From positions 2,418,001 through 2,482,000 of the forward strand of contig NZ_CP060398.1 of NCBI RefSeq assembly GCF_015840915.1: DNA of 64,000 nt. The letters run 5' to 3'. This document shows, in pieces, positions 1 to 64,000 of the stretch. Below the pieces are notes generated by a model. It did not search any database, was not told where the DNA came from, and saw only the letters and a program-made list of their open reading frames with translations. Positions within the stretch are counted from its first letter, which is position 1, and the number at the start of each line of letters is the position of its first letter. The stretch is from Synechococcus sp. CBW1002. Lineage in GTDB: Bacteria; Cyanobacteriota; Cyanobacteriia; PCC-6307; Cyanobiaceae. Both the position numbers and the translations under genes were made by a program.

Positions 1-1
1 C

Positions 2-118
2 CAGATCGTGGAAAGCGGCACCCATGAGCACCTGATCGCCGCCGCCGGTGCCTACGCCGGCCTCTGGCGTGTCCAGGCCGGTCTCCTGCCGGACGAGCCC
101 CTGCGGTTCGATGCCTGA
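2..118 (+). CDS. C-terminal end of an ABC exporter ATP-binding subunit (partial)
   Basis: Only the last 38 codons are inside the window, and the frame is open to the left edge. The residues read IVESGTHEHLIAAAGAYAGL. This is the usual end of the nucleotide-binding domain of HlyB/MsbA-type exporters, where V.SGTH..L....G.Y..L follows the H-loop. The substrate cannot be told from this fragment. It ends 15 bases before the next gene on the same strand, so co-transcription is plausible. Confidence 0.7.
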   Translation, partial: QIVESGTHEHLIAAAGAYAGLWRVQAGLLPDEPLRFDA

Positions 119-133
119 CATAAGTTTTCCAAC

Positions 134-1075
134 ATGAAGACATCTGCGGCGCAGCGCCGTCCCAAGAGAGGTCAGCGCGGGCCCGTCACTGTGGCCGTGG
201 TGCTGGGCCTCAGTGGCGGTCTGCTGCTCGCCGGTCCCCTGAGTCGCTGGCTGTCCATCGAGAATCACATCGAGGACAAGCGCATCACCAACCCCTTTGC
301 GGGCTGGGCCAATTTCGGTCATCAGGATGTGCTGTTGCTGGGTACGGATGTCGGTGGTGGCAACACCGACGTGATGGCGGTTCTGCGGGTGGAGAACGGT
401 GTGACCCGCATCATCCAGGTGCCACGTGACAGCTACATCGAGACGGTGGAGTACGGCGGCGTCAAGGCCAACGCCCTTTACAGCCTGGGGGGCGCCGATC
501 TGGTGAAACAGGAACTCTCCAGCCGCATGGGACGGCCGATCAGCCATCTGGTCAAGGTGAATCTCTCCTCGATCCGGCGCATGGCCGATGTGCTCGGCGG
601 CATCGAAGTGGACGTGCCCAAGAGGCTGTACTACGTGGACAACAGCCAGGGGCTTCATATCGACCTCCAGCCCGGCCTGCAGACCCTCAAGGGTCGGGAC
701 CTGGAGGGATTCCTGCGCTGGCGCCACGATGAGATGGGCGACATCGGCCGGCTGGAGCGTCAGCAGCTGGCCCTCAAAGCCCTGTTCCGCAAGCTCACCC
801 GACCGGAGAACCTGGTGCGGCTGCCGGCCATCCTGGCTGCCGCCGGCAAGGATCTCCATACCGATCTGGGGCCCATGGAGATGGGTGGACTGATCACGGC
901 GATGGGCATGACCAGCCTGGAAACCGAACGGCTGGACGGCCGCCCCTTCTACCGGGACGGCATCAGCTACTGGGATGCCACCTGGCCGCAGGCCGAGCCC
1001 GGCGCCGAGGGAAGCAAGGCCGCTGACAATGGCGAGACCAATCCGCAGGACGATCGCTACCGCTTCCTGTTCTGA
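134..1075 (+). CDS. LCP (LytR-CpsA-Psr) family cell-envelope protein
   Basis: This 313-residue protein has a short basic N-terminus, one membrane anchor at about residues 19-36, and an extracytoplasmic LCP domain. Family signatures visible are VLLLGTDVGGGNTDVM near residue 65, the VPRDSY segment near 98, the D-V-P region after LGGIEVD, and the R-W-R-H-D and RLERQQ segments used in pyrophosphate binding. LCP enzymes attach undecaprenyl-linked glycopolymers to peptidoglycan or other envelope acceptors; the acceptor in cyanobacteria is not established. The ATG at 134 is used because it begins the basic region just before the anchor. Confidence 0.85.
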   Translation: MKTSAAQRRPKRGQRGPVTVAVVLGLSGGLLLAGPLSRWLSIENHIEDKRITNPFAGWANFGHQDVLLLGTDVGGGNTDVMAVLRVENGVTRIIQVPRDSYIETVEYGGVKANALYSLGGADLVKQELSSRMGRPISHLVKVNLSSIRRMADVLGGIEVDVPKRLYYVDNSQGLHIDLQPGLQTLKGRDLEGFLRWRHDEMGDIGRLERQQLALKALFRKLTRPENLVRLPAILAAAGKDLHTDLGPMEMGGLITAMGMTSLETERLDGRPFYRDGISYWDATWPQAEPGAEGSKAADNGETNPQDDRYRFLF

Positions 1076-1152
1076 GACCTGACCACTTCTGAGGCCTGAG
1101 CGCGGGCCATAGGCTGAGCCGGTCATCCCTGCTGCGGCAGCTGCGCGCCCCC

Positions 1153-2154
1153 GTGTCTTCCCCGCTGCTGCACAACAGCCTCAAGCTGGGGATCTCGGCC
1201 ACGATCACCGCTGCCGCAGCCCTGTGGTGGGAGCGGATCGAGTTCGTCTGGTATCCGCTGATGGCGGTGATCGTCGTGGTCGACGACAACGACGACCAGA
1301 CCGTGAACGCGGCCACGTCCCGCATTCTCGGCACCGTCACCGGAGGGCTGATCACCTTTCTGGTGCACACGATCCTGTCGGGCTGGATCGGGGTGCTGGT
1401 GTCGCTGCTGCTGATGGTGCCGGTGCTGCGGATGCTGGGCTGGCAGAGCTCCCTCGGCACTGCCGGCCTGGTGAGCGTGATGTTCCTGATGATTCCCGAC
1501 CACGTGCTCCTCAACTGGAACTACGTGTTCAACCGCGCCCTTGACACGGCCCTGGGCTGCGTGATTGCCATTCTGGTGGGATTGCTGTTCTGGCCCCGCC
1601 AGGGCCTCAGGGAACTGCAGGAGATCGAAGACAGGCTCTGGGAGCAGTTGAGGTGCCAGCTGGAGGAGCATCGCCGCTGGCTGATCGAGCTCGCCCCAGC
1701 GCCACCGCCCCTGCCGCCGGCCGACTTCACCGAGACCTGGCTGCGCATGAGTCAGCTCACCCAGGAGCAGATGCGCGGTCCCCGGCGTCGCTGGCTGCTG
1801 CGCCGGCGCTGGCGCCAACGGCTCAACCTCTGGCAGACCCTCGGCCACCACTGGGTTCAGTGGGAGCGTCTGCTCTCCAACCTGCCGCCAGCAACGCCGC
1901 CTCCCGAGACGGACCCGGCCATCACAGGCCCCTATCCCCTGCGCCAGGTGCTGGCCGACCTGGCCGCCGCCCTGGAGGGGAGCAGGGCGCACCCTGTGCC
2001 CCCCCGCCCCGAGCTCTGGCAGGAGGCGGCCCTGCGCGACGGGCGGCCCCTGCTGCAGTTGCTGGCCCTGGCGGAAGAACAGCAACGACTGCTCTCCACC
2101 GTTGAGACCCTGGCGCGGCTGCGCCGGCTCGACCCCCCCACCGTTCCATGCTGA
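1153..2154 (+). CDS. FUSC-like membrane protein (first of a pair)
   Basis: This 333-residue protein starts at a GTG. Its N-terminal half holds about six closely packed hydrophobic segments between residues 10 and 150. The C-terminal half is soluble and rich in Arg, Leu and Pro. The layout, with a conserved D-D-N-D pair after the second segment and an F-W-P motif closing the membrane part, resembles the aromatic-acid exporter/FUSC superfamily. The downstream gene has the same design and overlaps this one by 7 bp. The two probably form a heteromeric inner-membrane component working with the porin and TolC genes that follow. The transported compound is unknown. Confidence 0.6.
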   Translation: MSSPLLHNSLKLGISATITAAAALWWERIEFVWYPLMAVIVVVDDNDDQTVNAATSRILGTVTGGLITFLVHTILSGWIGVLVSLLLMVPVLRMLGWQSSLGTAGLVSVMFLMIPDHVLLNWNYVFNRALDTALGCVIAILVGLLFWPRQGLRELQEIEDRLWEQLRCQLEEHRRWLIELAPAPPPLPPADFTETWLRMSQLTQEQMRGPRRRWLLRRRWRQRLNLWQTLGHHWVQWERLLSNLPPATPPPETDPAITGPYPLRQVLADLAAALEGSRAHPVPPRPELWQEAALRDGRPLLQLLALAEEQQRLLSTVETLARLRRLDPPTVPC

Positions 2155-3242
2155 TCCGCCGCGACGAGCTGCGTCTGGTGGTGACCACCGGGCTGACCAA
2201 CGCCCTCGGACTTCTGGCACCCCTGGGCTTCGGGTTCTACGCCACCCTGGCGGTGCTGGCGGTGGGCACCGGCACCTATGGCAACTCCCTGCGGCTCGGC
2301 CGCCAGCGGCTGCTCGGCACCCTGCTGGGAGCGGCCTTGCTGGTGGTGACCAAGGAGTGCCTCCGGGAGCTGCCCCTCGCTCTCGCCCTCGGCCTGGCCC
2401 TGGGCCTGTTGCGCGCCCTGGGGGAGTGGCTGGGGCTGCGGGTGGGCTACAAGGTAGGCGGCCTGGTGCTGGTGATGGGCTGGCTGGTCCACGGCGATGA
2501 TCTCGACTGGTGGATCCCGCTGCGGCTGTTCTGGACCTGTGTCGGCATCCTCATGGCCCTGCTGAGCCTGCGGTTGTTCTGGCCCAGCCAGGCGGTGACG
2601 CAGACCCGCAGTCAGTGGAACGTCCTGCTGGGATCTCTGGCGGAGGGTCTGGAGGCGGCGGCTGCACAGCTGTATCTGAGCGGGGCCACGGCGAAGCAAG
2701 GCCACGCCGCGAAGCCAACCAGCGCAGCCACACCCACCACCCAAGCCGATCCACAGCATCGACGCACGGTGGAGCTGCGCCGCCAGCTGGGGCTGCTGCG
2801 CCGCGGCCGCCCCATGGTGGAGGCCGAGCTGGGCGACCATCCCAGCCGCCATCCCCTGCTGCGGGGGTTCTCCCTGCTGGAGGACGCCTGCTCCAGCCTG
2901 ATCGGCGCCCTCGACACCCTTGAGCGCCAGCCCCCTCCCCTTGGCCAGGTGGCCTCCCTGGCGGCCCTGCGCCTGGCGGAGGCGGAACTGCTCGAGGCCG
3001 CCGCCGCCCAGCTGGGGCAATGGTGCCGGATCGTGCTCCAGCCGGGGGAATCGCTCAAGCCCCCGCCTCCCTTCCAGGCTCCGGCCAGCTGGAGCGTGGC
3101 CGATCACTGGCTGCGCGATCCCAGCTTCGCCGCCATGGATCTGGGCCGGCTGCAGCGGATCGCCCGGCGGCTGATGGCCTGCCAGCAGGTGCTCTCCTGC
3201 CTGCTGCACTGCGAATCCCGCTGGCGGCAGCTGGTGCCATGA
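2148..3242 (+). CDS. FUSC-like membrane protein (second of a pair)
   Basis: This 364-residue protein starts at ATG 2148, inside the end of the preceding gene. Like its neighbour it has a membrane-embedded N-terminal half (about residues 10-145, ending in a L-F-W-P motif) followed by a long cytoplasmic C-terminal half with predicted helices. It is best read as the partner of the preceding FUSC-like protein. Its stop overlaps the start of the porin gene (ATGA at 3239-3242), which suggests translational coupling in one operon. Confidence 0.6.
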   Translation: MLIRRDELRLVVTTGLTNALGLLAPLGFGFYATLAVLAVGTGTYGNSLRLGRQRLLGTLLGAALLVVTKECLRELPLALALGLALGLLRALGEWLGLRVGYKVGGLVLVMGWLVHGDDLDWWIPLRLFWTCVGILMALLSLRLFWPSQAVTQTRSQWNVLLGSLAEGLEAAAAQLYLSGATAKQGHAAKPTSAATPTTQADPQHRRTVELRRQLGLLRRGRPMVEAELGDHPSRHPLLRGFSLLEDACSSLIGALDTLERQPPPLGQVASLAALRLAEAELLEAAAAQLGQWCRIVLQPGESLKPPPPFQAPASWSVADHWLRDPSFAAMDLGRLQRIARRLMACQQVLSCLLHCESRWRQLVP

Positions 3243-4498
3243 AGCGAGTCCGCCCCTGGGGAGCCCTGGGCGCGGCGATGGCGCTGCTGATGGCGCCGAC
3301 CCTGGCGGAACCGTTGCCCGAAGCTCATGATCCTGCGGCCCCCAGTCCTGGATCCACGGAAGCCACGCCTGAACCAACGGGCTGGGGCAGCCTGCAGGAG
3401 TGGCTGGGGCTGCCGGAATGGCTGCAGCTGCAGCTGGAGATCCAGGCCGAACCCATGGCTAATCCCGTCGGGGGCAAGGCCTCCCGGGCCAGCTGGATCC
3501 AGCAATCCACCCTGCAGATCGTCATCCTTCCCTGGCGGCAGTCCGGCTCCGAGGCGAGCCGCTGGTCGATGCGGACAGATCTGACCTTCATCAACTGTAA
3601 CCCCAACTACGCCGAATCCATCGGCGCGGTGATTCCCCTGCAGCAGCTCGCCGATCCGCCGGGGTTCTGGCTCAGCGCCGCCGAGATCCGGCGCGAGACC
3701 CTCCCAGGCTCCTGGGGCCTGCGGGCCGGCCTGCTCTCGCTCGATCCAGAGTTCTTCACCGCACCGCTGGCCAGCTACTACGTCCATGGGGCCCTGAACA
3801 CGGCCCCCGGTCTCGGCACCGCCGACTTCCCCGTGGCCCCCCTGCATGCCCCGGGCGCCGTGCTGAGCCTCCGCCCCTCCGAGGAGCTGCGACTGGACGT
3901 GGCCGGCTTCGATCTGACAGCCATGGCCGCCCAGGTGCGTCGGTTCGGGATCGAAGGATCCATGGCAGGGCCGGGGGGCTGGCTGCAGATGGTGCAGCTG
4001 GAACTCACGCCCGACTGGCTGCAGCCAAGCAGCCAGCCCCCATCGGTGCCCCCATCCGCGCCGCTGCAGCTGCCGCCGGGGTCACTGCAACTGGGCGGCT
4101 ACCTCGGCAGCGGCCCCAACCGCGGCCTCTACAGCAGCCTCAGCCTGCCGGTGGGCAGCGGGCCCGGCAGCGATCGACGGCTCTGGTTCGCGGCCACCCT
4201 CGGTCTGGATCCGGCCTTCAATTCCATCCGCACCAACCTCAGCACCGGCGTGGTGGTGCTGGGCCCCTCCCCGGGGCGCCCCCGGGATCTGCTGGCCCTG
4301 GGGATGGCCCGCACCGGCTTCAGCCCCGGACTCCAGCCGCCGCTGGGCCAGGAGGGGGTGGTGGAGCTGGGCTATCAGCTTCGCCTGAATGACAACCTCA
4401 ATCTCCAGCCCACCCTGCAGTGGATCGTCAATCCGGGCGCTCGCGGGGCCTGGCCAGGCATCCTCTCCAGCGGCCTGCAGGTCACCCTGACCTTCTGA
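3239..4498 (+). CDS. OprB-like outer-membrane porin
   Basis: The 419-residue product begins with an apparent signal peptide (basic MKRVR, hydrophobic core, cleavage near LAEP). The remainder is beta-rich with many aromatic-ended strands. The last part, with N-L-N-L-Q-P-T-L-Q followed by an N-P-G element and a final strand ending in T-L-T-F, is characteristic of carbohydrate-selective OprB family barrels. Unlike major cyanobacterial porins it lacks an evident N-terminal SLH domain. The start overlaps the upstream stop (ATGA), and the gene sits between two FUSC-like genes and a TolC gene, so it may belong to the same export or uptake unit. Confidence 0.65.
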   Translation: MKRVRPWGALGAAMALLMAPTLAEPLPEAHDPAAPSPGSTEATPEPTGWGSLQEWLGLPEWLQLQLEIQAEPMANPVGGKASRASWIQQSTLQIVILPWRQSGSEASRWSMRTDLTFINCNPNYAESIGAVIPLQQLADPPGFWLSAAEIRRETLPGSWGLRAGLLSLDPEFFTAPLASYYVHGALNTAPGLGTADFPVAPLHAPGAVLSLRPSEELRLDVAGFDLTAMAAQVRRFGIEGSMAGPGGWLQMVQLELTPDWLQPSSQPPSVPPSAPLQLPPGSLQLGGYLGSGPNRGLYSSLSLPVGSGPGSDRRLWFAATLGLDPAFNSIRTNLSTGVVVLGPSPGRPRDLLALGMARTGFSPGLQPPLGQEGVVELGYQLRLNDNLNLQPTLQWIVNPGARGAWPGILSSGLQVTLTF

Positions 4499-4507
4499 GC
4501 CGGGTCC

Positions 4508-4591
4508 ACCAGATTGGCTGCCATCAGACTTGCATCCATCAGGCTTGCAGCGTTCAGACTGACGCCGATGAGACTGGCGCCGATCAGACGG
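4508..4591 (+). repeat. 15-bp tandem repeat, about 5.6 units
   Basis: Five full units and a partial one run in phase, for example ATCAGACTTGCATCC, ATCAGGCTTGCAGCG, TTCAGACTGACGCCG and ATGAGACTGGCGCCG. On the plus strand they encode repeats of the form (I/F/M)RLAX. On the minus strand they read as A(S/N)L-type pentapeptide repeats. The array lies between the porin stop and the TolC signal peptide. Confidence 0.75.
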
Positions 4592-4606
4592 GACGAATCG
4601 GAGCGG

Positions 4607-6466
4607 ATGGGCAGGAGCCGAGGTGGCCGGCAGGGCAACCGCAACCTGAACCACGTGCCGCTGCTCGGCCTGCTGCTGCTGCCGGCGATGGCCGTGGGGC
4701 CGGGCCAGCCGGGGCTGCTCGCCCCCAGCCAGGCCCAGGCCAACCGGTCGACGTCGCTGCCCGAGGGGTCCACCGAGCCGCTGGAGCGCAGCTGGCGGGA
4801 ACTCGACCAGCAGCTCCGCACCCTCGATACCTTGCTGCCGCAAGAGCAAGAGGCACCATCCGCCGCAGATAACGCCACCCCGCCCCTGCCGCAGACCCTG
4901 CTGGCACCCAACCGCGAGGCCTCCGGGCCCCTGCCGGCGGAACTGGACGTGCCCGCGCCCCTGAGCCTGCCCACGGCTGAGCAGCTGGGGCGGGGTTCGA
5001 TCCAGGGCCTGAGCCTGGAGCAGGCCCTGGCGATGGCCTTTCGGGGCAGCGCCGAACTGCAGGGCCAGCGCGAGCAGGTGGCAGCGGCCCTGGCGGAGCT
5101 GCAGGCGGCCCTGGGCACCTACTGGCCCCGGATCAGTGCGGTGGCCAGCGGCGGCAGCAGCCAGAGCGGGACCAGCTTCTATTCCCCCGTGGGCAACACC
5201 AGGCTGGGTTTCGGGCCGCAGTTCTCGACCAATGGTCTGGCCACGGCGACGGGCCAGCCGACCGGCGGTGCCCTGACGGTGCCCACCGGCGGCGGCGCCT
5301 ACCTGAATGAATCTGTGAACAGCGTTCAGGCAGGCCTGGAACTGCAGTACGCGCTGCTCGATTTCGCCCGCACGCCGCAGGTGAGAGCCGCCCGGGCCCG
5401 CCTGCAGCAGAGCCGCCAGGCTTACGCGAACGACCTGCGCCGGTTGCAGCTGCAGGTGAGTGAGGCCTACTACCAGCTGCAGCAGGCCGACCAGCTGGTG
5501 CGCATCCGCGACGCCACGGTGCGCAACGACCTGGTGATCCTTCAGGACGCCCTTGATCTCAAGCAGGCGGGCCTGGTGCCGCGGCTGGATGTGTTGCGCC
5601 GCCGCGCCATCGAGGCCAGCGACCAGGAGCTGCTGATCCAGGCGTTGGCCGACCGGGCCGTGGCCCGGCGCCAGCTCGGCGTGGTGCTCAACCTGCCGCC
5701 GGAGGTGACCCCCAGCGCTTCCGATCCGATCCAGGTGCAACCCCGCTGGCCCCTCGACCTGGAGGCCAGCCTGCTGGCCGCGTACCGCGACAACCCGGAA
5801 CTGGAGGCGGTGCTGGCCACCCGCGAGGCCCTGGCCCGGGAGAAGGACGCGGCCGCCGCCGCCCTGCTGCCGACCCTCTCGCTGTTCGCCGCCGCCGGCG
5901 GCTACGGCGCCAACACCAATCAGTTCGACATCAGCGTCAGTGGCGGCGGCTGCTGCGGTGGCACGGTCATCCCCGTGCTGAACACCAACGGCTACGACTG
6001 GTCGATCGGACTCACCCTGCGCTGGCTGCTCTTTGATGGCGGCACCACCGCCGCGCGGGTGCGGAGCCTGGCCCGCCGGGAAGCCGCCGCGGCCCAGCAG
6101 TTCGCCGCCCGCCGCAATGACATCCGCCTGCGGCTGGAGCAGGCCTTCTTCAACCACGAGGCCAGCCTCGCCAAGCTGAGCTCCGCCCGCCGCGGCGTGG
6201 CGGCCGCCATGGAGGCCTTCCGCGATGTGCGGTTGCGCTACCGCACCGGCCTCTCCAACGAGGTGGATCTGTCGATCACCCAGGAGCGACTGATCAACAG
6301 CCTGGTGCAGCGGCTCAATGCCACCGTGAACGTGAACCTCACCTACGCCAGGCTGCTGCGGGAACTGCTGCCGGTCTCCCGTGATCCCGAGGCGCCCTAT
6401 GCCCCTGAGCTGCAGCTCACTGAGCTGCACCTGAGCGAGCAGCGACCCTCGCCCCCCGGGCCCTGA
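4607..6466 (+). CDS. TolC-family outer-membrane efflux channel
   Basis: The product has a signal peptide ending near SQAQA, a low-complexity linker, and two related helical/beta segments typical of OEP/TolC proteins. These include A-L-A-M-A-F-R-G-S-A-E-L, L-D-F-A-R-T-P-Q-V near residue 260, and L-F-D-G-G-T-T-A-A-R in the second half. The frame is open upstream to a TTG at 4514, but that stretch is tandem repeat; ATG 4607 (or ATG 4568) gives a normal signal peptide, so 4607 is chosen. TolC proteins form the trans-periplasmic exit duct for ABC, RND or FUSC-type pumps. The local partners are the FUSC-like pair upstream. Confidence 0.85.
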   Translation: MGRSRGGRQGNRNLNHVPLLGLLLLPAMAVGPGQPGLLAPSQAQANRSTSLPEGSTEPLERSWRELDQQLRTLDTLLPQEQEAPSAADNATPPLPQTLLAPNREASGPLPAELDVPAPLSLPTAEQLGRGSIQGLSLEQALAMAFRGSAELQGQREQVAAALAELQAALGTYWPRISAVASGGSSQSGTSFYSPVGNTRLGFGPQFSTNGLATATGQPTGGALTVPTGGGAYLNESVNSVQAGLELQYALLDFARTPQVRAARARLQQSRQAYANDLRRLQLQVSEAYYQLQQADQLVRIRDATVRNDLVILQDALDLKQAGLVPRLDVLRRRAIEASDQELLIQALADRAVARRQLGVVLNLPPEVTPSASDPIQVQPRWPLDLEASLLAAYRDNPELEAVLATREALAREKDAAAAALLPTLSLFAAAGGYGANTNQFDISVSGGGCCGGTVIPVLNTNGYDWSIGLTLRWLLFDGGTTAARVRSLARREAAAAQQFAARRNDIRLRLEQAFFNHEASLAKLSSARRGVAAAMEAFRDVRLRYRTGLSNEVDLSITQERLINSLVQRLNATVNVNLTYARLLRELLPVSRDPEAPYAPELQLTELHLSEQRPSPPGP

Positions 6467-6477
6467 CCGGAGCCGCC

Positions 6478-7191
6478 ATGCCCTTCACCCACGAGCAGAT
6501 CCAGAGGCTGCGGCACCGCCATCGGGGCTACATCCTCACCCTTGCCACCGAAGTGCTGCTGATTCTGCTGCTGCCGCTCTGTCAGTCGCAGGTCTGGCTG
6601 CTCTCGCTGCTGCTGATCAGCCTGGCGGTGGTGCTGATCACGACGGTGACGCGGTATTCGCCCCTGGTCAGCACGCGGCCGCTGGTCTATGGGCTCGGCG
6701 GCCTGGCGATCGCTCTGGAGGGGGTGTGGCATCTGGCCCTGGCCTTCGATCCACCGCTGGGGCGCATCGTCACAGTGCCGCATGTGATCGCCTGGCTGCT
6801 GTTCTTTCTGCTGGCGCTGATGCGCAAGGTGAAGACCCTGGTGCGCGAGCCCTTCGTGACCCTGGCCGTGGTGATGGGAGCCACCTCCGGCTATCTGCTG
6901 GTCGGCATCGCCGGCGGCGTGATGCTGGTCGCCCTGAGGGTGCTGCATCCGGGCGCCTTCGCCATCTCCGCCCTGCCGGTGCTGAACCAGCACAACGCCG
7001 ACGCTGTGGCGATGGCACCGGCCCTGATGGCGGCCGCCTTCGAGATCCTCACCACTGTGGGATCGGGTGTGCTCCGCAGCGCCAGCGTGACCGGGCAGGT
7101 GATCACCGTGGTGATCACCATCGCGGGCCAGCTCTACATCGCCATCCTGATCGCCCTGATCCTGGGCCGCTTCCACAGACGGCCAGGCTGA
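6478..7191 (+). CDS. Two-TM ion-channel-like membrane protein with atypical filter
   Basis: This 237-residue protein has about four hydrophobic helices in the N-terminal half. Its C-terminal pore-helix/TM module, with E-I-L-T-T-V-G-S-G followed by a GQLYIAILIALILG helix, matches the Ion_trans_2 layout of potassium channels. The usual TVGYG filter reads TVGSG here, so potassium selectivity is uncertain. It starts 11 bp after the TolC stop on the same strand and converges with the gene at 7206. It could be a channel homologue with changed selectivity or a non-conducting relative. Confidence 0.6.
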   Translation: MPFTHEQIQRLRHRHRGYILTLATEVLLILLLPLCQSQVWLLSLLLISLAVVLITTVTRYSPLVSTRPLVYGLGGLAIALEGVWHLALAFDPPLGRIVTVPHVIAWLLFFLLALMRKVKTLVREPFVTLAVVMGATSGYLLVGIAGGVMLVALRVLHPGAFAISALPVLNQHNADAVAMAPALMAAAFEILTTVGSGVLRSASVTGQVITVVITIAGQLYIAILIALILGRFHRRPG

Positions 7192-7205
7192 GTCACGGAC
7201 CTGGC

Positions 7206-7406
7206 TCAGTCCCGACCCGATCGGGATGACCACCAGCGCTCGATCCGGTACCCCAGGATCACCAGCAGCACCACCAGCCAGAACCAGAGTTCCGGCGGGT
7301 TGGCGTTGAAGAGCACCACCAGCAGCACCACCTCGCTGGTCAGCCAGGGCAGTTCCTGCTGGAGCAGCCCGTTGCGCAGAAGAGGGCGGCGGGGGGAGGG
7401 AGTCAT
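7206..7406 (-). CDS. Small membrane protein, unknown function
   Basis: This 66-residue protein carries one or two hydrophobic stretches (around residues 25-33 and 41-53) and an Arg-rich end. Its ATG overlaps the stop of the HlyD-like gene (ATGA at 7403-7406), so it is probably the last gene of that leftward operon. I do not recognise a family. Confidence 0.5.
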   Translation of the reverse strand: MTPSPRRPLLRNGLLQQELPWLTSEVVLLVVLFNANPPELWFWLVVLLVILGYRIERWWSSRSGRD

Positions 7407-8761
7407 GGCAGGGTGTCGGGCTGGCGCAGGAAGGGCAGGTTCCAGCGCCGGTCCATCCCCTGGCTGCGGTAGCCACCGGTGATCGAGCGCAGGCCGGGGA
7501 TCAGGTAGCTGATCGGTGATCGCCACTCCACGTAGGCGTGGCTGGCAATGGTGAGTCCGTCTCGCACCGGAAACACGCCACTGCCGCGCGAGAGGGTCCA
7601 GCGGTAGCCGTCGAGGCTGGTGGCATCGCGCTCCAGGGTGATCTCGGCCCGCATCACGGGTCCTTTGCTGACCAGCTCCTGGGCCAGCTGGGGGTTGCCG
7701 ATCGTGGTGGAGATGTCCTCCTCGGTGGCGGGCAGGGTGAGCACCTGGCTGACTTTGCCCACGATCCCGCCGAAGCGACCGCGCTGGTTCCAGAGGGGCA
7801 CCACCTCCACCGGCAGTCCTGGAGGGAGCCGCCGGGCATCGGCCGGTGCGAAGAAGGCCACGGCCCGCAGGGGGGCCTCGTGGGCGGTGGGGGCGGCGGC
7901 TCGCCCCAGGGTGCCCAGCCGCTGGCCGGTGCTCACGGTCTGGCCCTCGATCACCTGCAGATCCAGCAGCCTGCCGTCGCGCTGGGCCACCACCTTGCCG
8001 TCGAAGGCGATGCGGGCCTCGGTGACCCGCACCTGGCGCTTCAGATCGTCGATCTGGTAGCGACGCTGCAGTGCCTGGGTGTCGATCGTGAGCTTCACCT
8101 GCTCATAGCTGGTGAGCACCTCCTTCTCCTGGGTGCGGGTGGCATCGAGATTGACGCTGGTGGTGGTGAAGCCCTGTTCGGCACCCACCACCTCACTCGA
8201 GAGCGGCGCCACCACCTGCCGCTGGCTGAGCCAGCGCAGGTTGCGCAGCTTGTCGGCATAGGTGGCCTGCAGGGCCTCGAAGCGATCGCGGTCGTCGGCG
8301 AGCTTGGCCAGGGCCGTGTCGACACTGAGCCGCTCGGTGGCCAGCCGCAGCCGGTCCCGTTGATCGAGTTCACGGTTCTGCAGCTCGAGCTGGGCCAGGT
8401 TGCCCTTCTGCTGCTGCAGTTCCTTCTCCAGCACCGGCAGGTAGAGCTCCATCAGCACCTGGCCCCGGCTCACCCGATCCCCCACCTGCACGAAGACCTG
8501 CCGCACCTGGCCGCCAGAGCGGGCATTGAGCAGGCCGGCGTTGTTCGGATAGACGAGCACCCCCTGCCCCGTCACCTCGGTGGGCACCGGCCAGAACAGG
8601 GCCCAGCACCCCAGCGCGCCAGCCACGGCCGCCAGGCACACCCCCACCTGGTCGTGATCGCTCAGGCCCGCCCAGCGGTGGGGCAGCGAGCGCGCCCCCC
8701 GGCCGGCGGACGGCTCGGGGCCCGGCGGGGGCGCACCGGAGTCGGGGCTGGTGATCGTCAT
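7403..8761 (-). CDS. HlyD-like adaptor of the NHLM bacteriocin-export type
   Basis: This 452-residue membrane-fusion protein has a cytoplasmic Pro-rich N-terminus, one TM at about 45-62, a biotinyl/lipoyl-like half near residue 70-110, a long coiled coil (about 110-260), the second lipoyl half, and a beta-barrel. The end, Y-R-W-T followed by G-S-G and then a W-R-S-P-I-S-Y-L-I-P-G-L-R segment, is what I know from NHLM bacteriocin-system secretion proteins of cyanobacteria. Those work with peptidase-ABC transporters to export Nif11/nitrile-hydratase-leader peptides. No such ABC gene or precursor peptide is visible next to it. ATG 8761 is chosen because longer starts run into the upstream oxidoreductase gene. 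Confidence 0.65.
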   Translation of the reverse strand: MTITSPDSGAPPPGPEPSAGRGARSLPHRWAGLSDHDQVGVCLAAVAGALGCWALFWPVPTEVTGQGVLVYPNNAGLLNARSGGQVRQVFVQVGDRVSRGQVLMELYLPVLEKELQQQKGNLAQLELQNRELDQRDRLRLATERLSVDTALAKLADDRDRFEALQATYADKLRNLRWLSQRQVVAPLSSEVVGAEQGFTTTSVNLDATRTQEKEVLTSYEQVKLTIDTQALQRRYQIDDLKRQVRVTEARIAFDGKVVAQRDGRLLDLQVIEGQTVSTGQRLGTLGRAAAPTAHEAPLRAVAFFAPADARRLPPGLPVEVVPLWNQRGRFGGIVGKVSQVLTLPATEEDISTTIGNPQLAQELVSKGPVMRAEITLERDATSLDGYRWTLSRGSGVFPVRDGLTIASHAYVEWRSPISYLIPGLRSITGGYRSQGMDRRWNLPFLRQPDTLP

Positions 8762-8793
8762 GGCGGCCAGCTTGCTGGATCCGGGCAGCTCTG

Positions 8794-9861
8794 TCAGCCG
8801 GGCTTCGGCCTGGAGGCTGCCAGGGCCATGGCCTGGGCCAGCCGCGGCGCCAGCACCGGCACCTGGGCGAAGGCACCGCTGAACCCGGTGAAGGCCCAGA
8901 GTCCCGGTGCCGCATCGATCGGGCCCGCCAGGGGGATTCCGCCGGCGCAGAAGGTCACCGGCACCTGCCGGTACGGCCCGGCGAGGCTCCCCAGACTCTT
9001 CTCCAGCTGGCTGAGGCCCTGGCGCAGGCGCTCCTCCATCCAGGCCGGATCGGGCGGCTCCGCCTGGCGTGCCGGCGGGCGAACCAGGCTGATCTGCCCC
9101 ACCAGCACCCCCTTCCCCCAGGGCGCCAGCCCGGCATCGACGATCCAGGCCTCCTGCTGCAACGTCGCCGCCTGCTGCTCCAGGCTCCGGCGGCGCCAGT
9201 GCCGCGGCTGCACCAGCCGCCCGCGCCGTCCTTGCTCCAACCAACGACTGCCGGCAGGGGGGCGGCCAGCGGGCATCGCCTCGAGGGCCAGCACCCCGGC
9301 CCAGCTGAGCCGGAGCCGCTGGCCCAGCGCCGGCCAGAGCGCCAGGCAGCCCGCACCGGCGGCCAGCACCACCTGATCAGCCTCCAGATCCGCCTGGGCT
9401 TGCAACCGCAACCGCCACCCTCCAGACACCCGCTCCAGAGGACCGAGCACCCGATCCGCCAGCACGGTGATGCCGGCTCGCGGCAGCATCCGGGCCAGGG
9501 CCTGGCGGAACGCCACCGCATCCACCCGGGCGAAGGGTGGGCGCCACAACCCTTCCAGCACGCTGCCGCCATGCAGGCGCAGGCCGCAGGGATGCCAGCC
9601 GATCGGACCATGACGATGCTCCAGGGCACGCCAGGCCTGCGGCGCCTGGCGGATCAGGGCCCCCAGCGCACCCGGAGCCCCGGCCCACCAGGCGACGCCG
9701 CCGTAGCTGAGGGCAGTGGCACGGGAAAAGCCCTCATCCACGAGGGTCACCGCCAGGCCCGCATCGGCCAGGGCTAGGGCGAGCAAGCCGCCGGCAATGC
9801 CGCCGCCCACCACCAGCACCGGACGCTGACCCGGATCCTCTGGTTGTGGCACCGCCGACAT
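8794..9861 (-). CDS. FAD-dependent oxidoreductase, DAO family
   Basis: The 355-residue product begins with a Rossmann dinucleotide-binding motif (VLVVGGGIAGG, about residues 15-25) and ends with a second FAD-contact segment, G-L-W-A-F-T-G-F-S-G-A. This is typical of D-amino-acid oxidase/glycine oxidase-like flavoproteins. The substrate cannot be assigned. It lies between the psbP-like and HlyD-like genes, all leftward with short gaps, so one transcription unit is likely. Confidence 0.75.
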   Translation of the reverse strand: MSAVPQPEDPGQRPVLVVGGGIAGGLLALALADAGLAVTLVDEGFSRATALSYGGVAWWAGAPGALGALIRQAPQAWRALEHRHGPIGWHPCGLRLHGGSVLEGLWRPPFARVDAVAFRQALARMLPRAGITVLADRVLGPLERVSGGWRLRLQAQADLEADQVVLAAGAGCLALWPALGQRLRLSWAGVLALEAMPAGRPPAGSRWLEQGRRGRLVQPRHWRRRSLEQQAATLQQEAWIVDAGLAPWGKGVLVGQISLVRPPARQAEPPDPAWMEERLRQGLSQLEKSLGSLAGPYRQVPVTFCAGGIPLAGPIDAAPGLWAFTGFSGAFAQVPVLAPRLAQAMALAASRPKPG

Positions 9862-9863
9862 GG

Positions 9864-10427
9864 TCAGATCTGAAGGGTGAAGGAGGTGATCACCTGCTGG
9901 AACAGGCCCTTCACCCGCGGCCAGCGCACCTCGTTGGTGCTGGCCGCAAAGGTGTAGAGGCGGCCGCGGTCGATCACCACCGTCGCCAGTTCGTGGCGGT
10001 CCCGGTCCTGCAGGTGCACGGCGTACTCCAGGTCGTAGAAGGTGCGGCCGCCCACCTGTCGCTCATCGGCCTGCACCAGATCCGCCTCGCGGCCACTGCC
10101 CGCTGGAGCAATCACGGTGCGGCGCAGGGTCTCGCCCACCGCCACGGCACTGCCGAGCGCTTCGAGGTCGTTGGTGGGGTTCACCTCACCGATCACCAGG
10201 CTGAGGGTCTCGTCGCTGTTGATCAGGTCATGGAACACCACCTGCGGGCCGCCACTGACCTGCACCCGGGTCCAGCCGGTGGGATAGAGGAAGGCATAGC
10301 GACCATCCGGGCTCTGGAAGGAGTTGAGCCCCGCTGCCGCGGCGCTGCAGCCCACCAGCACCACCCCCAGCAGCAGGGCGGTCAGGGCCGGCCGCAGGCG
10401 GGACCAGCTGAAGGCGAGGAAGGGCAT
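9864..10427 (-). CDS. PsbP-like photosystem II lipoprotein (CyanoP)
   Basis: This 187-residue protein starts with a lipoprotein signal whose lipobox is L-V-G-C (Cys near residue 27). The PsbP fold follows, with F-Q-S-P-D-G-R-Y-A-F-L-Y-P-T-G-W near the start and V-I-D-R-G-R-L-Y-T-F-A-A-S-T-N-E near the end. Cyanobacterial PsbP is a lumenal thylakoid lipoprotein associated with photosystem II assembly. It is divergent from recR, an arrangement I recall from marine Synechococcus. A much longer frame covers the antisense of recR, but the lipoprotein signal fixes the start at 10427. Confidence 0.85.
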   Translation of the reverse strand: MPFLAFSWSRLRPALTALLLGVVLVGCSAAAAGLNSFQSPDGRYAFLYPTGWTRVQVSGGPQVVFHDLINSDETLSLVIGEVNPTNDLEALGSAVAVGETLRRTVIAPAGSGREADLVQADERQVGGRTFYDLEYAVHLQDRDRHELATVVIDRGRLYTFAASTNEVRWPRVKGLFQQVITSFTLQI

Positions 10428-10538
10428 GACACGGGCGCGGCGGATCGCGCTCCATTCTCCAACCGCCCCAGGCACCCAGAGCCGCCGGGCCACAGCCCGG
10501 GGCGACGGGCCTAGATTCCGGCCACCTGCAGCGGATCC

Positions 10539-11138
10539 CTGAGCGGCTTCACCCGCCCCCTGGCCCGGCTGATTGATCAGTTCGAACGCCTGCCCGGGAT
10601 CGGCCCCCGCACCGCCCAGCGCCTGGCCCTGCACCTGCTGCGCCAGCCTGAGGAGCAGATCCGCGCCTTCGCCGATGCCCTGCTGGCCGCCCGCAGCCAG
10701 GTGGGCAGTTGCCGGCGCTGCTTCCACCTCTCCGCCGATCCCGAATGCGAGATCTGCCTGCAGGAGGAACGCCACAACGGCCTGATCTGCGTGGTGGCGG
10801 ATTCGCGCGATCTGCTGGCCATGGAACGCACCCGCGAATACCGCGGCACTTATCACGTGCTCGGCGGCCTGATCTCCCCGATGGATGGCATCGGCCCGGA
10901 GGCCCTGCGCATCCAGCCGTTGGTGGAACGGGTCGATCGCGAAAGCATCAGCGAGGTGATCCTGGCGCTCACCCCCAGCGTCGAGGGCGATACCACCAGC
11001 CTCTATCTGGCGCGCCTGCTGCGGCCGTTCACCAGCGTGACCCGTATCGCCTATGGACTGCCCGTGGGCAGCGAGCTGGAGTACGCCGATGAGGTGACCC
11101 TGGCCCGGGCCCTGGAGGGGCGCAGGCCGATGGGCTGA
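10539..11138 (+). CDS. recR: Recombination mediator RecR
   Basis: The protein has the RecR order: an N-terminal helix-hairpin-helix ([12 protein letters not shown]), a four-cysteine zinc finger (C-x2-C ... C-x2-C, from C-R-R-C to C-E-I-C), a Toprim domain (I-C-V-V-A-D-S-R-D) and the conserved [12 protein letters not shown] end. It acts with RecF/RecO to load RecA. The reading frame has no ATG, GTG or TTG upstream of the helix-hairpin-helix: the previous in-frame stop is TAG at 10512, and the first GTG (10701) would delete that domain. CTG at 10539 gives 199 residues, the normal RecR length; ATT at 10515 is the alternative. Confidence 0.85.
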
Positions 11139-11279
11139 GTGCATCCACCGCCGCTCAGCCCGCCGCCCAGGGCCATCCCCCCTCCAATCGGCTCATTGCC
11201 TGACAGCCCACTGCCTGAGAGCCCACTCCCCGCCCTCTCCCTGCCATCCAGGCCACTGCCCTAACCATCTGCCGCCGCC

Positions 11280-12191
11280 ATGAGCTCACCCACCAGCCGC
11301 TATGCCGCGATCCCCCCCCGGGAACGGCTGCCGAGCTGGCTGCGGCGCCCCGTGGGTTCAGCCAGCAACCTGGAGGCGGTGCAGGCGGTGGTGAAGCAGC
11401 AGCGTCTGCACACCATCTGCGAGGAGGGGCGATGCCCCAACCGGGGCGAGTGCTACGCCGCCGGCACCGCCACCTTCCTGCTGGGCGGACCCATCTGCAC
11501 CCGCAGCTGTGCCTTCTGCCAGGTGGACAAGGGCCAGGCGCCGGCCCCCTTCGACCCCGGGGAAGCCGAGCGGGTGGCGGAGGCCGTGCACAGCCTGGGC
11601 CTGCGCTACGTGGTGCTCACCGCCGTCGCCCGCGACGACAGGCCCGACCACGGCGCCAGCCTGTTCACCGCCACCATGGCGGCGATCCGGCGCCGTGACA
11701 CCACAGTTGGCATCGAGGTGCTCACCCCTGACTTCTGGGGCGGCCACCCTGATCCGGCAGCCGGTGAAGCCGCCCAGAGGCAGCGCCTGGCCACCGTGCT
11801 GGCCGCCCGACCCGCCTGTTTCAACCACAACCTCGAGACCGTCGAGCGGCTGCAGGGCGAGGTGCGGCGTGGCGCCACCTACAGCCGCTCCCTGGCTCTG
11901 CTGGCGGCGGCGCGGCAACTGGCTCCCGCCATTCCCACCAAATCCGGGCTGATGCTCGGACTGGGCGAGAGCATGGACGAAGTGATCGCAGCGCTGCACG
12001 ATCTACGCCGGGCCGACTGCCAGCGACTCACCCTGGGCCAGTACCTGCGCCCCTCCCTGGCCCACATCCCCGTGGCCCGCTACTGGAGCCCGGCCGCCTT
12101 CGAGGAGCTCGGCGCCATCGCCCGCAGCCTCGGCTTCGCGCAGGTGCGCAGCGGGCCACTGGTGCGCAGCAGTTATCACGCCGCACAATGA
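11280..12191 (+). CDS. lipA: Lipoyl synthase
   Basis: This 303-residue radical-SAM enzyme inserts sulfur into octanoyl groups on lipoyl-carrier proteins. The auxiliary-cluster cysteines [12 protein letters not shown] occur at about residues 47-58. The radical-SAM CxxxCxxC motif reads C-T-R-S-C-A-F-C at about 72-79. The C-terminal R-S-S-Y-H-A motif is present. It lies downstream of recR with a 141-bp gap that contains a short 15-bp duplication (ctgacagcccactgc / ctgagagcccactcc) and no gene. Cyanobacteria often have two lipA copies, and this sequence alone cannot say which this is. Confidence 0.93.
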
Positions 12192-12210
12192 CCCCGACCT
12201 CCGCCACGAC

Positions 12211-13644
12211 GTGATGCGTGCGCAGCCATCCCTGCGGCTGTGGCTGCAATCCACCACCCTGCTGGCGGTGCTGGCCGGTTATTGCCTGCTGCTGGCGCTG
12301 AACCACACCCTCACCTCCCTGCAGCGCCGCCAGAGCCATGCTCAGCTGATTGAGCACCTGAGCAGCAAGTTGCTGGAGCGCGTCTCCAGCACGGCCCAGC
12401 TGGAGCAGCTGATCCACTCCATGCTGGAGCTACCGGGTCTGACGGTGCGCCTGCTGCCGGCCGGCGGCACCTCCAGCGCGCCATTGCTGCTGCATGGCGA
12501 GCGCCAGGTGCTGCTGGTGAGCCGCACCCGAATCGGCCCGATCGCCGGAGATCGCCCCCTGCTGGAGCTGCGACAGGACGTGACGGACTCGGTGGAACGG
12601 GAACGGCTTTCGCAGCTGTTGCTGATTGCGGCCGCCGGACTGTCGTCCCTGTTCACCGGCGCCCTGCTGCGACCGGTGCTGCGCCGCGGCCTTGTCGAAC
12701 CCCTGGCCCAGCTCAGCCGGGAGGTGGCGGCAATTCCCACCCCGCCCCAGCAGGCCGAACTGCTCGATGTGGAGGCGGAGCCGCAGGAACTCCGCCCGAT
12801 TGCCAGCTCCTTCAATGCCCTGCAGGAGCGTCTGGCCGCAACATGGCTGCAGCAGCGCTCCTTCGTGGATGGTGTCGCCCATGAGCTGCGCACCCCGATC
12901 ACCCTGATCTCGGGCCACGCCCAGAGCCTGCGGCGCCAGCTGGCCGGTGCCGACCCCGCCGCCGCCCAACCCACCGCGTTGAATGCCCCGGAATCCTTCA
13001 GCACCTCCCTGGAGGTGATCTGCACGGAGGCCCGCCGCATGGGCCTGCTGGTGAGCGACCTGCTCGATCTGGCTCGCCTGGACGCTGGCCGGCTGCAACT
13101 GCAGCTCCAGCCCCTTTCCGTGGAAGACATGTTGCTGGAAGCGTTTGGACGGCTGGAGCAGCAGGCCGGCGGTCGCCTGCAGCTCGCTTCCCCCGAAGCC
13201 ATGACCCTTCCTGAGGCAAACGGCGATCCGGAGCGATTGCAGCAGTGCCTGGCAGCCCTGATCGACAACGCACTGCGATACAGCAGCGGATTGATCACCC
13301 TGCGGGCCGACTATGAAGCTGGCCCGCCCAGAGGCCTGCTGGTGCTGCACGTGCTGGATCAGGGACCGGGAGTGACGCCGCAGGAGCAGGACACGATCTT
13401 CGAGCGGTTCTTCAGGGGCTCAGCCTCTGTGGATACCCGCGGCAGCGGCCTGGGTCTCTCGGTGGTGCGGCTGCTGATGGAGGCGATGGGCGGAGCCGTC
13501 ACCGTGCGGTCAGCTCCATGCGGCGGCGCTGACTTCCGCCTGGAGCTGCCATCCGCACGGTCTGCCGCCAGCCGCCCAGGACCGGACCCTCAGGTGCGGA
13601 CCGGACCCTCCTTGAGCATGAAGCCGACGCCGCGCACGGTCTGA
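12211..13644 (+). CDS. Sensor histidine kinase
   Basis: This protein of about 477 residues has two TM helices (about residues 13-33 and 135-158) flanking a small periplasmic domain, then a HAMP-like linker. The H-box follows (V-A-H-E-L-R-T-P, His near 224), then the N-box (D-N-A-L-R-Y-S), the G1 region (D-Q-G-P-G) and the G2 region (G-S-G-L-G-L-S). GTG 12211 and ATG 12214 are both possible starts. The likely partner regulator lies on the opposite strand, and the two 3' ends overlap by 55 bp. The signal is unknown. Confidence 0.85.
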   Translation: MMRAQPSLRLWLQSTTLLAVLAGYCLLLALNHTLTSLQRRQSHAQLIEHLSSKLLERVSSTAQLEQLIHSMLELPGLTVRLLPAGGTSSAPLLLHGERQVLLVSRTRIGPIAGDRPLLELRQDVTDSVERERLSQLLLIAAAGLSSLFTGALLRPVLRRGLVEPLAQLSREVAAIPTPPQQAELLDVEAEPQELRPIASSFNALQERLAATWLQQRSFVDGVAHELRTPITLISGHAQSLRRQLAGADPAAAQPTALNAPESFSTSLEVICTEARRMGLLVSDLLDLARLDAGRLQLQLQPLSVEDMLLEAFGRLEQQAGGRLQLASPEAMTLPEANGDPERLQQCLAALIDNALRYSSGLITLRADYEAGPPRGLLVLHVLDQGPGVTPQEQDTIFERFFRGSASVDTRGSGLGLSVVRLLMEAMGGAVTVRSAPCGGADFRLELPSARSAASRPGPDPQVRTGPSLSMKPTPRTV

Positions 13645-14285
13645 ATCAGGGTGGGGCGGCCCACCGGCTCGAGCTTCTTGCGCAGATAGCGCACATACAC
13701 ATCCAGCAGGTTGTCGTCACCCACCCAGTTCGCGCCCCACAGGGTGTCGAGGATGAGGCGCCGCTCCTGCACCTCGTTGGGGTGACGGATCAGGTGATGG
13801 AGCAGATCAAACTCGCGGGCCGTGAGCTGAACCTGTTTCTCCCCTCGTCTCACCTCCCGGCTGGCGGGATGCACCGCCAGATCGGCCAGCCGTAACCAGC
13901 CATCGTCCGGTTCATCCAGGCCGGTGCGACGCAGCCTGGCACGGATGCGGGCCAGCAACTCCTCGATCGAGAAGGGCTTGGTGAGATAGTCGTCGGCTCC
14001 GGAATCGAGGGCCTCGACCCGTTCGCGTACATCGTCGCGGGCCGTGAGCATCAACACCGGCGTGGTGATGGCGCTGCGGCGCATCCGCCGGCACACTTCA
14101 ACGCCGCTGAAATCGGGCAGGCTCCAGTCGAGAAGCACCAGATCGAAAGGCTCTCTGCGGATCTGTCCCAGGGCCTGCTGGCCGGTGGCCGCCTCATCGC
14201 AGATGTAGCCATCCGCCAGCAGTTCGGCCACCAGGAAATGACGCAGTTCCGGGTCGTCGTCGACAATCAGCAGGCGCGGGGGCAT
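13590..14285 (-). CDS. OmpR-family response regulator
   Basis: This 231-residue protein has a receiver domain (acidic D9-D11, phosphoacceptor D53 in L-L-D-W, K in L-T-K-P-F) and a C-terminal winged helix (L-T-A-R-E-F-D-L-L near residue 160, V-R-Y-L-R-K-K-L near 205, G-V-G-F near the end). ATG 14285 gives the standard receiver start. Its stop lies inside the 3' end of the adjacent kinase gene on the other strand, so the two messages are complementary at their ends. Pairing with that kinase is inferred from position. Confidence 0.85.
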   Translation of the reverse strand: MPPRLLIVDDDPELRHFLVAELLADGYICDEAATGQQALGQIRREPFDLVLLDWSLPDFSGVEVCRRMRRSAITTPVLMLTARDDVRERVEALDSGADDYLTKPFSIEELLARIRARLRRTGLDEPDDGWLRLADLAVHPASREVRRGEKQVQLTAREFDLLHHLIRHPNEVQERRLILDTLWGANWVGDDNLLDVYVRYLRKKLEPVGRPTLIQTVRGVGFMLKEGPVRT

Positions 14286-14452
14286 GGGGCAACCGGAGCG
14301 GCAGAACCAGGCCTGCACGGCAATCGAAGCCAGCCTAAGTGCCTTCTGTTCAGTCATCTCTGCCGGCCCCGTTGCCTGCAGCGACCGGTTCCAGGCGATG
14401 ACCGGTTGAATGGAGCGAGTTTCCCGGATGCGCCCGCGCGTCCGCCGCGGCC

Positions 14453-15313
14453 GTGATCCATCGCTGGCAGCCCCGAACCCTCTCCGGCCGGATGGCCCGC
14501 TGGGGTGTGGGGATCGTGCTCGCCTACGCCTTGGTGGCCCTGCTCACCCCGCTGGCCATCCATCTGGGCGTTCTGGCCGATCCCAACGCCGGCCTCGACA
14601 ACCCCATCTATGCCGCCCCCTCCTGGGGGCACTGGTGCGGCACCGACCGCCTCGGCCGGGATGTCTGTGTGCGCACCCTGGCCGGCAGCGGTGTGGCCCT
14701 GCAGGTGGTGCTGATCGCCCTGCTGCTGGCTCTGGTGGTGGGGGTGCCTCTTGGGATGATCAGCGGCTACCTGGGGGGATGGGTGGACCGGCTGCTGGTG
14801 CTGCTGATGGACACGATGTACACCCTGCCGGTGCTGCTGCTCTCAGTGGTGCTGGCCTTTCTGCTCGGCCGCGGCCTGCCCAATGCCGCCGCGGCGCTCT
14901 GTGTGGTGTACGTGCCCCAGTACTTCCGCGTGGTGCGCAATCAGAGCGCCCAGGTGAAGGCGGAGCTGTTCGTGGAGGCGGCCCGATCCCTCGGCGCCGG
15001 ACCGATCTGGATCCTGCGGCGCTACCTGCTGCGCAATGTGATCACCTCGGTGCCGGTGCTGCTCACCCTCAATGCCGCTGATGCGGTGCTGGTGCTGGGC
15101 GGCCTGGGCTTCCTCGGCCTGGGCCTGCCGGAAACCATTCCGGAGTGGGGCAGTGATCTGCAGCAGGCCCTCACGGCCTTACCCACCGGGATCTGGTGGA
15201 CGGCCCTCTATCCCGGCCTGGCCATGTTCGTGCTGGTGCTGGGCCTCTCGTTCCTGGGGGAGGGCCTGGAGAGCTGGTTGAGCGGCAACGACACCGGGCG
15301 CAACGCCCTCTGA
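14453..15313 (+). CDS. ABC transporter permease, DppC/OppC type
   Basis: This 286-residue protein starts at GTG and has six predicted TM helices. It carries the DppC-like features: an N-terminal helix followed by a periplasmic loop with G-T-D-R-L-G-R-D, and the cytoplasmic EAA-type loop (E-A-A-R-S-L-G-A near residue 180). Such permeases serve peptide, nickel or related solute importers together with a DppB partner, ATPases and a binding protein, none of which is adjacent. The substrate is not predictable. Confidence 0.85.
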   Translation: MIHRWQPRTLSGRMARWGVGIVLAYALVALLTPLAIHLGVLADPNAGLDNPIYAAPSWGHWCGTDRLGRDVCVRTLAGSGVALQVVLIALLLALVVGVPLGMISGYLGGWVDRLLVLLMDTMYTLPVLLLSVVLAFLLGRGLPNAAAALCVVYVPQYFRVVRNQSAQVKAELFVEAARSLGAGPIWILRRYLLRNVITSVPVLLTLNAADAVLVLGGLGFLGLGLPETIPEWGSDLQQALTALPTGIWWTALYPGLAMFVLVLGLSFLGEGLESWLSGNDTGRNAL

Positions 15314-15400
15314 AACAGCCCCACTGCAGGGCCTGTTCATCCCTTGTGCAGCCGCGCGACGACCTCGCCATAGTGGAATCCTCAAGAAGATGGTGCGGCC

Positions 15401-15628
15401 ATGCCCTGGTGGCTGGATGTGGTGCTGCTGTTGTCCGGCGTGGTGCTCTGGAGCGAAGGCAGTCGTCACACCGATGACGTGATCGGCATGCTCGAAAAGA
15501 TCTTCGCGGTGACCTGCGTGATGGTGGTGCTGCTGGGCGGCCGGCAGATCCCCCTGGAGCTCGCCGCCCTGGCCGTGGCCGTCTGGCTGCCCAGCGCCAA
15601 CCGCTTCGAGGAAGAGGGACGGGGCTGA
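15401..15628 (+). CDS. Small membrane protein, unknown function
   Basis: This 75-residue protein has two hydrophobic segments (about residues 4-16 and 30-60) separated by a charged stretch with S-R-H-T-D-D. It starts at an ATG 87 bp after the ABC permease and is followed by a convergent trmH. The hydrophobicity and codon use look like a real gene, and I recall similar small proteins in picocyanobacteria. No function is assigned. Confidence 0.55.
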   Translation: MPWWLDVVLLLSGVVLWSEGSRHTDDVIGMLEKIFAVTCVMVVLLGGRQIPLELAALAVAVWLPSANRFEEEGRG

Positions 15629-15665
15629 GCTCTGCGGCAACCCATGGCAGCGCTGCTGAGAAGCA

Positions 15666-16355
15666 TCAGCACCGCAACCGCACTGTCCGCGGCAGCTCCT
15701 CTGCAATCTCGCCGGCCTCCGACAATGCCGGATACGCCCGCCTCTGGCTGCGGCACCAGGCGGCCACCTGGGGATAGGCCCACTCGAACAGCAGCCGCTG
15801 GTAGCGCTCCGGCGCCACTCCTTCGCCTGCCGTGGGAACCGTTCCAGCGGCCTGGCGCTGGCGCAGGGCCTCGAACAGCAGGGTGGCCGTGGCCACCGAC
15901 ACGTTGAGCGACTGGACCATGCCACGCATCGGAATGATCACGGCCTGATCGATCTGGGCGGCGGCGGCGGTACTGAGGCCCCACTTCTCGGCGCCCAGCA
16001 CGAACGCCGTGGGGCCGGTGAAATCACAGCGGCGGTAGTCGACGGCCTCCACACCAAGGTGGGTGCCATAGAGACGGAAGCCCCGCTGCTTGAGGCGGTG
16101 GATCGCCACGTTCACGTCTGTCTCCAGCTGCAGCGGCACCCATTTCTGGCTGCCCTGGGCGGTGCTGTTGAAGGTGGGCAGGCGACCCTGCAGGCAGACG
16201 GCGTGGGCCTCCAACACGCCCACCGCATCACAGCTGCGCAGGATCGCCGAGAGGTTGTGGGGCTTCTCCACCTGCTCGAGCAGCACCGTGAGATCACCCA
16301 TGCGGCAATCGAGCACGGCCTTGAGGCGCTCGAAACGGCGGGGTAGCAGGGGCAT
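15666..16355 (-). CDS. trmH: tRNA (guanosine-2'-O-)-methyltransferase TrmH
   Basis: This SpoU/TrmH-family SPOUT methyltransferase acts on guanosine-18 in the tRNA D-loop using S-adenosylmethionine. Motif 1 is seen at N-L-S-A-I-L-R-S-C-D-A-V-G near residue 35, motif 2 at F-V-L-G-A-E-K-W-G-L near 125, and motif 3 at Q-S-L-N-V-S-V-A-T-A near 150. ATG 16355 gives 229 residues with the expected M-P-x-x-R-F start; a longer frame begins 36 bases upstream. It is divergent from the alkyltransferase-like gene by 55 bp. Confidence 0.88.
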   Translation of the reverse strand: MPLLPRRFERLKAVLDCRMGDLTVLLEQVEKPHNLSAILRSCDAVGVLEAHAVCLQGRLPTFNSTAQGSQKWVPLQLETDVNVAIHRLKQRGFRLYGTHLGVEAVDYRRCDFTGPTAFVLGAEKWGLSTAAAAQIDQAVIIPMRGMVQSLNVSVATATLLFEALRQRQAAGTVPTAGEGVAPERYQRLLFEWAYPQVAAWCRSQRRAYPALSEAGEIAEELPRTVRLRC

Positions 16356-16410
16356 GAAGGCGGGTGCCACAGCACGGCAGGCTGGGAGCATCCTCTACCG
16401 CGGGCCGCCG

Positions 16411-16746
16411 ATGGCGGAAGCGACCTTCGATCAACGGGTCTGGTACGCCGTGGCCCAGATTCCGGCTGGGCGGCTGGCCACCTACGGCCAGATCGCCGAG
16501 CTGATCGGCGCCTACGGCTGTGCTCGTCAGGTGGGCTGGGCACTGCGTCGCCTGCCGCTGCCCACCCCCGTCCCCTGGCATCGGGTGGTGAACGCCCAGG
16601 GGCGCATCAGCATGAGCCCCAGCCGCGAAGGTTCGGACTGGATGCAACGGCAACTGCTGCTGGCCGAGGGGATCGCCGTGGATGCCGAGGGGCGGCTGCC
16701 GCTGCGGCGCTATCTCTGGAAGGCTCCGCAACCGCCGCTTGGCTGA
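16411..16746 (+). CDS. Alkyltransferase-like (ATL) DNA-binding protein
   Basis: This 111-residue protein matches the C-terminal domain of O6-alkylguanine-DNA alkyltransferases: F-D-Q-R-V-W near the start, G-R-L-A-T-Y-G-Q-I-A near residue 20, and P-V-P-W-H-R-V-V in the active-site loop. The reactive cysteine of the PCHRV motif is replaced by tryptophan (P-W-H-R-V). This is the ATL hallmark: binding of alkylated bases and flagging for repair without transfer. Its end overlaps the rsmB start by 8 bp, so the two are probably co-translated. Confidence 0.85.
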   Translation: MAEATFDQRVWYAVAQIPAGRLATYGQIAELIGAYGCARQVGWALRRLPLPTPVPWHRVVNAQGRISMSPSREGSDWMQRQLLLAEGIAVDAEGRLPLRRYLWKAPQPPLG

Positions 16747-18133
16747 TCCCCGCACCGACGTCGCCGCCGCCGGCCGCCCAGCAGCGGATCCCGGCATTGG
16801 CCTGGCACCGCGCCAGGTGGCCTGGCAGGTGCTGCAGGCCGTGGCGGCCGGGGCCTACGCCGATGTGGCGCTGGAACGGGAACTGGCACGCCGCCCCCTG
16901 CAAGGCTCCGACCGGGGCCTGGCAACCGAGCTCTCCTATGGAGCGATCCGGCAGCGGCGGCTGCTGGATGCCTGGATCGACCGGCTCGGCCGCGTTCCGG
17001 CCCTCCGGCAGCCGCCGAAATTGCGCTGGCTGCTGCACCTGGGCCTCTACCAGCTGCTGTTCAGCCAGAGAATTCCAGCTTCGGCGACGGTGAGCACCAC
17101 GGTGGAACTGGCCAAGCGGGCCCAGCTGGGTCGCCTGGCCCCCGTTGTGAACGGGATGTTGCGCGCCCTGCTGCGCAGCCGTTCCAGGGAAGCCCAGGAG
17201 CCGCAGCCCCCTGTGCCCTGGAGCGGCCTCAGCCTGCCGGCCGATCCAGCTCAGGCCTGGGGCGTGCGCCATTCCCTGCCGGACTGGCTGGCTGAGCTGA
17301 TCCCCTCATGGCTGACGCCGGAGGCCGCCGAAGCGTTCGGCCAGGCCTGCAACACCCCTCCCCATCTCGACATCCGGGTCAATCCCCTGCGCTCCAGCCC
17401 CGAGGCTCTGCGCGAGCGTCTGGCTGCAGCGGCCGTCACGGCCCAGCCCCTTGCGGGATTCCCCGAAGCCCTCTGCTTGGGGGGACATCCCGGCGACCTG
17501 CGCCAGCTGCCCGGCTACACTGAGGGGTGGTGGTGCGTGCAGGACCGCCAGGCCCAGCAGGTGGTGCCGCTGCTCGCCCCCCTGCCGGGCGAGCGCATCC
17601 TTGATGCCTGTGCCGCCCCCGGGGGCAAGAGCATCCAGATTGCCGAGCGCCAGAACGACACGGGCGAGATCTGGGCCGTGGACCGCTCCGAAGGCCGGCT
17701 GCAGCGACTGGTGCACAGCGCCCAGCGGCTGGGTCTCGGCTCGATCCACACCCTGGCCGCCGATGCACTCAGCCTGGCAGCGGCCCGACCCGACTGGATC
17801 GGCAGCTTTGACCGGCTCCTGGTCGACGCCCCCTGTTCGGGCCTGGGCACCCTGGCGCGCCATGCCGATGCGCGCTGGCGGATGTCTCCAGCCGCCATCG
17901 ACGAGCTGGTGGAGTTGCAGCGGCAGTTGCTTGAGGCGCTGCTGCCGCTGCTCAAGCCCGGCGGACGGCTGGTCTACGCCACCTGCACGGTTCATCCAAG
18001 CGAAAACAGCGAGCAGATCGCCTCCCTGAGCCAACGGCACCCCGAGCTGGTGCTGATCGAGCAGTGGCAACGCTGGCCTTCGGCCATGGGAGGCGATGGC
18101 TTCTACGCCGCAGCATTGACCACTGCAGCCTGA
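16739..18133 (+). CDS. rsmB: 16S rRNA (cytosine-967-C5)-methyltransferase
   Basis: RsmB (Sun) methylates C967 of 16S rRNA. An N-terminal NusB-like RNA-binding domain (to about residue 150) precedes the methyltransferase domain. Motif I is D-A-C-A-A-P-G-G-K, the motif IV cysteine lies in D-A-P-C-S-G-L-G-T, and the motif VI catalytic cysteine in Y-A-T-C-T-V-H-P-S-E-N. The TTG at 16739 is chosen because it overlaps the upstream stop and gives 464 residues; the frame also reads further upstream inside the previous gene. Confidence 0.9.
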   Translation: MADPRTDVAAAGRPAADPGIGLAPRQVAWQVLQAVAAGAYADVALERELARRPLQGSDRGLATELSYGAIRQRRLLDAWIDRLGRVPALRQPPKLRWLLHLGLYQLLFSQRIPASATVSTTVELAKRAQLGRLAPVVNGMLRALLRSRSREAQEPQPPVPWSGLSLPADPAQAWGVRHSLPDWLAELIPSWLTPEAAEAFGQACNTPPHLDIRVNPLRSSPEALRERLAAAAVTAQPLAGFPEALCLGGHPGDLRQLPGYTEGWWCVQDRQAQQVVPLLAPLPGERILDACAAPGGKSIQIAERQNDTGEIWAVDRSEGRLQRLVHSAQRLGLGSIHTLAADALSLAAARPDWIGSFDRLLVDAPCSGLGTLARHADARWRMSPAAIDELVELQRQLLEALLPLLKPGGRLVYATCTVHPSENSEQIASLSQRHPELVLIEQWQRWPSAMGGDGFYAAALTTAA

Positions 18134-18173
18134 TTGAAGCTGTTGCGTTGCGATGTCCTGCCCATGGTGAAAG

Positions 18174-20345
18174 TCAGGGTTGGGGCGGCGGCTCCACTGG
18201 TGGCGGTGGTGGTGGCGGTGGCGGAGCAACCGGTGGCGGGGCGATTGGCTGTTGACGCACGTCGTCGAGAATCCGATTCAGAGAGGGCTGGGATCCACCA
18301 TCAGGCTCCGACGGTTGGCGAACAGAGCCTGGCGGACGATCGGGAGCTGGACGCGAGGGGGGGGGATCAGGAGAGGCCTGGCGTGACGGCGCTGCAGGAC
18401 GCGGGGCAGGATCTTGGCGGGAGTCGGCCGAATCGGCGCGCGGCAATGCCGGATCGGGGGCCTCCTGCGCGGCAGATCCTGGCCGCCCCTTTGCCGGCCC
18501 CTTGGCGGGAGCCGGCTTGGTGGGCTTGTAACGACCGGTGAGCACCGGCTTGGGCGGGAACTGCCGCACCGGCAGCCCCTTCACCACCGGCTTCATGAAG
18601 TGGTTCCAGGCGTAGGTGGCCACCACACTGGTGTTGCGGGTCTCGCGGCTGTTGTCATACCCCAGCCACACACCGGTGGTGAGCTGGGGGATCGAGCCGA
18701 TGAACCAGAGATCCCGTCCTCCCTCCGAGGTGCCGGTCTTGCCGGCAACCGGTCGATCCGCCAGGGCGGCGCCCCCACCGGTACCGGAGCGGACCGCCTG
18801 CTGCAGCATCCAGGTCATCGCGTCGGCGATGTCGCTGTCGACGGCGCGATGACCCCGATCACCATCGTGGCGGCGGCTCCAGAGCAATTCCCCATCGGGG
18901 CCATAGATCTCCTCGAAGGGGGTGGGACTCACATACACCCCACGGTTATTGATTGCGGCGTAGGCGGCAGTCATGTCGAGCACCGTCTGTTCGTAGGCCC
19001 CGATCGCCATCGGGTAGAAGCGTCCCAACTCGCGGGTGATGCCGAGGCTCTTGGCCGTGGCGATCACTTTGTCGAAACCCAGCTGCTGCAGCAGTCCCAC
19101 CGCCACGATATTGAGCGAGTTCTGGAGGGCCACCACCATCGGCACCCGGCCCATGTAGCGATTGCCGAAGTTCTTTGGGCAGTAACCGGCAAAGCAACGG
19201 GCTTTGTCGAGCACCAGAGTCTCCGGCCGCATGCCCTCCTGAAGAGCGCTGAGATAAACGAACAGCTTGAAGGTGGAACCGGGTGAGCGCAGCGCCTGAA
19301 CAGCGCGGTTGAACTGGCTGGATTCGAAATCGTTCCCCCCCACCATGGCTCGCACCAGGCCGGTGCCCGGCTCCATCGCCACCAGAGCCCCTTCCATGGC
19401 GCCGGTGGCGTAGGTGTCGATCGTCTTCTGGGCCTGGTCATTCCAGGCCAGGTTGAGGCCGGTCCGAATCGTCAGCCCACCCACCTCAAGTTGCTCGGGG
19501 GTGAGCACCTTGGTGAGCTCCTGAGACACCCAGCTGGTGAAATACGGCGCCTTGCTGACCCAGTACTTGGGCTCGGCGGGCTTGAGGGCCAGCGGTGCAC
19601 CCTGAGCCTCCGCCTCCTGAGCCGCATCCAGGAAACCAGCTTCCCGCATCCGGCGCAGCACAATGGCGCGCCGCTGCAGGGCCAGGTCGGGATTCACCAG
19701 CGGTGAATAGACCGAGGGTGCCGGCGGCAACCCAGCGATCAGGGCCGCCTCCGGCAGGGTGAGCTGATCGGGAGTCTTGGAGAAGTAAATCCAGGCCGCA
19801 TCGGCGACGCCATAGGCGCTGGAACCGAGATAGACGAAGTTGAGGTATTGCTCAAGGATCTGCTGCTTGGTCAGTTGGCGCTCGAGCTTGCCGGCCAGAG
19901 CAGCTTCCTTGAGCTTGCGCAGCAGGGTGCGGTCCTGACTGAGAAAGACGGTGCGGGCCAGCTGCTGGGTGATGGTGCTGGCGCCTTCCTCCACCGATCC
20001 CCGGCTCAGGTTACGCAGCGCAGCCCGGCCGATCCCAAGTGGATCGATGCCGTTGTGCTGATAAAAGCGACGGTCTTCGGCCGCGATGAAGGCCTGCCGC
20101 ACCAGCTCGGGCATGCGGCCCCCCACCAACTTCTCCCGGGTGGCCGGACCCAGCTTCTGGATCACCTGTCCATCGGCCGAAAAGATGGTGAACGTCCCTG
20201 GACGATTGAAGCTGCTGATGCGGCGCGCATCGGGAAGCTGCCGATCCACCGCGGCGACCAGGGCGGACTGGCCAAGTGCCAGCCCGGAGCCGAGAACAGC
20301 GGCCACAAGGCCGGCGCGAAGCAACTGGAAAGTGCGTGGGTTCAC
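18174..20345 (-). CDS. Class A penicillin-binding protein (PBP1 type)
   Basis: This bifunctional peptidoglycan synthase of about 723 residues has an N-terminal signal anchor. The glycosyltransferase domain contains A-A-E-D-R-R-F-Y-Q-H-N-G and G-A-S-T-I-T-Q-Q-L. The transpeptidase domain has the active-site S-P-G-S-T-F-K, then S-L-N and K-T-G-T-S. The last 140 residues or so are a Pro/Ala-rich tail ending in a polyproline run. GTG 20345 starts one base after the chlG stop, indicating an operon with chlG. It converges with rsmB. Confidence 0.92.
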   Translation of the reverse strand: MNPRTFQLLRAGLVAAVLGSGLALGQSALVAAVDRQLPDARRISSFNRPGTFTIFSADGQVIQKLGPATREKLVGGRMPELVRQAFIAAEDRRFYQHNGIDPLGIGRAALRNLSRGSVEEGASTITQQLARTVFLSQDRTLLRKLKEAALAGKLERQLTKQQILEQYLNFVYLGSSAYGVADAAWIYFSKTPDQLTLPEAALIAGLPPAPSVYSPLVNPDLALQRRAIVLRRMREAGFLDAAQEAEAQGAPLALKPAEPKYWVSKAPYFTSWVSQELTKVLTPEQLEVGGLTIRTGLNLAWNDQAQKTIDTYATGAMEGALVAMEPGTGLVRAMVGGNDFESSQFNRAVQALRSPGSTFKLFVYLSALQEGMRPETLVLDKARCFAGYCPKNFGNRYMGRVPMVVALQNSLNIVAVGLLQQLGFDKVIATAKSLGITRELGRFYPMAIGAYEQTVLDMTAAYAAINNRGVYVSPTPFEEIYGPDGELLWSRRHDGDRGHRAVDSDIADAMTWMLQQAVRSGTGGGAALADRPVAGKTGTSEGGRDLWFIGSIPQLTTGVWLGYDNSRETRNTSVVATYAWNHFMKPVVKGLPVRQFPPKPVLTGRYKPTKPAPAKGPAKGRPGSAAQEAPDPALPRADSADSRQDPAPRPAAPSRQASPDPPPSRPAPDRPPGSVRQPSEPDGGSQPSLNRILDDVRQQPIAPPPVAPPPPPPPPPVEPPPQP

Positions 20346-20346
20346 A

Positions 20347-21366
20347 TCAGCCGAGGGCGGCGCCGACCAGATCGCTGTGACCGATGGCGAGAGCCGTGAC
20401 CAACATGCCGAGGACCAGGAAGGGTTGGGCGCTGGCCTGATACTTGACATCGAAAGCGATGGGATCCCGCAACAGCCAGATGTCCTGGAAGGTGATCTGG
20501 GGGATCACCAGCAGCACCAGCAACACGGCGGCGAAATGCTGGCCGATGGCGATCAGAACAGCCACCATCGCCAGCTGGAAGATGTCGATCATGCCGGCAC
20601 TGATCCAGCTGGCCTTCTCAACGCCGAAAACCACCGGCAGGCTCTGCAGACCGAGGGCACGGTCGCCTTCAACGCTTTTGAAGTCGTTGACCACGGCAAT
20701 ACCGAGACCGGCAAGGGAATAGGCGAGGGTGAGCAGGGCCGTGGTCCAGGTGAGCTGCCCGAAAAGAGCCTGGCCAGCCCACCAGGGCAGGGCGATATAG
20801 CTGGCTCCGAGGGCGTAGTTGCCCAGCCAGCCGTTCTGCTTCAGCTTCAGGGGCGGTGCCGAGTAGATGAAGCTCACGAACGAGCCCCCCAGGGCCAGGA
20901 GCAGCAGCACCGGCGTGGTGTGGCCGGCCCAGAGATCGAGCCCCCAGGCCACGGCGAGTCCAGCCAACAAGAGGATCCAGATCTGGGCCTTCACCTGGCC
21001 CAGGGGAATGGCGCCGGAGGGAATCGGCCGATAGGGCTCGTTGATTGCGTCGATCTCGCGGTCGTAGTAGTCGTTGATCGTCTGGGTGTAGCCGGCCAGC
21101 AGGGGCCCGCTCATCAGCATGCAGGCGAACGAGGCACCCACCTGCGGCAGGGTCCAGTGAAAGTTGCCGGACGCAGCTGCGCCGCAGAGCACTCCCCAGA
21201 TCAGGGGAATCCAGGTGACAGGCTTCATCAGCTGCAACCGGATCTTCCAGATGCTGCTGGTGCTGCTGGCGCCCTTCATGCCCAGCAACTGGCGAGCAGC
21301 CCCTCCAGCGGCCGGTGCCGGAGACGCGATGTCCGGAGACCCGCTGGGTTGTGGACTCTCGCTCAC
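20347..21366 (-). CDS. chlG: Chlorophyll synthase ChlG
   Basis: This UbiA-superfamily prenyltransferase esterifies chlorophyllide with phytyl/geranylgeranyl diphosphate in the thylakoid membrane. Its 339 residues include about eight TM helices and the two Asp-rich motifs, N-D-Y-Y-D-R-E-I-D near residue 105 and N-D-F-K-S-V-E-G-D-R near 235. The P-Y-R-P-I-P-S-G segment after the first motif is diagnostic. GTG 21366 is chosen over longer frames because the preceding codons would run toward the petP gene. It is upstream of and adjacent to the PBP gene. Confidence 0.93.
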   Translation of the reverse strand: MSESPQPSGSPDIASPAPAAGGAARQLLGMKGASSTSSIWKIRLQLMKPVTWIPLIWGVLCGAAASGNFHWTLPQVGASFACMLMSGPLLAGYTQTINDYYDREIDAINEPYRPIPSGAIPLGQVKAQIWILLLAGLAVAWGLDLWAGHTTPVLLLLALGGSFVSFIYSAPPLKLKQNGWLGNYALGASYIALPWWAGQALFGQLTWTTALLTLAYSLAGLGIAVVNDFKSVEGDRALGLQSLPVVFGVEKASWISAGMIDIFQLAMVAVLIAIGQHFAAVLLVLLVIPQITFQDIWLLRDPIAFDVKYQASAQPFLVLGMLVTALAIGHSDLVGAALG

Positions 21367-21415
21367 GGTGGATGCAGGGAGGACGTCGATGAAGACCGAA
21401 CAGAGATGCCGCTGC

Positions 21416-21628
21416 TCAGAGCGGCACGATCTCGTCGTCGAAGAACCAGGAGGTGGCACCACCGGCAAGCTCGACCACCACGCCGATGCCCTTGCCGTCT
21501 GTCACCTTGAAATCGCGGACGGTACCGGTGGCATCCGCCTTGAGCATGGCCACCAGATCGGCCGGAATACGGTCGCGAACCCGGGTGACCCGCACCTTCG
21601 ACCCGATGGTGATGGCAGCCTGGGACAT
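21416..21628 (-). CDS. petP: Cytochrome b6f complex subunit PetP (DUF2862)
   Basis: The 70-residue protein has the SH3-like PetP pattern: I-G-S-K-V-R-V-T-R-V-R-D-R near residue 7, a V-T-D-G-K-G-I-G-V-V-V strand, and an ending in S-W-F-F-D-D-E-I. PetP is a small cyanobacterial peripheral subunit of cytochrome b6f that affects linear electron flow. It lies just upstream of chlG on the same strand (49-bp gap) and is divergent from hisF. Confidence 0.85.
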   Translation of the reverse strand: MSQAAITIGSKVRVTRVRDRIPADLVAMLKADATGTVRDFKVTDGKGIGVVVELAGGATSWFFDDEIVPL

Positions 21629-21718
21629 GTCCGGCGCGGTGGAAAAGTGGCGCAACCTTAACAGCGCCGCTCCATTCACCTCAGGCCCGACCTCCCCCTC
21701 CTCCCCTGCCTGCCACCC

Positions 21719-22525
21719 GTGGTTGCCAAGCGCATCATTCCCTGCCTGGACGTGGCCGAGGGCCGTGTCGTCAAGGGGGTCAATTTCGTGGGGCTCCGCG
21801 ATGCCGGCGATCCGGTCGAGCTGGCCTGCCGCTACAGCGCCTCCGGCGCCGATGAACTGGTTTTTCTCGACATCGCCGCCAGCCACCAGGGGCGGGCCAC
21901 CCTGGTGGACCTGGTGCGCCGCACCGCCGAAGCCGTGACCATTCCGTTCACGGTGGGGGGCGGGATCAGCAGCGTGGACGGCATCACCGAACTGCTGCGG
22001 GCCGGTGCCGACAAGATCAGCCTCAACTCGGCGGCGGTGCGCCAGCCGGATCTGGTGGCCGCCGGTGCTGAACGCTTCGGGGCGCAGTGCATTGTGGTGG
22101 CGATTGATGCTCGCCGGCGCGCCGGAACCGACGGCGGTTGGGACGTGTACGTCAAGGGGGGGCGGGAGAACACCGGACTCGATGCCGTGAGCTGGGCGCG
22201 ACGGGTGGTGGAACTCGGCGCCGGCGAGATCCTGCTGACCTCCATGGATGGGGACGGCACCCAGAGCGGCTATGACCTGGAGCTCACCCACGCCGTGGCC
22301 TCCGCTGTGGAAGTCCCGGTGATCGCCTCCGGCGGTGCCGGCTGCATCGACCACATCGCCGCGGCGCTGGAGCAGGGCGAGGCCTCGGCGGCCCTGCTGG
22401 CCTCCCTGCTGCACGACGGCGTGCTGACGGTGGAGGAGATCAAGCGGGACCTGCTGGACCGGCACTTGCCGATCCGCCCTGTTCAGGAGCCTCCGAACGA
22501 GATCAACAGCCGCGAAGCTCTGTAA
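21719..22525 (+). CDS. hisF: Imidazole glycerol phosphate synthase cyclase subunit HisF
   Basis: HisF uses ammonia from HisH to convert PRFAR to imidazole-glycerol phosphate and AICAR in histidine synthesis. This 268-residue (beta-alpha)8 barrel has the catalytic aspartates in C-L-D-V and A-I-D-A, and the phosphate-binding segments F-T-V-G-G-G-I and V-I-A-S-G-G-A-G. The start is GTG 21719, giving the canonical [10 protein letters not shown]. Confidence 0.95.
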
Positions 22526-22577
22526 ACCCTCGTTACATTGAGTCGGTGCCGAACCGCACAGTGCGCCTCCCACTCCC

Positions 22578-22889
22578 TTGACCTCCCTGCTCGCCCTCTC
22601 ACCTGCCGTTACCACTTTGCTGGCCCTGGTGATGGTGGCCGCGGTGGTGGCGCTGGTGGCCTGGGCCCTGCAGCTGATGCAGGCGGCCAACGACCGTCAG
22701 GAATTCTCGCTGATGCTGGCCGGCTGCATGGTCTGCTCGGCCGCCGTGGGCCTGGCCACCGTGATGCTGCTCACCCTCACGGGACCGAGTGGCCTGCAGG
22801 CCCAGGGACCAGCCCCTCAGACCCCTGGGATCGAGAGCGGAATCAGCCTCGATGCGATTGTGCTCCCCTGGGACGAGACGACCTCCTGA
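22578..22889 (+). CDS. Small two-TM membrane protein, unknown function
   Basis: This protein of about 103 residues has two hydrophobic helices (about residues 10-35 and 50-72) joined by a short Q-A-A-N-D-R-Q-E-F segment, and a Pro-rich C-terminus. It lies between hisF and menG. The TTG at 22578 is the longest start; ATG 22632 is an alternative. I do not recognise a functional family. Confidence 0.5.
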   Translation: MTSLLALSPAVTTLLALVMVAAVVALVAWALQLMQAANDRQEFSLMLAGCMVCSAAVGLATVMLLTLTGPSGLQAQGPAPQTPGIESGISLDAIVLPWDETTS

Positions 22890-22900
22890 AAACCTCCGTG

Positions 22901-23596
22901 ATGCCGGGCGATCCCACCGCAGTGCGTGATCTGTTCGAGAGCATTGCCCCCGCCTACGACCGGCTCAACGACGCCTTGAGCCTCGGTCTGCACAGGATCT
23001 GGAAGCGACAGGCCGTGGCCTGGCTGCAGCCACAGCCCGGCCAGCGCCTGCTTGACCTGTGCTGCGGCACCGGTGATCTGGCGCTGGTTCTGGCCGAGAA
23101 GGTGAGGCCAGGAGGACTTGTGCTTGGTCTTGATGCAGCCGCGGCCCCGTTACGGCTGGCGGAGCAGCGCAGCCAGGCCTCGCCCTGGCTGCGGCTGCGC
23201 TGGAGCCAGGGCGACGCCCTGGCAACGGGCCTGGAGGATGGCTGGGCCGACGGCGCCGTGATGGCCTATGGCCTGCGCAACCTGGCCGACCCCGCCGCCG
23301 GCCTCAAGGAACTGCGAAGAGTCATGCGATCGGGATGTCGTGCTGCCGTACTGGATTTCAACCGGCCTGAAGACAGGTTCCAGAAGGGTTTTCAGAGGTT
23401 GTATCTGCGCCGCCTGGTGGTGCCCCTCGCCCGCCAGGTCGGACTGGAGGAGCAATACGCCTACCTCGAAACGAGTCTGGCCCGCTTCCCCAGCGGCCCG
23501 GATCAGGAATATCTGGCGCAGAGCGCCGGGTTTTCCCTGGCGCGGCATCGGACACTTGCAGGCGGGCAGATGGGCCTGCTGCAACTGGTGGCGTGA
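22901..23596 (+). CDS. menG: Demethylquinone methyltransferase, MenG/UbiE family
   Basis: In cyanobacteria this class methylates 2-phytyl-1,4-naphthoquinone in the last step of phylloquinone synthesis. The 231-residue product shows F-E-S-I-A-P-A-Y-D-R-L-N-D near the start, SAM motif I as D-L-C-C-G-T-G-D-L, and the UbiE signature Y-G-L-R-N-L near residue 125. ATG 22901 is used; GTG 22898 is immediately upstream. The preceding small membrane-protein gene ends 11 bp upstream. Confidence 0.88.
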   Translation: MPGDPTAVRDLFESIAPAYDRLNDALSLGLHRIWKRQAVAWLQPQPGQRLLDLCCGTGDLALVLAEKVRPGGLVLGLDAAAAPLRLAEQRSQASPWLRLRWSQGDALATGLEDGWADGAVMAYGLRNLADPAAGLKELRRVMRSGCRAAVLDFNRPEDRFQKGFQRLYLRRLVVPLARQVGLEEQYAYLETSLARFPSGPDQEYLAQSAGFSLARHRTLAGGQMGLLQLVA

Positions 23597-23639
23597 CCGA
23601 AGACCAGCCCTTGACGGCTCCCCGATTGAATCTCGATCG

Positions 23640-23915
23640 TCAACGACAGCAAGGTGAAGGTGGATCGCGGCATCGTGTCTCACGTCGTTCCGATCTCTAC
23701 CGCCAGGGTTTCCTGCACTGGCTGCTGGGAGGCTGCCGGGGCATGAGCATCGATGTCTGCGCCGAGGGCGATGTCTGCGCTACCTCGGAGTGCAGCATGG
23801 CCAGGGCTGGTTGTGGAGCAAGGCCCTGCCACCGGAACAGTTCGAAGACCTCAGCCACCCACGCGAGTCGGTGAACCAGTCGCTGAGCCGCCTGCTCGAG
23901 ACCTCTCCACCCTGA
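23640..23915 (+). pseudogene. Frameshifted relic of an EAL (c-di-GMP phosphodiesterase) domain
   Basis: Pieces of an EAL domain occur in order but in different frames. K-V-K-V-D-R-G-I-V-S matches the EAL KIDRSFV block. [11 protein letters not shown] matches the AEGVE block. [23 protein letters not shown] then matches the terminal Q-G-Y...P-P-E block, before a TGA at 23913. At least two indels separate them, and no upstream EAL start is present between menG and this point. It is a decayed C-terminal remnant, and only about 130 bp separates it from glyQ. Confidence 0.7.
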
Positions 23916-24043
23916 CGCAGCCGCCCCTGGCTGAGGCAGAGCCTCGCGCTGAGGCAATCTCCGTGGTCCCAGCTCCCTGCAGGGGCTCCTGGCCCGATCC
24001 AAGGGAGACAATGCCCTCACCGCCCTTGGGCAGATCTCCCCCC

Positions 24044-24979
24044 ATGCACTTCCAGGACATCATCCAGACCCTCAACCGCTTCTGGGCCGAACGGGGCTGC
24101 CTGATCCTTCAGCCCTACGACACCGAAAAGGGAGCCGGCACGATGAGTCCCCACACGGTGCTGCGGGCGATCGGCCCCGAGCCCTGGGCTGTGGCCTATC
24201 CGGAGCCCTGCCGGCGCCCCACCGATGGCCGCTATGGCGACAACCCCAACCGGGCGCAGCACTATTTCCAGTACCAGGTGCTGATCAAGCCCTCACCGGA
24301 TGCGATCCAGGAGACCTACCTCGCCTCCCTCGAGGCCCTCGGCATCCGCCCCGCTGATCACGACATCCGCTTCGTGGAAGACAACTGGGAATCGCCAACC
24401 CTCGGCGCCTGGGGCGTGGGCTGGGAGGTGTGGCTCGACGGCATGGAGGTGACCCAGTTCACCTATTTCCAGCAGTGCGGCGGCATTGACTGCCGGCCCG
24501 TGTCGATCGAGATCACCTACGGCCTCGAACGCCTCGCCATGTATCTGCAGGATGTGGAGAGCATCTGGGAGCTGAGCTGGGATGGGAACCGCAGCTACGG
24601 CGACATCTGGCTGCCCTTCGAGAAGGGCCAGTGCACCTACAACTTCGAGGCCTCCAATCCCGAGCGGCTCAAGCAGCTCTTCGCCCTCTACGAAGCCGAA
24701 GCCACCGATCTGGTGGCTCAGAAGCTGCCGGCCCCGGCGCTCGACTACGTGCTCAAGTGCAGCCACACCTTCAACCTGCTGGAGGCCCGCGGCGTGATCT
24801 CGGTGACCGAGCGCACCGCCACCATCGGCCGGATCCGCACCCTGGCCCGGCAGGTGGCGGAGGCCTGGCTGGAGGAGCGCCGCAGCCTCGGCTTCCCGCT
24901 GCTCAGCCCCGACAAGCGGCAGGAGTGGCTGGCGCTGCACCCGCAGGAGCAGCGGGAGGACGCCATGGTGCCCGCCTGA
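24044..24979 (+). CDS. glyQ: Glycyl-tRNA synthetase alpha subunit
   Basis: GlyQ is the catalytic subunit of the alpha2beta2 glycyl-tRNA synthetase. The 311-residue product is well conserved: F-W-A-E-R-G-C near the start, the G-A-G-T-M-S-P-H-T motif, the [14 protein letters not shown] motif, and [18 protein letters not shown] 24044 gives the canonical M-H-F-Q-D-I-I start. Confidence 0.95.
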
Positions 24980-24989
24980 GCAGCGCGCC

Positions 24990-25181
24990 ATGCCGCCCCT
25001 GCGCCGTTCGTTGTTGATGGCCGTGCTGATCCTCGGCAGCTTCCAGGTGGGACGCCTCAGTGAACGGGCGGTCTGGCCCTGTCGGCTGCGGCCGGTGGCT
25101 GCGATTGTGGCCCCGTTGGTCGGTCAGTCCGTTCCCAGTCCGCAGCTATGCGAGCTGCTGCTGCAGATTCCCCAGTTCTGA
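24990..25181 (+). CDS. Short secreted or membrane-anchored protein, unknown
   Basis: This 63-residue product begins with a basic, hydrophobic segment like a signal peptide or anchor (R-R-S-L-L-M-A-V-L-I-L-G). The rest is Pro/Leu-rich with two cysteines. It lies 10 bp after glyQ and 51 bp before comEC, all on the same strand. No family is recognised; it may be a small gene or a chance frame. Confidence 0.4.
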   Translation: MPPLRRSLLMAVLILGSFQVGRLSERAVWPCRLRPVAAIVAPLVGQSVPSPQLCELLLQIPQF

Positions 25182-25232
25182 ATCGCGCTGTGGCGGCCCT
25201 GGGGAACGCTGCATCCCAGTGCAGCGCGATCG

Positions 25233-27281
25233 ATGCAAGCCACCCACAACCGGCCCGGCCTGGGGTTGCCGCTGGCCTGCCTCGCCCTGGTCCTGCTGCT
25301 CGCCGGTCGATCTGCCCTGGAACCGACCGGGCCTGCCGCAGGGGATCCCTCCCTGCGGCTCTCGGCCACGCAGCCAAGCCTGGAGGTGGAGCTCAGCGGT
25401 TGGCTGCTGAGTGATCCCCGTTTCAGCACCGCCAGCGCCACTGAAACCAGCGGCACAGGGAGCAACGGCGGCGCAGGCAACAGTGACGCCAGCAGACCCT
25501 GCCGCGTTCCTCTCCAGACGGCCGCAGGCCGCAGCGAACTGCTGTTCAACGCCTGCCCAGCCCTGCAACAGGGCTGGCGCCTGACCGTGTCCGGCCGGCT
25601 GCGGCGCCCCTCCAGCGCGCCCCACCCCCTGCTCAGCAGCGCCGCCGAACGCCTGGCCCGCCAGGGCATCTGGTCTCAGTTGCAGGTGGAGCGCTGGCAA
25701 GTGCTCAGCCGGCCGGCCACGCCGATCGCTGACCTGCGCCGCCGGATCGCGCGGCAACTCACTGCGGTCGGCGGCCCGGAGCGGGGCGGCCTGCTGGCGG
25801 CCCTGGTGCTGGGCAGCGCCGTGGTGCCGCTGCCCGCTGATCTGCGCGAAGCCTTTCGGGTGGCCGGGCTCTCCCACGCCCTGGCTGCCTCGGGCTTTCA
25901 CCTCAGTGTGCTGCTGGGAGCTGTCCTGCCCCTGGCACGCCGCCTGCCAAGGCTGCCCAGGTTGACCCTGGCCGCTGGCGCCCTGGCCCTGTTCCTGCTG
26001 CTGGCGGGCCCGCAGCCTTCGGTGGTGCGGGCCGTTCTGATGGGAGGCGGCGCCCTGCTGCTGCTGGAGAGCGGCCGCCGCGGCCGGCCGGTGGCGATCC
26101 TGCTGTGCACGGTGGTGGCGATGCTGCTGCTGCGACCTGGCTGGCTCGCGGATGTGGGGTTTCAGCTGAGCGTGGGCGCCACCGCCGGTCTGATCCTCAC
26201 CGCAGGTCCACTGGAAAGCTGGCTGAAGGGCTGCCTTGGCGCTGCTCTGCCGGAAGGCTGGGGAACGGGACGGGCCGCCACCTGGCTGGCCGGAGCCCTG
26301 GCGATCCCCCTGGCCGCCACCGCCTGGACCCTGCCCCTGCAGGTGCTCCACTTCGGTGTGGTGCCGCTCTACGCCGTGCCGGCGAATCTGCTGGCGGCAC
26401 CCCTGCTCTCGCCGCTCACCCTCGGCGCGATGGCCCTCGCCCTGGTGGCGGTGCTGCTGCCTGCGGTGCTGCCGGTGCTGGTCCAACCGTTGCTGCTGCT
26501 GGCTCAGCTGCTGCTGCTGATCTGTCAGCAGATCTCCCGGCTGCCGATGGCGCAGTGGCAGACCGGCCGTCCGCAGCCGGTTCTGGTGCTGTTGCTCGCC
26601 CTCGGCAGCCTGGCCCTGCTGTTGCCGCAACTGGCGCGGCGCTGGCGCCAGCTGGGAGCTGCGCTGATCACCATCGCCGTGACTCTGCATCTGGCCTGGT
26701 TGGCGGCCGATCGGATGCTGCTGGTGCACCAGGGGCCGCGCGACCTGCTGGTGGCCCGCCATGGAGGCAGGGCGGCCCTGGTGAGCAGCCGCAGCGATGG
26801 GTTGAGCTGTCATCAGGCCCGCAGCCTCGCCACCGGCCTGGGAATCCGGCGCTACGACTGGCTGCTGCTGCTCGATCCCGTGGCCAGCGACGGGCCGACC
26901 TGCTGGCAGGACCTGGCCCAGCTGGTCCAGAGCACCGGCGAGGCCGGCCCGCCGCTGCTGCCGGGCCAGACCCTCAGCAGTGAGGGGCTGGAGGCCTCCG
27001 CCGTCGCGGTGGACAGCCGCGCCCTTCAGCTCCGGGTGGGCCGGCAGCGCTGGTTGCTGCTGCCGGATCGCCAGGCCCTGTGGAGCTGGGAGCGAAGCAC
27101 CCCGGCAAGCTGGCCCGCCAATATCTGGCTCGGCTTCAGGCCCAGCCAGGGCGATCAGCACAGCCTGGCGGACGGCAACATTGAGCGGGTCTGGTGGAGT
27201 GGCAACTTCGCCTCCCGCAGGCAAACCCTGCCCCCAGGCTGGAGGGCCAGCGGCCTCAGCGGCTCCCTGCAGACGGGTTGA
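25233..27281 (+). CDS. comEC: ComEC/Rec2 competence DNA-channel protein
   Basis: This 682-residue protein has the ComEC plan: an N-terminal segment with an OB-like periplasmic part, and the central Competence domain. That domain contains A-L-V-L-G, L-S-H-A-L-A-A-S-G-F-H-L-S-V-L-L-G and the multi-helix stretch to about residue 480. The C-terminal domain is metallo-beta-lactamase-like but lacks an obvious HxHxDH, as in many cyanobacterial ComECs. ComEC forms the inner-membrane pore for single-stranded DNA uptake. It is directly upstream of the tRNA-Ser integration site. Confidence 0.85.
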   Translation: MQATHNRPGLGLPLACLALVLLLAGRSALEPTGPAAGDPSLRLSATQPSLEVELSGWLLSDPRFSTASATETSGTGSNGGAGNSDASRPCRVPLQTAAGRSELLFNACPALQQGWRLTVSGRLRRPSSAPHPLLSSAAERLARQGIWSQLQVERWQVLSRPATPIADLRRRIARQLTAVGGPERGGLLAALVLGSAVVPLPADLREAFRVAGLSHALAASGFHLSVLLGAVLPLARRLPRLPRLTLAAGALALFLLLAGPQPSVVRAVLMGGGALLLLESGRRGRPVAILLCTVVAMLLLRPGWLADVGFQLSVGATAGLILTAGPLESWLKGCLGAALPEGWGTGRAATWLAGALAIPLAATAWTLPLQVLHFGVVPLYAVPANLLAAPLLSPLTLGAMALALVAVLLPAVLPVLVQPLLLLAQLLLLICQQISRLPMAQWQTGRPQPVLVLLLALGSLALLLPQLARRWRQLGAALITIAVTLHLAWLAADRMLLVHQGPRDLLVARHGGRAALVSSRSDGLSCHQARSLATGLGIRRYDWLLLLDPVASDGPTCWQDLAQLVQSTGEAGPPLLPGQTLSSEGLEASAVAVDSRALQLRVGRQRWLLLPDRQALWSWERSTPASWPANIWLGFRPSQGDQHSLADGNIERVWWSGNFASRRQTLPPGWRASGLSGSLQTG

Positions 27282-27374
27282 GGCGGGCTGATCCTTAGAG
27301 TGCAGCAGTCATGGCCTGCTGGCCGTGTCGCCCTTGCATCCTCTGGCCTCAGGCTTTCGGGATGGGGTGTGCGT

Positions 27375-27459
27375 GGAGAGGTGGCTGAGTGGTCGAAAGC
27401 GAACGACTCGAAATCGTTTGAAGGGAAACCTTCCGTGGGTTCGAATCCCACCCTCTCCG
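27375..27459 (+). tRNA. tRNA-Ser (anticodon CGA)
   Basis: The 85-nt sequence folds as a class II tRNA. The 7-bp acceptor stem pairs GGAGAGG (27375-27381) with CCTCTCC (27452-27458), with G27459 as discriminator. The anticodon stem AACGA/TCGTT carries the loop CTCGAAA, giving anticodon CGA at 27409-27411. A long variable arm and a GTTCGAATC T-loop are present. CCA is not encoded. It decodes UCG, and its 3' end is the probable attachment site of the adjacent integrase. Confidence 0.95.
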
Positions 27460-27574
27460 TTTCCACAAAATCCGAAAGGATCCGCGGATATCCCAAAACT
27501 GTTCCAGCGCAGTCGATCTGCCCTTTTGGCTCGTCCGGGTAGATCCGGGGAAAACCGGCTACTGCCGCTGCGGA

Positions 27575-27624
27575 TGACGGTATTTTTGACGGTATAGCCA
27601 GCCGGGTCCGGGTCTATACCGTCA
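27575..27624 (+). promoter_or_regulatory. Direct and inverted TGACGGTAT repeats upstream of the integrase
   Basis: TGACGGTAT occurs at 27575-27583 and again at 27587-27595, 12 bp apart. The second copy extends to TGACGGTATAG, which is repeated exactly in inverted orientation as CTATACCGTCA at 27614-27624. The set lies 59-108 bp before the integrase start and about 120 bp after the tRNA end. Such sites are typical of integrase arm-type or excisionase/AlpA binding sites, or of an int operator. The function is inferred from position. Confidence 0.55.
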
Positions 27625-27682
27625 CCTGCCTTGCTGAACTGCCGACATCCCCTCCCGCGCCAGCGTTCCGGCGCTGTCCGCC

Positions 27683-28963
27683 ATGCTCAGTGACAAGGCG
27701 ATCCAGGCCCTGCGGCCCGACCCGGAACGCCCGGGCAGCAAGCACCACGACCGGGACGGCCTCTACCTCTGGGTGGCGCGCTCCGGCTCCAAGACCTGGC
27801 GCAAGGACTACCGCTGGCAGGGATTACGCCGCACCTTCACCATCGGCCCTTACCCGGCCGTGCGGCTCGCCGATGCCCGCAAGCAGGCCCTGGAGCTGAA
27901 CACCTGGATCAAAGCTGGCATCGATCCGCGCACCCAGGCCCCAACTCAGCAGCGCAAGCAGGTCGAAAGCAGCAGCCGACCTTTCGTCCAGATCGCCCAG
28001 GCCTGGTTCGAGCACCACAGCGCCAGCTGGAGCCCCCGCTATTGCAGAGATATGCGGGAGAAACTTGATCACTTCGTGATACCGGCACTGGGGCAACTTG
28101 ATATCGAGGCGATCACTCGCAGCGACATTGAAACCCAGCTGCTCGCGCCCATCCTCGCCAGAGGTGCCAATGAACAAGCCCGCCGCTGCAATGACGTCAC
28201 CCGTCGCGTGATTGAGCACGCCGTTGATCTCGAACTTCGGCAGGACAACCCCGCCGTCAAAGCCCGCAAGGTCATCGCCGCCACCCGCGTAACCCACTAC
28301 CACCGCATCAGCTGGGTGGAGCTTCCCGATCTCTTGGAGGTGATCGATCGCTTTGAGCGGCAACGCCTCGCCGAGCGCAGCAGCCTCATCGCTCTGCGCC
28401 TGATGATGCTCACCCTGGTGCGGCCCAGTGAACTCCGGGAAGCCCGTTGGAGCGAAGTGGATACCGAGGGTCGTCAGTGGATCATTCCCGCTGAACGCAT
28501 GAAGACTCGCGTTCGCCACATCGTGCCGCTTTCCTCGCAGGCGCGGCACCTATTCGATCTGCAGCGGCCGATCACCGGCCACACCGATCTGGTCTTTCAC
28601 ACCCCCAACCACCGCGGCAGCGGCGAGCTGCGGGTCATGAGCAATGGCTGCCTCTCGATGCTGCTGCGGCGCATGGGCTTCCAGGGGCGGCAGACACCCC
28701 ATGGCTTCAGGGGCTTCGGGCAGACCAACTGCATCGAGCAGCTCAAGATCCCCAGGGTGGTGACCGAAAAGCAGCTGGCCCATGCCGATGGCAACAGCGT
28801 CAGCCGCGCCTACGACTGGGCCGAATATCTCGAGGAGCGCTCCGACATGCTGCAGCGCTGGGCCGATCTGCTCGATCAGGTGGCCGTCGCTGCCGGTCTG
28901 GCGCCGGTCTCAGAGCTGAGCGCACAACTGGCTGGTCAACCATCAGCGCTGCATGCGGCCTGA
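27683..28963 (+). CDS. int: Tyrosine-recombinase integrase (P4 type)
   Basis: This 426-residue integrase has an N-terminal DUF4102-like arm-binding domain (D-R-D-G-L-Y-L-W-V near residue 25, R-R-T-F-T-I-G-P-Y-P near 50), a SAM-like core domain, and the catalytic domain. Visible catalytic residues are Arg in L-V-R-P-S-E-L, His/Arg in H-G-F-R, His in L-A-H-A-D, and Tyr in R-A-Y-D-W-A-E-Y-L-E-E-R. P4-type integrases insert at tRNA 3' ends, which fits the tRNA-Ser 224 bp upstream. Its end overlaps the alpA-like gene tail to tail by 28 bp. Confidence 0.92.
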   Translation: MLSDKAIQALRPDPERPGSKHHDRDGLYLWVARSGSKTWRKDYRWQGLRRTFTIGPYPAVRLADARKQALELNTWIKAGIDPRTQAPTQQRKQVESSSRPFVQIAQAWFEHHSASWSPRYCRDMREKLDHFVIPALGQLDIEAITRSDIETQLLAPILARGANEQARRCNDVTRRVIEHAVDLELRQDNPAVKARKVIAATRVTHYHRISWVELPDLLEVIDRFERQRLAERSSLIALRLMMLTLVRPSELREARWSEVDTEGRQWIIPAERMKTRVRHIVPLSSQARHLFDLQRPITGHTDLVFHTPNHRGSGELRVMSNGCLSMLLRRMGFQGRQTPHGFRGFGQTNCIEQLKIPRVVTEKQLAHADGNSVSRAYDWAEYLEERSDMLQRWADLLDQVAVAAGLAPVSELSAQLAGQPSALHAA

Positions 28964-29142
28964 CGCTTGGAGGTGATCCAGTCCTCCAGCTCCTGCTGGG
29001 ACCAGGCCACCGCCCGTGGGCCAATCACGATCTGCCTGGGGAACTCGCCTGTGGCGATCAGGCTGTAGATCGTGGTGCGTGAGAGGCCGACCCGGTGGAT
29101 CACCTCTGGGAGCCGCAGCAGTCGATCGGTTGCGGATGTCAT
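28936..29142 (-). CDS. AlpA-family excisionase/transcriptional regulator
   Basis: This 68-residue protein contains one winged HTH (L-R-L-P-E-V-I-H-R-V-G-L-S-R-T-T-I-Y near residue 8) and the W-S-Q-Q-E-L-E-D-W-I segment typical of AlpA/Prophage_AlpA proteins. These activate integrase expression or act as excision factors. It is the last gene of the leftward control operon, and its 3' end overlaps the integrase 3' end. Confidence 0.85.
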   Translation of the reverse strand: MTSATDRLLRLPEVIHRVGLSRTTIYSLIATGEFPRQIVIGPRAVAWSQQELEDWITSKRQAACSADG

Positions 29143-29192
29143 GGCTGATGGTCTGAATCTCAGGTGTGTGTCTTGGATTGGTTTGGTGCCTT

Positions 29193-29945
29193 TCAGTTGG
29201 TCTGGTGCAGCAACGCCACCACGGCCGGATCCCAGAGGATCTGCTGGCGGCGCTCTCCCCGACTGCAGAGCGGCAGGGCGACGCCCCAGTCCAGGCCGGC
29301 TTCTGTGAGCTGCCAGTCGTCGTCCTCGTTGCGCTGCTGCAATCCGGCGGCAGCGAGCCGCTGGTTGGTGTGGCGGAGCGTGCCATCCAGTCGGTCCGCC
29401 AGCTGATCAGCGGTCAGCCAGGCCACTCCGGCGCGCTGCTTCACGTCAACGCCGGCAGGACTGCTGTGGGCCTGGATCTCCTCCAAGACGCTGAGCAGGG
29501 CCTCGGCATGGGACACCCCGGTGAGGTGGATGATCTCGTCGGCCCCGCGCAGCACCTCCGCTGCGGTCTGCCTGCGGATCGCCTCGATGCTGCGTCGCGG
29601 CAGCTCTCCTTTGCCCTCTTGTCGGCGCTGCAGGGCGGGCAGCAGTTCGTGGGTGAGCCAGCGCCGCATCCGCGGTGCGCTGGGGTTGTCGCTGTTGAGC
29701 AGCCTGCGCAGCAGCGTGGCCTCATTGATCAGCGCCAGGGTGAAACCACCGGCGCCGGGACCCTCCTCTGAATGGAGGCAATGCTCCTCATCGCGTCGGT
29801 TCGCCATGGCCCAGGCCATCGGGCTCTCCGCCAGCGCATTGCAGGCATCGGCGACGACGATCCAGGCCTCGCCCTGCTGATCGGTGCTCACTCGGATGCG
29901 GTGCCCCTCGAACAGGTAGGGCACCAGAGCGGACGTGTTGCTCAT
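29193..29945 (-). CDS. BRO-N domain phage antirepressor
   Basis: The first 110 residues or so form a BRO-N domain (H-R-I-R-V-S-T-D, W-I-V-V-A-D-A-C-N-A-L, L-I-N-E-A-T-L-L-R-R-L-L, and R-W-L-T-H-E-L-L-P-A-L). These domains occur in phage antirepressors that relieve prophage repression. The remaining 140 residues include a helical linker and a C-terminal domain I do not recognise. Its ATG overlaps the stop of the upstream gene (29942-29945), so expression is coupled. Confidence 0.85.
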   Translation of the reverse strand: MSNTSALVPYLFEGHRIRVSTDQQGEAWIVVADACNALAESPMAWAMANRRDEEHCLHSEEGPGAGGFTLALINEATLLRRLLNSDNPSAPRMRRWLTHELLPALQRRQEGKGELPRRSIEAIRRQTAAEVLRGADEIIHLTGVSHAEALLSVLEEIQAHSSPAGVDVKQRAGVAWLTADQLADRLDGTLRHTNQRLAAAGLQQRNEDDDWQLTEAGLDWGVALPLCSRGERRQQILWDPAVVALLHQTN

Positions 29946-30226
29946 GGCTGGGAAGTTGAGAGGACAGGTGAGTCATGCCGCGACGCGAACACTGCGGGGG
30001 TGAATCCCCCAGGGGTCGCGGCCAGTGGAGCTGGCACCGGACCCGCCAGGACCAGCAGCACCGTGCTCAGCTGCAGGGCCAGCACCAGCCACAGCAACCA
30101 CTGCAGCTGCCGCAGGTCGCCCAGCCGGACGGTGGTGGTGATGGGCCGGCGTGTGCGGCAGAAGGCCGGCAGCTGCGGCTGCGCCATCGGCCGCGGCGTG
30201 CGGCCGGGGTGTTGGGGGTAGGCCAT
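29942..30226 (-). CDS. Small single-TM phage protein, unknown
   Basis: This 94-residue protein has a Pro/Arg-rich N-terminus, one clear TM segment (about residues 43-63) and a short extracytoplasmic tail. It overlaps genes at both ends by 1-4 bp, as expected for a compact phage operon. No family is recognised. Confidence 0.55.
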   Translation of the reverse strand: MAYPQHPGRTPRPMAQPQLPAFCRTRRPITTTVRLGDLRQLQWLLWLVLALQLSTVLLVLAGPVPAPLAATPGGFTPAVFASRHDSPVLSTSQP

Positions 30227-30879
30227 CAGAACGGCACCTCCTCATCGGCGAACTCGTCGCCGTAGTCCTCCCCATCCGCCAGCGGGATCGCCTGCTGCTG
30301 GCGGGCAGCGGCTTCATCGGAGCGGTAGGCCTGCTCCGCCGCCTCGATCCAGGCGGGGTCCGTGCCCTCGCGGATGCTCAGCGGGCCGTAGAAGCCGATC
30401 GTGACGTTGCGCGGCACCGCATCGGCCGCCGCCTGGTCTTCGATCTTGGGGCCCTTGGGGTTGCCGTCCTGGTCGTACTGCTGCGCCCAGCGGGTCTCCA
30501 GCACCAGCACGTCCCCCACGTTCAGCCGGCCGCGGCGGTGCTGACGGCGAGCCTCGATCCACTCGCCAAAGCCCTTCGCCTTGAGGATCAGCCGCACCCG
30601 ATCCCCCGGGGCCGGCACCCCGCCCTCATCACCGATGCGGGCCTCCATCGTCGTGCCGGGCATGGCGATGGCATGGACCACCATTTCCTGCTTGACCTTG
30701 GGCCGGCCCTGGCGGTCGGTGCCGTTGGGGATCGGCTCCATCGCGCCGCTGCTGAGGTTCTTGCGCAAGCGGTCGCGTTGCTCCGGACGCACGATCGCCA
30801 GATAGGCCACCTCACCGAGGCGCTGTTGACGGATCACCGGCGCCGCGATGCGGCTGCCGTCGTTGAGTTCAATCGCCAT
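30226..30879 (-). CDS. Probable phage single-strand DNA-binding-like protein
   Basis: This 217-residue protein has a beta-rich N-terminal and central part compatible with an OB fold. It ends in an acidic tail, E-D-Y-G-D-E-F-A-D-E-E-V-P-F. Acidic tails ending in (I/V)PF are the hallmark by which bacterial and phage SSBs recruit partner proteins. Its place in the early leftward operon, next to regulators and opposite the replication genes, fits. The assignment rests mainly on the tail and context; other phage DNA-metabolism proteins are possible. Confidence 0.45.
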   Translation of the reverse strand: MAIELNDGSRIAAPVIRQQRLGEVAYLAIVRPEQRDRLRKNLSSGAMEPIPNGTDRQGRPKVKQEMVVHAIAMPGTTMEARIGDEGGVPAPGDRVRLILKAKGFGEWIEARRQHRRGRLNVGDVLVLETRWAQQYDQDGNPKGPKIEDQAAADAVPRNVTIGFYGPLSIREGTDPAWIEAAEQAYRSDEAAARQQQAIPLADGEDYGDEFADEEVPF

Positions 30880-31108
30880 GGGACTTGCTGTTCAGAGTGG
30901 AAGAGGGAGAAGACAGGGGAAGCAGGGGCTCCAGTCCGGCACCCAGCCGCAGCAGGTGATGGGCGGCGCCGGAGAGACTCAGCTGGTGCTCGGCCGACAG
31001 CTGCCTGACCTGCCGGTAGACATCGCTGTGCACGCAGACGCACAGGTAGTGACGGCCGTGCTGCGACCGCGGCTGGGGCCTGGCGTAGGCGCGGCGGCAG
31101 ACACTCAT
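30869..31108 (-). CDS. Small ribbon-helix-helix-like phage protein
   Basis: The 79-residue product has a beta-strand plus two-helix pattern (H-Y-L-C-V-C-V-H-S-D-V-Y-R-Q-V-R-Q-L, then L-S-L-S-G-A-A-H-H-L-L) like RHH DNA-binding proteins. A Ser/Leu-rich tail follows. It overlaps the upstream gene stop (31105-31108) and the downstream start by 11 bp. It is probably a regulator or accessory DNA-binding protein. Confidence 0.4.
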   Translation of the reverse strand: MSVCRRAYARPQPRSQHGRHYLCVCVHSDVYRQVRQLSAEHQLSLSGAAHHLLRLGAGLEPLLPLSSPSSTLNSKSHGD

Positions 31109-31875
31109 GGCGTTCCCCCCGCCAGCTCGCGCTCGAACACGTCGATGAAGTCCTTGTGGCGTCGCTGGGTGATGCGGTCCTTGATCGTCCGCACCTCCCG
31201 GGGCACCTGGAAGTGGTGGCGGAACTCGATCGTGAAGCGCTTGCGCGCCTCCTGAGGCATCGCCCCGAGGAACTTGTGCAGGGTGGTGATCTCCTCGGCC
31301 GACAACGGCTCCAGGCCGGAGTCGCCGACTTCCGGCCCATCCGGAGCGCCGGTGTCCCACTCGTCGTCTGCGGCCTCAGGGTCGTCCGCAGCGGGGGCAG
31401 GGGCTGCAGAAGTTGCCGCGGCCTCAGTACCGGAAGCGGAAACCGAAGACTGCGGTCGCACCTGATTCGGCTCGATAGTCCGAGGAGGTTTGCCCACAGG
31501 AATGCCCAGCAGGCCCGCCAACAGGGAAGCGGTGAGCGCATGCCAGGCCGCACTGCCCTCCTGGGGCGCCTGAGCTTCGCTGAACTCCTCGGCGCCGCCG
31601 CGGTGCCGCAGGGTCACCCGCAGCACCTCGTGCTCCTCGTTGATCAGCTTCTGGGCGCTGAACGAGAAGCCCAGGGCAAAGGCCGGCGCAGCCGCCTGCA
31701 CGACCTCCTGCATGGAGGTGTCGGCGATGGCAGCCATCTGGGACTGGAACTGGGCCAGGCCCTCGGCCCACTGGGCGCGGGCCCGCTCGCGGCTCTGCAG
31801 CAGAGCCTGGCTGAGATCAAAGGCGGCGGTGGGACCTGGCGTCGGCTCCATCCGCCCGCAGGGGGTGGTGGTCAT
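31105..31875 (-). CDS. Phage protein of unknown function
   Basis: This 256-residue protein has a helical N-terminal domain (about 20-130), an Ala/Pro/Asp-rich linker (about 150-185) and a conserved-looking helical C-terminal domain rich in basic and aromatic residues (E-E-I-T-T-L-H-K-F-L-G-A-M-P). ATG 31875 is preferred; GTG 31884 is upstream. It is the first gene of the leftward operon, and a palindromic operator lies 39 bp upstream. No function is assigned. Confidence 0.55.
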   Translation of the reverse strand: MTTTPCGRMEPTPGPTAAFDLSQALLQSRERARAQWAEGLAQFQSQMAAIADTSMQEVVQAAAPAFALGFSFSAQKLINEEHEVLRVTLRHRGGAEEFSEAQAPQEGSAAWHALTASLLAGLLGIPVGKPPRTIEPNQVRPQSSVSASGTEAAATSAAPAPAADDPEAADDEWDTGAPDGPEVGDSGLEPLSAEEITTLHKFLGAMPQEARKRFTIEFRHHFQVPREVRTIKDRITQRRHKDFIDVFERELAGGTP

Positions 31876-31913
31876 CGAAGGCACTGCGGGACCGGCGCCC
31901 GCTTGCCTCGGAT

Positions 31914-31930
31914 ATTAGCGGCTCGCTAAT
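31914..31930. promoter_or_regulatory. Perfect 7-3-7 operator palindrome
   Basis: ATTAGCG-GCT-CGCTAAT is a perfect inverted repeat 39 bp upstream of the first gene of the leftward operon. A near copy lies upstream of the adjacent Xre-type regulator gene. The pair is best explained as operators of that regulator. Confidence 0.65.
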
Positions 31931-32001
31931 CCGAATCTGTAGCTTGCGCGACGCAAGGCATGGCCTACTCCGAACCTGTCCGGGAGGTGTTCGTGCATGC
32001 C

Positions 32002-32685
32002 TCAGCTGGGGCCCGTCTTGGTGGACCACTCCTCCAGCCAGCGCTGGGGCAGCCACGCCTCTCCGTCCCACATGCCCTGCAGCTGCTCGGCGGAGTAGGG
32101 CTCAAAGCCGGCAAGCATCGCCTGAAAGGCCTGCCGCTGCTTGGCTGGGGCCACCTTGGCGGCAGAACTCAGGGCCTCCATCACGCCGATGCCGTGCAGC
32201 TTGGCGGTCTGCACCAGCTGGCCGCGCCACTGTTCGCTCAGCCTCGCCGCTTCTGCGGCATCGACCTCAGGCTGGGCCGGCACGACAGGCGCCTGGTAGG
32301 CGCTCGGCACCGGCAACAGACCCAGGTGGCAGCTCCAGAACTCTGCTGGCCCCCACACCCGCTCCTCGTCATCCACCAGGGGTTTGGCCTGGCTGATCAG
32401 ATCCTTGAGGGCCCGGGTGCGCACGCCGCTGAATTCTTTGGCGGCCAGCCGGCGGTTGACCTCGGCAAGGGCAAAGAAGCTCTCCGGCCTGGGCTTGGGC
32501 GCCTTGCCGTTCTCGAACACGCTCAGCGTGCTCGGTGCCATCACCTCAAAGCCCGCCTCGCGGGCCCACTTGTAGGCCGTGTACTGCGTCCAGTTGTTGA
32601 GCTCCCGCCAGCGCCTGAGCATGCGCCCGAACTGCTGGCCGGCCTCGAGCTGCTTGGCCTCGATGTACCGGTACTCAGAGCTCAT
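32002..32685 (-). CDS. Xre-type HTH regulator, probable phage repressor
   Basis: This 227-residue protein has an N-terminal HTH: F-G-R-M-L-R-R-W-R-E-L-N-N-W-T-Q, then A-P-S-T-L-S-V-F-E-N-G-K-A-P. This resembles lambda Cro/CI-type helices that recognise short palindromes. The C-terminal region (about 90-227) is helical and lacks an obvious S24 peptidase Ser/Lys pair, so induction by RecA self-cleavage is not indicated; the BRO-N antirepressor nearby could be the inducer. ATTAGCG palindromes lie upstream of its own start and of the next operon. Confidence 0.65.
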   Translation of the reverse strand: MSSEYRYIEAKQLEAGQQFGRMLRRWRELNNWTQYTAYKWAREAGFEVMAPSTLSVFENGKAPKPRPESFFALAEVNRRLAAKEFSGVRTRALKDLISQAKPLVDDEERVWGPAEFWSCHLGLLPVPSAYQAPVVPAQPEVDAAEAARLSEQWRGQLVQTAKLHGIGVMEALSSAAKVAPAKQRQAFQAMLAGFEPYSAEQLQGMWDGEAWLPQRWLEEWSTKTGPS

Positions 32686-32703
32686 CAGGGCTTGGATCTG
32701 GCC

Positions 32704-32720
32704 ATTAGCGAAAGGCTAAG
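32704..32720. promoter_or_regulatory. Imperfect copy of the 7-3-7 operator
   Basis: ATTAGCG-AAA-GGCTAAG has the same 17-bp architecture as the palindrome at 31914-31930, with two mismatches in the right half. It sits 19 bp upstream of the regulator start at 32685, a position suited to autoregulation. A single half-site, TTAGCG, occurs again at about 33635-33640 between the divergent genes. Confidence 0.55.
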
Positions 32721-32759
32721 GCATCCCAATCATGACCATGAACAGGTGACCTGTCTGTT

Positions 32760-33350
32760 TCAGGGCGGTGTGGGCGCTGACGATCCTGTCCTGGACGGTC
32801 GGCCTGACTTGCCTCGACCAGCGCTGGTGACGGGGCGATGGGCTTGGCGCCGCCCTCCACGCCGGGCGTATGGCGACGGTTTCACCTTGCCCATCGGCAC
32901 CACCCAACCGCCGGTGACCACGGGCACAGGCCAGCAGATGGCCTCGCGGAGCAGCTGCTCCAGCTGCTGGCGCTGCTCCGGCTCCAGCAACGCCACGGGC
33001 TCGACGATGCGGCTGTCCGGGCCAAGGGTCCAGTCGTCGCGTTGGCAGCCGTAGACCCAATCACGGCCGCCTGGCGCCTGCGCCCAGAGCAGCGCCCCAA
33101 GTTGGTCGCGCTCGATCGCGATCTCCAGCTGCCAGCCGCTGGCCAGATCCAGCCGCATCCGGCCCCACCAGATCTCACTCCAGGGCCTGTCTGCCAGGAA
33201 GGCCTCACCCGCCAGCAGCGCCCGCAAGGCCTGTTGGATCTCGGCGGCGCTGCAACGGCTCAGGGGGTGCAGAGCGGGTGACGCAAGCCATTGCCACGGC
33301 ACCAGAGCGCCCACTCCCCGAGGGCGATCGGCTTGCCGCAACAGCGGCAA
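32760..33350 (-). CDS. Phage protein of unknown function
   Basis: This protein of up to 196 residues has a central region with alternating strands and Trp residues (W-S-E-I-W-W-G-R-M-R-L-D, W-V-Y-G-C-Q-R-D-D-W-T). An E-P-V-A-L-L-E-P-E-Q-R-Q-Q-L-E-Q-L-L-R-E helix follows, then a basic tail. I recall small phage/plasmid proteins with such a pattern but assign no function. The start at 33350 overlaps the upstream gene by 91 bp, and a later non-ATG start is possible. Confidence 0.45.
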   Translation of the reverse strand: MPLLRQADRPRGVGALVPWQWLASPALHPLSRCSAAEIQQALRALLAGEAFLADRPWSEIWWGRMRLDLASGWQLEIAIERDQLGALLWAQAPGGRDWVYGCQRDDWTLGPDSRIVEPVALLEPEQRQQLEQLLREAICWPVPVVTGGWVVPMGKVKPSPYARRGGRRQAHRPVTSAGRGKSGRPSRTGSSAPTPP

Positions 33351-33610
33351 TGGCCGGGATGGCGGACGCGGATGCGGCGAAAGCCATGGGGGTCGGCTGT
33401 GGGCTGCCTGTGGGGCACTCCTGCCGTGGGAAACCCGGGCGCGGACGCTGCAGAGGGAGGCTGCCCGCTGACCTGCAGGCCGTGCTCACGGATCAGGCGG
33501 CATGCCAGATAGGCGCTGGTGCGCGCCTCCTCCAGGTGGGGTGAGGCGGTCATCGCCACCAGCTTGCGGACCTTCTCCGCTGCCCGATCCGCCGCTGCGC
33601 TGTCGACCAT
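33260..33610 (-). CDS. DUF2786-like protein with C-terminal zinc-binding motif
   Basis: The N-terminal part of this 116-residue product (E-K-V-R-K-L-V-A-M-T-A-S-P-H-L-E-E-A-R-T, then helices) resembles DUF2786. The C-terminal part has C-R-C-C-G-K-P-I near residue 88 and a final Cys, suggesting a small zinc site. It starts 43 bp from the divergent rightward operon at 33654. Function unknown. Confidence 0.5.
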   Translation of the reverse strand: MVDSAAADRAAEKVRKLVAMTASPHLEEARTSAYLACRLIREHGLQVSGQPPSAASAPGFPTAGVPHRQPTADPHGFRRIRVRHPGHCRCCGKPIALGEWALWCRGNGLRHPLCTP

Positions 33611-33653
33611 GCCCTATTCGCCAATTGGATCAGCTTAGCGAGCCTGTGCCAGC

Positions 33654-33875
33654 ATGGATAAACTGATTCGGCATGCCGAGGTTTCCATGTCCTCGATGAT
33701 GACTCCGCTCTCCGTGCAGTTCACGCTTGAGCAGCGGGACTGGCTGGATGCGCGCACCCGCGGCGGCGTGCTCTCGCGTTCCTCGGTGATTCGGCTCATC
33801 GTGGCCGAGGCCATGGAACGCGAGCAGCTCGCCAGCAAGCCCCGCCAGCGCCAGGTGCTCGATGGCCAGCCCTGA
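33654..33875 (+). CDS. Small ribbon-helix-helix protein
   Basis: This 73-residue product matches the RHH layout: T-P-L-S-V-Q-F-T-L-E-Q-R-D-W-L-D-A-R-T, then S-R-S-S-V-I-R-L-I-V-A-E-A-M. It is the first gene of the rightward replication/packaging block and overlaps the primase-helicase start by 14 bp. It may regulate the divergent promoter region. Confidence 0.55.
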   Translation: MDKLIRHAEVSMSSMMTPLSVQFTLEQRDWLDARTRGGVLSRSSVIRLIVAEAMEREQLASKPRQRQVLDGQP

Positions 33876-36456
33876 AGCGGCCACCAGTCCCGCAAAGGCC
33901 TGCATCGACCGCGGCGCAGCCGAGCAGTTCCTCTCCCTGCTGGGCAAGGACCCTGCCAGCGCCCGGCTGCGTGCCTTCCCCCATCGCGGCAACCCCGCCA
34001 AGGGAGCAATCGGCGCCCGCAAGGGTCCTTTCGAGCTGGCGGTGGCGGAGCAGTGGCAGCGGGAAGGCCGCGGCATTTACCTGGTGATCAACGACGGCGG
34101 CGACCGCAAGAGCGAGATCACGGCCTGCCGGGCGTTCTTTGTGGAATGGGACGACCGGCCTATCGCCTGGCAGCTGAACGCCTGGAAGGAGCTGGGGCTG
34201 CCCGAGCCCTCGCTGATCGTGCTCAGCGGAGGCAAATCTGCCCATTGCTACTGGCTGCTGGAGCAGCCCATCCCGCCAAAGGAGTGGGCGCCGCTGCAGG
34301 CCGAGCTGATCGCCTATGCCAGCGGTGATCCCCACTGCAAGGACGCCTCACGGGTGATGCGGCTGCCGGGCTGCTGGTACGTGGATGCGGCCGGCGAGCC
34401 CACCGCCCTGGTGGAGCTGGTGCATGTGAGCGGCCAGCGCTACGCCCCTGATGACATCTCCCTGGCGCTGCTGCCCGATGAGTTCGCCGAACCCGCTGCA
34501 GACCCTTCAGCCCAGCAAGCAATCCCCCTGGAGGCCCCCTGTGAAGCCTCCGGCACTGGAATTCCGCTGCCTGAGCTGGGCGATGAGGACTTCGGGCCGC
34601 CGCGGCCGCTGGAGCAGATCCGCACCGCCCTGGCCGCCATCCCCCGCCGGGTGGCCGGCAGCAACACCTACTCCGACTACCGCAATCTCCTCTGGGGTTT
34701 GATTCAGGCCTGCGAGCAGGCCGGCCACGACCGGGAGCTGGCGATCGCCCTGATGGAAGCCCACAGCCCCTCGGCCAGCTGCGGCTGGGACATCCGCCAG
34801 GTGGCCAGCTCTGGAGGCGAGCAGATCAGCGCGGCGACTTTCTGGTTCCACGCGCGTCAGCACGGCTGGCTGCCGCCGGAGCCTGCCCACACCCCGAGGC
34901 CTCCTGGTGCGCACGCCACAGGCAGCCGCCGACACCAGGGCGACACCGGTGGGCGCCATCCCGGTGGCAAGGGCACCGACCACACCAGCAATGCCAGGGG
35001 CACCAAAGGAGCTGGCTCTGGCGCAGGCCCGCAGCGCTTCTCGCCTCGGCCCGACACCCGGGTGCGCTGGGGAAAGGTGCACCTGCCGATCAACCGCCGC
35101 CTGAACGCCTTGGAGCACTGCATCCGATCCCTAGTGGGCCGTGAGCGCAACAGCCTGCGCCGCTCGGCCCGCGTGCGCGAGTCCCATGCCGCCCTGCAAC
35201 TCAAAACCGCCCTGCGGCTGCAGGAGATCGGTCAGCTGATCCTCGAGGCCCACGACCTACGCAATGGCAACCGCTTCCGCGGCCTCGATCAGGCCGAGCG
35301 GCTGGCAATGCCGCAACCGGTTGTGGCGTGGGAGATCCCCGGCTGCATCCCACGCCGCGACCTCTCGATCGTGGGCGGCCGGGCCAAGGTGGGCAAGACG
35401 CGGCTGGTGCATGCCCTGGCCCGCTGCCTGCTCTGCGCCGAGGACTTTCTCGGGTTCGGGGCGCCGGAGGAACCGCGGCCGGTGATCCTGGTGACCGATG
35501 ACCAGGGCGACGGCGACACCGCCCAGATGCTGCAGCAGCTCGGGATCTGGGATCACCCGTTGCTGCTCTGGTCGCGCCGGTTCCGGGCCACGGAGGCCAA
35601 CCTCGATGCCCTGCTGGCCTGTCTGGCCGCCCACCCTGGGGCGGTGGTGATCCTCGATTCGCTGCGCTCGATCACCCGCAGCTGCTGCTTTGGCGAGAAC
35701 GATCCGGAGATGGGGTCGCTGATCTATGACCTCAAGCACCAGATCACCGATGCCGGCGGCACGTTGCTGCTGATCCACCACTGCAATAAGGCCAACGACA
35801 CCACCGGCACCGAGGCCCTCTCGGGCCACAACGCCATTGCCGGGGCGGCCAACACGATCCTCACCCTCCACTACCTGGCCAAGGGCAATCGGTTGATCAA
35901 GGATTCACCCCAGCGCCGCCTGGTGCGCGAGGCCCGCTCCGGCCCACCCGCCGATCTGGTGGTGGCGATCGACGGCAACACCGGGGCCTTTGCCCGGCTG
36001 GGCACCTACGACGACCTGCAGGAGCAGCAGGAGCAGGAGAGCGATCTCGATCGCGCCGCTCAGCGGGTGCGCAAGGCCAGCGAAAAGCAGAAGGAGGCCC
36101 TGCGTTATCTCCAGGCGCTGCACACCAACGGTCTGGCCGGGGTGGGCCTGCTGGAGCTGCAGCAGGCGATCGGCATGGCGCCGGCGGAGGCGCGGCTCAA
36201 GCGGGACCTGGAGGGGGAAGCGCTGACCACCTACAAGACACTCCTATGGACTGTCAAGCCCCCGGACGCTCCGGCTGAGCGCCATCGAGGTGGCAGTGCT
36301 GACCAGCTCAGCCACGATGGCCGTGAACCAGCGCTGGCCACGCCGTGGAACCCGTCACCACCTCCAGCGAGCTGCTGCTGTGGGAGGCCATCGACCAGGT
36401 CCGTAGGGCAGAGGACGGTCCTGATCTCTCCCTCGATGAGCTGGCTGAGTGTGTGA
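33862..36456 (+). CDS. Phage replication protein: AEP-like primase fused to RepA-like helicase
   Basis: This 864-residue protein has an N-terminal RepB/AEP-primase-like domain: F-F-V-E-W-D-D metal-binding acids near residue 91, S-G-G-K-S-A-H-C-Y-W near 121, and D-A-S-R-V-M-R-L-P-G near 165. A Gly/Ser/His-rich linker (about 345-390) follows. The C-terminal RecA-fold AAA_25/RepA-like ATPase has Walker A G-R-A-K-V-G-K-T near 508 and Walker B V-V-I-L-D-S near 594. A winged-helix tail begins near 740. The last 70 residues or so lose recognisable structure and overlap the next gene by 112 bp, suggesting a damaged 3' end. It would prime and unwind DNA at the element's origin. Confidence 0.75.
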   Translation: MASPEAATSPAKACIDRGAAEQFLSLLGKDPASARLRAFPHRGNPAKGAIGARKGPFELAVAEQWQREGRGIYLVINDGGDRKSEITACRAFFVEWDDRPIAWQLNAWKELGLPEPSLIVLSGGKSAHCYWLLEQPIPPKEWAPLQAELIAYASGDPHCKDASRVMRLPGCWYVDAAGEPTALVELVHVSGQRYAPDDISLALLPDEFAEPAADPSAQQAIPLEAPCEASGTGIPLPELGDEDFGPPRPLEQIRTALAAIPRRVAGSNTYSDYRNLLWGLIQACEQAGHDRELAIALMEAHSPSASCGWDIRQVASSGGEQISAATFWFHARQHGWLPPEPAHTPRPPGAHATGSRRHQGDTGGRHPGGKGTDHTSNARGTKGAGSGAGPQRFSPRPDTRVRWGKVHLPINRRLNALEHCIRSLVGRERNSLRRSARVRESHAALQLKTALRLQEIGQLILEAHDLRNGNRFRGLDQAERLAMPQPVVAWEIPGCIPRRDLSIVGGRAKVGKTRLVHALARCLLCAEDFLGFGAPEEPRPVILVTDDQGDGDTAQMLQQLGIWDHPLLLWSRRFRATEANLDALLACLAAHPGAVVILDSLRSITRSCCFGENDPEMGSLIYDLKHQITDAGGTLLLIHHCNKANDTTGTEALSGHNAIAGAANTILTLHYLAKGNRLIKDSPQRRLVREARSGPPADLVVAIDGNTGAFARLGTYDDLQEQQEQESDLDRAAQRVRKASEKQKEALRYLQALHTNGLAGVGLLELQQAIGMAPAEARLKRDLEGEALTTYKTLLWTVKPPDAPAERHRGGSADQLSHDGREPALATPWNPSPPPASCCCGRPSTRSVGQRTVLISPSMSWLSV

Positions 36457-36992
36457 TGGCCGCCCTGGGTTCATCGCTGTCGCTGCAGCAGATCTGCAGA
36501 GCGGCTGATGGCTTGCTGCACCTGGCCGACGATCCCAGCCAAGGGAGCGCCGCACGGCAGGTTCCTGTGGTCGATGTGCAGGCCGTGCAGGAGAGGGCGC
36601 TGAATCTCTTGGATTGGCAGGAGCTGGAGGATGGCGACGATCGCAGCGACAACCAGAAGCTGATCGACAACGCCACCGATCCCGACACCGTGCTCGTGCG
36701 CGATCCCTCCGCCACTCCGGAGCTGCAGGAGATCGGCATCCTCGAGCTCCTGCAGCGCTATCCCTGTCGCGGCAACGATGCCCGCTGGAGCCCCGACGAT
36801 GCCATCGCCTTCCTGGAGACAAAGGCCCGCTGGCTGGATGCGGCACTGGAGACCTGGGAGGCCGATGGCGAGGCCATGGCCGACGACAGCGACGTGAGCG
36901 AGGCCAAAGCCGTCGTGCTGGTCGTGCCGGAGAAGCCTGGCCAGGCGTTGCTGTCCGAGGTGCTCGACGTGCTGATCCCCGTGGAGGAGTGA
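36345..36992 (+). CDS. Acidic helical phage protein, unknown
   Basis: The 215-residue product starts at GTG, is strongly acidic and predominantly helical, and has no motif I recognise. It overlaps the disordered 3' end of the primase-helicase gene and is followed 21 bp later by a perfect 21-bp hairpin. It could be a replication accessory protein or passenger DNA. Confidence 0.45.
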   Translation: MEPVTTSSELLLWEAIDQVRRAEDGPDLSLDELAECVMAALGSSLSLQQICRAADGLLHLADDPSQGSAARQVPVVDVQAVQERALNLLDWQELEDGDDRSDNQKLIDNATDPDTVLVRDPSATPELQEIGILELLQRYPCRGNDARWSPDDAIAFLETKARWLDAALETWEADGEAMADDSDVSEAKAVVLVVPEKPGQALLSEVLDVLIPVEE

Positions 36993-37013
36993 ACCACCGG
37001 CCGGCTCTCGTTC

Positions 37014-37060
37014 TGGCAGATCCGTTGCCTGCCGCCCCACGGCAGGCAACGGATCTGCCA
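37014..37060. terminator. Perfect 21-bp hairpin between the acidic gene and the IS110 gene
   Basis: Arms 37014-37034 and 37040-37060 are exact reverse complements with a 5-nt loop (CCCCA). There is no T-run on either side, so it is not a classical intrinsic terminator, although it would be a very stable RNA hairpin between two converging genes. It could alternatively be a target structure for the IS. Confidence 0.45.
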
Positions 37061-37094
37061 GGAGCCTGGGCTACTGGAGCAATCCTGCTGGCGA

Positions 37095-38177
37095 TCAGGC
37101 CGTTGCGGTGCGAACGGCGGGACCGCCGCGCAGGATGCCGAACACCTCGCGGGCGACGAACCGCTTGAGGCAGCGGATGATCTCCTTCATCGAGCGTCCT
37201 TCTGCCGTGCGTCGTTCGACGTACTCCCGGGTCTGCTGATGCCGCTGCAGCCGGCAGATCACGATGCGGTGCAGGGCGCAGTTGGCCTGGCGGTTGCCGC
37301 TGCGGTTCAGCCGGTGCCGCACCACCTTGCCCGAACTGGCGGGCAGTGGATTGACGCCACAGAGGGCAGCGAATGACGCCTCGGATTTCATCCGTTCCTG
37401 GTTGTCGCCAACTGCCACAACGAGGGTGGCACTGATGTCCACACCCACGCCGTAGGTGTTCCGCAGCTCGGGGCACAGCTGCATGGTCAGTCGATCCAGC
37501 TGCGTGACGGTTTCCTTGAGCTCCTCATCCAGCTGCTGGATGCGGCGCGCCAGGATGCGCAGGGTCATCTTGGCGGCCGCCTGAGGGGTGGTGATCTCGC
37601 CAGAACGCAGGCCTGTGCAGCTTTCGAGCAGCTCCTTTCTCTTGAGCCGCTGCAGCCGTTCCCGCAACGCTGCCGGCGCCGTCACCACGATGGCGTGCAG
37701 CTGATTGAGGGCTGCGGTGCGGTTCGCGGTGGCCGAATCCTTGGCCACCTTGAGCATGCGGATCATCTCCACCAAAGCGTCGCCCGCCTTGGGGATGACG
37801 CTGGCCGTTCCGGCGATACAGGCCCGTGCTGCGGCCTCCGCATCGATGGTGTCGTCCTTACCGATGCGCCGCCGCGTGGAGCGATCCGGCCGGTTCACTT
37901 CTACCACTGCCATCCCTGCGGCCTGCAGGGCGCGGCAGAGCCCGGCGCCGTAGCAACCGGTTCCCTCCACGGCGAATACCGGGTTGGAGCCGAATGCTGC
38001 GGCCCAGCGGATCAGCTCCTGGTAGCCACTGCGTTTGGCATCCAGCTTGAGGCTGCCCAGCCAGCCGCCATTGGCGCCCAGGGCCACCGCCATGTGCGTG
38101 AGTTTGTGGGTGTCAATGCCGACCACCACATCGTGGCCAGTGCTGATCTCGGGGGCATGTGCTGTCGCTGCGCTCAT
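37095..38177 (-). mobile_element. IS110-family transposase gene
   Basis: This 360-residue DEDD transposase has an N-terminal RuvC-like domain (D22 in G-I-D-T-H-K, Glu in A-V-E-G-T-G, the D-D-T-I-D-A pair) and a C-terminal Transposase_20 domain with the catalytic serine in L-P-A-S-S-G-K. ATG 38177 is preferred; a longer frame begins at 38204 inside a stem structure. IS110 elements lack terminal inverted repeats and are guided by a bridge RNA from a non-coding flank. The ends cannot be fixed from sequence alone. The element interrupts the phage replication block. Confidence 0.92.
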
Positions 38178-38189
38178 GACTGCTGGGGA

Positions 38190-38390
38190 CGGGAGGGGGT
38201 GCAACCAACCGGGCAGACGGACAGGCCATTGACGGGACGGGAACGTCGGACTCCTATGAGGTCACGGGACTTCCCGGCTGGTTGCCCCACCGCACGGACC
38301 GACAGGTCTTGTGAAAGACACCACCCCAAACTGGAGAAGGTCCGCCATGAGCAGGGTCAGGCCCGCGCTGGTGGGGTCCCGAAATCATCA
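38190..38390 (-). ncRNA. Candidate IS110 bridge RNA region
   Basis: About 200 bp of apparently non-coding DNA precedes the transposase start. It contains a long imperfect stem, GGTGCAACCAACCGGG (38198-38213) pairing with CCCGGCTGGTTGCCCC (38273-38288) at 14 of 16 positions, with smaller stems between and after. In characterised IS110-group elements the bridge RNA comes from this side. Boundaries and loops are not resolved. Confidence 0.35.
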
Positions 38391-38531
38391 ATGGCCATGG
38401 GCCGCTTCCTCGGCAGCCTGGACGGCTTGGTTACAGCCACCAGGGTGGGCACCAGCGGCGCCAGTTACTACCTCCGCTATGGGCTCAGTGACGCCGGCGC
38501 GGAGTGGCTGGCGCGTGAGTTTGATCTATAG
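38391..38531 (+). pseudogene. Orphan winged-helix C-terminal fragment
   Basis: The 46 codons from ATG 38391 read R-F-L-G-S-L-D-G-L-V-T-A-T-R-V-G and then Y-Y-L-R-Y-G-L-S-D-A-G-A-E-W-L. This is the recognition-helix/wing pattern at the end of a winged-helix domain. The frame is open upstream (G-V-P-K-S-S-M precedes the ATG) but runs into the IS110 flank. It looks like the severed 3' end of a gene, possibly the primase-helicase whose own tail is disordered, displaced by the IS insertion. Confidence 0.4.
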
Positions 38532-38537
38532 GGGGTG

Positions 38538-38901
38538 GATTCTTGCGATTCTTTGGATCTTCCTGCAGCGCAATTGATCTGACGCTTCTGGCAGAGCGGA
38601 CTCTCTCAGGATTCTCTGGATTCTTTGCTGGCCACCGCCAGTCCGACGCTGCTCACGGGCGACTGAACCACAACCGCTGGAGAAGGAGCTGGATTCGTTG
38701 GATTCTTTGGCCCCCTCACCAGCGCAGCCACTTTGGAGCGCCAAGCGGGCTGGATCCGTTCTGGATTCTTGGGATTCTTTGGGGGACCTCACTCCCTGCA
38801 GCAGACAGTCCCTGGGGATCAAAGAATCCAAAGTATCCAAAGAATCTCACGTTCGATCTTCTGCCCAGATCCCCTGCGCTGCAACGGGGTCCAAAGAATC
38901 C
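38538..38901. repeat. Array of 9-bp GGATTCTTT units in six spaced blocks
   Basis: Tandem nonamers occur in blocks at 38538-38555, 38609-38626, 38691-38708 and 38752-38780 on the plus strand (GGATTCTTT or one-base variants). They recur inverted at 38821-38847 (three units) and 38893-38901. Blocks are spaced about 60-80 bp. The 400-bp interval 38532-38934 otherwise holds no convincing gene. It follows the replication genes and precedes a nuclease gene, so an iteron-type origin or protein-binding array is possible. Confidence 0.75.
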
Positions 38902-38934
38902 AACCAATTTGGTGTATCTCGTGAGGTTCTGGTG

Positions 38935-39645
38935 ATGCCGACGACAACCTCCGCGCATGTCTTCGATCGCCAGATCGCTGCCGGTCCCTGGCTCAGGCCG
39001 ATCCCAGGCCTGCGGCGCACCGACCCGGAGCACCGCTACTGGCTGGGGGAGCACCTGTTCGCGGTGTCCGTCACCGGCGTGATCGGCTCAACCAAGAGCG
39101 AATGGGCGATGGCCCGCATCGAGGCCACCCGCCACGTCTGGGAGCCGCGGGGCCACACCGTGCACCTGGCGCTGGAGGCCCTGCTGCACAGCCGCTTCCA
39201 TCCCCTGCCCCAGCAACGCCAGCAGGCCAGCCGACTGCTGCAGCACCTGCGCTCTGGCGACTACCGGGACTGGATCGAGCCGTTGCTGGCCCACCCCCAC
39301 TGGCAGCAGGTGACGGTGATCGCTTCCGAGCGCCCCACCTGCTGCCTGATCCGGAACCTGGCCGGCACCTACGACACCGGCTACATCCAGCAGGCCGATG
39401 GCCTGCGGGTGCTCGCTGACCTCAAGACCCTCTCCAGGCCCGGATCGGGCAGCTACTGCACCCGCGCCCAGCTGGGTGGCTACATGGCACTGGAAGCCAC
39501 CTGGGGCGTGCACTACGACGCAGGCCAGACGATCTGGGCCCGGCCGGGGGAGACCCGCTTCTCGCCGCTGTATTCCCGCGAGGAATGCCTGGCCGCCTGG
39601 GCAGCGGCGTGGGCGGGCTACGTGAGCAGGTTCCGGCCCTGGTGA
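38935..39645 (+). CDS. PD-(D/E)XK superfamily nuclease (RecB/Cas4-like)
   Basis: This 236-residue protein has a central D-G-L-R-V-L-A-D-L-K-T motif (Asp and Lys of the D-x-K core) followed by Q-L-G-G-Y-M-A-L. The latter matches the QxxxY motif of RecB-like/phage exonucleases. Phage enzymes of this class process double-stranded ends for recombination-dependent replication. ATG 38935 starts after the 9-bp repeat array; the longer upstream frame is repeat-encoded and unlikely. Confidence 0.65.
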   Translation: MPTTTSAHVFDRQIAAGPWLRPIPGLRRTDPEHRYWLGEHLFAVSVTGVIGSTKSEWAMARIEATRHVWEPRGHTVHLALEALLHSRFHPLPQQRQQASRLLQHLRSGDYRDWIEPLLAHPHWQQVTVIASERPTCCLIRNLAGTYDTGYIQQADGLRVLADLKTLSRPGSGSYCTRAQLGGYMALEATWGVHYDAGQTIWARPGETRFSPLYSREECLAAWAAAWAGYVSRFRPW

Positions 39646-39741
39646 TGGACTCTCCGAACCGATGTATTCGGACTATCGAGCCGCTATGGTTTGTTGCAGG
39701 TCGCTTGCTCGCGCCTCTTTGCTCCTTCGCTGGCTCTGCTG

Positions 39742-40089
39742 ATGGCTGCCACCACCGCCAGCTCTGCTCGAATGGCTGGCGCCGCCCTCGACGCGCTGCT
39801 CGATCGCATCACGGTCCTCAAGCTGCAGCAAAAAAGCATCGACGCCGAGCTCTCCCCGCTGCTGGAGCAACTCAGCGGGGCCCTGGAGGCCGGCGAGCTG
39901 GATGCCTCCTTCTCCCACAACGGCTGCAGCTTCTGCTGGTCGGCCGGGCGCACCAGCTACGCCTACCCCGAGCCGCTGCAACAGCAGGAGCAGGCCCTCA
40001 AGGAGGCCCAGCGGCTGGCGGTCGCCACCGGCGCCGCCAGGGAGAAGCACGGCAAGGCGTTCTGGACGATCAAGCCGGGCCGGAGCTGA
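39742..40089 (+). CDS. Small helical phage protein, unknown
   Basis: This 115-residue product has a coiled-coil-like segment (L-D-R-I-T-V-L-K-L-Q-Q-K-S-I-D-A-E-L near residue 20) and a C-terminal helix with K-H-G-K-A-F-W-T-I-K. The arrangement resembles small phage proteins that sit beside replication genes, but I assign no function. The next gene begins 3 bp later. Confidence 0.5.
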   Translation: MAATTASSARMAGAALDALLDRITVLKLQQKSIDAELSPLLEQLSGALEAGELDASFSHNGCSFCWSAGRTSYAYPEPLQQQEQALKEAQRLAVATGAAREKHGKAFWTIKPGRS

Positions 40090-40092
40090 ACG

Positions 40093-40452
40093 ATGGCCAA
40101 TCCCCAGAAGCGCAAGGGGGATGCGGCCGAGCGGGAAGCGGCCCAGCTGCTGAGCGATCTGCTGGGCCTGGTGGTGCGCCGCAAGCTCGGCGCCGGCCGC
40201 ACCACCACGGCCGGTGGTGACACCGGCGACCTCGATGGCGTGCCGGCCCATGTGATCCAGGTGGCCAGTTGGGCCAACACCGCCGCCGCGGCCCGTCTCA
40301 AGCCTGATGAGGCCGCCCTGCAGGCCGAGCACGCCGCCGTGCCGTTCGCGGCGACATTGGTGCGCTTTCGCGGCGGCACCTGGCGGGTGGTGCTCACCCC
40401 CGAGCAGTGGGCCGCCTATGTGCGGCTGATCCTGCGGGAGGGCCTGCTGTGA
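40093..40452 (+). CDS. PD-(D/E)XK endonuclease, possible Holliday-junction resolvase
   Basis: The 119-residue protein starts with K-R-K-G-D-A-A-E-R-E-A-A-Q-L-L, and then has a G-D-T-G-D-L-D-G-V-P...I-Q-V-A-S block. The early Glu, the central Asp and the strand after it fit small phage PD-(D/E)XK resolvase-like enzymes that resolve branched DNA before packaging, although Gln-Val replaces the usual E/Q-x-K ending. It is immediately upstream of the terminase genes. Confidence 0.5.
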   Translation: MANPQKRKGDAAEREAAQLLSDLLGLVVRRKLGAGRTTTAGGDTGDLDGVPAHVIQVASWANTAAAARLKPDEAALQAEHAAVPFAATLVRFRGGTWRVVLTPEQWAAYVRLILREGLL

Positions 40453-40997
40453 GCCGCCGTGCCTCAGCCAAGCCAGCCGGCAGCGGAGAACCCCAGACCC
40501 CGGATGCCGATCAGGCGTTGCTGAACGAGCTGCGCCAGGCGCCGGCCCAACAGGATGCCGATGGCCAGCCCGTCTGGCCGGCGGCGGATCCCAGCCGACC
40601 GGTGGGCAAGGGCAACCCGCCACGGGGCCGCCGCAGCCAGAACCACAAACCGCGCGCCACCCACATGGAGGTGGAGACGCGCATTGCCGAGGCGCAGCTG
40701 TGGATCGCCCAGCGGCTGCCACTGGCAAAGATCAGGGAAAAAGCAGCCCAGAACTGGGGAATCACCAACATCAAAACGATCAGCCGCTACCTGGCTCTGG
40801 CGCGGCAGCGGATGGTGGAGGAGCTGATCACCGACCGCCGCAGGCATCAGGCCGAGCAGATCTTTGCCCTCAATGACTGCGCCAGGCGTGCGATGGACGC
40901 CGAGCAGTTCAACGCGGCTGTGGGCGCCTTCCGGGTGATTGCTGAGATCGGCGGGCTTCTGCGGGCACCGATCAAGCCGCCGGAGCCCAGGGCGTGA
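40449..40997 (+). CDS. Terminase small subunit-like protein
   Basis: This 182-residue product starts at GTG 40449 and overlaps both neighbours by 4 bp. After a disordered Pro-rich N-terminus, a helical HTH-like segment (A-Q-L-W-I-A-Q-R-L-P-L-A-K-I-R-E-K-A) and a long helical region follow. This is consistent with DNA-recognition small terminases. The identification relies chiefly on its place directly before the large terminase. Confidence 0.6.
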   Translation: MSRRASAKPAGSGEPQTPDADQALLNELRQAPAQQDADGQPVWPAADPSRPVGKGNPPRGRRSQNHKPRATHMEVETRIAEAQLWIAQRLPLAKIREKAAQNWGITNIKTISRYLALARQRMVEELITDRRRHQAEQIFALNDCARRAMDAEQFNAAVGAFRVIAEIGGLLRAPIKPPEPRA

Positions 40998-42637
40998 GTG
41001 CAAGCACCCCCGCCACCGCGACGCCAGCCGTGGGGCTTCAGGCTGCCACCCCCACCGAAGGTGGGTTGCTGCTGCCGGAGCTTGACCCCTGGGGCGATGG
41101 CGGCCTGCTGCTCCTCCCCACGTCCGCCAAGGTCGAGCCTTCGGAACCCCAAACCCTGCGCAGTTTCATCGCTGAGGCCTACCCCCGCTACGGCTTCCAC
41201 CGCTGGGCCGAGGTGTTGATCGAACTGCTCCAGCAGGTGGCCGATGGCCAGCTGAGCCGGCTGATCGTCACCTGTCCGCCGCGGCTGGGGAAGAGCCTCC
41301 TGGTCTCCAAGCTGTTCCCGGCTTACTTCCTGCAGCGCTACCCGCATCTCTTCGCGGCGATTGCCTCGTACTCGGCCGAGCTGGCCTACGCCCACTCCCG
41401 AGAAGCCCGCCACTTTTACCGGGTGACCGGCCACCTGCTGGCCCGCGACTCGGCGGCGGTGGGCAACTGGCTGACGCGGCAGCGGGGCGGCTGCATTGCT
41501 GCCGGCGTCGATGGCCCGTTCACCGGCAAGGGCTACAGCCTGGGGGTCATCGACGACCCCTACAAGGGCCCTGGCGATGCCGCCAGCCCGGCGCTGCGGC
41601 AGAAGCTGATCGACTGGCTGCGCTCGGTGTGGCTCACCCGCGCCGAACCTGCGTCGGTGCTGGGCCCGGACGGCAGGGAGCAGCCAAACCTCTCGGCCCA
41701 GGTGGTGGTGCTCACGCGCTGGGACCACCAGGATGTGATCGGCTGGCTGCTGGAGCAGGAGCTGGGGGAGGCGCCGCAGCACTGGACCGTGCTGGACCTG
41801 CCGGCCATCGCTGAGGAGCCAACCGAGCGGGCCAAGCTGCCGCCCACCTGCACCCTGATCCCCGACTGGCGGCCGGCGGGAGAGGCGCTGTGTCCTGAGC
41901 GGTTCCCCCTGCCGGAACTGCTCAAGATCCGCGCTCGCCTGGGGGCCTACTGGTGGGCGGCGCTGTACCAGCAGCGGCCGAGCCCGGCGAGCGGATCGAT
42001 CTTCCTGCGGCAGTGGATTCGGCCGCCCCTCCCCCGTGAGGAGGGCAGCCAGCGCCAGTACGCGCTGCTGGCGCTCTCCTGTGACCTCAGCTTCAAGGGG
42101 GAGGCGGAGAGCGACTACTGCGGCTTCTGCCTGGCCGGCTTGCTGGCACCACCGGTCCGGAATGCCATCCCCCGAACGGGTGAACCGCAGGGGCAAATGA
42201 CCACGGCGGCACTGGAGATCGAGGTGCTCTGGGCCGCTCGGCACCGCTTTGGCCTGCCGGAGGTGATCCGTTTCCTGCTGGGCTGTCTGGAGGCGCTGGA
42301 GCAGCAGGGGCTGCGCCCCAATGCCGTGCTGATCGAGGACGCCGCCAACGGGCCGGCGGTGCTGCAGTCCCTGCGGCGGCGGGTGCCGGGGATGCTGCCG
42401 ATCACTGCGAGAGGCAGTAAGGAAACCCGCGCCCATGCCGTCGCCCCCCTGGTGGAGGCCGGGCAGATCCGCTTTCACCACCGTGCTCAGCCGCTGGTGG
42501 AGGAAGCCATACGCTTCCCCAAGGGCAGCAAAGACCTGGTGGATGCCTTCTGCCACGGTGCCCTGTGGCTGGAGGGTCGCTACTGGAAGGCCCAGGGCAT
42601 CCAGCCGGTGGTGACGCCGCTGCTGGTAAGTCGGTGA
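40994..42637 (+). CDS. Terminase large subunit
   Basis: This 547-residue packaging motor has a Walker A-like motif (C-P-P-R-L-G-K-S near residue 95) and Walker B (L-G-V-I-D-D-P near 184), followed by V-V-L-T-R-W-D-H-Q-D. The C-terminal RNase H-like nuclease domain begins at L-S-C-D-L-S-F-K-G near 360. Start GTG 40994 overlaps the small-subunit stop. Its stop overlaps the next start (GTGA at 42634-42637). Confidence 0.88.
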   Translation: MSASTPATATPAVGLQAATPTEGGLLLPELDPWGDGGLLLLPTSAKVEPSEPQTLRSFIAEAYPRYGFHRWAEVLIELLQQVADGQLSRLIVTCPPRLGKSLLVSKLFPAYFLQRYPHLFAAIASYSAELAYAHSREARHFYRVTGHLLARDSAAVGNWLTRQRGGCIAAGVDGPFTGKGYSLGVIDDPYKGPGDAASPALRQKLIDWLRSVWLTRAEPASVLGPDGREQPNLSAQVVVLTRWDHQDVIGWLLEQELGEAPQHWTVLDLPAIAEEPTERAKLPPTCTLIPDWRPAGEALCPERFPLPELLKIRARLGAYWWAALYQQRPSPASGSIFLRQWIRPPLPREEGSQRQYALLALSCDLSFKGEAESDYCGFCLAGLLAPPVRNAIPRTGEPQGQMTTAALEIEVLWAARHRFGLPEVIRFLLGCLEALEQQGLRPNAVLIEDAANGPAVLQSLRRRVPGMLPITARGSKETRAHAVAPLVEAGQIRFHHRAQPLVEEAIRFPKGSKDLVDAFCHGALWLEGRYWKAQGIQPVVTPLLVSR

Positions 42638-43335
42638 GCGAGCCAATGGTGTCCGCGGTGCGGGAAAATCCCAGGCCATCGCTTGTGGCGAGCCCAGGGG
42701 CTGCTGTGCTGGCGCCGGCCGTGGTGCAGCTGGTGCTGCCGATCACGGTGGTGCTCATCGGCGATGCCACCGAGGTGGAGCGAATGCTGCGGCAACGGCG
42801 CTACCGCAGGCCGGCCTGCCACGCCCGAGCGCAGCAGCTGGAGATCAACCTCCAGGAACCGGAGCGTCACCACCCCAGAGCCCAGGGTCAGCGGCCACGG
42901 CGCTGCAGACCCCGTCGCCAGCGCCCGATGCGGCCCCATGCCGCGGCCGATGCCCTGGCTCTGGAGCACATGGATCTGGCGGAGAAGATCGCTGGCAACT
43001 TCGCGCGGCGCACCATCCATCCCAAGGAGGATCTGCTGCAGCTGGCGATGATCGGGCTGATCAAGGCGGCGCGGCGCTACGACCCGTCACGTGGCCTATT
43101 CCGGCCTTACGGGCGCACCTATGCCAATGGGGAGATCACGCACTTTTTGCGGGACAACGGCTTCCTGCTGAAGGTGCCGCCGACATGGCGGGAGCTGCAT
43201 GCGCGGGGGCAGCGGTTGCTGACCTCAGGGGTGGGAGTGATGGAGATGCTGCAGCGATTGGAGATCAGTCGCGAGCAGTGGGTTCAGATTGCTGAGGCCT
43301 GCTCAGTGCGGGTGGTTGCATTCCCTGTTGATTAA
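42634..43335 (+). CDS. Phage-borne sigma-70 family factor
   Basis: The product (about 233 residues) has an unusual Arg/Pro-rich N-terminus, then a clear sigma region 2: A-L-E-H-M-D-L-A-E-K-I-A-G-N-F near residue 110, D-L-L-Q-L-A-M-I-G-L-I-K-A-A-R-R-Y-D-P-S-R-G, and R-T-Y-A-N-G-E-I-T-H-F-L-R-D. It resembles group 3/SigB-SigF-type factors. Region 3 continues in the R-E-L-H-A-R-G segment, but a full region 4 is not obvious, so the protein may be shortened. GTG 42634 overlaps the terminase stop; ATG 42646 is the alternative. It probably directs late transcription of the element. Confidence 0.75.
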   Translation: MSEPMVSAVRENPRPSLVASPGAAVLAPAVVQLVLPITVVLIGDATEVERMLRQRRYRRPACHARAQQLEINLQEPERHHPRAQGQRPRRCRPRRQRPMRPHAAADALALEHMDLAEKIAGNFARRTIHPKEDLLQLAMIGLIKAARRYDPSRGLFRPYGRTYANGEITHFLRDNGFLLKVPPTWRELHARGQRLLTSGVGVMEMLQRLEISREQWVQIAEACSVRVVAFPVD

Positions 43336-43361
43336 GCGTGCGTGTGGCTGACATCTCATTC

Positions 43362-44666
43362 CTACCCGGCGCTTACCGGACAGGGAAGCTCATCCTTGAC
43401 TAAGCCCAGATCACAGTTTCGGAGGAAGAAAAAGAAGGTAGAATCAATCGCGTATAGCCGACGCTTGCCAATATCGTAGTCAATCAAGGGCGGATTGATG
43501 CCCTTCTTGTGCTGAAGAGTCGAGAGATTGTGAAGCAGATTGCTCATGTCAGATGGGCGCACATCATCCTTGCGATGATGATGCTGCTTGATCCTATCCG
43601 CAATGTCGGAGCGACTGATTCCATGCTCGAGGCCGGCGAATCCCATTTCCAGGATTGCGCAGACGAGATAGTACGGCAAGTGAAGTGGGGTCTTTTCTTT
43701 ATCTTTTGAGTGAGTAACATTGCCAGAGGAGATAAGCTCAAGCGCTTGAAGATGCGTGGCTCCGTATTGCTCCGCTTTCTCTTGAATCGCCGTGTTGGAG
43801 AAGTCAATGCTAGAGATCTGTTGCGACAACTGCCTCCACTCTGATACTCCTGCAGCGATGCATGTGTGCTTCAACAACTCCTGGAAAACGCCAATACTTC
43901 CGAAAGAATTTTCAATGCAATGCTGAATCACATCAGGCGCGAAATCGACATTCAGGTGCTTTGCCCCGTCCGTGGCAACTCTGTGAAACTCATCTTCAGT
44001 CCAAGGCTCTACGGCAACATCAACGACTCGGTCAGTGAGGTCGGGGCAATAGATTCGGAGCTTGTCTTTTTGGCGCCACACTCCCAGCACTACAAAGATG
44101 ACGCCCATTTCCTGAAAAGAGCGCAGATCGAAGGATAGCTGGCGCTGCTTCTCCTCTGTAAGGTAATGGAAGTTCTCTAGGACGATCTTCTTCTTAAAGT
44201 TCACGCTTTTTAAGAGCTCGGCGATATCTTGAGCAACGGCCAGGTTAAAAGGAATCGTTTTGAGGTTTTTTTGGCTCTTATCCACAGTCTTGAGTCCGCT
44301 TGACGCATTCGCCTCGCCCTCGCCAAAGAACCAAATTGTCGCCTTTGCCCTGATCCCCAGAGTTGCCGAAGCCTCTGAATCCTTCTCCTCCACCTTGCCT
44401 ATCTCAATATCTACTCCGCATTGGCGGAGGATGCTCGAGTAAATGTCCTCCACGTTGCTATTCGGCGAGAGGCGTACAACAACATTCTGGTCGTATGGCA
44501 GATACCGTGAAACCAGCGCTGTTTTGCCCTGCTTCGACGCTCCGTACACAACCACATGCTTATCCTCGTTTAATACGGCAGTGAAGAGTCCGTCAATGTT
44601 GTCGCGAACGATGTATGACAGCACTGGGTCTGCGCTGACGCCGAATACCTGGTTGAGGGTAGTCAT
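43362..44666 (-). CDS. AAA-type ATPase with C-terminal winged helix, probable cargo gene
   Basis: This 434-residue protein has Walker A G-A-S-K-Q-G-K-T at 42-49 and a Walker B-like I-V-L-E-N-F-H-Y-L at 161-169. A sensor-like V-L-G-V-W-R region and lid helices follow, then a C-terminal winged-helix-like domain (about 340-420). I have seen such stand-alone ATPases in bacterial genomes, but no function is established. The gene is noticeably richer in A and T than everything around it, is reversed, and sits between the sigma factor and portal genes, which is a common cargo position. ATG 44666 is chosen over GTG 44678. Confidence 0.6.
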   Translation of the reverse strand: MTTLNQVFGVSADPVLSYIVRDNIDGLFTAVLNEDKHVVVYGASKQGKTALVSRYLPYDQNVVVRLSPNSNVEDIYSSILRQCGVDIEIGKVEEKDSEASATLGIRAKATIWFFGEGEANASSGLKTVDKSQKNLKTIPFNLAVAQDIAELLKSVNFKKKIVLENFHYLTEEKQRQLSFDLRSFQEMGVIFVVLGVWRQKDKLRIYCPDLTDRVVDVAVEPWTEDEFHRVATDGAKHLNVDFAPDVIQHCIENSFGSIGVFQELLKHTCIAAGVSEWRQLSQQISSIDFSNTAIQEKAEQYGATHLQALELISSGNVTHSKDKEKTPLHLPYYLVCAILEMGFAGLEHGISRSDIADRIKQHHHRKDDVRPSDMSNLLHNLSTLQHKKGINPPLIDYDIGKRRLYAIDSTFFFFLRNCDLGLVKDELPCPVSAG

Positions 44667-44678
44667 TGTGCAATCCAC

Positions 44679-44991
44679 TTGAACATGAGAGAGGTTTACG
44701 AGGCATGGTTAAAGGTGGACGAACCCTCAGCATTGAGTGACCAGCCCCTTCGTGACTCGCGTGATAATTCTAGGTCGCTTAATGCAGATGTCTGTCTGTC
44801 GCTTGACTGCGAATCCTTGGCAGGAAATTCATCGCGTCTGACACCTCGGCGAACCCACGCATCAACCTAGGGTTTCGGGCTGGTCGACCCGTCTGCCCTG
44901 ACGCTATGGCCAAAAGAATGCAGATTCTGTATGGAATGCCCCCGCGGCCAATTGCTGTTGCTGGCAAAGGCGTTTACCCAGCAAGCAGCCC
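44679..44991. other. Intergenic region upstream of the ATPase and portal genes
   Basis: This stretch of 313 bp has no convincing coding frame, hairpin terminator or repeat. The left part shares the lower GC of the ATPase gene and presumably contains its promoter. The GC content returns to normal from about 44900, marking the right end of the foreign insert. Confidence 0.5.
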
Positions 44992-46581
44992 GTGCCCACT
45001 ACCCGGCGCCGCAGGACAACTACCCCCTGCAGCTCCTCCTCGCCACCAGCGCCGCAGGCTCAGCCACCTGCCCAGCCCCCCTGGCTGGAACACCCCATCC
45101 TCTCGGGCCTGAGAGACCGCCTGCAGCTGGTCTACGACTGCTGGACCCTGCTGGAGCTCCCCGACGGCACCAGCCGCCGGCCGGTGTATTTGCCCCGCGG
45201 CATCGAGGAGCCCGAGACCTGCTACCTCAAGCGGCTGGAAGCTGCCCGCCCCACCGGCTTCTACCGCGATGCCCTGCGCACCTACGCGGGGATGCTGTCG
45301 CGACTTGTCTGGCAGGAGCTGCCCGACTCGCTGACCAGGGTGGCCACCGATGTGGACGGCCAGGGCACGGACCTGGGGGTGTTCCTGTTCCTGGCCGACC
45401 TGCTCACCCTGCGCGATGGCGGCTGCCTGATCCTGCAGCTGCCGCCCCAGCACCGCTGGCCCTCAGAAGGGGACCGGCTGGAGGCCCTGGCCAAAGGCGA
45501 TCGGCTCTCCCTGCCGCGGCTGCAGCTGGTGCCCCGGGGCGACCTGCTCAACTGGCGCCTGCCCACCGACGGCTCCACCGGTGCTCCGGCGTCGGGGCCG
45601 GTGGAGATCGTCTGGCGGGAACCGCGCCGCCAGGCCCTGCCGCCCCGCTACTCCAGCGACCATGCCGCCGTGCCCACGGTGGTGCTCGACGCCCACGGCG
45701 GGCTGGTGCCCGATCCACAGGCCTGGCTCTACCGCAGCCTGGCGGTGGGCGATGACGGCCTGCTGCTGCGCAGCTGGCAGGCCAACCCCAACCCCGGCGC
45801 CGCCGATGGCTACGACGTGGTGCCGGTGGGGGAGCCTTCGCTGCTGCCCCAGCGCTTTGACCTGCCCGCCCTCTGGTACTCGGTGGATGGCACCGCCTTT
45901 GGTGAGGGCGATCTGCCCCACCTGGGGCTGGCGCACCAGTACCTCAACCACTACCGCTGCCGCAGCGAATACGAGGACCTTCTCTCGCGCACTGCCCTGC
46001 CGGTGGGTGTGCGCACGGGCCTGGTGGATGCCTACGGCTTCCGCCGCAGTGATGGGGCACTCGGCTCTGGTGCGGCTGCCGGCGGAACTGATGCTCAACG
46101 CCCCCAGCGGCTGGTGCTCTCCACCTCCTCCTTCATGGACCTGCCCGAGGGGGCCACGTTCCAGTGGGTCGAAATCGAGGCCCGGTCGCTGGCGGAGCAT
46201 CGGGCCTACCTGCAGCAGCTGGAAGACGCCATGCGTCGCGATGCCCTGATCCCGGCCGGCGGCCAGGGCCCGGCCCGCACCGAGCTGGAGATTTCCCTGA
46301 CTGCTGGCCAGAGCTTTGCGGTGCTGCAGTCGCTGGCGGGTCAGAAGCGCTCGATGCTCAGCACCCTGCTGCGCCAGTGGACCCGCCTCACCGGCGAGAA
46401 GCTCTCCGACACACCGGCCTGCAGCGTGGAGATCTGCCCACTGGCGCCGCCCCAGCCACCGCGCAAGCCCCAGCCCTCGGTGCAGGAGTGGCTGGTGCTG
46501 CATGAACGGGGTGTGATCGATGGGGCCGAGCTGCGCCAGCAGCTGGGGCTGGGCGAGCCCAACGGGGGCAGAGGCAGCTGA
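44992..46581 (+). CDS. Phage portal-like protein (DUF4055 family)
   Basis: This 529-residue protein has the DUF4055 order: L-P-R-G-I-E-E-P-E-T-C-Y-L-K-R-L near residue 65, R-T-Y-A-G-M-L-S-R-L-V, then D-V-D-G-Q-G-T-D-L-G-V-F, L-R-D-G-G-C-L-I-L-Q, L-L-N-W-R and the L-A-H-Q-Y-L-N-H-Y segment near 320. DUF4055 proteins are the portal subunits of many tailed phages, forming the ring through which DNA is packaged. The start is GTG 44992, followed by a low-complexity N-terminus. Confidence 0.75.
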   Translation: MPTTRRRRTTTPCSSSSPPAPQAQPPAQPPWLEHPILSGLRDRLQLVYDCWTLLELPDGTSRRPVYLPRGIEEPETCYLKRLEAARPTGFYRDALRTYAGMLSRLVWQELPDSLTRVATDVDGQGTDLGVFLFLADLLTLRDGGCLILQLPPQHRWPSEGDRLEALAKGDRLSLPRLQLVPRGDLLNWRLPTDGSTGAPASGPVEIVWREPRRQALPPRYSSDHAAVPTVVLDAHGGLVPDPQAWLYRSLAVGDDGLLLRSWQANPNPGAADGYDVVPVGEPSLLPQRFDLPALWYSVDGTAFGEGDLPHLGLAHQYLNHYRCRSEYEDLLSRTALPVGVRTGLVDAYGFRRSDGALGSGAAAGGTDAQRPQRLVLSTSSFMDLPEGATFQWVEIEARSLAEHRAYLQQLEDAMRRDALIPAGGQGPARTELEISLTAGQSFAVLQSLAGQKRSMLSTLLRQWTRLTGEKLSDTPACSVEICPLAPPQPPRKPQPSVQEWLVLHERGVIDGAELRQQLGLGEPNGGRGS

Positions 46582-46597
46582 TCTGGCAAGGGAGGGC

Positions 46598-47095
46598 ATG
46601 ACCCAGTCCTCCCCACCCACCTGCACCTGGCGTCCCGGTGATGCCGAGGCCTTGCGCATCGCCCTGTCCATCCCGGTGACCAGTGCCGCCCTTGCGGCCC
46701 TGAACCGGGAGATGGCCCAGCTGCAGACCCACTACCCCACAGGGGTCTGCACCGCCCAGGGCCACCTCGATGCCATTGCGGCGCTGAATGAGCAGCTGGC
46801 CGCACTGACACCGGCAGAGGTGAACAGCCCGGTGCGCAGCCGGCGCAAGGGCGTGGCCGGTGGCGTGGTGCCCAACCCACTGCCGCTGAGAAAGTTGGCG
46901 GTGGTGGAGTACGCCACCGAGCTGCTGCTGGAGGAAACCGAGAGCGAGTGGAACCCTGCGGGCCCCTCACCGGCGGTGGTGCTGAACCGGCAGCGCAGCC
47001 AGCACATCGGCCAGCTGGCGCTGCTGCTGCCGCGGCTGCAGAACTGGCGCCAGTGCAACCCCGACCCCTTCCGGGGATCGCTGGTACGGGGCTGA
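46598..47095 (+). CDS. Phage protein following the portal, unknown
   Basis: The 165-residue product has mostly helical segments. ATG 46598 follows the portal stop by 16 bp, and the gene ends 3 bp before the LysM gene. It may be a head or head-tail accessory protein. No motif is recognised. Confidence 0.5.
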   Translation: MTQSSPPTCTWRPGDAEALRIALSIPVTSAALAALNREMAQLQTHYPTGVCTAQGHLDAIAALNEQLAALTPAEVNSPVRSRRKGVAGGVVPNPLPLRKLAVVEYATELLLEETESEWNPAGPSPAVVLNRQRSQHIGQLALLLPRLQNWRQCNPDPFRGSLVRG

Positions 47096-47098
47096 GCG

Positions 47099-48268
47099 AT
47101 GGAGCTACCCCTCTCGCCACTCAACCAGGGCCTCAACCCCCTGCGGGGTGCGCCGCTGTGGGGCCAGTTGGTCTCCCTGCCTGCAGCCGCTTCAGCGATT
47201 GACAGCCGGATAGCTCAGCCCGCGGCTCTGCCCCTGTGGCTGGCGCTGCAGCCCTACGCCAATGCCCGCCTCTGCCTGTTCGAGGTGGACCGGCCTGACA
47301 GCCGCAATCCGGTTCCAATCCGCCGGCATGTGATCGATTGCTTCCTCGAGCAGAGCGGCATCGTCAGCGGCTACAACGACACCGCCCTCACCGACCCTGG
47401 GGACGTGTTGCTGCGCGGCTACCTCTGCCGGGCGGCGATCCTGCCGGTGAGCACCAGCAACACCTTCGATTGGCTGGCGGCTGAGCAGGACTGGGCCACC
47501 CCAGGCTTCCGCGACGAGGCGCCGCTGCCCTGGGACCCGTCGTTGCTGGGAACTGTGCAGGCTCCTTGTCAGGGTGTGATGTGGCTGGGGGACCTGGCCC
47601 TGCTCCAGCCCCAGGGCGGACTTCCCTCGGGGGGACGGGCCCAGTTCGCCGGTTGCCAGGTGATGCACTTCGGGGCGGACTACGGCCCGGGCGGCATCGG
47701 CCTGCTGCTGCAGCCGTTGCTGGGGGAAGCGATCCAGCTGGTGCTCAGACCCCACAGCGTGCTGGTGCTGCGCGATGGCGACACCTTGAACCTGATCGCT
47801 GAGCGCTACGGCACCACCGTGGCCACCCTGCGGCGGATCAACCCCCAGCTGGAGAGCACCCAGACGATCATCGCCGTCGAGGGCGACTCCCTGGCGGTGC
47901 TGGCCGGTCGCTATGGCACCACCGAAAGCAAGCTGCGCAGCCTCAACCCGGTGCTGCAGCAGAGCGAGACCTACATCAGCGCCGAAGGCGAAACGCTCAG
48001 CAGCGTGGCGGCCGAGCAGAACCTCAGCCTCACTCTGCTGCGCCAGTTCAACCCGGAGCTGAGCAGCTGGCCCAGCGAGGAACCGCTGCCGGCTGGCACC
48101 ACCCTGCTCCTGCCCGTCTACCGCTCCACCACTTCCATCCCGGCGGGGATGCAGTTGCTGGTGCCTGGCTACATGCCCTCAACCCCGCTGCCGGCGGGGG
48201 AGTGGATCTACCTGCCGGCCCGGCGCTCTGCTCCCGTGCTGGATGAGCTGCCTGAGCAGGGCTTTTGA
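47099..48268 (+). CDS. Phage structural or lysis protein with three LysM repeats
   Basis: This 389-residue protein has an N-terminal domain of about 215 residues with no recognised motif. Three LysM repeats follow, at about 221-255 (V-L-R-D-G-D-T-L-N-L-I-A-E-R-Y-G), 258-302 (A-V-E-G-D-S-L-A-V-L-A-G-R-Y-G) and 304-345 (S-A-E-G-E-T-L-S-S-V-A). A Pro-rich L-P-A-G repeat tail closes it. LysM binds GlcNAc of peptidoglycan. Its location among head genes suggests a virion-associated protein rather than a soluble endolysin, and no catalytic domain is visible. Confidence 0.65.
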   Translation: MELPLSPLNQGLNPLRGAPLWGQLVSLPAAASAIDSRIAQPAALPLWLALQPYANARLCLFEVDRPDSRNPVPIRRHVIDCFLEQSGIVSGYNDTALTDPGDVLLRGYLCRAAILPVSTSNTFDWLAAEQDWATPGFRDEAPLPWDPSLLGTVQAPCQGVMWLGDLALLQPQGGLPSGGRAQFAGCQVMHFGADYGPGGIGLLLQPLLGEAIQLVLRPHSVLVLRDGDTLNLIAERYGTTVATLRRINPQLESTQTIIAVEGDSLAVLAGRYGTTESKLRSLNPVLQQSETYISAEGETLSSVAAEQNLSLTLLRQFNPELSSWPSEEPLPAGTTLLLPVYRSTTSIPAGMQLLVPGYMPSTPLPAGEWIYLPARRSAPVLDELPEQGF

Positions 48269-48337
48269 GGAGCTGGCAACAGGGAGAGCGAGCGCAGCCC
48301 GGACGGGGCGCCCGCAGCACCACAGCCGTGATGGGTG

Positions 48338-49285
48338 ATGCCCTCCTCCTTCTTCTCCTCTGACTCCAGCGTCGCCAACAGCGGCGCTGCTCCAGGTCCC
48401 ATGGTCCCTCCTGGCCGATGGCAGACCTACCGCCAACAGCAGCAACAACCCAACCAGGGCTCTGCTGGCTCTGTCCAACCTGCCGCCGACCCCGACCTGC
48501 TCAACAGCGACGGCGCTGCTGACGCGGGTCTGGATGCTGCCGACGGCGACGACACCCTCGATCTCTCCCTGCCACAGGACTCCAGCCCCAGCGACAACGA
48601 CGACCCCCCTGCCGCTGCTCCCAGCAGTGCTGATCCCCTGCGGGCCGAGCGGCGCCGCAGTAACCAACTCGAGAAAGAGCTGCGCAAGGCCCGAGCCCAG
48701 CTGTCCCGCTTCTCCGAGATCAACCCGGACGAGTACGCCCGCCTGCAGGACGCCGAGCGCAAGCGCGAGGAGTTCGAACGCCAGGTGGGCGAGCGCGAAC
48801 GCCAGCTCAATGAGGCCAACCTGCGCCGCGTGCGCAGCGTGGAAAAGGAACGGGACGAGGCCCGCTCACAGGTGCAGAACCTGCGCAAGGAGCGCTTGAT
48901 GGAACGGCTGTTTTCAGAAGCGGAAGGCCGGGTGGGCGGTGATGAACGGGGGACGTTCTTTGACACCTTCGTGACGCTGTGCGGCGGCCACTTCCAGCTG
49001 GGCGAGGTGGACGGCCGCGAGCGGCTGCTGCCGGTGGACGGCAAGGGCCAGCCCCTCACAGCCGACGGTGTCGCCCTCAGCGATGGCGACTACATGGAGG
49101 AGCTGCGCCGCCACCCGGTGTACAGCTTCCTGTTCCAGCAGCGCAGCGGGCTGTACTCGGCGGCTGTGCCGGAGAGCGGTCACGAGCACGGCGGAGCCGT
49201 GAACCTGCAGACCCTGAGCACCGCCGAGCTCTACCTGGAGGCCGTCAAGGGCACCACCCCCAGGGCGGCTGCACCGCGGCGCTGA
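48338..49285 (+). CDS. Scaffold-like phage protein with central coiled coil
   Basis: This 315-residue product has an acidic, Ser/Pro/Asp-rich first 100 residues. A strong charged coiled coil follows at about 103-190 (R-R-S-N-Q-L-E-K-E-L-R-K-A, F-E-R-Q-V-G-E-R-E-R-Q-L), then a globular end. This composition is typical of capsid scaffolding proteins located after the portal. No capsid gene follows. ATG 48338 or GTG 48335 are equivalent starts. Confidence 0.6.
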   Translation: MPSSFFSSDSSVANSGAAPGPMVPPGRWQTYRQQQQQPNQGSAGSVQPAADPDLLNSDGAADAGLDAADGDDTLDLSLPQDSSPSDNDDPPAAAPSSADPLRAERRRSNQLEKELRKARAQLSRFSEINPDEYARLQDAERKREEFERQVGERERQLNEANLRRVRSVEKERDEARSQVQNLRKERLMERLFSEAEGRVGGDERGTFFDTFVTLCGGHFQLGEVDGRERLLPVDGKGQPLTADGVALSDGDYMEELRRHPVYSFLFQQRSGLYSAAVPESGHEHGGAVNLQTLSTAELYLEAVKGTTPRAAAPRR

Positions 49286-49306
49286 TCAACCCGCCGGGAG
49301 GGAGCA

Positions 49307-49582
49307 ATGGCCTGGTACCTGGTGTTCTGGCGCAACCGATCCACCGCCACGGTGGTGCCGGCCGCCAGCGCCAACCAGGCCCGCTCCCGCGCCCAGCGCC
49401 GACACAAGGAGGGCTATGGGGTGATCGTGGCCGCCCGTCGGGCCAATCCCCAGGACAGCCAGCTCATTCGCCGTGGTGTCTGGGTGCGCCGTCGCCGTGA
49501 CGGCAGCAGCCCCCAGTTCGGCAATGCTCGCGCCAAAGCCAGGGCCCGGCGGCAGCGGAGTGCCTACCGCCATTGGCTGTGA
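49307..49582 (+). CDS. Small very basic protein, unknown
   Basis: The 91-residue product is rich in Arg (A-R-S-R-A-Q-R-R-H-K near residue 26, A-R-A-R-R-Q-R-S near the end). The N-terminal W-Y-L-V-F-W-R-N and Y-G-V-I-V-A strands suggest a small folded core. It is the last gene of the rightward block. It may bind DNA or be a remnant. Confidence 0.45.
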   Translation: MAWYLVFWRNRSTATVVPAASANQARSRAQRRHKEGYGVIVAARRANPQDSQLIRRGVWVRRRRDGSSPQFGNARAKARARRQRSAYRHWL

Positions 49583-50116
49583 GGCCCGGCCACCAACCGG
49601 CAGCCGGGCCTGAGCCCCCTGGCTCAGCAGACCGAGACGGTGCAGCCGGGGGTGCCCTGCAGCTTGCGAGCAAAGGCGAACGCCTTCTCGGCAGGGATCA
49701 GCCGCATCTTCTTGACGGGCTTACCGCGGCGGCCCAGGAACTCGACCTCACAGGGGGCAGTGCCGAGCTTCTGGACTCCTGGCTGATAGCGGTGAACCAG
49801 AAGCAGGCGGACTTCGCAGACGGGGCCTTGGGGGGTGGCCGTGGCTGGGGTGGAGCGGAGAACCCCGACCAGACGCCCCGCAGGCGCAGTGCTGGCCAGG
49901 GGCGAGCAGCGCGAGCCTCGCGTCAGCCCTGGCCAGCGCAAGCCGGAGGGGCATGCTGCGGAGGGGTTTCGCTCCGCCCAGCCAGCCACGTCCCACGGGC
50001 ATGGATGCCACTCCGTGCTGAACGCCCACCGCGCCCCAGCAGTGGAGCTGCTCCGCCAACTCTGGGATCGAGGCACAGGCAAGGGGGCCGCAGCTGCAGC
50101 CCCCAAACCATGGCGC
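49583..50116. other. Region with a possible small leftward gene remnant
   Basis: A minus-strand frame ending at 49624 encodes a plausible tail (C-E-V-E-F-L-G-R-R-G-K-P-V-K-K-M-R-L) but has no credible start close by. The rest (about 49840-50100) contains G/C-rich sequence with a short inverted repeat, GCGGAG...CTCCGC, near 49960-49978. I see no firm gene here. Confidence 0.35.
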
Positions 50117-50452
50117 TCAGGCCATCTGCAGCTTCTGCACCGACAGTGGCTGGCGCTGGGACTCGAGCTCACAGCGCTGAATCAGCTCCTGCTGGGCCAA
50201 CAGCCGCTCATCCAGCTCATCGACCCGTGCCAGACACTGCTGGATCGCGGGGATCACCTCCTCCTCCAGCAGGGTGATTTCCTCTTCTCCATAGGGCTGC
50301 TCGATCCAGGTGCGGCGCAGCGGCAGCCCACGACGACGCAGCAGGATCTCCTGCACCCCACGGAGGGTGGACTCGAGCAGCAGGAACGGATCCTCCTCAG
50401 GCCTGCAGAACGGGGAGGTGGCAGCGGAATTGCCTGCAGAGAGCGTGGCCAT
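50117..50452 (-). CDS. Helical phage protein, unknown
   Basis: This 111-residue protein has a coiled-coil C-terminal half (V-I-P-A-I-Q-Q-C-L-A-R-V-D-E-L-D-E-R-L) and an acidic middle. It is downstream of the holin-like gene on the same strand, separated by 115 bp of apparently empty sequence. Possible lysis accessory or tail remnant; no family is recognised. Confidence 0.45.
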   Translation of the reverse strand: MATLSAGNSAATSPFCRPEEDPFLLLESTLRGVQEILLRRRGLPLRRTWIEQPYGEEEITLLEEEVIPAIQQCLARVDELDERLLAQQELIQRCELESQRQPLSVQKLQMA

Positions 50453-50567
50453 GACGATCGGCGCCGAAACGGCGCAGCGACGGGACCGATCCCAGCGGAG
50501 GCGCGGCCGGCAGGACGGGCCTCAGACTGGAGAGGCCCGGAGCAAGCCCTTCTCCCGCTCCCAGGCG

Positions 50568-50849
50568 TTACCGGTCCATGCGCGTCAGCGCTGCTCCACC
50601 CAGCAGCGCCAGCAACAGCTTGAGGGTGGAATCAAAGCCGCCCTGCAGCCGCTCCAGCGTGCCGGGGCAGATCTGCCCTATCGGCCTGCCCTCCATCGCC
50701 CGCTGGCCGCAGACCCCAGCGGCGAGGGAATAGATCAGCAGCTGGGTGCCGATCACCACCGCCAGGATCTTGAACACAAACCGCTCGCGGTCGAACGGCG
50801 GCTTGGGCGGTCGGCCCCCAGCCGGTGGCAGCACCAGCCCCGGGGTCAC
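50568..50849 (-). CDS. Holin-like small membrane protein
   Basis: This 93-residue protein starts at GTG 50849, overlapping the stop of the L,D-transpeptidase gene (GTGA). It has two hydrophobic helices (about 28-45 and 73-86) joined by a short loop with two cysteines, and a charged C-terminus. Size, topology and pairing with a peptidoglycan enzyme fit a phage holin, but holins have no shared sequence motif. Confidence 0.45.
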   Translation of the reverse strand: MTPGLVLPPAGGRPPKPPFDRERFVFKILAVVIGTQLLIYSLAAGVCGQRAMEGRPIGQICPGTLERLQGGFDSTLKLLLALLGGAALTRMDR

Positions 50850-51589
50850 TGTTTTTCCTGGAACACCCCCACATAGACGGTGCCCTGGCGGTAGAGGGGC
50901 AGCACCTTGTCGCGCAGATCGGCGTTGTGCAGGCGAACGCAACCGAGGGTGGGGTGCAGGGGTTGCTGCGCTGCCCAGGCGCCGGGCCAGCCGCAGGCTG
51001 AGCCGCCGCCGTGGAGCATGATCCCGGCCCGGCCGTGAGCGGCCTCCTGGCCCTCCAGCTCTTCCATGTCGAAGCTGTACCAGCCGTAGGCCATGGCGGT
51101 ATCGGAGCAGGGCGGGTTGGGGTTCTGCTCGTAATCGGCGTAGAGCTGGCCAAGCCTGTAGAGCCCTGGCGGGGTGTCGGTGCTGTTCTGGGTCCAGTCG
51201 GTGTCGCTCCCCTGGCCGCGGGCCAGGCAGGGGATCTTCCAGAGGAAGGCCCCGGTGTGGTCGTAGGCCTCCATGTCCTGGTCCCGGTCATTCACCAGCA
51301 GGTAGGTGTCGCCGGGCTGGACGGGTGCTGCCAGCTGCGGGCCCGCCATCCCGGCTTCCTCTGAGCCGCGCGGATCGAGGCCGCCGCTGGGGACTGCTGG
51401 TGCCGGGGGCGCAGCGGGTTTCTGGCTGAAGGTGAGCGCCCAGGGGGCCTGCTCCTCGAGGACGGCCTCGCTGCCGGGCAGGGCAGCGATCGCGGCATGA
51501 AGGGTCCAGACGCCGGAGACCTGCTGGGGTTCACCGCGAAAGGCTTCAAAGCGGTCCTGGAACCGCTCGGCGGTCATGGGGCTAGCCAT
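50846..51589 (-). CDS. L,D-transpeptidase (YkuD) domain protein
   Basis: The 247-residue product has a Pro-rich linker and a C-terminal YkuD domain with I-M-L-H-G-G-G-S and the catalytic H-P-T-L-G-C-V-R-L-H-N. The first His and the Cys are those used for 3-3 peptide crosslinking. No signal peptide is seen from ATG 51589 (or 51577). In a phage context it may act in wall remodelling or lysis, with the overlapping holin-like gene downstream. A host-derived cargo gene is the alternative. Confidence 0.7.
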   Translation of the reverse strand: MASPMTAERFQDRFEAFRGEPQQVSGVWTLHAAIAALPGSEAVLEEQAPWALTFSQKPAAPPAPAVPSGGLDPRGSEEAGMAGPQLAAPVQPGDTYLLVNDRDQDMEAYDHTGAFLWKIPCLARGQGSDTDWTQNSTDTPPGLYRLGQLYADYEQNPNPPCSDTAMAYGWYSFDMEELEGQEAAHGRAGIMLHGGGSACGWPGAWAAQQPLHPTLGCVRLHNADLRDKVLPLYRQGTVYVGVFQEKQ

Positions 51590-51647
51590 AGGCGTGGTGC
51601 TGCTGAGCCCTGTTGCCAGTGCTGGCTTGGGGCCGCCGGCTGCGGGC

Positions 51648-51676
51648 AAAAAGAGAGCCCCGGCCGCAGCCGGGGC
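51648..51676 (-). terminator. Intrinsic terminator (leftward)
   Basis: On the minus strand GCCCCGGC and GCCGGGGC (51657-51664 and 51669-51676) form an 8-bp stem with a 4-nt loop, followed by TCTCTTTTT. It lies 40 bp after the stop of the small gene 51716-51913 and separates it from the L,D-transpeptidase gene. Confidence 0.7.
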
Positions 51677-51715
51677 CAAGGGCCCGAAGACCAAGGGCCC
51701 GAGGGATTCGCCCCC

Positions 51716-51913
51716 TCAGAAGGGCAGCTCGCTTTCGGGGAAGGAGCTCACCAGCGGCAGATTGAGCCGCTGGCGATCAAAGAGGACATCGGCGCAGAGG
51801 CGCTCCAGCCGCTCCAGGGGGGTGGGGAGATGGGCGGAGGCCTCCTCGCAGAGCAGCTCCAGGGTGCGGGAGCTGAGGAGCTGGAAGGCGCGGATGCGGG
51901 ATGCGGTAGCCAT
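51716..51913 (-). CDS. Small protein ending in an SSB-like ELPF tail, unknown
   Basis: This 65-residue helical product ends in F-P-E-S-E-L-P-F, an acidic tip resembling SSB C-termini. Its first 22 codons and upstream region lie in a 264-bp sequence repeated at 62.6 kb, where the gene is truncated. A good leftward terminator follows. No family is recognised; the intact end and terminator favour a real gene. Confidence 0.45.
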   Translation of the reverse strand: MATASRIRAFQLLSSRTLELLCEEASAHLPTPLERLERLCADVLFDRQRLNLPLVSSFPESELPF

Positions 51914-52111
51914 GGCAGGCGTAGCGGAGACCCCGAAGCAGGCCGGGCGGGGTCAAGGGGCAGCCCCCTCTGCAATGCGGAGCGCAGCGCAGCCATCGAA
52001 CAAGTCGGCTGACTTGCGCAGCCCTTGAGGCCGCCCGGACCATGAGGAGGGCTGCGCGTAGCCGATCCACAGAGCGCCGGTGGGGCAGGGACTGGATCAG
52101 CCCTGTCCGGC
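51848..52111 (+). repeat. 264-bp direct repeat, copy A
   Basis: This segment is nearly identical, with only scattered mismatches, to 62613-62877 in the same orientation. It includes the start of the small gene 51716-51913 and its upstream region. A shortened third copy is at 61751-61826. The two full copies bracket about 10.5 kb. Confidence 0.9.
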
Positions 52112-52164
52112 TGTGGTCGCTTGGTGCAGCGCTCCAACTCCCAGAGGCGCCCGCCTACTCAGTG

Positions 52165-52502
52165 ATGCTGTCCTCGCCCGAGGCTCATGCCGTGTTCCGC
52201 ACCACCAGCCTGTTTCTGCTGACGGCGGCCGCCGAGAGCCTGGGGTGTTACCAAGCCGACCTGGTGCTGCGTCAGCAGCGGCCGATCTGCTCCTGATCTC
52301 CGCCGCCATCTCCCTGGCGATCTACGTATGGCTGCCCACCTTCCACCCCACCGCAGCTCGCCGGGTGTACGCCTCCTTTGGCGCGATGGTTGTGGCGATT
52401 GCCCTGGCGTGGTGACGGCTGGTGGATGGGGTGCCGCTCACGGCCCTTGATCTCACCGGGGTGGCTGTGATCCTCACCGGAATGACGATCCTGATGGGCT
52501 GA
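52165..52502 (+). pseudogene. Broken UPF0060/YnfA family membrane protein gene
   Basis: Segments of a YnfA-type four-helix SMR-like protein occur in order: S-L-F-L-L-T-A-A-A-E-S-L-G-C-Y in one frame; after a one-base loss near 52275, L-L-L-I-S-A-A-I-S-L-A-I-Y-V-W-L and F-H-P-T-A-A-R-R-V-Y-A-S-F-G in another; then TGA (52413) where the family has Trp; then R-L-V-D-G-V-P-L-T-A-L-D-L-T-G. One frameshift and one nonsense change inactivate it. Confidence 0.8.
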
Positions 52503-52536
52503 GAGGGGCGCCCCTCTGCCGCAATCCAGTCAGGGA

Positions 52537-53925
52537 TCAGGCTCTTTGCTCTCCGTGATGGGTTGAATCCGCCAGAGGGACGGCCAGGCAGAAGCAACTG
52601 CCAGCTCCAGGGGTGGATTGGAGGCTGATCACACCCCCATGGCGGCGGGCGATGGCCTGGGCGATCGCCAGGCCCAATCCCGTGCCTCCCTGCTGGCGGG
52701 TGCGGGCAGGATCCAGGCGCGTGAAGCGGTCAAAGATGCACTCCTGCTCGGCAGCAGGGATGCCGGGCCCGCGGTCACGGACCGTCAGCCGGATCTCGCG
52801 GCCGCGCTGCTCCAGGCCCACCACGACGGACGTGTCCGCAGGGCTGTGCTGAATCGCGTTGCTCAGCAGGTTGATCACCAGCCGGCTGAGCTCCGACTCG
52901 ACCCCCAACACCCAGGCGGAGGCGATCCAGGGAGCCTGCTCCAGGCTCACCTGGGCTGCAGCGGCCGTCTCGCCGAAGTCCTCCAGCACATCGGCTGTGA
53001 TCTCCGCGAGATCACAGCTCTGTTTCTGGCTCTGGAGGCAGGGTCGCTCCAGGCTGGCCAGCAACAGCAGATCGGCGATCAGCTGCTGCAGGCGCCGGCC
53101 CTGGGCAAGGACCCGATCCAGGCTGGGGGCGGCCTTGCCGTTTGGCGTTGCAGCACTGGCGCCCTGTTCTGCCTCCACCAGCGCCAGCAGGTTGGCCAGG
53201 GGCGTGCGCAGCTCATGGGCCACATCGGCGCTGAATTGCTCCTGTCGGCGATAGGCCTCCAGCAAGGGAGCCATCGCCAAACCCGCCAGCCACCAGCTGG
53301 CCAGTGCCATCGCCACCATGGCCAGTAGGAACACCCCATGGCCCAGCCACCACAACCGCTCGGCCTCCGCATCGAGATCCGCCAGGCTGCGTGAAATCTG
53401 GAGGTAGCCCCAGATCGGTTCGCCAGAACCATTGGAGTGATGAAGGTGGATCGCATAGGTGCCCCACCGCTCCCTTCCGTGGGGGTTGCTGAGTGACCAG
53501 CCCAGGGTTTCTGGTGTTGATTCCACCGGTACGTCGCCAGGGGATCGGGCGATCAGGGCCCCCTGGTGGTCCAGCACCCGCAGCTTGTAGCGACTGGGAT
53601 CCGTGGCGCTGATCGCATGGCGATGGAGCAGATCCGGCGCTGGGCGGCAGACCTCACCAGCCAGGCAAAGCCCCGGCAGCACCGCTGCGAGGCTGGTGGA
53701 GGGCACGGCATCCCGCGGCAGCACGGGCTTGAGGCTGTCGTGCATGGTGCCGGCCAGGGTCTGCAGCTCCCGTCGGATCGCCGTTTCCTGGGTCTGCAGC
53801 AGCAGCCGGCCCATGGTCAAACCCGCGGCATAGAGGAGCGCTCCCATCACCACCAGGGACAGGCCTGCCAGACGCAGACGCGCACGCCAGAGCAGCCCAG
53901 GCGCCGGGGAACGCATCGGGCTCAT
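52537..53925 (-). CDS. Sensor histidine kinase, NrsS/RppB-like
   Basis: This 462-residue kinase has TM helices at about 17-40 and 190-212 flanking a periplasmic sensor domain containing L-P-G-L-C-L-A-G-E-V-C. The H-box is V-A-H-E-L-R-T-P, with N-box N-L-L-S-N-A-I-Q-H-S, D-R-G-P-G-I, and G-T-G-L-G-L-A. Length, layout and pairing with an RppA-like regulator divergent from an RND metal pump match the cyanobacterial nickel-responsive NrsSR arrangement. The metal is not proven. Its start overlaps the regulator stop (ATGA). Confidence 0.8.
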   Translation of the reverse strand: MSPMRSPAPGLLWRARLRLAGLSLVVMGALLYAAGLTMGRLLLQTQETAIRRELQTLAGTMHDSLKPVLPRDAVPSTSLAAVLPGLCLAGEVCRPAPDLLHRHAISATDPSRYKLRVLDHQGALIARSPGDVPVESTPETLGWSLSNPHGRERWGTYAIHLHHSNGSGEPIWGYLQISRSLADLDAEAERLWWLGHGVFLLAMVAMALASWWLAGLAMAPLLEAYRRQEQFSADVAHELRTPLANLLALVEAEQGASAATPNGKAAPSLDRVLAQGRRLQQLIADLLLLASLERPCLQSQKQSCDLAEITADVLEDFGETAAAAQVSLEQAPWIASAWVLGVESELSRLVINLLSNAIQHSPADTSVVVGLEQRGREIRLTVRDRGPGIPAAEQECIFDRFTRLDPARTRQQGGTGLGLAIAQAIARRHGGVISLQSTPGAGSCFCLAVPLADSTHHGEQRA

Positions 53926-54632
53926 GCCGGCCGATCGAGCTGAGGCTGGAAGCGGTAGCCCTTGCTGGGCACCGTTTCGATCGGTGACGGCAGGCCATGG
54001 GTCGCCAGCTTGCGCCGCAGCAGCCGCACCTGGGCCGCCACCACATTGCTCACCGGGTCCTGGTGCAGATCCCAGAGCTGATGGCGCAGCCGCGAGCCGG
54101 GAATGATCTGGCCGGGATGTTCCATGAAATAGGCCATCAACTGCTGCTCCTTGGCCGACAGCTCGACGGCCACCTCCCCGCCTGGCGTGCTCACCAGCAA
54201 CTCAGCCTTGGCCGGATCGAGGCGAAAGCAGCCCACCTCCAACAGCGGTTCCCGGTAGGCAGGCTGACGGCGCTGCAAGGCCCGGATCCGGGCCAGCAAT
54301 TCCTCCATCGCAAAGGGTTTGCTGAGGTAGTCGTCGGCGCCGGCATCGAGTCCCTCCACTCGATCGGCCGTGTCGCTGCGAGCGGTCAGCAACAGAACCG
54401 GCAACTCGTAGCCGGCCGAGCGGGCCCGGCGGCAGAGCTCCACACCGCTCAAGGCCGGCAGCATCCAATCCAGGATGGCCAGGTCGTAGCGAGCCAGCTG
54501 GGCGCCCAACAGGGTCCAGCCCTCAAGGCCATCGCCGCAGTGATCCACCACATGGCCTTGCTGCTGCAACACCGCCTGAATCGCGCCGGCCAGATCCGCC
54601 TCGTCTTCCACCAGCAGGATCCGCAGCGGCAT
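53922..54632 (-). CDS. OmpR-family response regulator, NrsR/RppA-like
   Basis: The 236-residue product has a receiver domain (E9-D10, phosphoacceptor D55 in I-L-D-W, K in L-S-K-P-F) and a winged-helix effector domain (V-E-L-S-A-K-E-Q-Q-L-M near residue 150). The sequence from R-I-L-L-V-E-D-E onward closely follows RppA/NrsR. ATG 54632 is chosen as the canonical start. It is divergent from the efflux genes across an 88-bp intergenic region containing a direct repeat. Confidence 0.85.
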   Translation of the reverse strand: MPLRILLVEDEADLAGAIQAVLQQQGHVVDHCGDGLEGWTLLGAQLARYDLAILDWMLPALSGVELCRRARSAGYELPVLLLTARSDTADRVEGLDAGADDYLSKPFAMEELLARIRALQRRQPAYREPLLEVGCFRLDPAKAELLVSTPGGEVAVELSAKEQQLMAYFMEHPGQIIPGSRLRHQLWDLHQDPVSNVVAAQVRLLRRKLATHGLPSPIETVPSKGYRFQPQLDRPA

Positions 54633-54674
54633 CGGCAGGGGGCTTGAGCTGGCAGATGCTAGTGAGCACAAGCG

Positions 54675-54693
54675 ATTTCACCTGATTTTCATC
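54675..54693 (+). promoter_or_regulatory. Direct TTTCA repeat in the divergent promoter, likely regulator site
   Basis: ATTTCAcctgATTTTCA gives two half-sites one helical turn apart, the usual arrangement for OmpR-family regulators. It lies between the regulator gene (leftward) and the metal-efflux genes (rightward), so it could control both. Confidence 0.45.
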
Positions 54694-54720
54694 GCGGTTG
54701 CGCCAAGCTCCGTCCACCTG

Positions 54721-55329
54721 TTGCTTTCGTGGGCCTTGCTCAACCGACTCCTGCCGCTGACCGCCGGTGCCAGTCTCGCGGCCGCTGCCCTGCTCACCGT
54801 TCCTGTCGCCACTCCTGTCGCGGTGGCGCATGTGGGCCATGGAGACGAGTTCCAGCAGACGGGCGATGCCCGCCAGGTGCAGCGCAATGCCGATGGTGAC
54901 GCCCTCCTGGGCATTGCCACCAAGAAGCCAGAGTCAGGGCCGGATGGCCTCAGCGTGCCAACCACGGCGCTGGTGGATGCCAATGGCAAACCCCTGCTGT
55001 TCGTGCAGACGGAGAAGACCTACGACCCGGTCTACGTGGTGACCGGTGCCAACCAGGGCGATCGGGTGGTGGTGACGGAAGGCATCGATCCCACCGACGA
55101 CGTGGTGACCACGGGGGCGCTTTCGCTCTATGCCGAATCGAGGAAGACCCAGCAGGCAGAACCTGCGTCGGCGAACGACAAGCCGGATGAAACAACGGCT
55201 TCTGCCCCTGAATCGGTTTCAGCCAGCTCTGGGTTGCCGATTCCTGGGCTGGCCGTGGGCGCCGGCGCCGCTGTGCTGGTCATCGGCGGTGGGATCTGGC
55301 TGAGCCGTCGCAAGAAGACGGATGCTTGA
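54721..55329 (+). CDS. Short RND adaptor-like protein with C-terminal TM anchor
   Basis: This 202-residue protein starts at a TTG with a signal peptide, then H-V-G-H-G-D-E-F. It contains only the membrane-proximal part of a CusB/CzcB-type adaptor: V-P-T-T-A-L-V-D, L-L-F-V-Q-T-E, then Y-V-V-T-G-A-N-Q-G-D-R-V-V-V-T-E-G-I-D-P-T-D-D-V-V-T-T-G-A. A linker and a TM helix at about 175-193 follow, with an R-R-K-K end. The coiled-coil and lipoyl domains are absent. It overlaps the pump gene by 8 bp. Confidence 0.65.
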   Translation: MLSWALLNRLLPLTAGASLAAAALLTVPVATPVAVAHVGHGDEFQQTGDARQVQRNADGDALLGIATKKPESGPDGLSVPTTALVDANGKPLLFVQTEKTYDPVYVVTGANQGDRVVVTEGIDPTDDVVTTGALSLYAESRKTQQAEPASANDKPDETTASAPESVSASSGLPIPGLAVGAGAAVLVIGGGIWLSRRKKTDA

Positions 55330-58300
55330 GCGGCTGCTCAACGCCACGCTGCGGTTTTCGATCGCTCGCCGCTGGCTGATCGTGGCCGCTGCGGTGGTTA
55401 TCAGTCTCTGGGGCCTGCTGGCCGTGAGCCAGATGCCGCTGGATGTGTTTCCGCCCTTTGCGCCGCCGCAGGTGGATGTGCAGACCAGCGCCGATGGCCT
55501 CTCGCCCGAGGAGGTGGAAACCCGGATCACCCTGCCGATCGAGTCGGCCGTGAACGGCATCCCCGGGGTGGAGACGGTGCGCTCCTCCTCCAAGGCGGGC
55601 CTGTCGATGGTGCAGGTGGTGTTCCACCAGAACGCCGATATCTTCCGCGCTCGCCAGTCGGTGGCGGAGCGGTTGCAGCAGGTGAGCACCCAGCTTCCCG
55701 CCAATGCCACCGCACCGGAGCTGTCGCCGCTTGTGTCCCCGCTCGGCACGATCCTGCAGGTGGCCTTCACGGCGGCAGGCGATGGCGCCACATCCTTGAT
55801 GGATCTGCAGCAGCTGGTGCTGCGCTCCTATCGCCAGGCCATCCTGGCGGTCCCTGGTGTGGCCCAGGTGACGATCTACGGCGGTGATGAGCAGCAGTTT
55901 CAGGTGCTGATCGACCCCCACGAACTGCAGGTGCAGAACGTCTCGCTCCAAGCGGTGATGGAGGGGGTCTCCAAGGCCATGGCCACCAGCCCCGGAGGCT
56001 TCCTGATTGCCGGCGGCCAGGAGCGGCTGATCCGCCCGATGGGGCAGATCGAGCAAGTCAGCGACCTGGCGGAGGCGGCGGTGCGCAACGAGCAGGGGCA
56101 ACCGGTGCTGCTTTCCACCTTGGCGGAGGTCAAACGCGACGCAGCGCTCAAACGGGGTGACGCCAGCTTCAACGGCAAGCCCGCCGTCGTGCTGATGGTG
56201 ACCAAGCAGCCCGACGTGGACACACCCACCGTGACCGGCGCGGTGGAGCGACGCCTGGCCGAACTGAACCGAACCCTGCCGGCGGATGTGCAGACCCACG
56301 TCACATTTCGTCAGAGCAACTTCATCGACAGCGCTATCCGCAATGTGAGCGAGTCGCTGCTGCAGGGGGTGGTGATCGTTTCGGTGGTGATCGTGCTGTT
56401 CCTGATGAACTGGCGCGCTGCCGTGATCAGCCTCAGCGCCATTCCGCTTTCGCTGCTGATCGGCCTGATGCTGATGAAGGCCCTCGGCCTCGGCATCAAC
56501 ACCATGACCCTGGGCGGGCTGGTGGTGGCGATCGGTTCGGTGGTCGACGACTCGATCGTCGACATGGAGAACTGCTACCGGGGCCTGCGCCGCAACCAGG
56601 CGAGCAGCACGCCCAAATCACCGTTGCAAGTGGTGTTTGACACCTCGCTGGAGGTGCGCCAGCCCGTGCTGTTCTCCACCGTGATCATTGCGGTGGTGTT
56701 CGCGCCGATCTTCTCGCTCACCGGCGTGGAAGGACGGATCTTTGCGCCCATGGGCCTGGCCTACCTGCTCTGCATCGGCGCCTCCACCCTGGTGGCGGTG
56801 ACCCTGTCACCGGCCCTCTGCGCCATCCTGCTGGCGCCGGTTCAGCTGCACGAGGAGAACACCTGGATCGCCAACCAGGCCCAGCGCCTCTATCGCCCTG
56901 TGCTGGATCTGGCCCTGACCTCACCGCAGCGGGTGCTGGCCATGGCCCTGGCTCTTGTGATCGCCACCACCCTCATCCTGCCGGCACTGGGGCGGGTGTT
57001 TCTGCCTGAGTTCCGTGAAAAGTCGCTGGTGAATTCGATGGTGCTCTACCCGGGGGTGTCACTGGAGATGACCAATCGGGCCGGCCTGGCCCTGACCCGT
57101 TCGCTGCAGAACAACCCTCTGTTCGAGTGGGTGCAGGTGCGCACCGGCCGCGCGCCTGGTGATGCCGATGGTGCGGGTGTGAACCTGGCCCATGTGGATG
57201 TGGAACTCAGTGATCGGGCGATGGCCAACCGCCCAGCCGCCATTGCCGAACTGCGGCAGGCGTTTCAGAAGCTGCCGGGCGTGGCTTCCAACATCGGCGG
57301 CTTCATCTCCCACCGAATGGATGAGGTGCTCTCCGGGGTCCGCAGTGCCATCGCGATCAAGATCTACGGCACCGATCTGGGCGAGCTGCGCCGCATCGGC
57401 GAGGCCGTGGAGACAGCGATCAAGCCGATCACCGGAGTGGTGGATCTGCAGCTGGAGCCCCAACTGCCCATCCCCCAGGTCCAGATCCACTACGACCGCC
57501 CCCTGGCCTCGGCCCTGGGCCTCAGCATTGAAGAGCTGTCGCAGGCCGTGGAGATTGCCCTTAACGGCAAGGTGGTGGGCCACGTAGTGGAAAGCGGTCT
57601 GCGCAGCGATGTGCTGGTGCAGCTCCAGCCAGACGCGCGCGCAAGCCTGGAGGCGATCCGCTCGGTGCCGGTGGCTTTCTCCAATGGCATGACGGTGCCG
57701 CTGGGCAGCGTCGCCTGGATCGACGAAGGCCTGGGCTCCAACGTCGTCAACCGGGAGGACGTGTCCCGGATGATCGTGGTCTCCGCCAACGTCAGCGGCC
57801 GGCCGCTCGGCACTGTCGTCAAAGACATCCAGCGCACCATTGCCCGCGAGGTGCCACTGCCTCAGGGCTACACGATCCGCTACGGCGGCCAGTTCGAATC
57901 AGAAGAACGGGCAACCGCGTCTCTGATCTTCTACAGCGCTGTTGCCGCAGTGGTGATCAGTGTGCTGATGGTGATCTCGGTGAAATCTCTGCCGGCCACG
58001 GTGGCGATCATGCTCAATCTGCCCCTGGCCCTGATTGGCGGTGTGGTGGCCGTGTTGCTCACGGGAGGAGTGCTATCAATCGCCTCGCTGATCGGCTTCA
58101 TCACGCTGTTTGGCATCGCCGTGCGCAATGGGTTGTTGCTGGTGGACAACTACAACCGCCGCCATGCCGATGGGCAACCCCTGAGCGAGGTGATCCGTGA
58201 GGGAAGCCTGGAGCGCCTCAACGCCATCTTGATGACTGCGCTCTCGTCCGCGCTGGGTGCCTTGCCGTTGGCGCTGGCGTTCGGGGCCGGCAACGAAATC

Positions 58301-58453
58301 CTGCAGCCCCTGGCCGTTGTGGTGCTGGGCGGCCTGATCACCTCCACGGCGCTGACATTGCTGGTGCTACCCGCGCTGTATGTGCGCTTTGGCCGTTGGC
58401 TGTTGCCGCCGATCCACACCTCCATGCCTTCTCTCGCGCTGTCTCAGCCATGA
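55322..58453 (+). CDS. Heavy-metal efflux RND pump (CzcA/CusA/NrsA-like)
   Basis: This 1043-residue inner-membrane proton/metal antiporter has 12 TM helices and two large periplasmic loops. The TM4 motif reads A-I-G-S-V-V-D-D-S-I-V-D-M-E-N, the HME-RND signature with paired aspartates. The early segment L-D-V-F-P-P-F-A-P-P-Q-V and the later F-G-I-A-V-R-N-G-L-L-L-V-D-N are also typical. It would export nickel, cobalt or another divalent metal together with the adaptors and a TolC. It overlaps neighbours on both sides, so the operon is tight. Confidence 0.9.
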   Translation: MLERLLNATLRFSIARRWLIVAAAVVISLWGLLAVSQMPLDVFPPFAPPQVDVQTSADGLSPEEVETRITLPIESAVNGIPGVETVRSSSKAGLSMVQVVFHQNADIFRARQSVAERLQQVSTQLPANATAPELSPLVSPLGTILQVAFTAAGDGATSLMDLQQLVLRSYRQAILAVPGVAQVTIYGGDEQQFQVLIDPHELQVQNVSLQAVMEGVSKAMATSPGGFLIAGGQERLIRPMGQIEQVSDLAEAAVRNEQGQPVLLSTLAEVKRDAALKRGDASFNGKPAVVLMVTKQPDVDTPTVTGAVERRLAELNRTLPADVQTHVTFRQSNFIDSAIRNVSESLLQGVVIVSVVIVLFLMNWRAAVISLSAIPLSLLIGLMLMKALGLGINTMTLGGLVVAIGSVVDDSIVDMENCYRGLRRNQASSTPKSPLQVVFDTSLEVRQPVLFSTVIIAVVFAPIFSLTGVEGRIFAPMGLAYLLCIGASTLVAVTLSPALCAILLAPVQLHEENTWIANQAQRLYRPVLDLALTSPQRVLAMALALVIATTLILPALGRVFLPEFREKSLVNSMVLYPGVSLEMTNRAGLALTRSLQNNPLFEWVQVRTGRAPGDADGAGVNLAHVDVELSDRAMANRPAAIAELRQAFQKLPGVASNIGGFISHRMDEVLSGVRSAIAIKIYGTDLGELRRIGEAVETAIKPITGVVDLQLEPQLPIPQVQIHYDRPLASALGLSIEELSQAVEIALNGKVVGHVVESGLRSDVLVQLQPDARASLEAIRSVPVAFSNGMTVPLGSVAWIDEGLGSNVVNREDVSRMIVVSANVSGRPLGTVVKDIQRTIAREVPLPQGYTIRYGGQFESEERATASLIFYSAVAAVVISVLMVISVKSLPATVAIMLNLPLALIGGVVAVLLTGGVLSIASLIGFITLFGIAVRNGLLLVDNYNRRHADGQPLSEVIREGSLERLNAILMTALSSALGALPLALAFGAGNEILQPLAVVVLGGLITSTALTLLVLPALYVRFGRWLLPPIHTSMPSLALSQP

Positions 58454-59583
58454 GCTCAAGCCTCCAGGCCATCACCGCTCGGTTGCGCGAGCCCCGCACC
58501 CTCCTGCCCATCGCGATCGCCGGGTCGCTGCTGCTGGGGATCGCCGTGGGCCGCCACAGCGGTGGGCCTGCCACATCCACGCCCAAGGCGAGCACAGAAG
58601 CAACCGCCGCCCGCAACACGATCAGCCTGAGCGCGGAGCAACTGCGGCGCTCGGGTCTCCACATCATTCGCCCGGAAGCCAGCACCGGCACGGAACGGCC
58701 GATCTCAGGCTTTGTGGAAGCGGCCGTGGGCGCACGCTCCAGCGTGGGCATGCCCGTGGCTGGCCGCATCGTGCACCTGCTGGTGGCCCCGGGCACCGCC
58801 GTGCGCAGCGGCGAGGTGATCGCCAAGGTGCAGAGCCCGGAAGCCGCCGTGGTGCGTGCCGACGCCGACGCCGCCCAGGCCACGGCGCAATCGCTGGCCT
58901 ACCAGTACCGGCTCGCTGCCCCGATGGCCAAGCAAGGCGCCCTCTCGGCGCAGGAGCTGGAAAGCCGGCGGATTGCCAGCGTGACCGCGGCCAGCACCGC
59001 GCGGGCAGCAACGGCCAAGGCCCTGGTGATGGGAGAGCCCGACGCCATGGGGCGTCTGCCCATCAGAAGTCCGATCAGCGGACAGATCGCCGCCGTCAAG
59101 GCATCCCCTGGTGCTGTGCTGCAGGCGGGAGATGAGGTTGCCCAGATCAGCGATGCGCGGGGTAGTGAATTGCGCTTCCTGGTTTCTCCTTTGCTGGCCG
59201 CCAATCTGGAACCCGGCCAGCTGCTGCGGGTGAAGGCCGGTGCCAGGGATCTGCGAGCCCGGGTGCTGGCGGTGGCACCAGACAGCGGCAGCGGCAATCG
59301 GGTGAGCGTCGTGCGCGCTCAGACCGTCGACGCACCGATGCCGCCTGCCGGTACGGCGGTGACGGCCTTTGTGATGGTGCCCGCCTCCGAGCAGCGATTC
59401 ACGGTGCCCGCCGATGCCGTCCAGGTGGTGAACGGCTCACCGACGGTGTTCCGCTACCAACGTGGTGCAGTGGAACCTGTGCCCGTTGTGGTGGGGCAAC
59501 AGTCGGCCGATCGGGTGGTGATCCTCCAGGGCGTGCGCGCTGGAGAGAGCTTGTTGGCTGGACCCACGCAGATGCTCCGTTGA
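58450..59583 (+). CDS. RND periplasmic adaptor (membrane-fusion protein)
   Basis: This 377-residue protein has an N-terminal anchor or signal (about 20-36). A lipoyl/barrel-sandwich domain follows (F-V-E-A-A-V-G-A-R-S-S-V, then G-R-I-V-H-L-L-V-A-P-G-T-A-V-R-S-G-E-V-I), with a short helical hairpin at about 140-200 and beta-barrel and proximal domains ending with V-V-V-G-Q-Q-S-A-D-R-V-V-I-L-Q-G-V. ATG 58450 overlaps the pump stop (ATGA). It links the pump to an outer-membrane channel. Confidence 0.85.
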   Translation: MSSSLQAITARLREPRTLLPIAIAGSLLLGIAVGRHSGGPATSTPKASTEATAARNTISLSAEQLRRSGLHIIRPEASTGTERPISGFVEAAVGARSSVGMPVAGRIVHLLVAPGTAVRSGEVIAKVQSPEAAVVRADADAAQATAQSLAYQYRLAAPMAKQGALSAQELESRRIASVTAASTARAATAKALVMGEPDAMGRLPIRSPISGQIAAVKASPGAVLQAGDEVAQISDARGSELRFLVSPLLAANLEPGQLLRVKAGARDLRARVLAVAPDSGSGNRVSVVRAQTVDAPMPPAGTAVTAFVMVPASEQRFTVPADAVQVVNGSPTVFRYQRGAVEPVPVVVGQQSADRVVILQGVRAGESLLAGPTQMLR

Positions 59584-60659
59584 TGTCCCTACAGCGCCGC
59601 GGTCAGCTCGCCGGACTCGCCGCAGCGGTGCTGTTCGGTTGCAGCGCCCCCCTGATCAGCACCCTCACAGGCCAGGGCTCGGCAGTCAGCATCGCGGCCC
59701 TGCTCTATGCCGGGGCGGCCATGGCCTTGCTGCTGCTGCGGCTGGTGCTGGGCGGCTCCCAGTCGGAAGCGCCGGTGCAAGCCAGTGATTGGCCGGCTCT
59801 GGCCGGGCTCACCGTGCTCGGGGGCATGGTGGGCCCTGTGGCGCTGGTGCTGGGTCTGGCTCGTCTGCCGGCAGCCTCCGGTTCGCTGTTGCTCAATCTG
59901 GAAACACCGTTCACCCTCGCGATCGCGGTGCTGGTGGGCCGTGAGCACCTGGGGCGTCGCGGCATGACAGCAGCGGCTCTCACCACAGCCGGAGCCGTGG
60001 TGCTCTCCGGCGGCTCACTCCATGGTGTCAACGGCCCAGGGGCTCTGCTGATCGCGGCGGCAACCCTGGCCTGGGGGATCGACAACAACCTCAGCCAGCG
60101 CCTCAGCCTGCGCAACCCGATTCAGATCGCCACCCTCAAGGCCGCTGGAGCTTCCCTGCCCATGCTGGGCCTGGCCCTGCTGCTGGGGGAACGCTTTCCA
60201 TCGCTGCCAACGACCCTGGGGTTGCTTGTCATCGGCGCCCTTGGCTATGGCATCTCGATCTGGCTGGATCTGCTGGCGCTGCGGGGTCTGGGTGCCGCTC
60301 GGGAAGCCCTGATCTTTGCCACGGCCCCGTTCGTGGGGGCCTTGTTTGCGCTAGTGGTGCTGAGAGAGGCACTCACCGCCCAGCTCGCAGTGGCGGCAGG
60401 CCTGATGGCAGGCGGGGTAGCCCTGCTGTTGAACGAGCGGCACAGCCACTGGCATCGGCACGAGCCTCTGGAGCACTCCCACCGCCATCGCCACGACCCC
60501 AGCAACAGAGATCCCCATCACGACCATCCCCATACAGAAGACGACCTCAGGGGGATGCCCGACGATCAACCTTTCTGGCATGCCCACGGCCATCAGCACA
60601 CGCACACAGCCCATGCTCACCCCCATGTGAGCGACGCCCATCACCGCCATCGGCACTAA
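59583..60659 (+). CDS. EamA-family transporter with histidine-rich tail
   Basis: The first 280 residues are a ten-helix DMT/EamA transporter with the usual internal duplication. The last 75 residues or so (from about 284) are packed with His, including H-S-H-W-H-R-H-E, H-S-H-R-H-R-H-D and H-G-H-Q-H-T-H-T-A-H-A-H-P-H. Such tails bind Ni, Co or Zn ions. As the last gene of the metal-efflux operon (ATG 59583 overlaps the adaptor TGA) it probably exports or buffers the same metal. TTG 59580 is an alternative start. Confidence 0.8.
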   Translation: MSLQRRGQLAGLAAAVLFGCSAPLISTLTGQGSAVSIAALLYAGAAMALLLLRLVLGGSQSEAPVQASDWPALAGLTVLGGMVGPVALVLGLARLPAASGSLLLNLETPFTLAIAVLVGREHLGRRGMTAAALTTAGAVVLSGGSLHGVNGPGALLIAAATLAWGIDNNLSQRLSLRNPIQIATLKAAGASLPMLGLALLLGERFPSLPTTLGLLVIGALGYGISIWLDLLALRGLGAAREALIFATAPFVGALFALVVLREALTAQLAVAAGLMAGGVALLLNERHSHWHRHEPLEHSHRHRHDPSNRDPHHDHPHTEDDLRGMPDDQPFWHAHGHQHTHTAHAHPHVSDAHHRHRH

Positions 60660-60675
60660 GCGTGGCGGCCCGGCC

Positions 60676-60933
60676 TCAGAGGCCTTCGCAGTGCTGCACG
60701 GCTTTGAGGTAGATCAACTTCCCAGGGCCCTCCTGCCCCGCCAGGTTGCTGGCTTGCCGCAACCGCACCTGCGTATCAATGCACTGGTTGTAGCGGTGGG
60801 CTTTGACGGCACCAGGGATCTGGAGCAGGGCAATGGCCAGCAGGCTCAGCGTGCTGATCGCTGCCAGCACGGGGTAGGCATGGGCCCGCACCATCTCTCG
60901 AGCCGTGAGCTGTTGTGCGTCGTGATCGCTCAT
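60676..60933 (-). CDS. Small membrane protein, unknown
   Basis: This 85-residue protein has one TM helix (about 20-40) and a C-terminal part with two cysteines (N-Q-C-I-D, Q-H-C-E-G). It is convergent with the EamA gene. I recall similar small proteins in picocyanobacteria but know no function. The following 212 bp to 61145 show no gene. Confidence 0.5.
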   Translation of the reverse strand: MSDHDAQQLTAREMVRAHAYPVLAAISTLSLLAIALLQIPGAVKAHRYNQCIDTQVRLRQASNLAGQEGPGKLIYLKAVQHCEGL

Positions 60934-61145
60934 GGGGATCCATCACCTTCTTCCAGGATGCCTGGATGGGGCCTGGCCCTTCAGCACCGCAGCGGAGCAG
61001 GTGGCGACCATTGGTGCGGGCAGGTTCGCAACCCCTTCTGTTACTGCTGGCGCCTGAGCGTGATCAGCTCCAGCCGCTGCGCCAATCGCTCAGCCAGCCT
61101 TCCTTGGGGGAGAGGAGTGGGCGCTCGCTGGTCGCCATGCCCGGC

Positions 61146-61433
61146 TCAGGTCACCTCGGGTGCCCAGCCCTGCTGGCGCACCATGTCATCGGTCCAGCCC
61201 TGGCAGCGGCTGGTGAGGTGCTCACCCTGGGCGATCAGGCCCTGGTGCAGCTGGCAGGTGAGCAGCGGGATGCAGTTCACCCCGGCGTGGTGGCGAAACC
61301 AATGGCAGGTCATGCAGACCTTGCGGCTGCGGGCCGGGACCAGCACCTCACCGTCCAGATAGGGCCATTCCTCGATCGGGGCATCGAGCCGTTGCCCCAA
61401 CGGAGAAGACCCTCGACTCGCAGCCATGCCCAT
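61146..61433 (-). CDS. Small Cys-containing protein, unknown
   Basis: This 95-residue protein has a C-M-T-C-H-W-F-R-H-H core and two further cysteines (N-C-I-P-L-L-T-C), which could form a metal site with the histidines. It is divergent from the 61445 gene by 11 bp. Short homologues in cyanobacteria carry unreliable names, so no function is given. ATG 61433 or 61427 may be used. Confidence 0.5.
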   Translation of the reverse strand: MGMAASRGSSPLGQRLDAPIEEWPYLDGEVLVPARSRKVCMTCHWFRHHAGVNCIPLLTCQLHQGLIAQGEHLTSRCQGWTDDMVRQQGWAPEVT

Positions 61434-61444
61434 GCCACCACTCC

Positions 61445-61726
61445 ATGATTCGTACGTCTGTACTAGCGGCTCTAGGGGCGGCTGCCATGCCCCTGATCGC
61501 TGGATACGGTGCAGGCACGGGGGAAGGGTCGATGCTGCGGGAGTTGGTGCTGGCCGTCGGCATTCCGTTGGCACTACTGCTCCTGGCTGTGCTGGCGCTC
61601 CGGCAGTGGCGTGATCGGCTGCCGCCCTGGCTGCAGCGATTCGCTGAGCGGCCATCCTGGCTGTGGAACGCAGGGGTCGGGCTGATCATCGGCCTGTCGC
61701 TGCTGCGCTGGCTGCTGCAGCGCTGA
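61445..61726 (+). CDS. Small membrane protein, unknown
   Basis: The 93-residue product has three hydrophobic segments (about 5-20, 30-52 and 74-90) with basic loops between the last two. It begins 11 bp from the divergent Cys-containing gene. No family is recognised. Confidence 0.45.
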   Translation: MIRTSVLAALGAAAMPLIAGYGAGTGEGSMLRELVLAVGIPLALLLLAVLALRQWRDRLPPWLQRFAERPSWLWNAGVGLIIGLSLLRWLLQR

Positions 61727-61750
61727 CACCCCTCGGCGCAGCGGCGCAGA

Positions 61751-61826
61751 AGCCATGGCAGGCGTAGCGGAGACCCCGGACCATGAGGAGGGCTGCGCGA
61801 ATCCGATCCACAGAGTGCCGGTGGGG
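61751..61826 (+). repeat. Shortened third copy of the 264-bp repeat
   Basis: AGCCATGGCAGGCGTAGCGG and the following bases match copies A and B. An internal stretch of about 100 bp is missing, and the match resumes at GACCATGAGGAGGGCTGCGC and runs on through the final third with two or three substitutions. Confidence 0.75.
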
Positions 61827-61908
61827 CCCCGGTCGCCGCAGGACCCGGCCATGGCAACCGGTCCTGGCCACTGCCATCACGACGGCGAACTGGCCAACAG
61901 GGGAACGC

Positions 61909-62256
61909 TCAGCCTTGGCCGCAGATCACCTGCTGCAGCACCTGCTGGAATTCCGTCTGCAAGGCCAGCGGCAGCACCCCGATGCGCCGTTTCACCAGTG
62001 GCATCGCCAAGGTTGTCATGCGGCTGAGCCGGATCATCGAGCTCACCTTCAGGCCGGTATCTGAGAAGCCTGGATGATCGGCAGGGATGTCGAGCTCATC
62101 GCGGCCCGGCGGCCCGCTGACGTTGGAGCTGATGAAGGCCAGCAACACATCCCCATGGCGCTCACTGGTGGTGATCACCAAGGCCGGCCGAGGCTTGGCC
62201 GCAGGCCCATCCGTGAATGGGAAGGCGACCAGCACGATGTCGTAGCGGCTCAGCAT
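61909..62256 (-). CDS. PemK/MazF-family toxin
   Basis: This 115-residue protein has the family start R-Y-D-I-V-L-V-A-F-P-F-T-D and the K-P-R-P-A-L-V-I-T-T strand, followed by F-I-S-S-N-V. Such proteins are ribosome-independent mRNA endonucleases. Its ATG overlaps the stop of the upstream gene (62254-62258), the standard antitoxin-toxin coupling. Confidence 0.85.
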   Translation of the reverse strand: MLSRYDIVLVAFPFTDGPAAKPRPALVITTSERHGDVLLAFISSNVSGPPGRDELDIPADHPGFSDTGLKVSSMIRLSRMTTLAMPLVKRRIGVLPLALQTEFQQVLQQVICGQG

Positions 62257-62474
62257 CAGCCGGCGCCGATCGCTTCTCCGTCCGAGAAGCTGTAGAGGTC
62301 AGGCTCAGCCGCCAGGTCGTCAAAGGCACCCCCGGCCATCGCCATCTCAGCCAGGGCCCCGTGACTCAGGTCGCTGCTGTCCTGCTCCAGCTGCCTGAGC
62401 AGCCAGCGGCGATCGTCAGCCGGCAGGCTGCGGATCACCGCAAGCAGGTTCTCGGTGAGCTGGGGATTGGTCAT
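62256..62474 (-). CDS. Antitoxin partner of the PemK-like toxin
   Basis: The 72-residue acidic protein (L-P-A-D-D-R-R-W-L-L-R-Q-L-E-Q near residue 17, then an acidic Ala-rich tail) immediately precedes and overlaps the toxin gene. It resembles the small antitoxins often found beside PemK-like proteins in cyanobacteria. A DNA-binding motif is not obvious. Confidence 0.7.
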   Translation of the reverse strand: MTNPQLTENLLAVIRSLPADDRRWLLRQLEQDSSDLSHGALAEMAMAGGAFDDLAAEPDLYSFSDGEAIGAG

Positions 62475-62483
62475 CGCCCCAGG

Positions 62484-62678
62484 CTAAACAGCCTGAACCT
62501 CAGGGTTCACCCTGCCCACAAGCGACCTGGCAACAGCTGCTGTTGTCACTGGGGCCAGGCCCCTGGAGCGTGCCCTTGGGCCTGACCTTGATCGAGGCGC
62601 AGAAATACGCCCGCAGAGCAGCTCCAGGGTGCGGGAGCTGAGGAGCTGGAAGGCGCGGATGCGGGATGCGGAAGCCAT
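62484..62678 (-). pseudogene. Truncated copy of the small ELPF-tail gene
   Basis: The first 22 codons match the gene at 51716-51913 except for one Thr-to-Ser change. After L-E-L-L-C the sequence diverges at the end of repeat B and the rest has no resemblance. It is the duplicated 5' end of that gene. Confidence 0.65.
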
Positions 62679-62877
62679 GGCAGGCGTAGCGGAGACCCCG
62701 AAGCAGGCCGGGCGGGGTCAAGGGGCAGCCCCCGCTGAGATGCGGAGCGCAGCGCAGCCATCGAACAAGTCGGCTGACTCGCGTCAGCCCTTGAGGCCGC
62801 CCGGACCATGAGGAGGGCTGCGCGTAGCCGATCCACAGAGCGCCGGTGGGGCAGGGACTGGATCAGCCCTGTCCGGC
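62613..62877 (+). repeat. 265-bp direct repeat, copy B
   Basis: Same orientation as copy A at 51848-52111, differing by a few substitutions and one- or two-base indels (for example CTCTGCAATGCGG versus CGCTGAGATGCGG). Outside these limits the flanks are unrelated. Confidence 0.9.
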
Positions 62878-63371
62878 ACTTAGCACCTGCGGCGAGAAGG
62901 CCCGCATGACGATGCGTTGCAGCTGGTAACGAGGGATGTGGATCCCGCCGCTGCTCTTGCTGTCTCCAGCCGCCGGATCCATTCTGGCTGCAACGGGATT
63001 CGGAGGCTCCATCGATGGAAGACACCCCCCCTGAGCAGCAGCCAGGAGTGCGCTGACGATCCGGCCCCTGCTCCAACACTCTCGACGGATTTCTGACGTT
63101 CCTGGCGTGTAGCCAAGTCGCCGTCCATTGCACCGCCTGAGGTGCCCCGGACCCAACGGAACGTCCCGATTGACACCTGGCCCCAGGTGCCAGCGCCGGC
63201 AACTCCGACCACAACCGAAGACACCCTGATCTGCAAACGATCAACCGACCGCGCAGCTGCGCCCGTCCCCCTTGGGACGGCACCACGGCTGAGCAGACAA
63301 ACGCCCGGGGCCAGCACTCCGGGCTTTGTTGTTCTCTGCACCCAGGTGGGGCCTCATTCCGACAAAGCTGC
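62878..63371. other. Gene-poor region with a probable terminator
   Basis: No convincing gene is seen in these 494 bp; minus-strand frames are present but have no family features. GCCCGG (63303-63308) and CCGGGC (63319-63324), followed by TTTGTTGTT, could form a rightward intrinsic terminator, with no clear gene upstream. The region looks like decayed sequence between the repeat and the Fe-S gene. Confidence 0.4.
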
Positions 63372-64000
63372 TCACTCGCTGCCCGTAACAGGGTGGCGGC
63401 GACCAAGCAGGGTCTTTGTGAGCTCCATACCTTTTCCGGGCTCACTCCAGGGGCACACTTCAATACAGATTCCGCAGCCACGTGTTTCAGCAAAATAGGG
63501 CGCGCACTTGTCAAAGTTGACATACCATCTCTTCTGGCCTCTCACAGTCTGCTTTTCGGAAAAAATCGCGTGAGGCGGGCAATTGGTTTCGCAAATCCGG
63601 CAGTTACGGCAAAGGTCGTCAACACCCAGGTCGCGCGGCTGATCGATCGCAAGGGGCAAATCGGTCAGCACCGTGGCCAAGCGCACGTTGGAGCCGAATT
63701 CAGCAGTGATCAAGGATCCATGTTTGCCGAGCTGGCCAAGACCAGCCTCAATGGCAATGGGAACATGAAGCACTTCAGTGCTGGAGCCTGGGGCTAGATT
63801 GGTGGACGCCTGAGCTGGGTGGCCCAGGGATCGAATGAAGTTCGCAAGCTTGATGGCTACTCGATTGACCTGCCGGTAGGCATCCATGATCTCCCGATTG
63901 GAGCGCTGGCTCGGCGTATGCAGCATCTCTTCTCGATCCATAGGCCATGCCACTGAGATCGCATACTGAAAATCGGGCGATGAGTCCCGGTAGCAAAAAC
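63372..64000 (-). CDS. 4Fe-4S double-cluster protein, RdhA/QueG-like (partial)
   Basis: The frame is open to the right edge, so the N-terminus lies outside the window. About 209 residues are visible: G-L-G-Q-L-G-K-H-G-S-L-I-T, then the first cluster C-R-N-C-R-I-C-E-T-N-C-P, then W-Y-V-N-F-D-K-C and G-C-G-I-C-I-E-V-C-P-W for the second. The spacing and the aromatic residues before the second cluster resemble reductive-dehalogenase-like proteins more than QueG. The N-terminal part that would bind corrinoid is off-window, so the reaction cannot be assigned. Confidence 0.7.
   Translation of the reverse strand, partial: FCYRDSSPDFQYAISVAWPMDREEMLHTPSQRSNREIMDAYRQVNRVAIKLANFIRSLGHPAQASTNLAPGSSTEVLHVPIAIEAGLGQLGKHGSLITAEFGSNVRLATVLTDLPLAIDQPRDLGVDDLCRNCRICETNCPPHAIFSEKQTVRGQKRWYVNFDKCAPYFAETRGCGICIEVCPWSEPGKGMELTKTLLGRRHPVTGSE

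Follow-up and report, generated by a model that had tools for sequence, protein, structure and literature searches.

A bipolar array of 9-bp repeats behind a primase-helicase gene as candidate replication origin of a picocyanobacterial prophage

In RSF1010 the helicase, primase and iteron-binding initiator functions lie on the separate proteins RepA, RepB' and RepC, and the oriV iterons are about 20 bp long. The alpha protein of P4 holds primase, helicase and iteron-binding domains in one protein, with the two sites ori and crr. Fused primase-helicases and their cognate sites have been described (PMC7145576, PMC6092414). The C-terminal domain of SaPI Rep recognises iterons directly downstream of its own gene (PMC7581432), and PICI origins have been described as two sets of iterons 3' of rep, flanking an AT-rich region that is a possible melting site (PMC6092414). 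Here we analysed a locus of related layout in Synechococcus sp. CBW1002. The window is the whole stretch of 64,000 nt under analysis (NZ_CP060398.1, positions 2,418,001 to 2,482,000), and all positions are counted from its first nucleotide.

The repeat array and the interrupted rep gene

The features of the locus are the following.

33862-36237, plus strand: 5' part of rep, with an N-terminal AEP/PrimPol-like domain and an AAA_25 helicase core (PF13481)
36238-38393, no strand: IS110-family element splitting rep, ends uncertain by a few bases
38394-38531, plus strand: 3' end of rep, part of the C-terminal winged-helix domain, severed by the IS element
38537-38554, plus strand: forward iteron doublet 1 (GGATTCTTG CGATTCTTT)
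38598-38626, plus strand: forward block 2, degenerate unit 38598-38606 and doublet 38609-38626 (GGATTCTCT GGATTCTTT)
38691-38708, plus strand: forward iteron doublet 3 (GGATTCGTT GGATTCTTT)
38752-38780, plus strand: forward block 4, degenerate unit 38752-38760 and doublet 38763-38780 (GGATTCTTG GGATTCTTT)
38781-38820, no strand: 40-bp centre between the oppositely oriented sets
38821-38847, minus strand: inverted iteron triplet
38893-38901, minus strand: inverted single iteron
38935-39645, plus strand: exonuclease-like gene (phrog_298), the conserved downstream neighbour of the array

The interval 38537-38901 contains twelve units that match GGATTCTTT with no or one mismatch. Eight run forward, paired into four doublets, and the other four are inverted, three together as a triplet and one alone. 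This agrees with the preliminary description, which had counted at least 11 units of 9 bp in four forward and two inverted blocks. The units start at 38537, 38546, 38609, 38618, 38691, 38700, 38763 and 38772 on the plus strand and at 38821, 38830, 38839 and 38893 on the minus strand, and two further degenerate units (two mismatches, at 38598 and 38752) precede doublets 2 and 4, respectively, by 11 bp. Start-to-start spacing of the forward doublets is 72, 82 and 72 bp, and the distance from the inverted triplet to the inverted single is again 72 bp.

The whole window holds 15 matches of this kind against 3.2 expected, with 12 of the 15 falling within 365 bp. The best 9-mer count in the array was 12, whereas 40 dinucleotide shuffles averaged 2.8 and did not exceed 4. 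There is no second array of the GGATTCTTT repeat in the window, and the 18-mer doublet, at up to two mismatches, has no other site in the 3.85-Mb genome; the scatter of arrays through the host that had been named as the outcome speaking against an element-specific site was thus not seen. The 40-bp centre has 68% GC and is not AT-rich, and the lowest-GC stretch of the array is the inverted triplet. Rfam matched no RNA element within 36000-39200. A promoter or terminator explanation of the array was rejected, as the array showed no sigma-70-like promoter and the single weak terminator-like site was at chance level and outside it.

The rep ORF apparently ends at 36456 because the IS110-family element (about 2.15 kb) splits the gene. 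The element contains a transposase (37095-38204, minus strand) and a 215-aa ORF of unknown family (36345-36992). Its body of 2149 bp is present in four identical genomic copies and relatives carry an unbroken rep, so the insert is a mobile element that split the gene; all four copies sit at a similar ACAAG...GGCCATG target, and insertion therefore looks target-specific. The last approximately 46 Rep codons of the window are found at 38394-38531, and the array begins 5 bp past the rep stop codon, as it does in the intact relatives, where a single reading frame encodes a primase-helicase of about 840 aa right up to the array. Hence the placement of the array immediately between replication genes and a PD-(D/E)XK nuclease is correct once the IS element is removed, while in the window as it stands the element intervenes. 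In the same way, the absence of a convincing gene holds for the array itself, but not for the adjoining 38394-38531, which is the displaced 3' end of rep. In the genome of the window only the two pieces of the split rep match the Rep winged-helix domain, which leaves the putative origin without an intact initiator of its own kind.

Pfam gave AAA_25 (PF13481) as the sole match on Rep of the window. At the N-terminus, approximately 200 residues are similar to the cyanophage S-2L PrimPol. Identity to that protein is about 40% across 37% of the query, and the N-terminal domain matched the solved structure 6zp9, the S-2L PrimPol domain, at 2e-32. Downstream of the array the phrog_298 gene is followed by more phage genes as far as the large terminase subunit, and the presence of integrase, large terminase subunit, portal and scaffold genes makes the element a prophage rather than an island. 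The neighbouring genes tested included no recognisable partition gene. A tRNA-Ser at 27374 was rejected as integration site, as no second copy of at least 15 bp of this tRNA gene was found elsewhere in the window. Between the terminase and portal genes an AT-rich patch (about 48% GC) carries a gene for a 438-aa AAA-type ATPase (43362-44678, minus strand), which PADLOC matched to the candidate defence family PDC-S59 (E 2e-69) and which is probably prophage cargo.

Related loci and the Rep C-terminal domain

Relatives were collected by nuclease and Rep scans, which yielded many loci, both in IMG/VR and in Cyanobium, Synechococcus and Vulcanococcus genomes. As a general rule, each primase-helicase gene in these loci has an array of its own behind it. 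As the preliminary description had proposed to look for, most of the cyanobacterial loci carry a short-repeat array in the same slot, the gap between rep and nuclease, with units commonly of 8-10 bp and mostly above shuffles; in L068, L069, L080 and L089 the repeat count against shuffles indicated a weak array or none. The repeats themselves differ, and at least a dozen types occupy the slot, including GGATTCTTT, GGAAACTT, GAATCTTTG, GGATCCCTT, GGATACCC and CCGGACAA, further GCGGGAATT, TTTGCCGAT, CTGCTGAAC, ATGTTGGCT and TGTGGGCTT, plus others. Most types show the orientation switch along the array, which is perfect in the window, L113, L038, L096 and L116; by helicase it is perfect in several AAA_25 types and looser in DUF3987 types. 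The centre between the iteron sets is AT-rich in some other types, e.g. L090, L124 and L096. The Rep cores also vary by locus, with an AAA_25 or DUF3987 helicase and with or without a recognisable Prim-Pol/PriCT_2 primase. A blastn search with the array gave zero matches in the phage collection. The plasmid collection gave only partial matches, less than 60% identical.

In some of the relatives rep likewise looks interrupted. L056 and L075 show a break of the rep frame near codon 150 and L166 an internal stop, so rep-defective prophages may be common. The distant relatives L120 and L121, which lack this Rep, carry other dense repeats (CAGGCCTGG and GGCAGGGCG) at the corresponding place, about 300 bp upstream of the nuclease.

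We compared five loci with GGATTCTTT arrays (group A: the window, L055, L063, L074 and L076) and five with GGAAACTT arrays (group B: L056, L058, L061, L078 and L079), counting as fixed type differences those variable sites where a different base is fixed in each group. Rep codons 1-774 have 628 variable sites, and none was fixed in this sense. The last 198 nt of rep had 13 fixed sites among 72 variable ones, the array 54 among 203 and the few bases just past it 2 among 7, and in the nuclease and beyond there were again none among 650. The prophage of Synechococcus WH 5701, an intact relative, is an example of type A, and Vulcanococcus limneticus LL is one of type B. In the 3 kb upstream of rep, which hold the RHH and HTH genes, the count was 1 of 922 (four against three loci); these regulators thus do not co-vary with the repeat type and were rejected as binders of the array. 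Among the 126 possible 5/5 splits of the loci, the true A/B split alone yields fixed sites in the Rep C-terminus. Rep tail and array therefore move together as a single cassette, against a background that recombines. Physical linkage contributes to the co-segregation, yet it does not reach the equally close nuclease side, where the cassette boundary is sharp although the nuclease gene is only about 30 bp off.

Inside the array, the units are enriched in fixed differences (24/45) over the spacers (29/157, P=1e-5), and the spacers align. TT-to-AA changes between A and B occur at matching places in several units. B-type arrays are mixed, having GGATTCTT units beside GGAAACTT units, and L155 combines a D-type winged helix, a fourth type seen in further loci, with an array that is GGATTCTTT-like in its left blocks and belongs to another type in its right ones. 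The L155 array may be a recombinant or transitional origin. It should be noted that, given the mixed B arrays and L155, the match between domain and repeat is not strictly one to one.

The full-length Rep model was poor (mean pLDDT 53), and the model of the C-terminal domain alone was used. The last 110 residues were modelled as a winged helix (pLDDT 93, pTM 0.86) with helices at 14-28, 36-42 and 58-72 and strands at 78-84 and 90-96; it has the order of its class, helix, helix and recognition helix, and then a beta-hairpin wing. Five residues are fixed between A and B (787, 796, 807, 818 and 820, numbered by the 844-aa Rep of L074), and in the model they map to the recognition helix, its immediate flanks and the wing. 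The candidate specificity residues are K/M/R787, T/S796, S/K807, G/S818 and S/G820; at 787 the A types have K, the B types M and L062, a third type, R. Foldseek returned mostly winged-helix proteins for this domain, with weak E-values (about 0.01-0.1, best 0.011), and an archaeal Orc1-DNA complex, MarR proteins and a replication terminator protein are among the leading matches.

The origin reading and its alternatives

We suggest, with a probability of roughly 86%, that the array is a theta-type replication origin of the prophage, read by the winged helix of the adjacent Rep, and that the two form one swappable cassette. We favour this because the array lies directly 3' of rep, consists of short bipolar repeats and keeps its layout while the repeats turn over, and because it co-segregates with the Rep C-terminal winged helix; on the same grounds the earlier proposal of iterons at the origin of the integrated element is the best supported one. 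Rep, with its N-terminal PrimPol-type primase, AAA_25 helicase and C-terminal winged helix, would be made from the gene directly upstream, and its winged helix would bind the 9-bp iterons. The oppositely oriented iteron sets would probably position two Rep assemblies face to face, from which the helicase could load and open the DNA and the primase domain prime, so that replication would depart from the site. Iteron binding, the two assemblies, bidirectional firing and the origin activity itself are predicted here from sequence, the model and the SaPI/PICI work. Recombination of winged helix and iterons as a unit between related prophages would give many origin types in one genomic slot, and in the strain of the window the split rep would leave the origin without an intact copy of its initiator. 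Counting against this reading are the GC-rich centre of the window, the weak Foldseek E-values, the mixed arrays and the slot members without a clear array.

It could be imagined that a phage regulator (RHH, the HTH repressor or Rep itself) sits on the repeats and controls nuclease-terminase transcription without any origin being present, as the array is placed just upstream of the nuclease gene and winged helices are common in repressors. We find this improbable, since the RHH and HTH genes show no co-variation with the repeat type, the domain that does co-vary is part of a primase-helicase, and no sigma-70-like promoter accompanies the array. Transcription control by Rep through the array may still occur as a side effect. 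Plasmids and P4 (crr) are known to have additional iterons at a distance from the start site, and this, along with a centre that is not AT-rich, would suit a partition or copy-number/incompatibility site (parS- or inc-like) at which Rep or another protein binds but replication does not start. With no partition gene recognised among the neighbours tested, and with this being the sole array of its repeat in window and genome, such a site appears very improbable.

A chance or mutational repeat, or the functionless relic of a repeat-containing gene, we regard as negligible. The unit of 9 bp is a multiple of three and open frames do cross the interval, as a relic gene would have it, but the 12 units stand against at most 4 in shuffles, and the layout is kept across many prophages while the unit sequence shifts in step at matching positions. 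Returning to the origin reading, we further speculate, at slightly under even odds, that temperate phages of picocyanobacteria carry a recombinable initiator-origin cassette, a winged helix of about 60-100 aa plus a bipolar iteron array of about 370 bp, that is put onto otherwise shared replication proteins. Many coexisting specificities might then spare related prophages in one cell cross-initiation, and domain and 9-mers together might form a recognition code that can be read in evolution.

Comparison with known initiator-origin systems

The functions of helicase, primase and iteron-binding initiator occur together in RSF1010 as they do here, but there on separate proteins and with iterons of about 20 bp. 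P4 alpha is closer in having primase, helicase and (in our case predicted) iteron-binding domains in one protein; it differs in its two sites, as here one bipolar array lies right behind rep. S-2L PrimPol shares the N-terminal primase-polymerase domain, but the repeats downstream of it are not above shuffles (7 against a mean of 5.9 and a maximum of 8).

The preliminary description had not recognised the array as a known class, which is too strong, as the layout matches the SaPI and PICI origins as described (PMC7581432, PMC6092414). In both, two sets of short iterons come right after a primase-helicase initiator gene, the Rep C-terminal domain is the origin-recognition part (here by prediction), and several allelic types exist. 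The position immediately 3' of rep is found in the intact relatives and in the window after removal of the IS element, and the two sets are the 8 forward and then 4 inverted units. The window differs in having no AT-rich region between the sets, and its helicase core is AAA_25 (DUF3987 in slot-mates) in place of the DUF927 or D5-type of SaPI Rep. A PICI is moreover a satellite relying on helper virion proteins, whereas the prophage here has its own integrase, large terminase, portal and scaffold genes. In the limited open-access literature we found no paper describing such a rep-ori module in cyanobacterial prophages. The arrays are candidate origins for picocyanobacterial replicons, and the A, B, C and D repeat types on near-identical Rep cores offer a natural experiment in how the DNA target of a winged helix can shift. 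By this analogy the array and Rep would work as a pair like the SaPI/PICI rep-ori module, and a similar layout is now seen in cyanobacterial prophages that appear complete and whose helicase core is a different one.

Follow-up and report, generated by a model that had tools for sequence, protein, structure and literature searches.

A PDC-S59 defence-candidate ATPase gene in a prophage cargo slot of Synechococcus, with integron features at the corresponding site of related prophages

Prophages of the P2/P4 type have defence hotspots, in which interchangeable defence cargo occupies one site of the phage. Among the families of PADLOC is PDC-S59, which we take to be a single-gene candidate for phage defence named through guilt by embedding or association. 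PDC families are described as unvalidated candidates in the available part of PMC12988326, and no tested function for PDC-S59 was found in the literature searched. Integrons serve as antiphage gene banks in Vibrio (Darracq 2025 and Getz 2025, as told in the available part of PMC12409362). They are also known from phages, with intI, attC or attI found in phage genomes (PMC9892861, available part), and Cyanobacteria are among the integron carriers listed in the accessible portion of PMC8618304.

We analyzed a 64,000-nucleotide stretch of the genome of Synechococcus sp. CBW1002, hereafter the window. A prophage in it has a cargo slot, and the slot is occupied by a mobile gene without a conserved partner that encodes an AAA+/winged-helix protein and belongs to a defence-candidate family. 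The features of the locus are as follows.

28325-28813, plus strand: tyrosine recombinase with a Phage_integrase match (genome C1:2446325-2446813), probably the prophage integrase
40994-42637, plus strand: terminase large subunit
42565-43335, plus strand: sigma-region-2 gene, left border of the slot
43336-43361, no strand: 26-nt gap from the stop of the sigma gene to the stop of the cargo gene, with no attC, unlike several relatives
43362-44666, minus strand: PDC-S59-type AAA+ ATPase gene (open reading frame of 434 aa, PADLOC match, structure model)
44702-44991, minus strand: portal-side arm, homologous to the attI-like arm of relatives
44992-46581, plus strand: portal gene, right border of the slot

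The 434-codon frame contains no stops and starts with ATG at 44666; a start at the in-frame GTG of position 44678 would lengthen the protein by four residues. The gene is present in a single copy in the genome of 3,854,122 bp. The earlier note had described it as AT-richer than both flanks and opposed in orientation to the packaging genes, and both descriptions hold. The gene has about 51% GC and the flanks about 69%; the two 1-kb bins with the gene have a GC content of 0.52-0.54 compared with 0.69-0.72 in the adjoining bins, and in 100-bp steps the values inside the gene range from 0.43 to 0.57. The ATPase gene lies on the minus strand, whereas the terminase, sigma-region-2 and portal genes all lie on the plus strand.

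The protein matches the PADLOC profile PDC-S59 with an E-value of 2.3e-69, and the likeness is full-length, with residues 6-419 aligned to positions 4-401 of 428. Pfam gave AAA_22 and TniB below their cut-offs plus weaker matches, a search of NCBIfam returned no match, and PHROGs gave one weak match, to a family without known function. Three segments of the coding sequence are referred to below.

44520-44543, minus strand: codons of GASKQGKT, residues 42-49, Walker A
44247-44411, minus strand: codons of an insert, residues 86-140, with low model confidence
44160-44177, minus strand: codons of ENFHYL, residues 164-169, at the Walker B position

Across 70 homologues, G42, S44, K45, Q46, G47 and K48 are invariant, as are E164, F166, H167, Y168 and L169, with W197, R213 and W222 among the further invariant residues. 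The usual DE of Walker B is absent from ENFHYL, which may nevertheless be the Walker B motif, judging from the strand that precedes it in the model.

We obtained a structure model from 70 sequences (mean pLDDT 87.1, pTM 0.83), in which an AAA+ core is followed by a helical lid and a winged helix. The P-loop ATPase with a C-terminal winged helix that the earlier note had read from the sequence is borne out by the GASKQGKT motif and by the modelled C-terminus, where helices and a two-strand wing form a winged-helix-like unit. In comparisons by VIA-align, the best matches were the archaeal Walker ATPases 2qen (Z 19.2, rmsd 4.1, 315 residues aligned) and 2fna (Z 18.7, rmsd 4.3, 325 aligned), followed by Cdc6/Orc1 2qby (Z 18.6, rmsd 5.8, 326 aligned), below which more Orc/Cdc6 chains rank; CED-4 (Z 14.8, rmsd 5.0, 286 aligned) and TnsC (Z 13.8, rmsd 3.7, 239 aligned) were also matched. 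A structure search against viral models mostly returned AAA+ proteins of the clamp-loader type, at low TM-scores. The predicted fold thus resembles those of Orc/Cdc6 and STAND ATPases and ends in a winged helix: the core, lid and winged helix superpose on the archaeal Walker ATPases, Orc1/Cdc6 and CED-4 (Z 14.8-19.2), while the unusual ENFHYL and the family-specific insert set the protein apart from them. The 434 residues hold only the core, insert, lid and winged helix, with no STAND sensor repeats and no effector domain, and we therefore call the protein Orc/STAND-like and do not file it as STAND.

The insert is rich in Gly, Ala, Thr, Lys and Glu and has an alternating hydrophobic pattern. 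Its maximum beta moment is 1.66 compared with 1.13 in shuffled sequences (mean of 70), and it is beta-amphipathic beyond the shuffles in 39 of the 70 rows (below 0.05). The confidence of the insert was low in two predictions, with pLDDT below 50 in a large part of it, and the second structure, that of a homologue, brought no gain. The alternating pattern suggested a pore-forming role, which we leave as speculation since the model of this region is largely below pLDDT 50.

Single-sequence scans of the genome and viral contigs returned no relatives, and it was alignment-based scans that found them. With tblastn on one genome per species, such a scan gave 199 relatives, which excludes a chance open reading frame. 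The best 80 of the 199 were kept; they come from many phyla and include sequences from a Pseudomonas MAG (61% identity) and a Leptolyngbya MAG (60%). Relatives were further found in 9 of 72,556 plasmid records, the best with 59.5% identity in Leisingera and one located beside ParAB, and on 59 viral contigs, while the phage records gave one weak match only. Within the phylum, matches are confined to 4 of 386 genomes and, in a set of 60 relatives, to 2, the genome under study being included in both counts. The scattered distribution and the high identity between distant hosts point to horizontal transfer.

To characterize the neighbourhood of the relatives, we clustered the neighbouring proteins at 84 of 87 loci, omitting three with no intact core frame (L050, L061 and L068). 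The gene calls around the loci were our own picks of open reading frames, some of them spurious. No conserved partner emerged, the largest noncore cluster being present at 10 of the 84 loci in scattered positions; by eye, the larger clusters resemble ABC ATPases, integrases and resolvases, whose distances from the gene vary. The earlier note would have given up its reading for a conserved housekeeping gene or for an ATPase with recurring transposase partners: the rarity of the gene in the phylum is not that of a housekeeping gene, and neither a transposase nor any other partner recurs among the 84 loci. We then searched the nearest larger genes, at most two per side, against PADLOC, covering 294 of 297 proteins (one protein of more than 3000 aa and two pieces of the core gene were omitted). 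The matches, tallied by family and not by locus, comprised Hachiman, Lamassu, Mads, Old, AbiE, DISARM, BREX, Hma, restriction systems of types I, II, IIG, III and IV, PD-T4-6, DarG and other PDCs.

The site of the gene in the prophage was studied through related prophages. One of them, in genome G035, matches the window at 80% identity over 41061-43339 and at 75% over 45061-49242, and between these matches it has a different stretch of 3.7 kb in place of the 1.7 kb of the window. Its slot frames resemble, by eye, a dGTPase and a SLATT-type protein, and a match to the GTP cyclohydrolase II family appears in the cargo set that includes these frames. Stretches at 61751-63213 of the window repeat at 92-100% identity in the same prophage region of G035 at shifted positions and are perhaps a mobile element or the prophage end.

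Relatives of the portal protein were found in 69 of 400 genomes of the family, and from the better matches we chose 55 stretches upstream of portal genes. Together with the window these gave 52 measurable intervals out of 56, four stretches (L140, L151, L157 and L172) lacking a sigma match within reach. From sigma gene to portal, the distance varies from 68 to 8236 bp; between terminase and sigma gene it is 499-709 bp in all but one of 51 cases, the exception measuring 2233 bp. The GC content of the cargo is below that of the flanks, the nearly empty slot of 68 bp being the one exception, and 97 of the 127 cargo frames of at least 100 aa are on the minus strand. The 127 proteins, from 50 loci, fall into 115 clusters, of which 105 are singletons; some are IS genes or spurious frames. 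None of the other 55 prophage stretches contains a match to the ATPase itself. The related prophages carry other, mostly unrelated genes at this place, and the position is therefore a cargo slot, as the earlier note had suspected.

Family scans were made for 122 cargo proteins, after dropping one stretch (L154) with the same cargo as another (L153), and considered the top 25 families, by family rather than by matching protein. Among the matches listed were ABC-3C components, AriA/Old/GajA-type ATPases, Mrr, DUF4365, MmeI, RelA/SpoT, FRG, HNH, DUF3732, subtilase and HEC-01/PDC, and also transposases, several cargoes being IS insertions. At E≤1e-5, the 122 proteins matched 222 PADLOC families compared with 23 for a control of 74 random genes, all drawn from the genome of the window and including a DISARM pair. 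The label of candidate defence or cargo gene given in the earlier note is thus upheld by the full-length PDC-S59 match, the relatives beside defence systems and the cargo slot.

Some cargoes recur. The slots L150 and L173 contain related proteins of 270-300 aa, and L153 and L154, two prophage-region copies in one genome, share an identical four-gene cargo that includes a GTPase-like protein. In the window, a 2.07-kb unit at 36237-38300, an IS110 element with a companion frame, consists of a 215-aa frame and an IS110-type transposase and recurs at 91% identity in a slot cargo (L163:6686-8750).

Viewed on the cargo strand, most rows share the sequence of the portal-side arm as far as GCGTTAGGC or a close variant of it, where the conservation ends; no clear core was seen in L142, L143, L146, L150 and the window. 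At the 3' end of the sigma gene, several stretches contain an imperfect palindrome between RYYYAAC and GCGTT, motifs that we read as the ends of attC. Our first attC detector was strict and gave ten sites only, and the two-fold symmetry of the end motifs left the strand unreadable; it was replaced by a covariance model built from an alignment of 15 sites. These fold into one stem with two single-base bulges, and 10 of the 17 pairs of the stem show changes on both sides. At E≤0.01, the model identified 25 sites in 18 of the 55 fetched stretches and none in the other 37; 13 of the 18 had fed the model and five (L136, L156, L170, L174 and L177) had not. All 25 fall within the slot and have the strand of the cargo.

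Integrases were found at the other end of the slot. In L175 an intact integron integrase of 331 aa separates cargo from portal, and fragments of intI occur on the cargo strand between sigma and portal in L183, L171, L172, L161, L167, L163 and L160; for L172, which has no sigma match, the position is defined on the portal side only. About 230 bp past the integrase, L183 and L175 have a core GTTAGG. L183 combines intI, an attI-like core and attC cassettes with a broken IntI, and L175 has an intact IntI and the core with no attC match by the same model. Integron integrases above the family cut-off are present in 27 of the 39 prophage-bearing genomes, that of the window included, and attC sites in eight of nine genomes searched, some of them arrayed near intI. 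The slot of several relatives is an integron, with an integrase or its remnant by the portal gene, an attI-like core, cassettes and a terminal attC; the cassettes there are on the opposite strand to the phage genes, and the 3' end of the sigma gene is the far border. Upstream of the portal gene, at 44900-44991, most close relatives also share a conserved palindrome-like ATGCAGGATCTGCAT, possibly an operator or late-promoter element.

In the window, the homology of the portal-side arm to that of relatives extends to the distal part, and for L152, L148 and L149 the score was reached in 0 of 300 shuffles; the similarities to L138, L141, L144 and L147 were not significant (0.05-0.07). The core of the arm is degenerate (44702-44718), and the start codon of the ATPase gene is about 40 nt from it. 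A short leader is expected for the first cassette of an integron. Elsewhere in the genome, there is a complete integron integrase (C1:1250144-1251082) and, some 44 kb from it, one attC-type site (C1:1206107-1206194), both 1.2 Mb from the window.

Searching 39 related genomes, we found four other S59-like genes, with 20-30% identity, and in all four an attC is at or downstream of the 3' end. The site begins at the end of the gene in L285 and lies 27 bp past it in L283; in L284, where a stop interrupts the frame, it overlaps the frame's end, and in L282 it follows two further frames. Remnants of intI are located upstream of the genes in L282 and L283. These sites indicate that S59-like genes travel as cassettes in this family. 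Among 90 S59 loci of other taxa, one had an attC at E≤0.01, a weak and upstream match by a model tuned to the cyanobacterial family, and S59 is thus not generally a cassette. Because the window contains no intI (best tblastn E-value 0.29) and no attC up to an E-value of 1 with the covariance model, we can only infer a cassette origin for its gene, which most likely entered as an integron cassette and later lost its attC.

The slot could instead be an ordinary cargo hotspot, at which homologous or illegitimate recombination between conserved flanks exchanges the cargo and the integron parts are passengers in some members. The long conserved flanks on both sides, the several IS insertions among the cargoes and the lack of attC in the window and in the 37 stretches all fit this explanation, but the portal-side conservation ends at the integron core GCGTTAGGC, all 25 attC matches in the slot share one strand and an intact or broken intI occupies the corresponding place in eight stretches; we regard it as unlikely, though deserving serious consideration. 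An explanation less plausible still is a plasmid or prophage addiction or competition gene, which excludes other elements such as plasmids and has no direct antiphage role: against the relatives on nine plasmids, one of them beside ParAB, stand the many on chromosomal and viral contigs, located beside defence genes.

Two further origins concern the protein and were rejected. That an Orc/Cdc6-like fold with a winged helix serves the prophage itself, as a phage regulator or replication initiator, is suggested by the similarity to Orc1/Cdc6 and made very unlikely by the opposite strand, the foreign GC content, the lack of a match in the 55 other prophage stretches and the presence of the same family on plasmids and chromosomes. 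The ATPase being a TniB/TnsC-like target-selection protein left over from a transposon would account for the weak TniB match in Pfam (17 bits, against a curated cut-off of 22.4), the presence of TnsC among the VIA-align matches and a weak profile match to VchTnsC (E-value 0.083); as Orc1 and the archaeal ATPases match better, the PDC-S59 match is full-length and no transposase partner recurs, this origin is extremely unlikely.

The reading that we prefer, and consider reasonably probable as a whole, is that of an acquired PDC-S59 defence candidate carried as cargo of a temperate phage in an exchange slot shared by its lineage. The single-gene candidate would have been acquired horizontally by a temperate cyanobacterial phage, with the sigma-to-portal site serving as the exchange slot common to the prophage lineage. 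Expressed in the lysogen, the protein most likely would need no partner and work as an Orc/STAND-type switch driven by ATP: a phage signal would lead to ATP binding and oligomerisation, the winged helix would bind DNA or a partner, and infection would be halted or the cell killed, to the gain of the resident prophage. The conserved beta-prone insert may be the best candidate for an effector, speculative as this is. Regarding the slot, we lean toward a widespread cyanobacterial temperate-phage lineage with an integron in its packaging region that forms an interchangeable slot for host-protecting cassettes, the window representing a fixed PDC-S59 gene that has lost its attC.

If this is true, the integron cassette would be a currency of defence genes common to phages and hosts, used by a phage lineage at a fixed site, and phages would draw on a cassette pool like that of the host's chromosomal integrons to arm their lysogens. 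The slot would then offer a ready catalogue of candidate defence genes, the 115 clusters with their IS and spurious members, and the PDC-S59 candidate would gain a clear biological setting.

Phage integrons, antiphage gene banks in integrons and PDC candidates are known; in the literature searched, which scarcely covered subscription journals and preprints, we found no account of a cyanobacterial prophage lineage with an integron slot in its packaging region. The slots of the related prophages resemble the chromosomal integrons of Vibrio, as presented in the available part of PMC12409362, in having single-gene cassettes of defence type with attC, but those are chromosomal, whereas here one to few cassettes lie in a prophage packaging region and the integrase is often decayed. 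Compared with the integrons in phages covered by the available text of PMC9892861, in which the words "cyano", "Synechococcus" and "portal" do not appear, many different cargoes here occupy one fixed site of a prophage lineage. The hotspots of the P2/P4 type differ: for the slot described here, the evidence points to an integron as the means of exchange.
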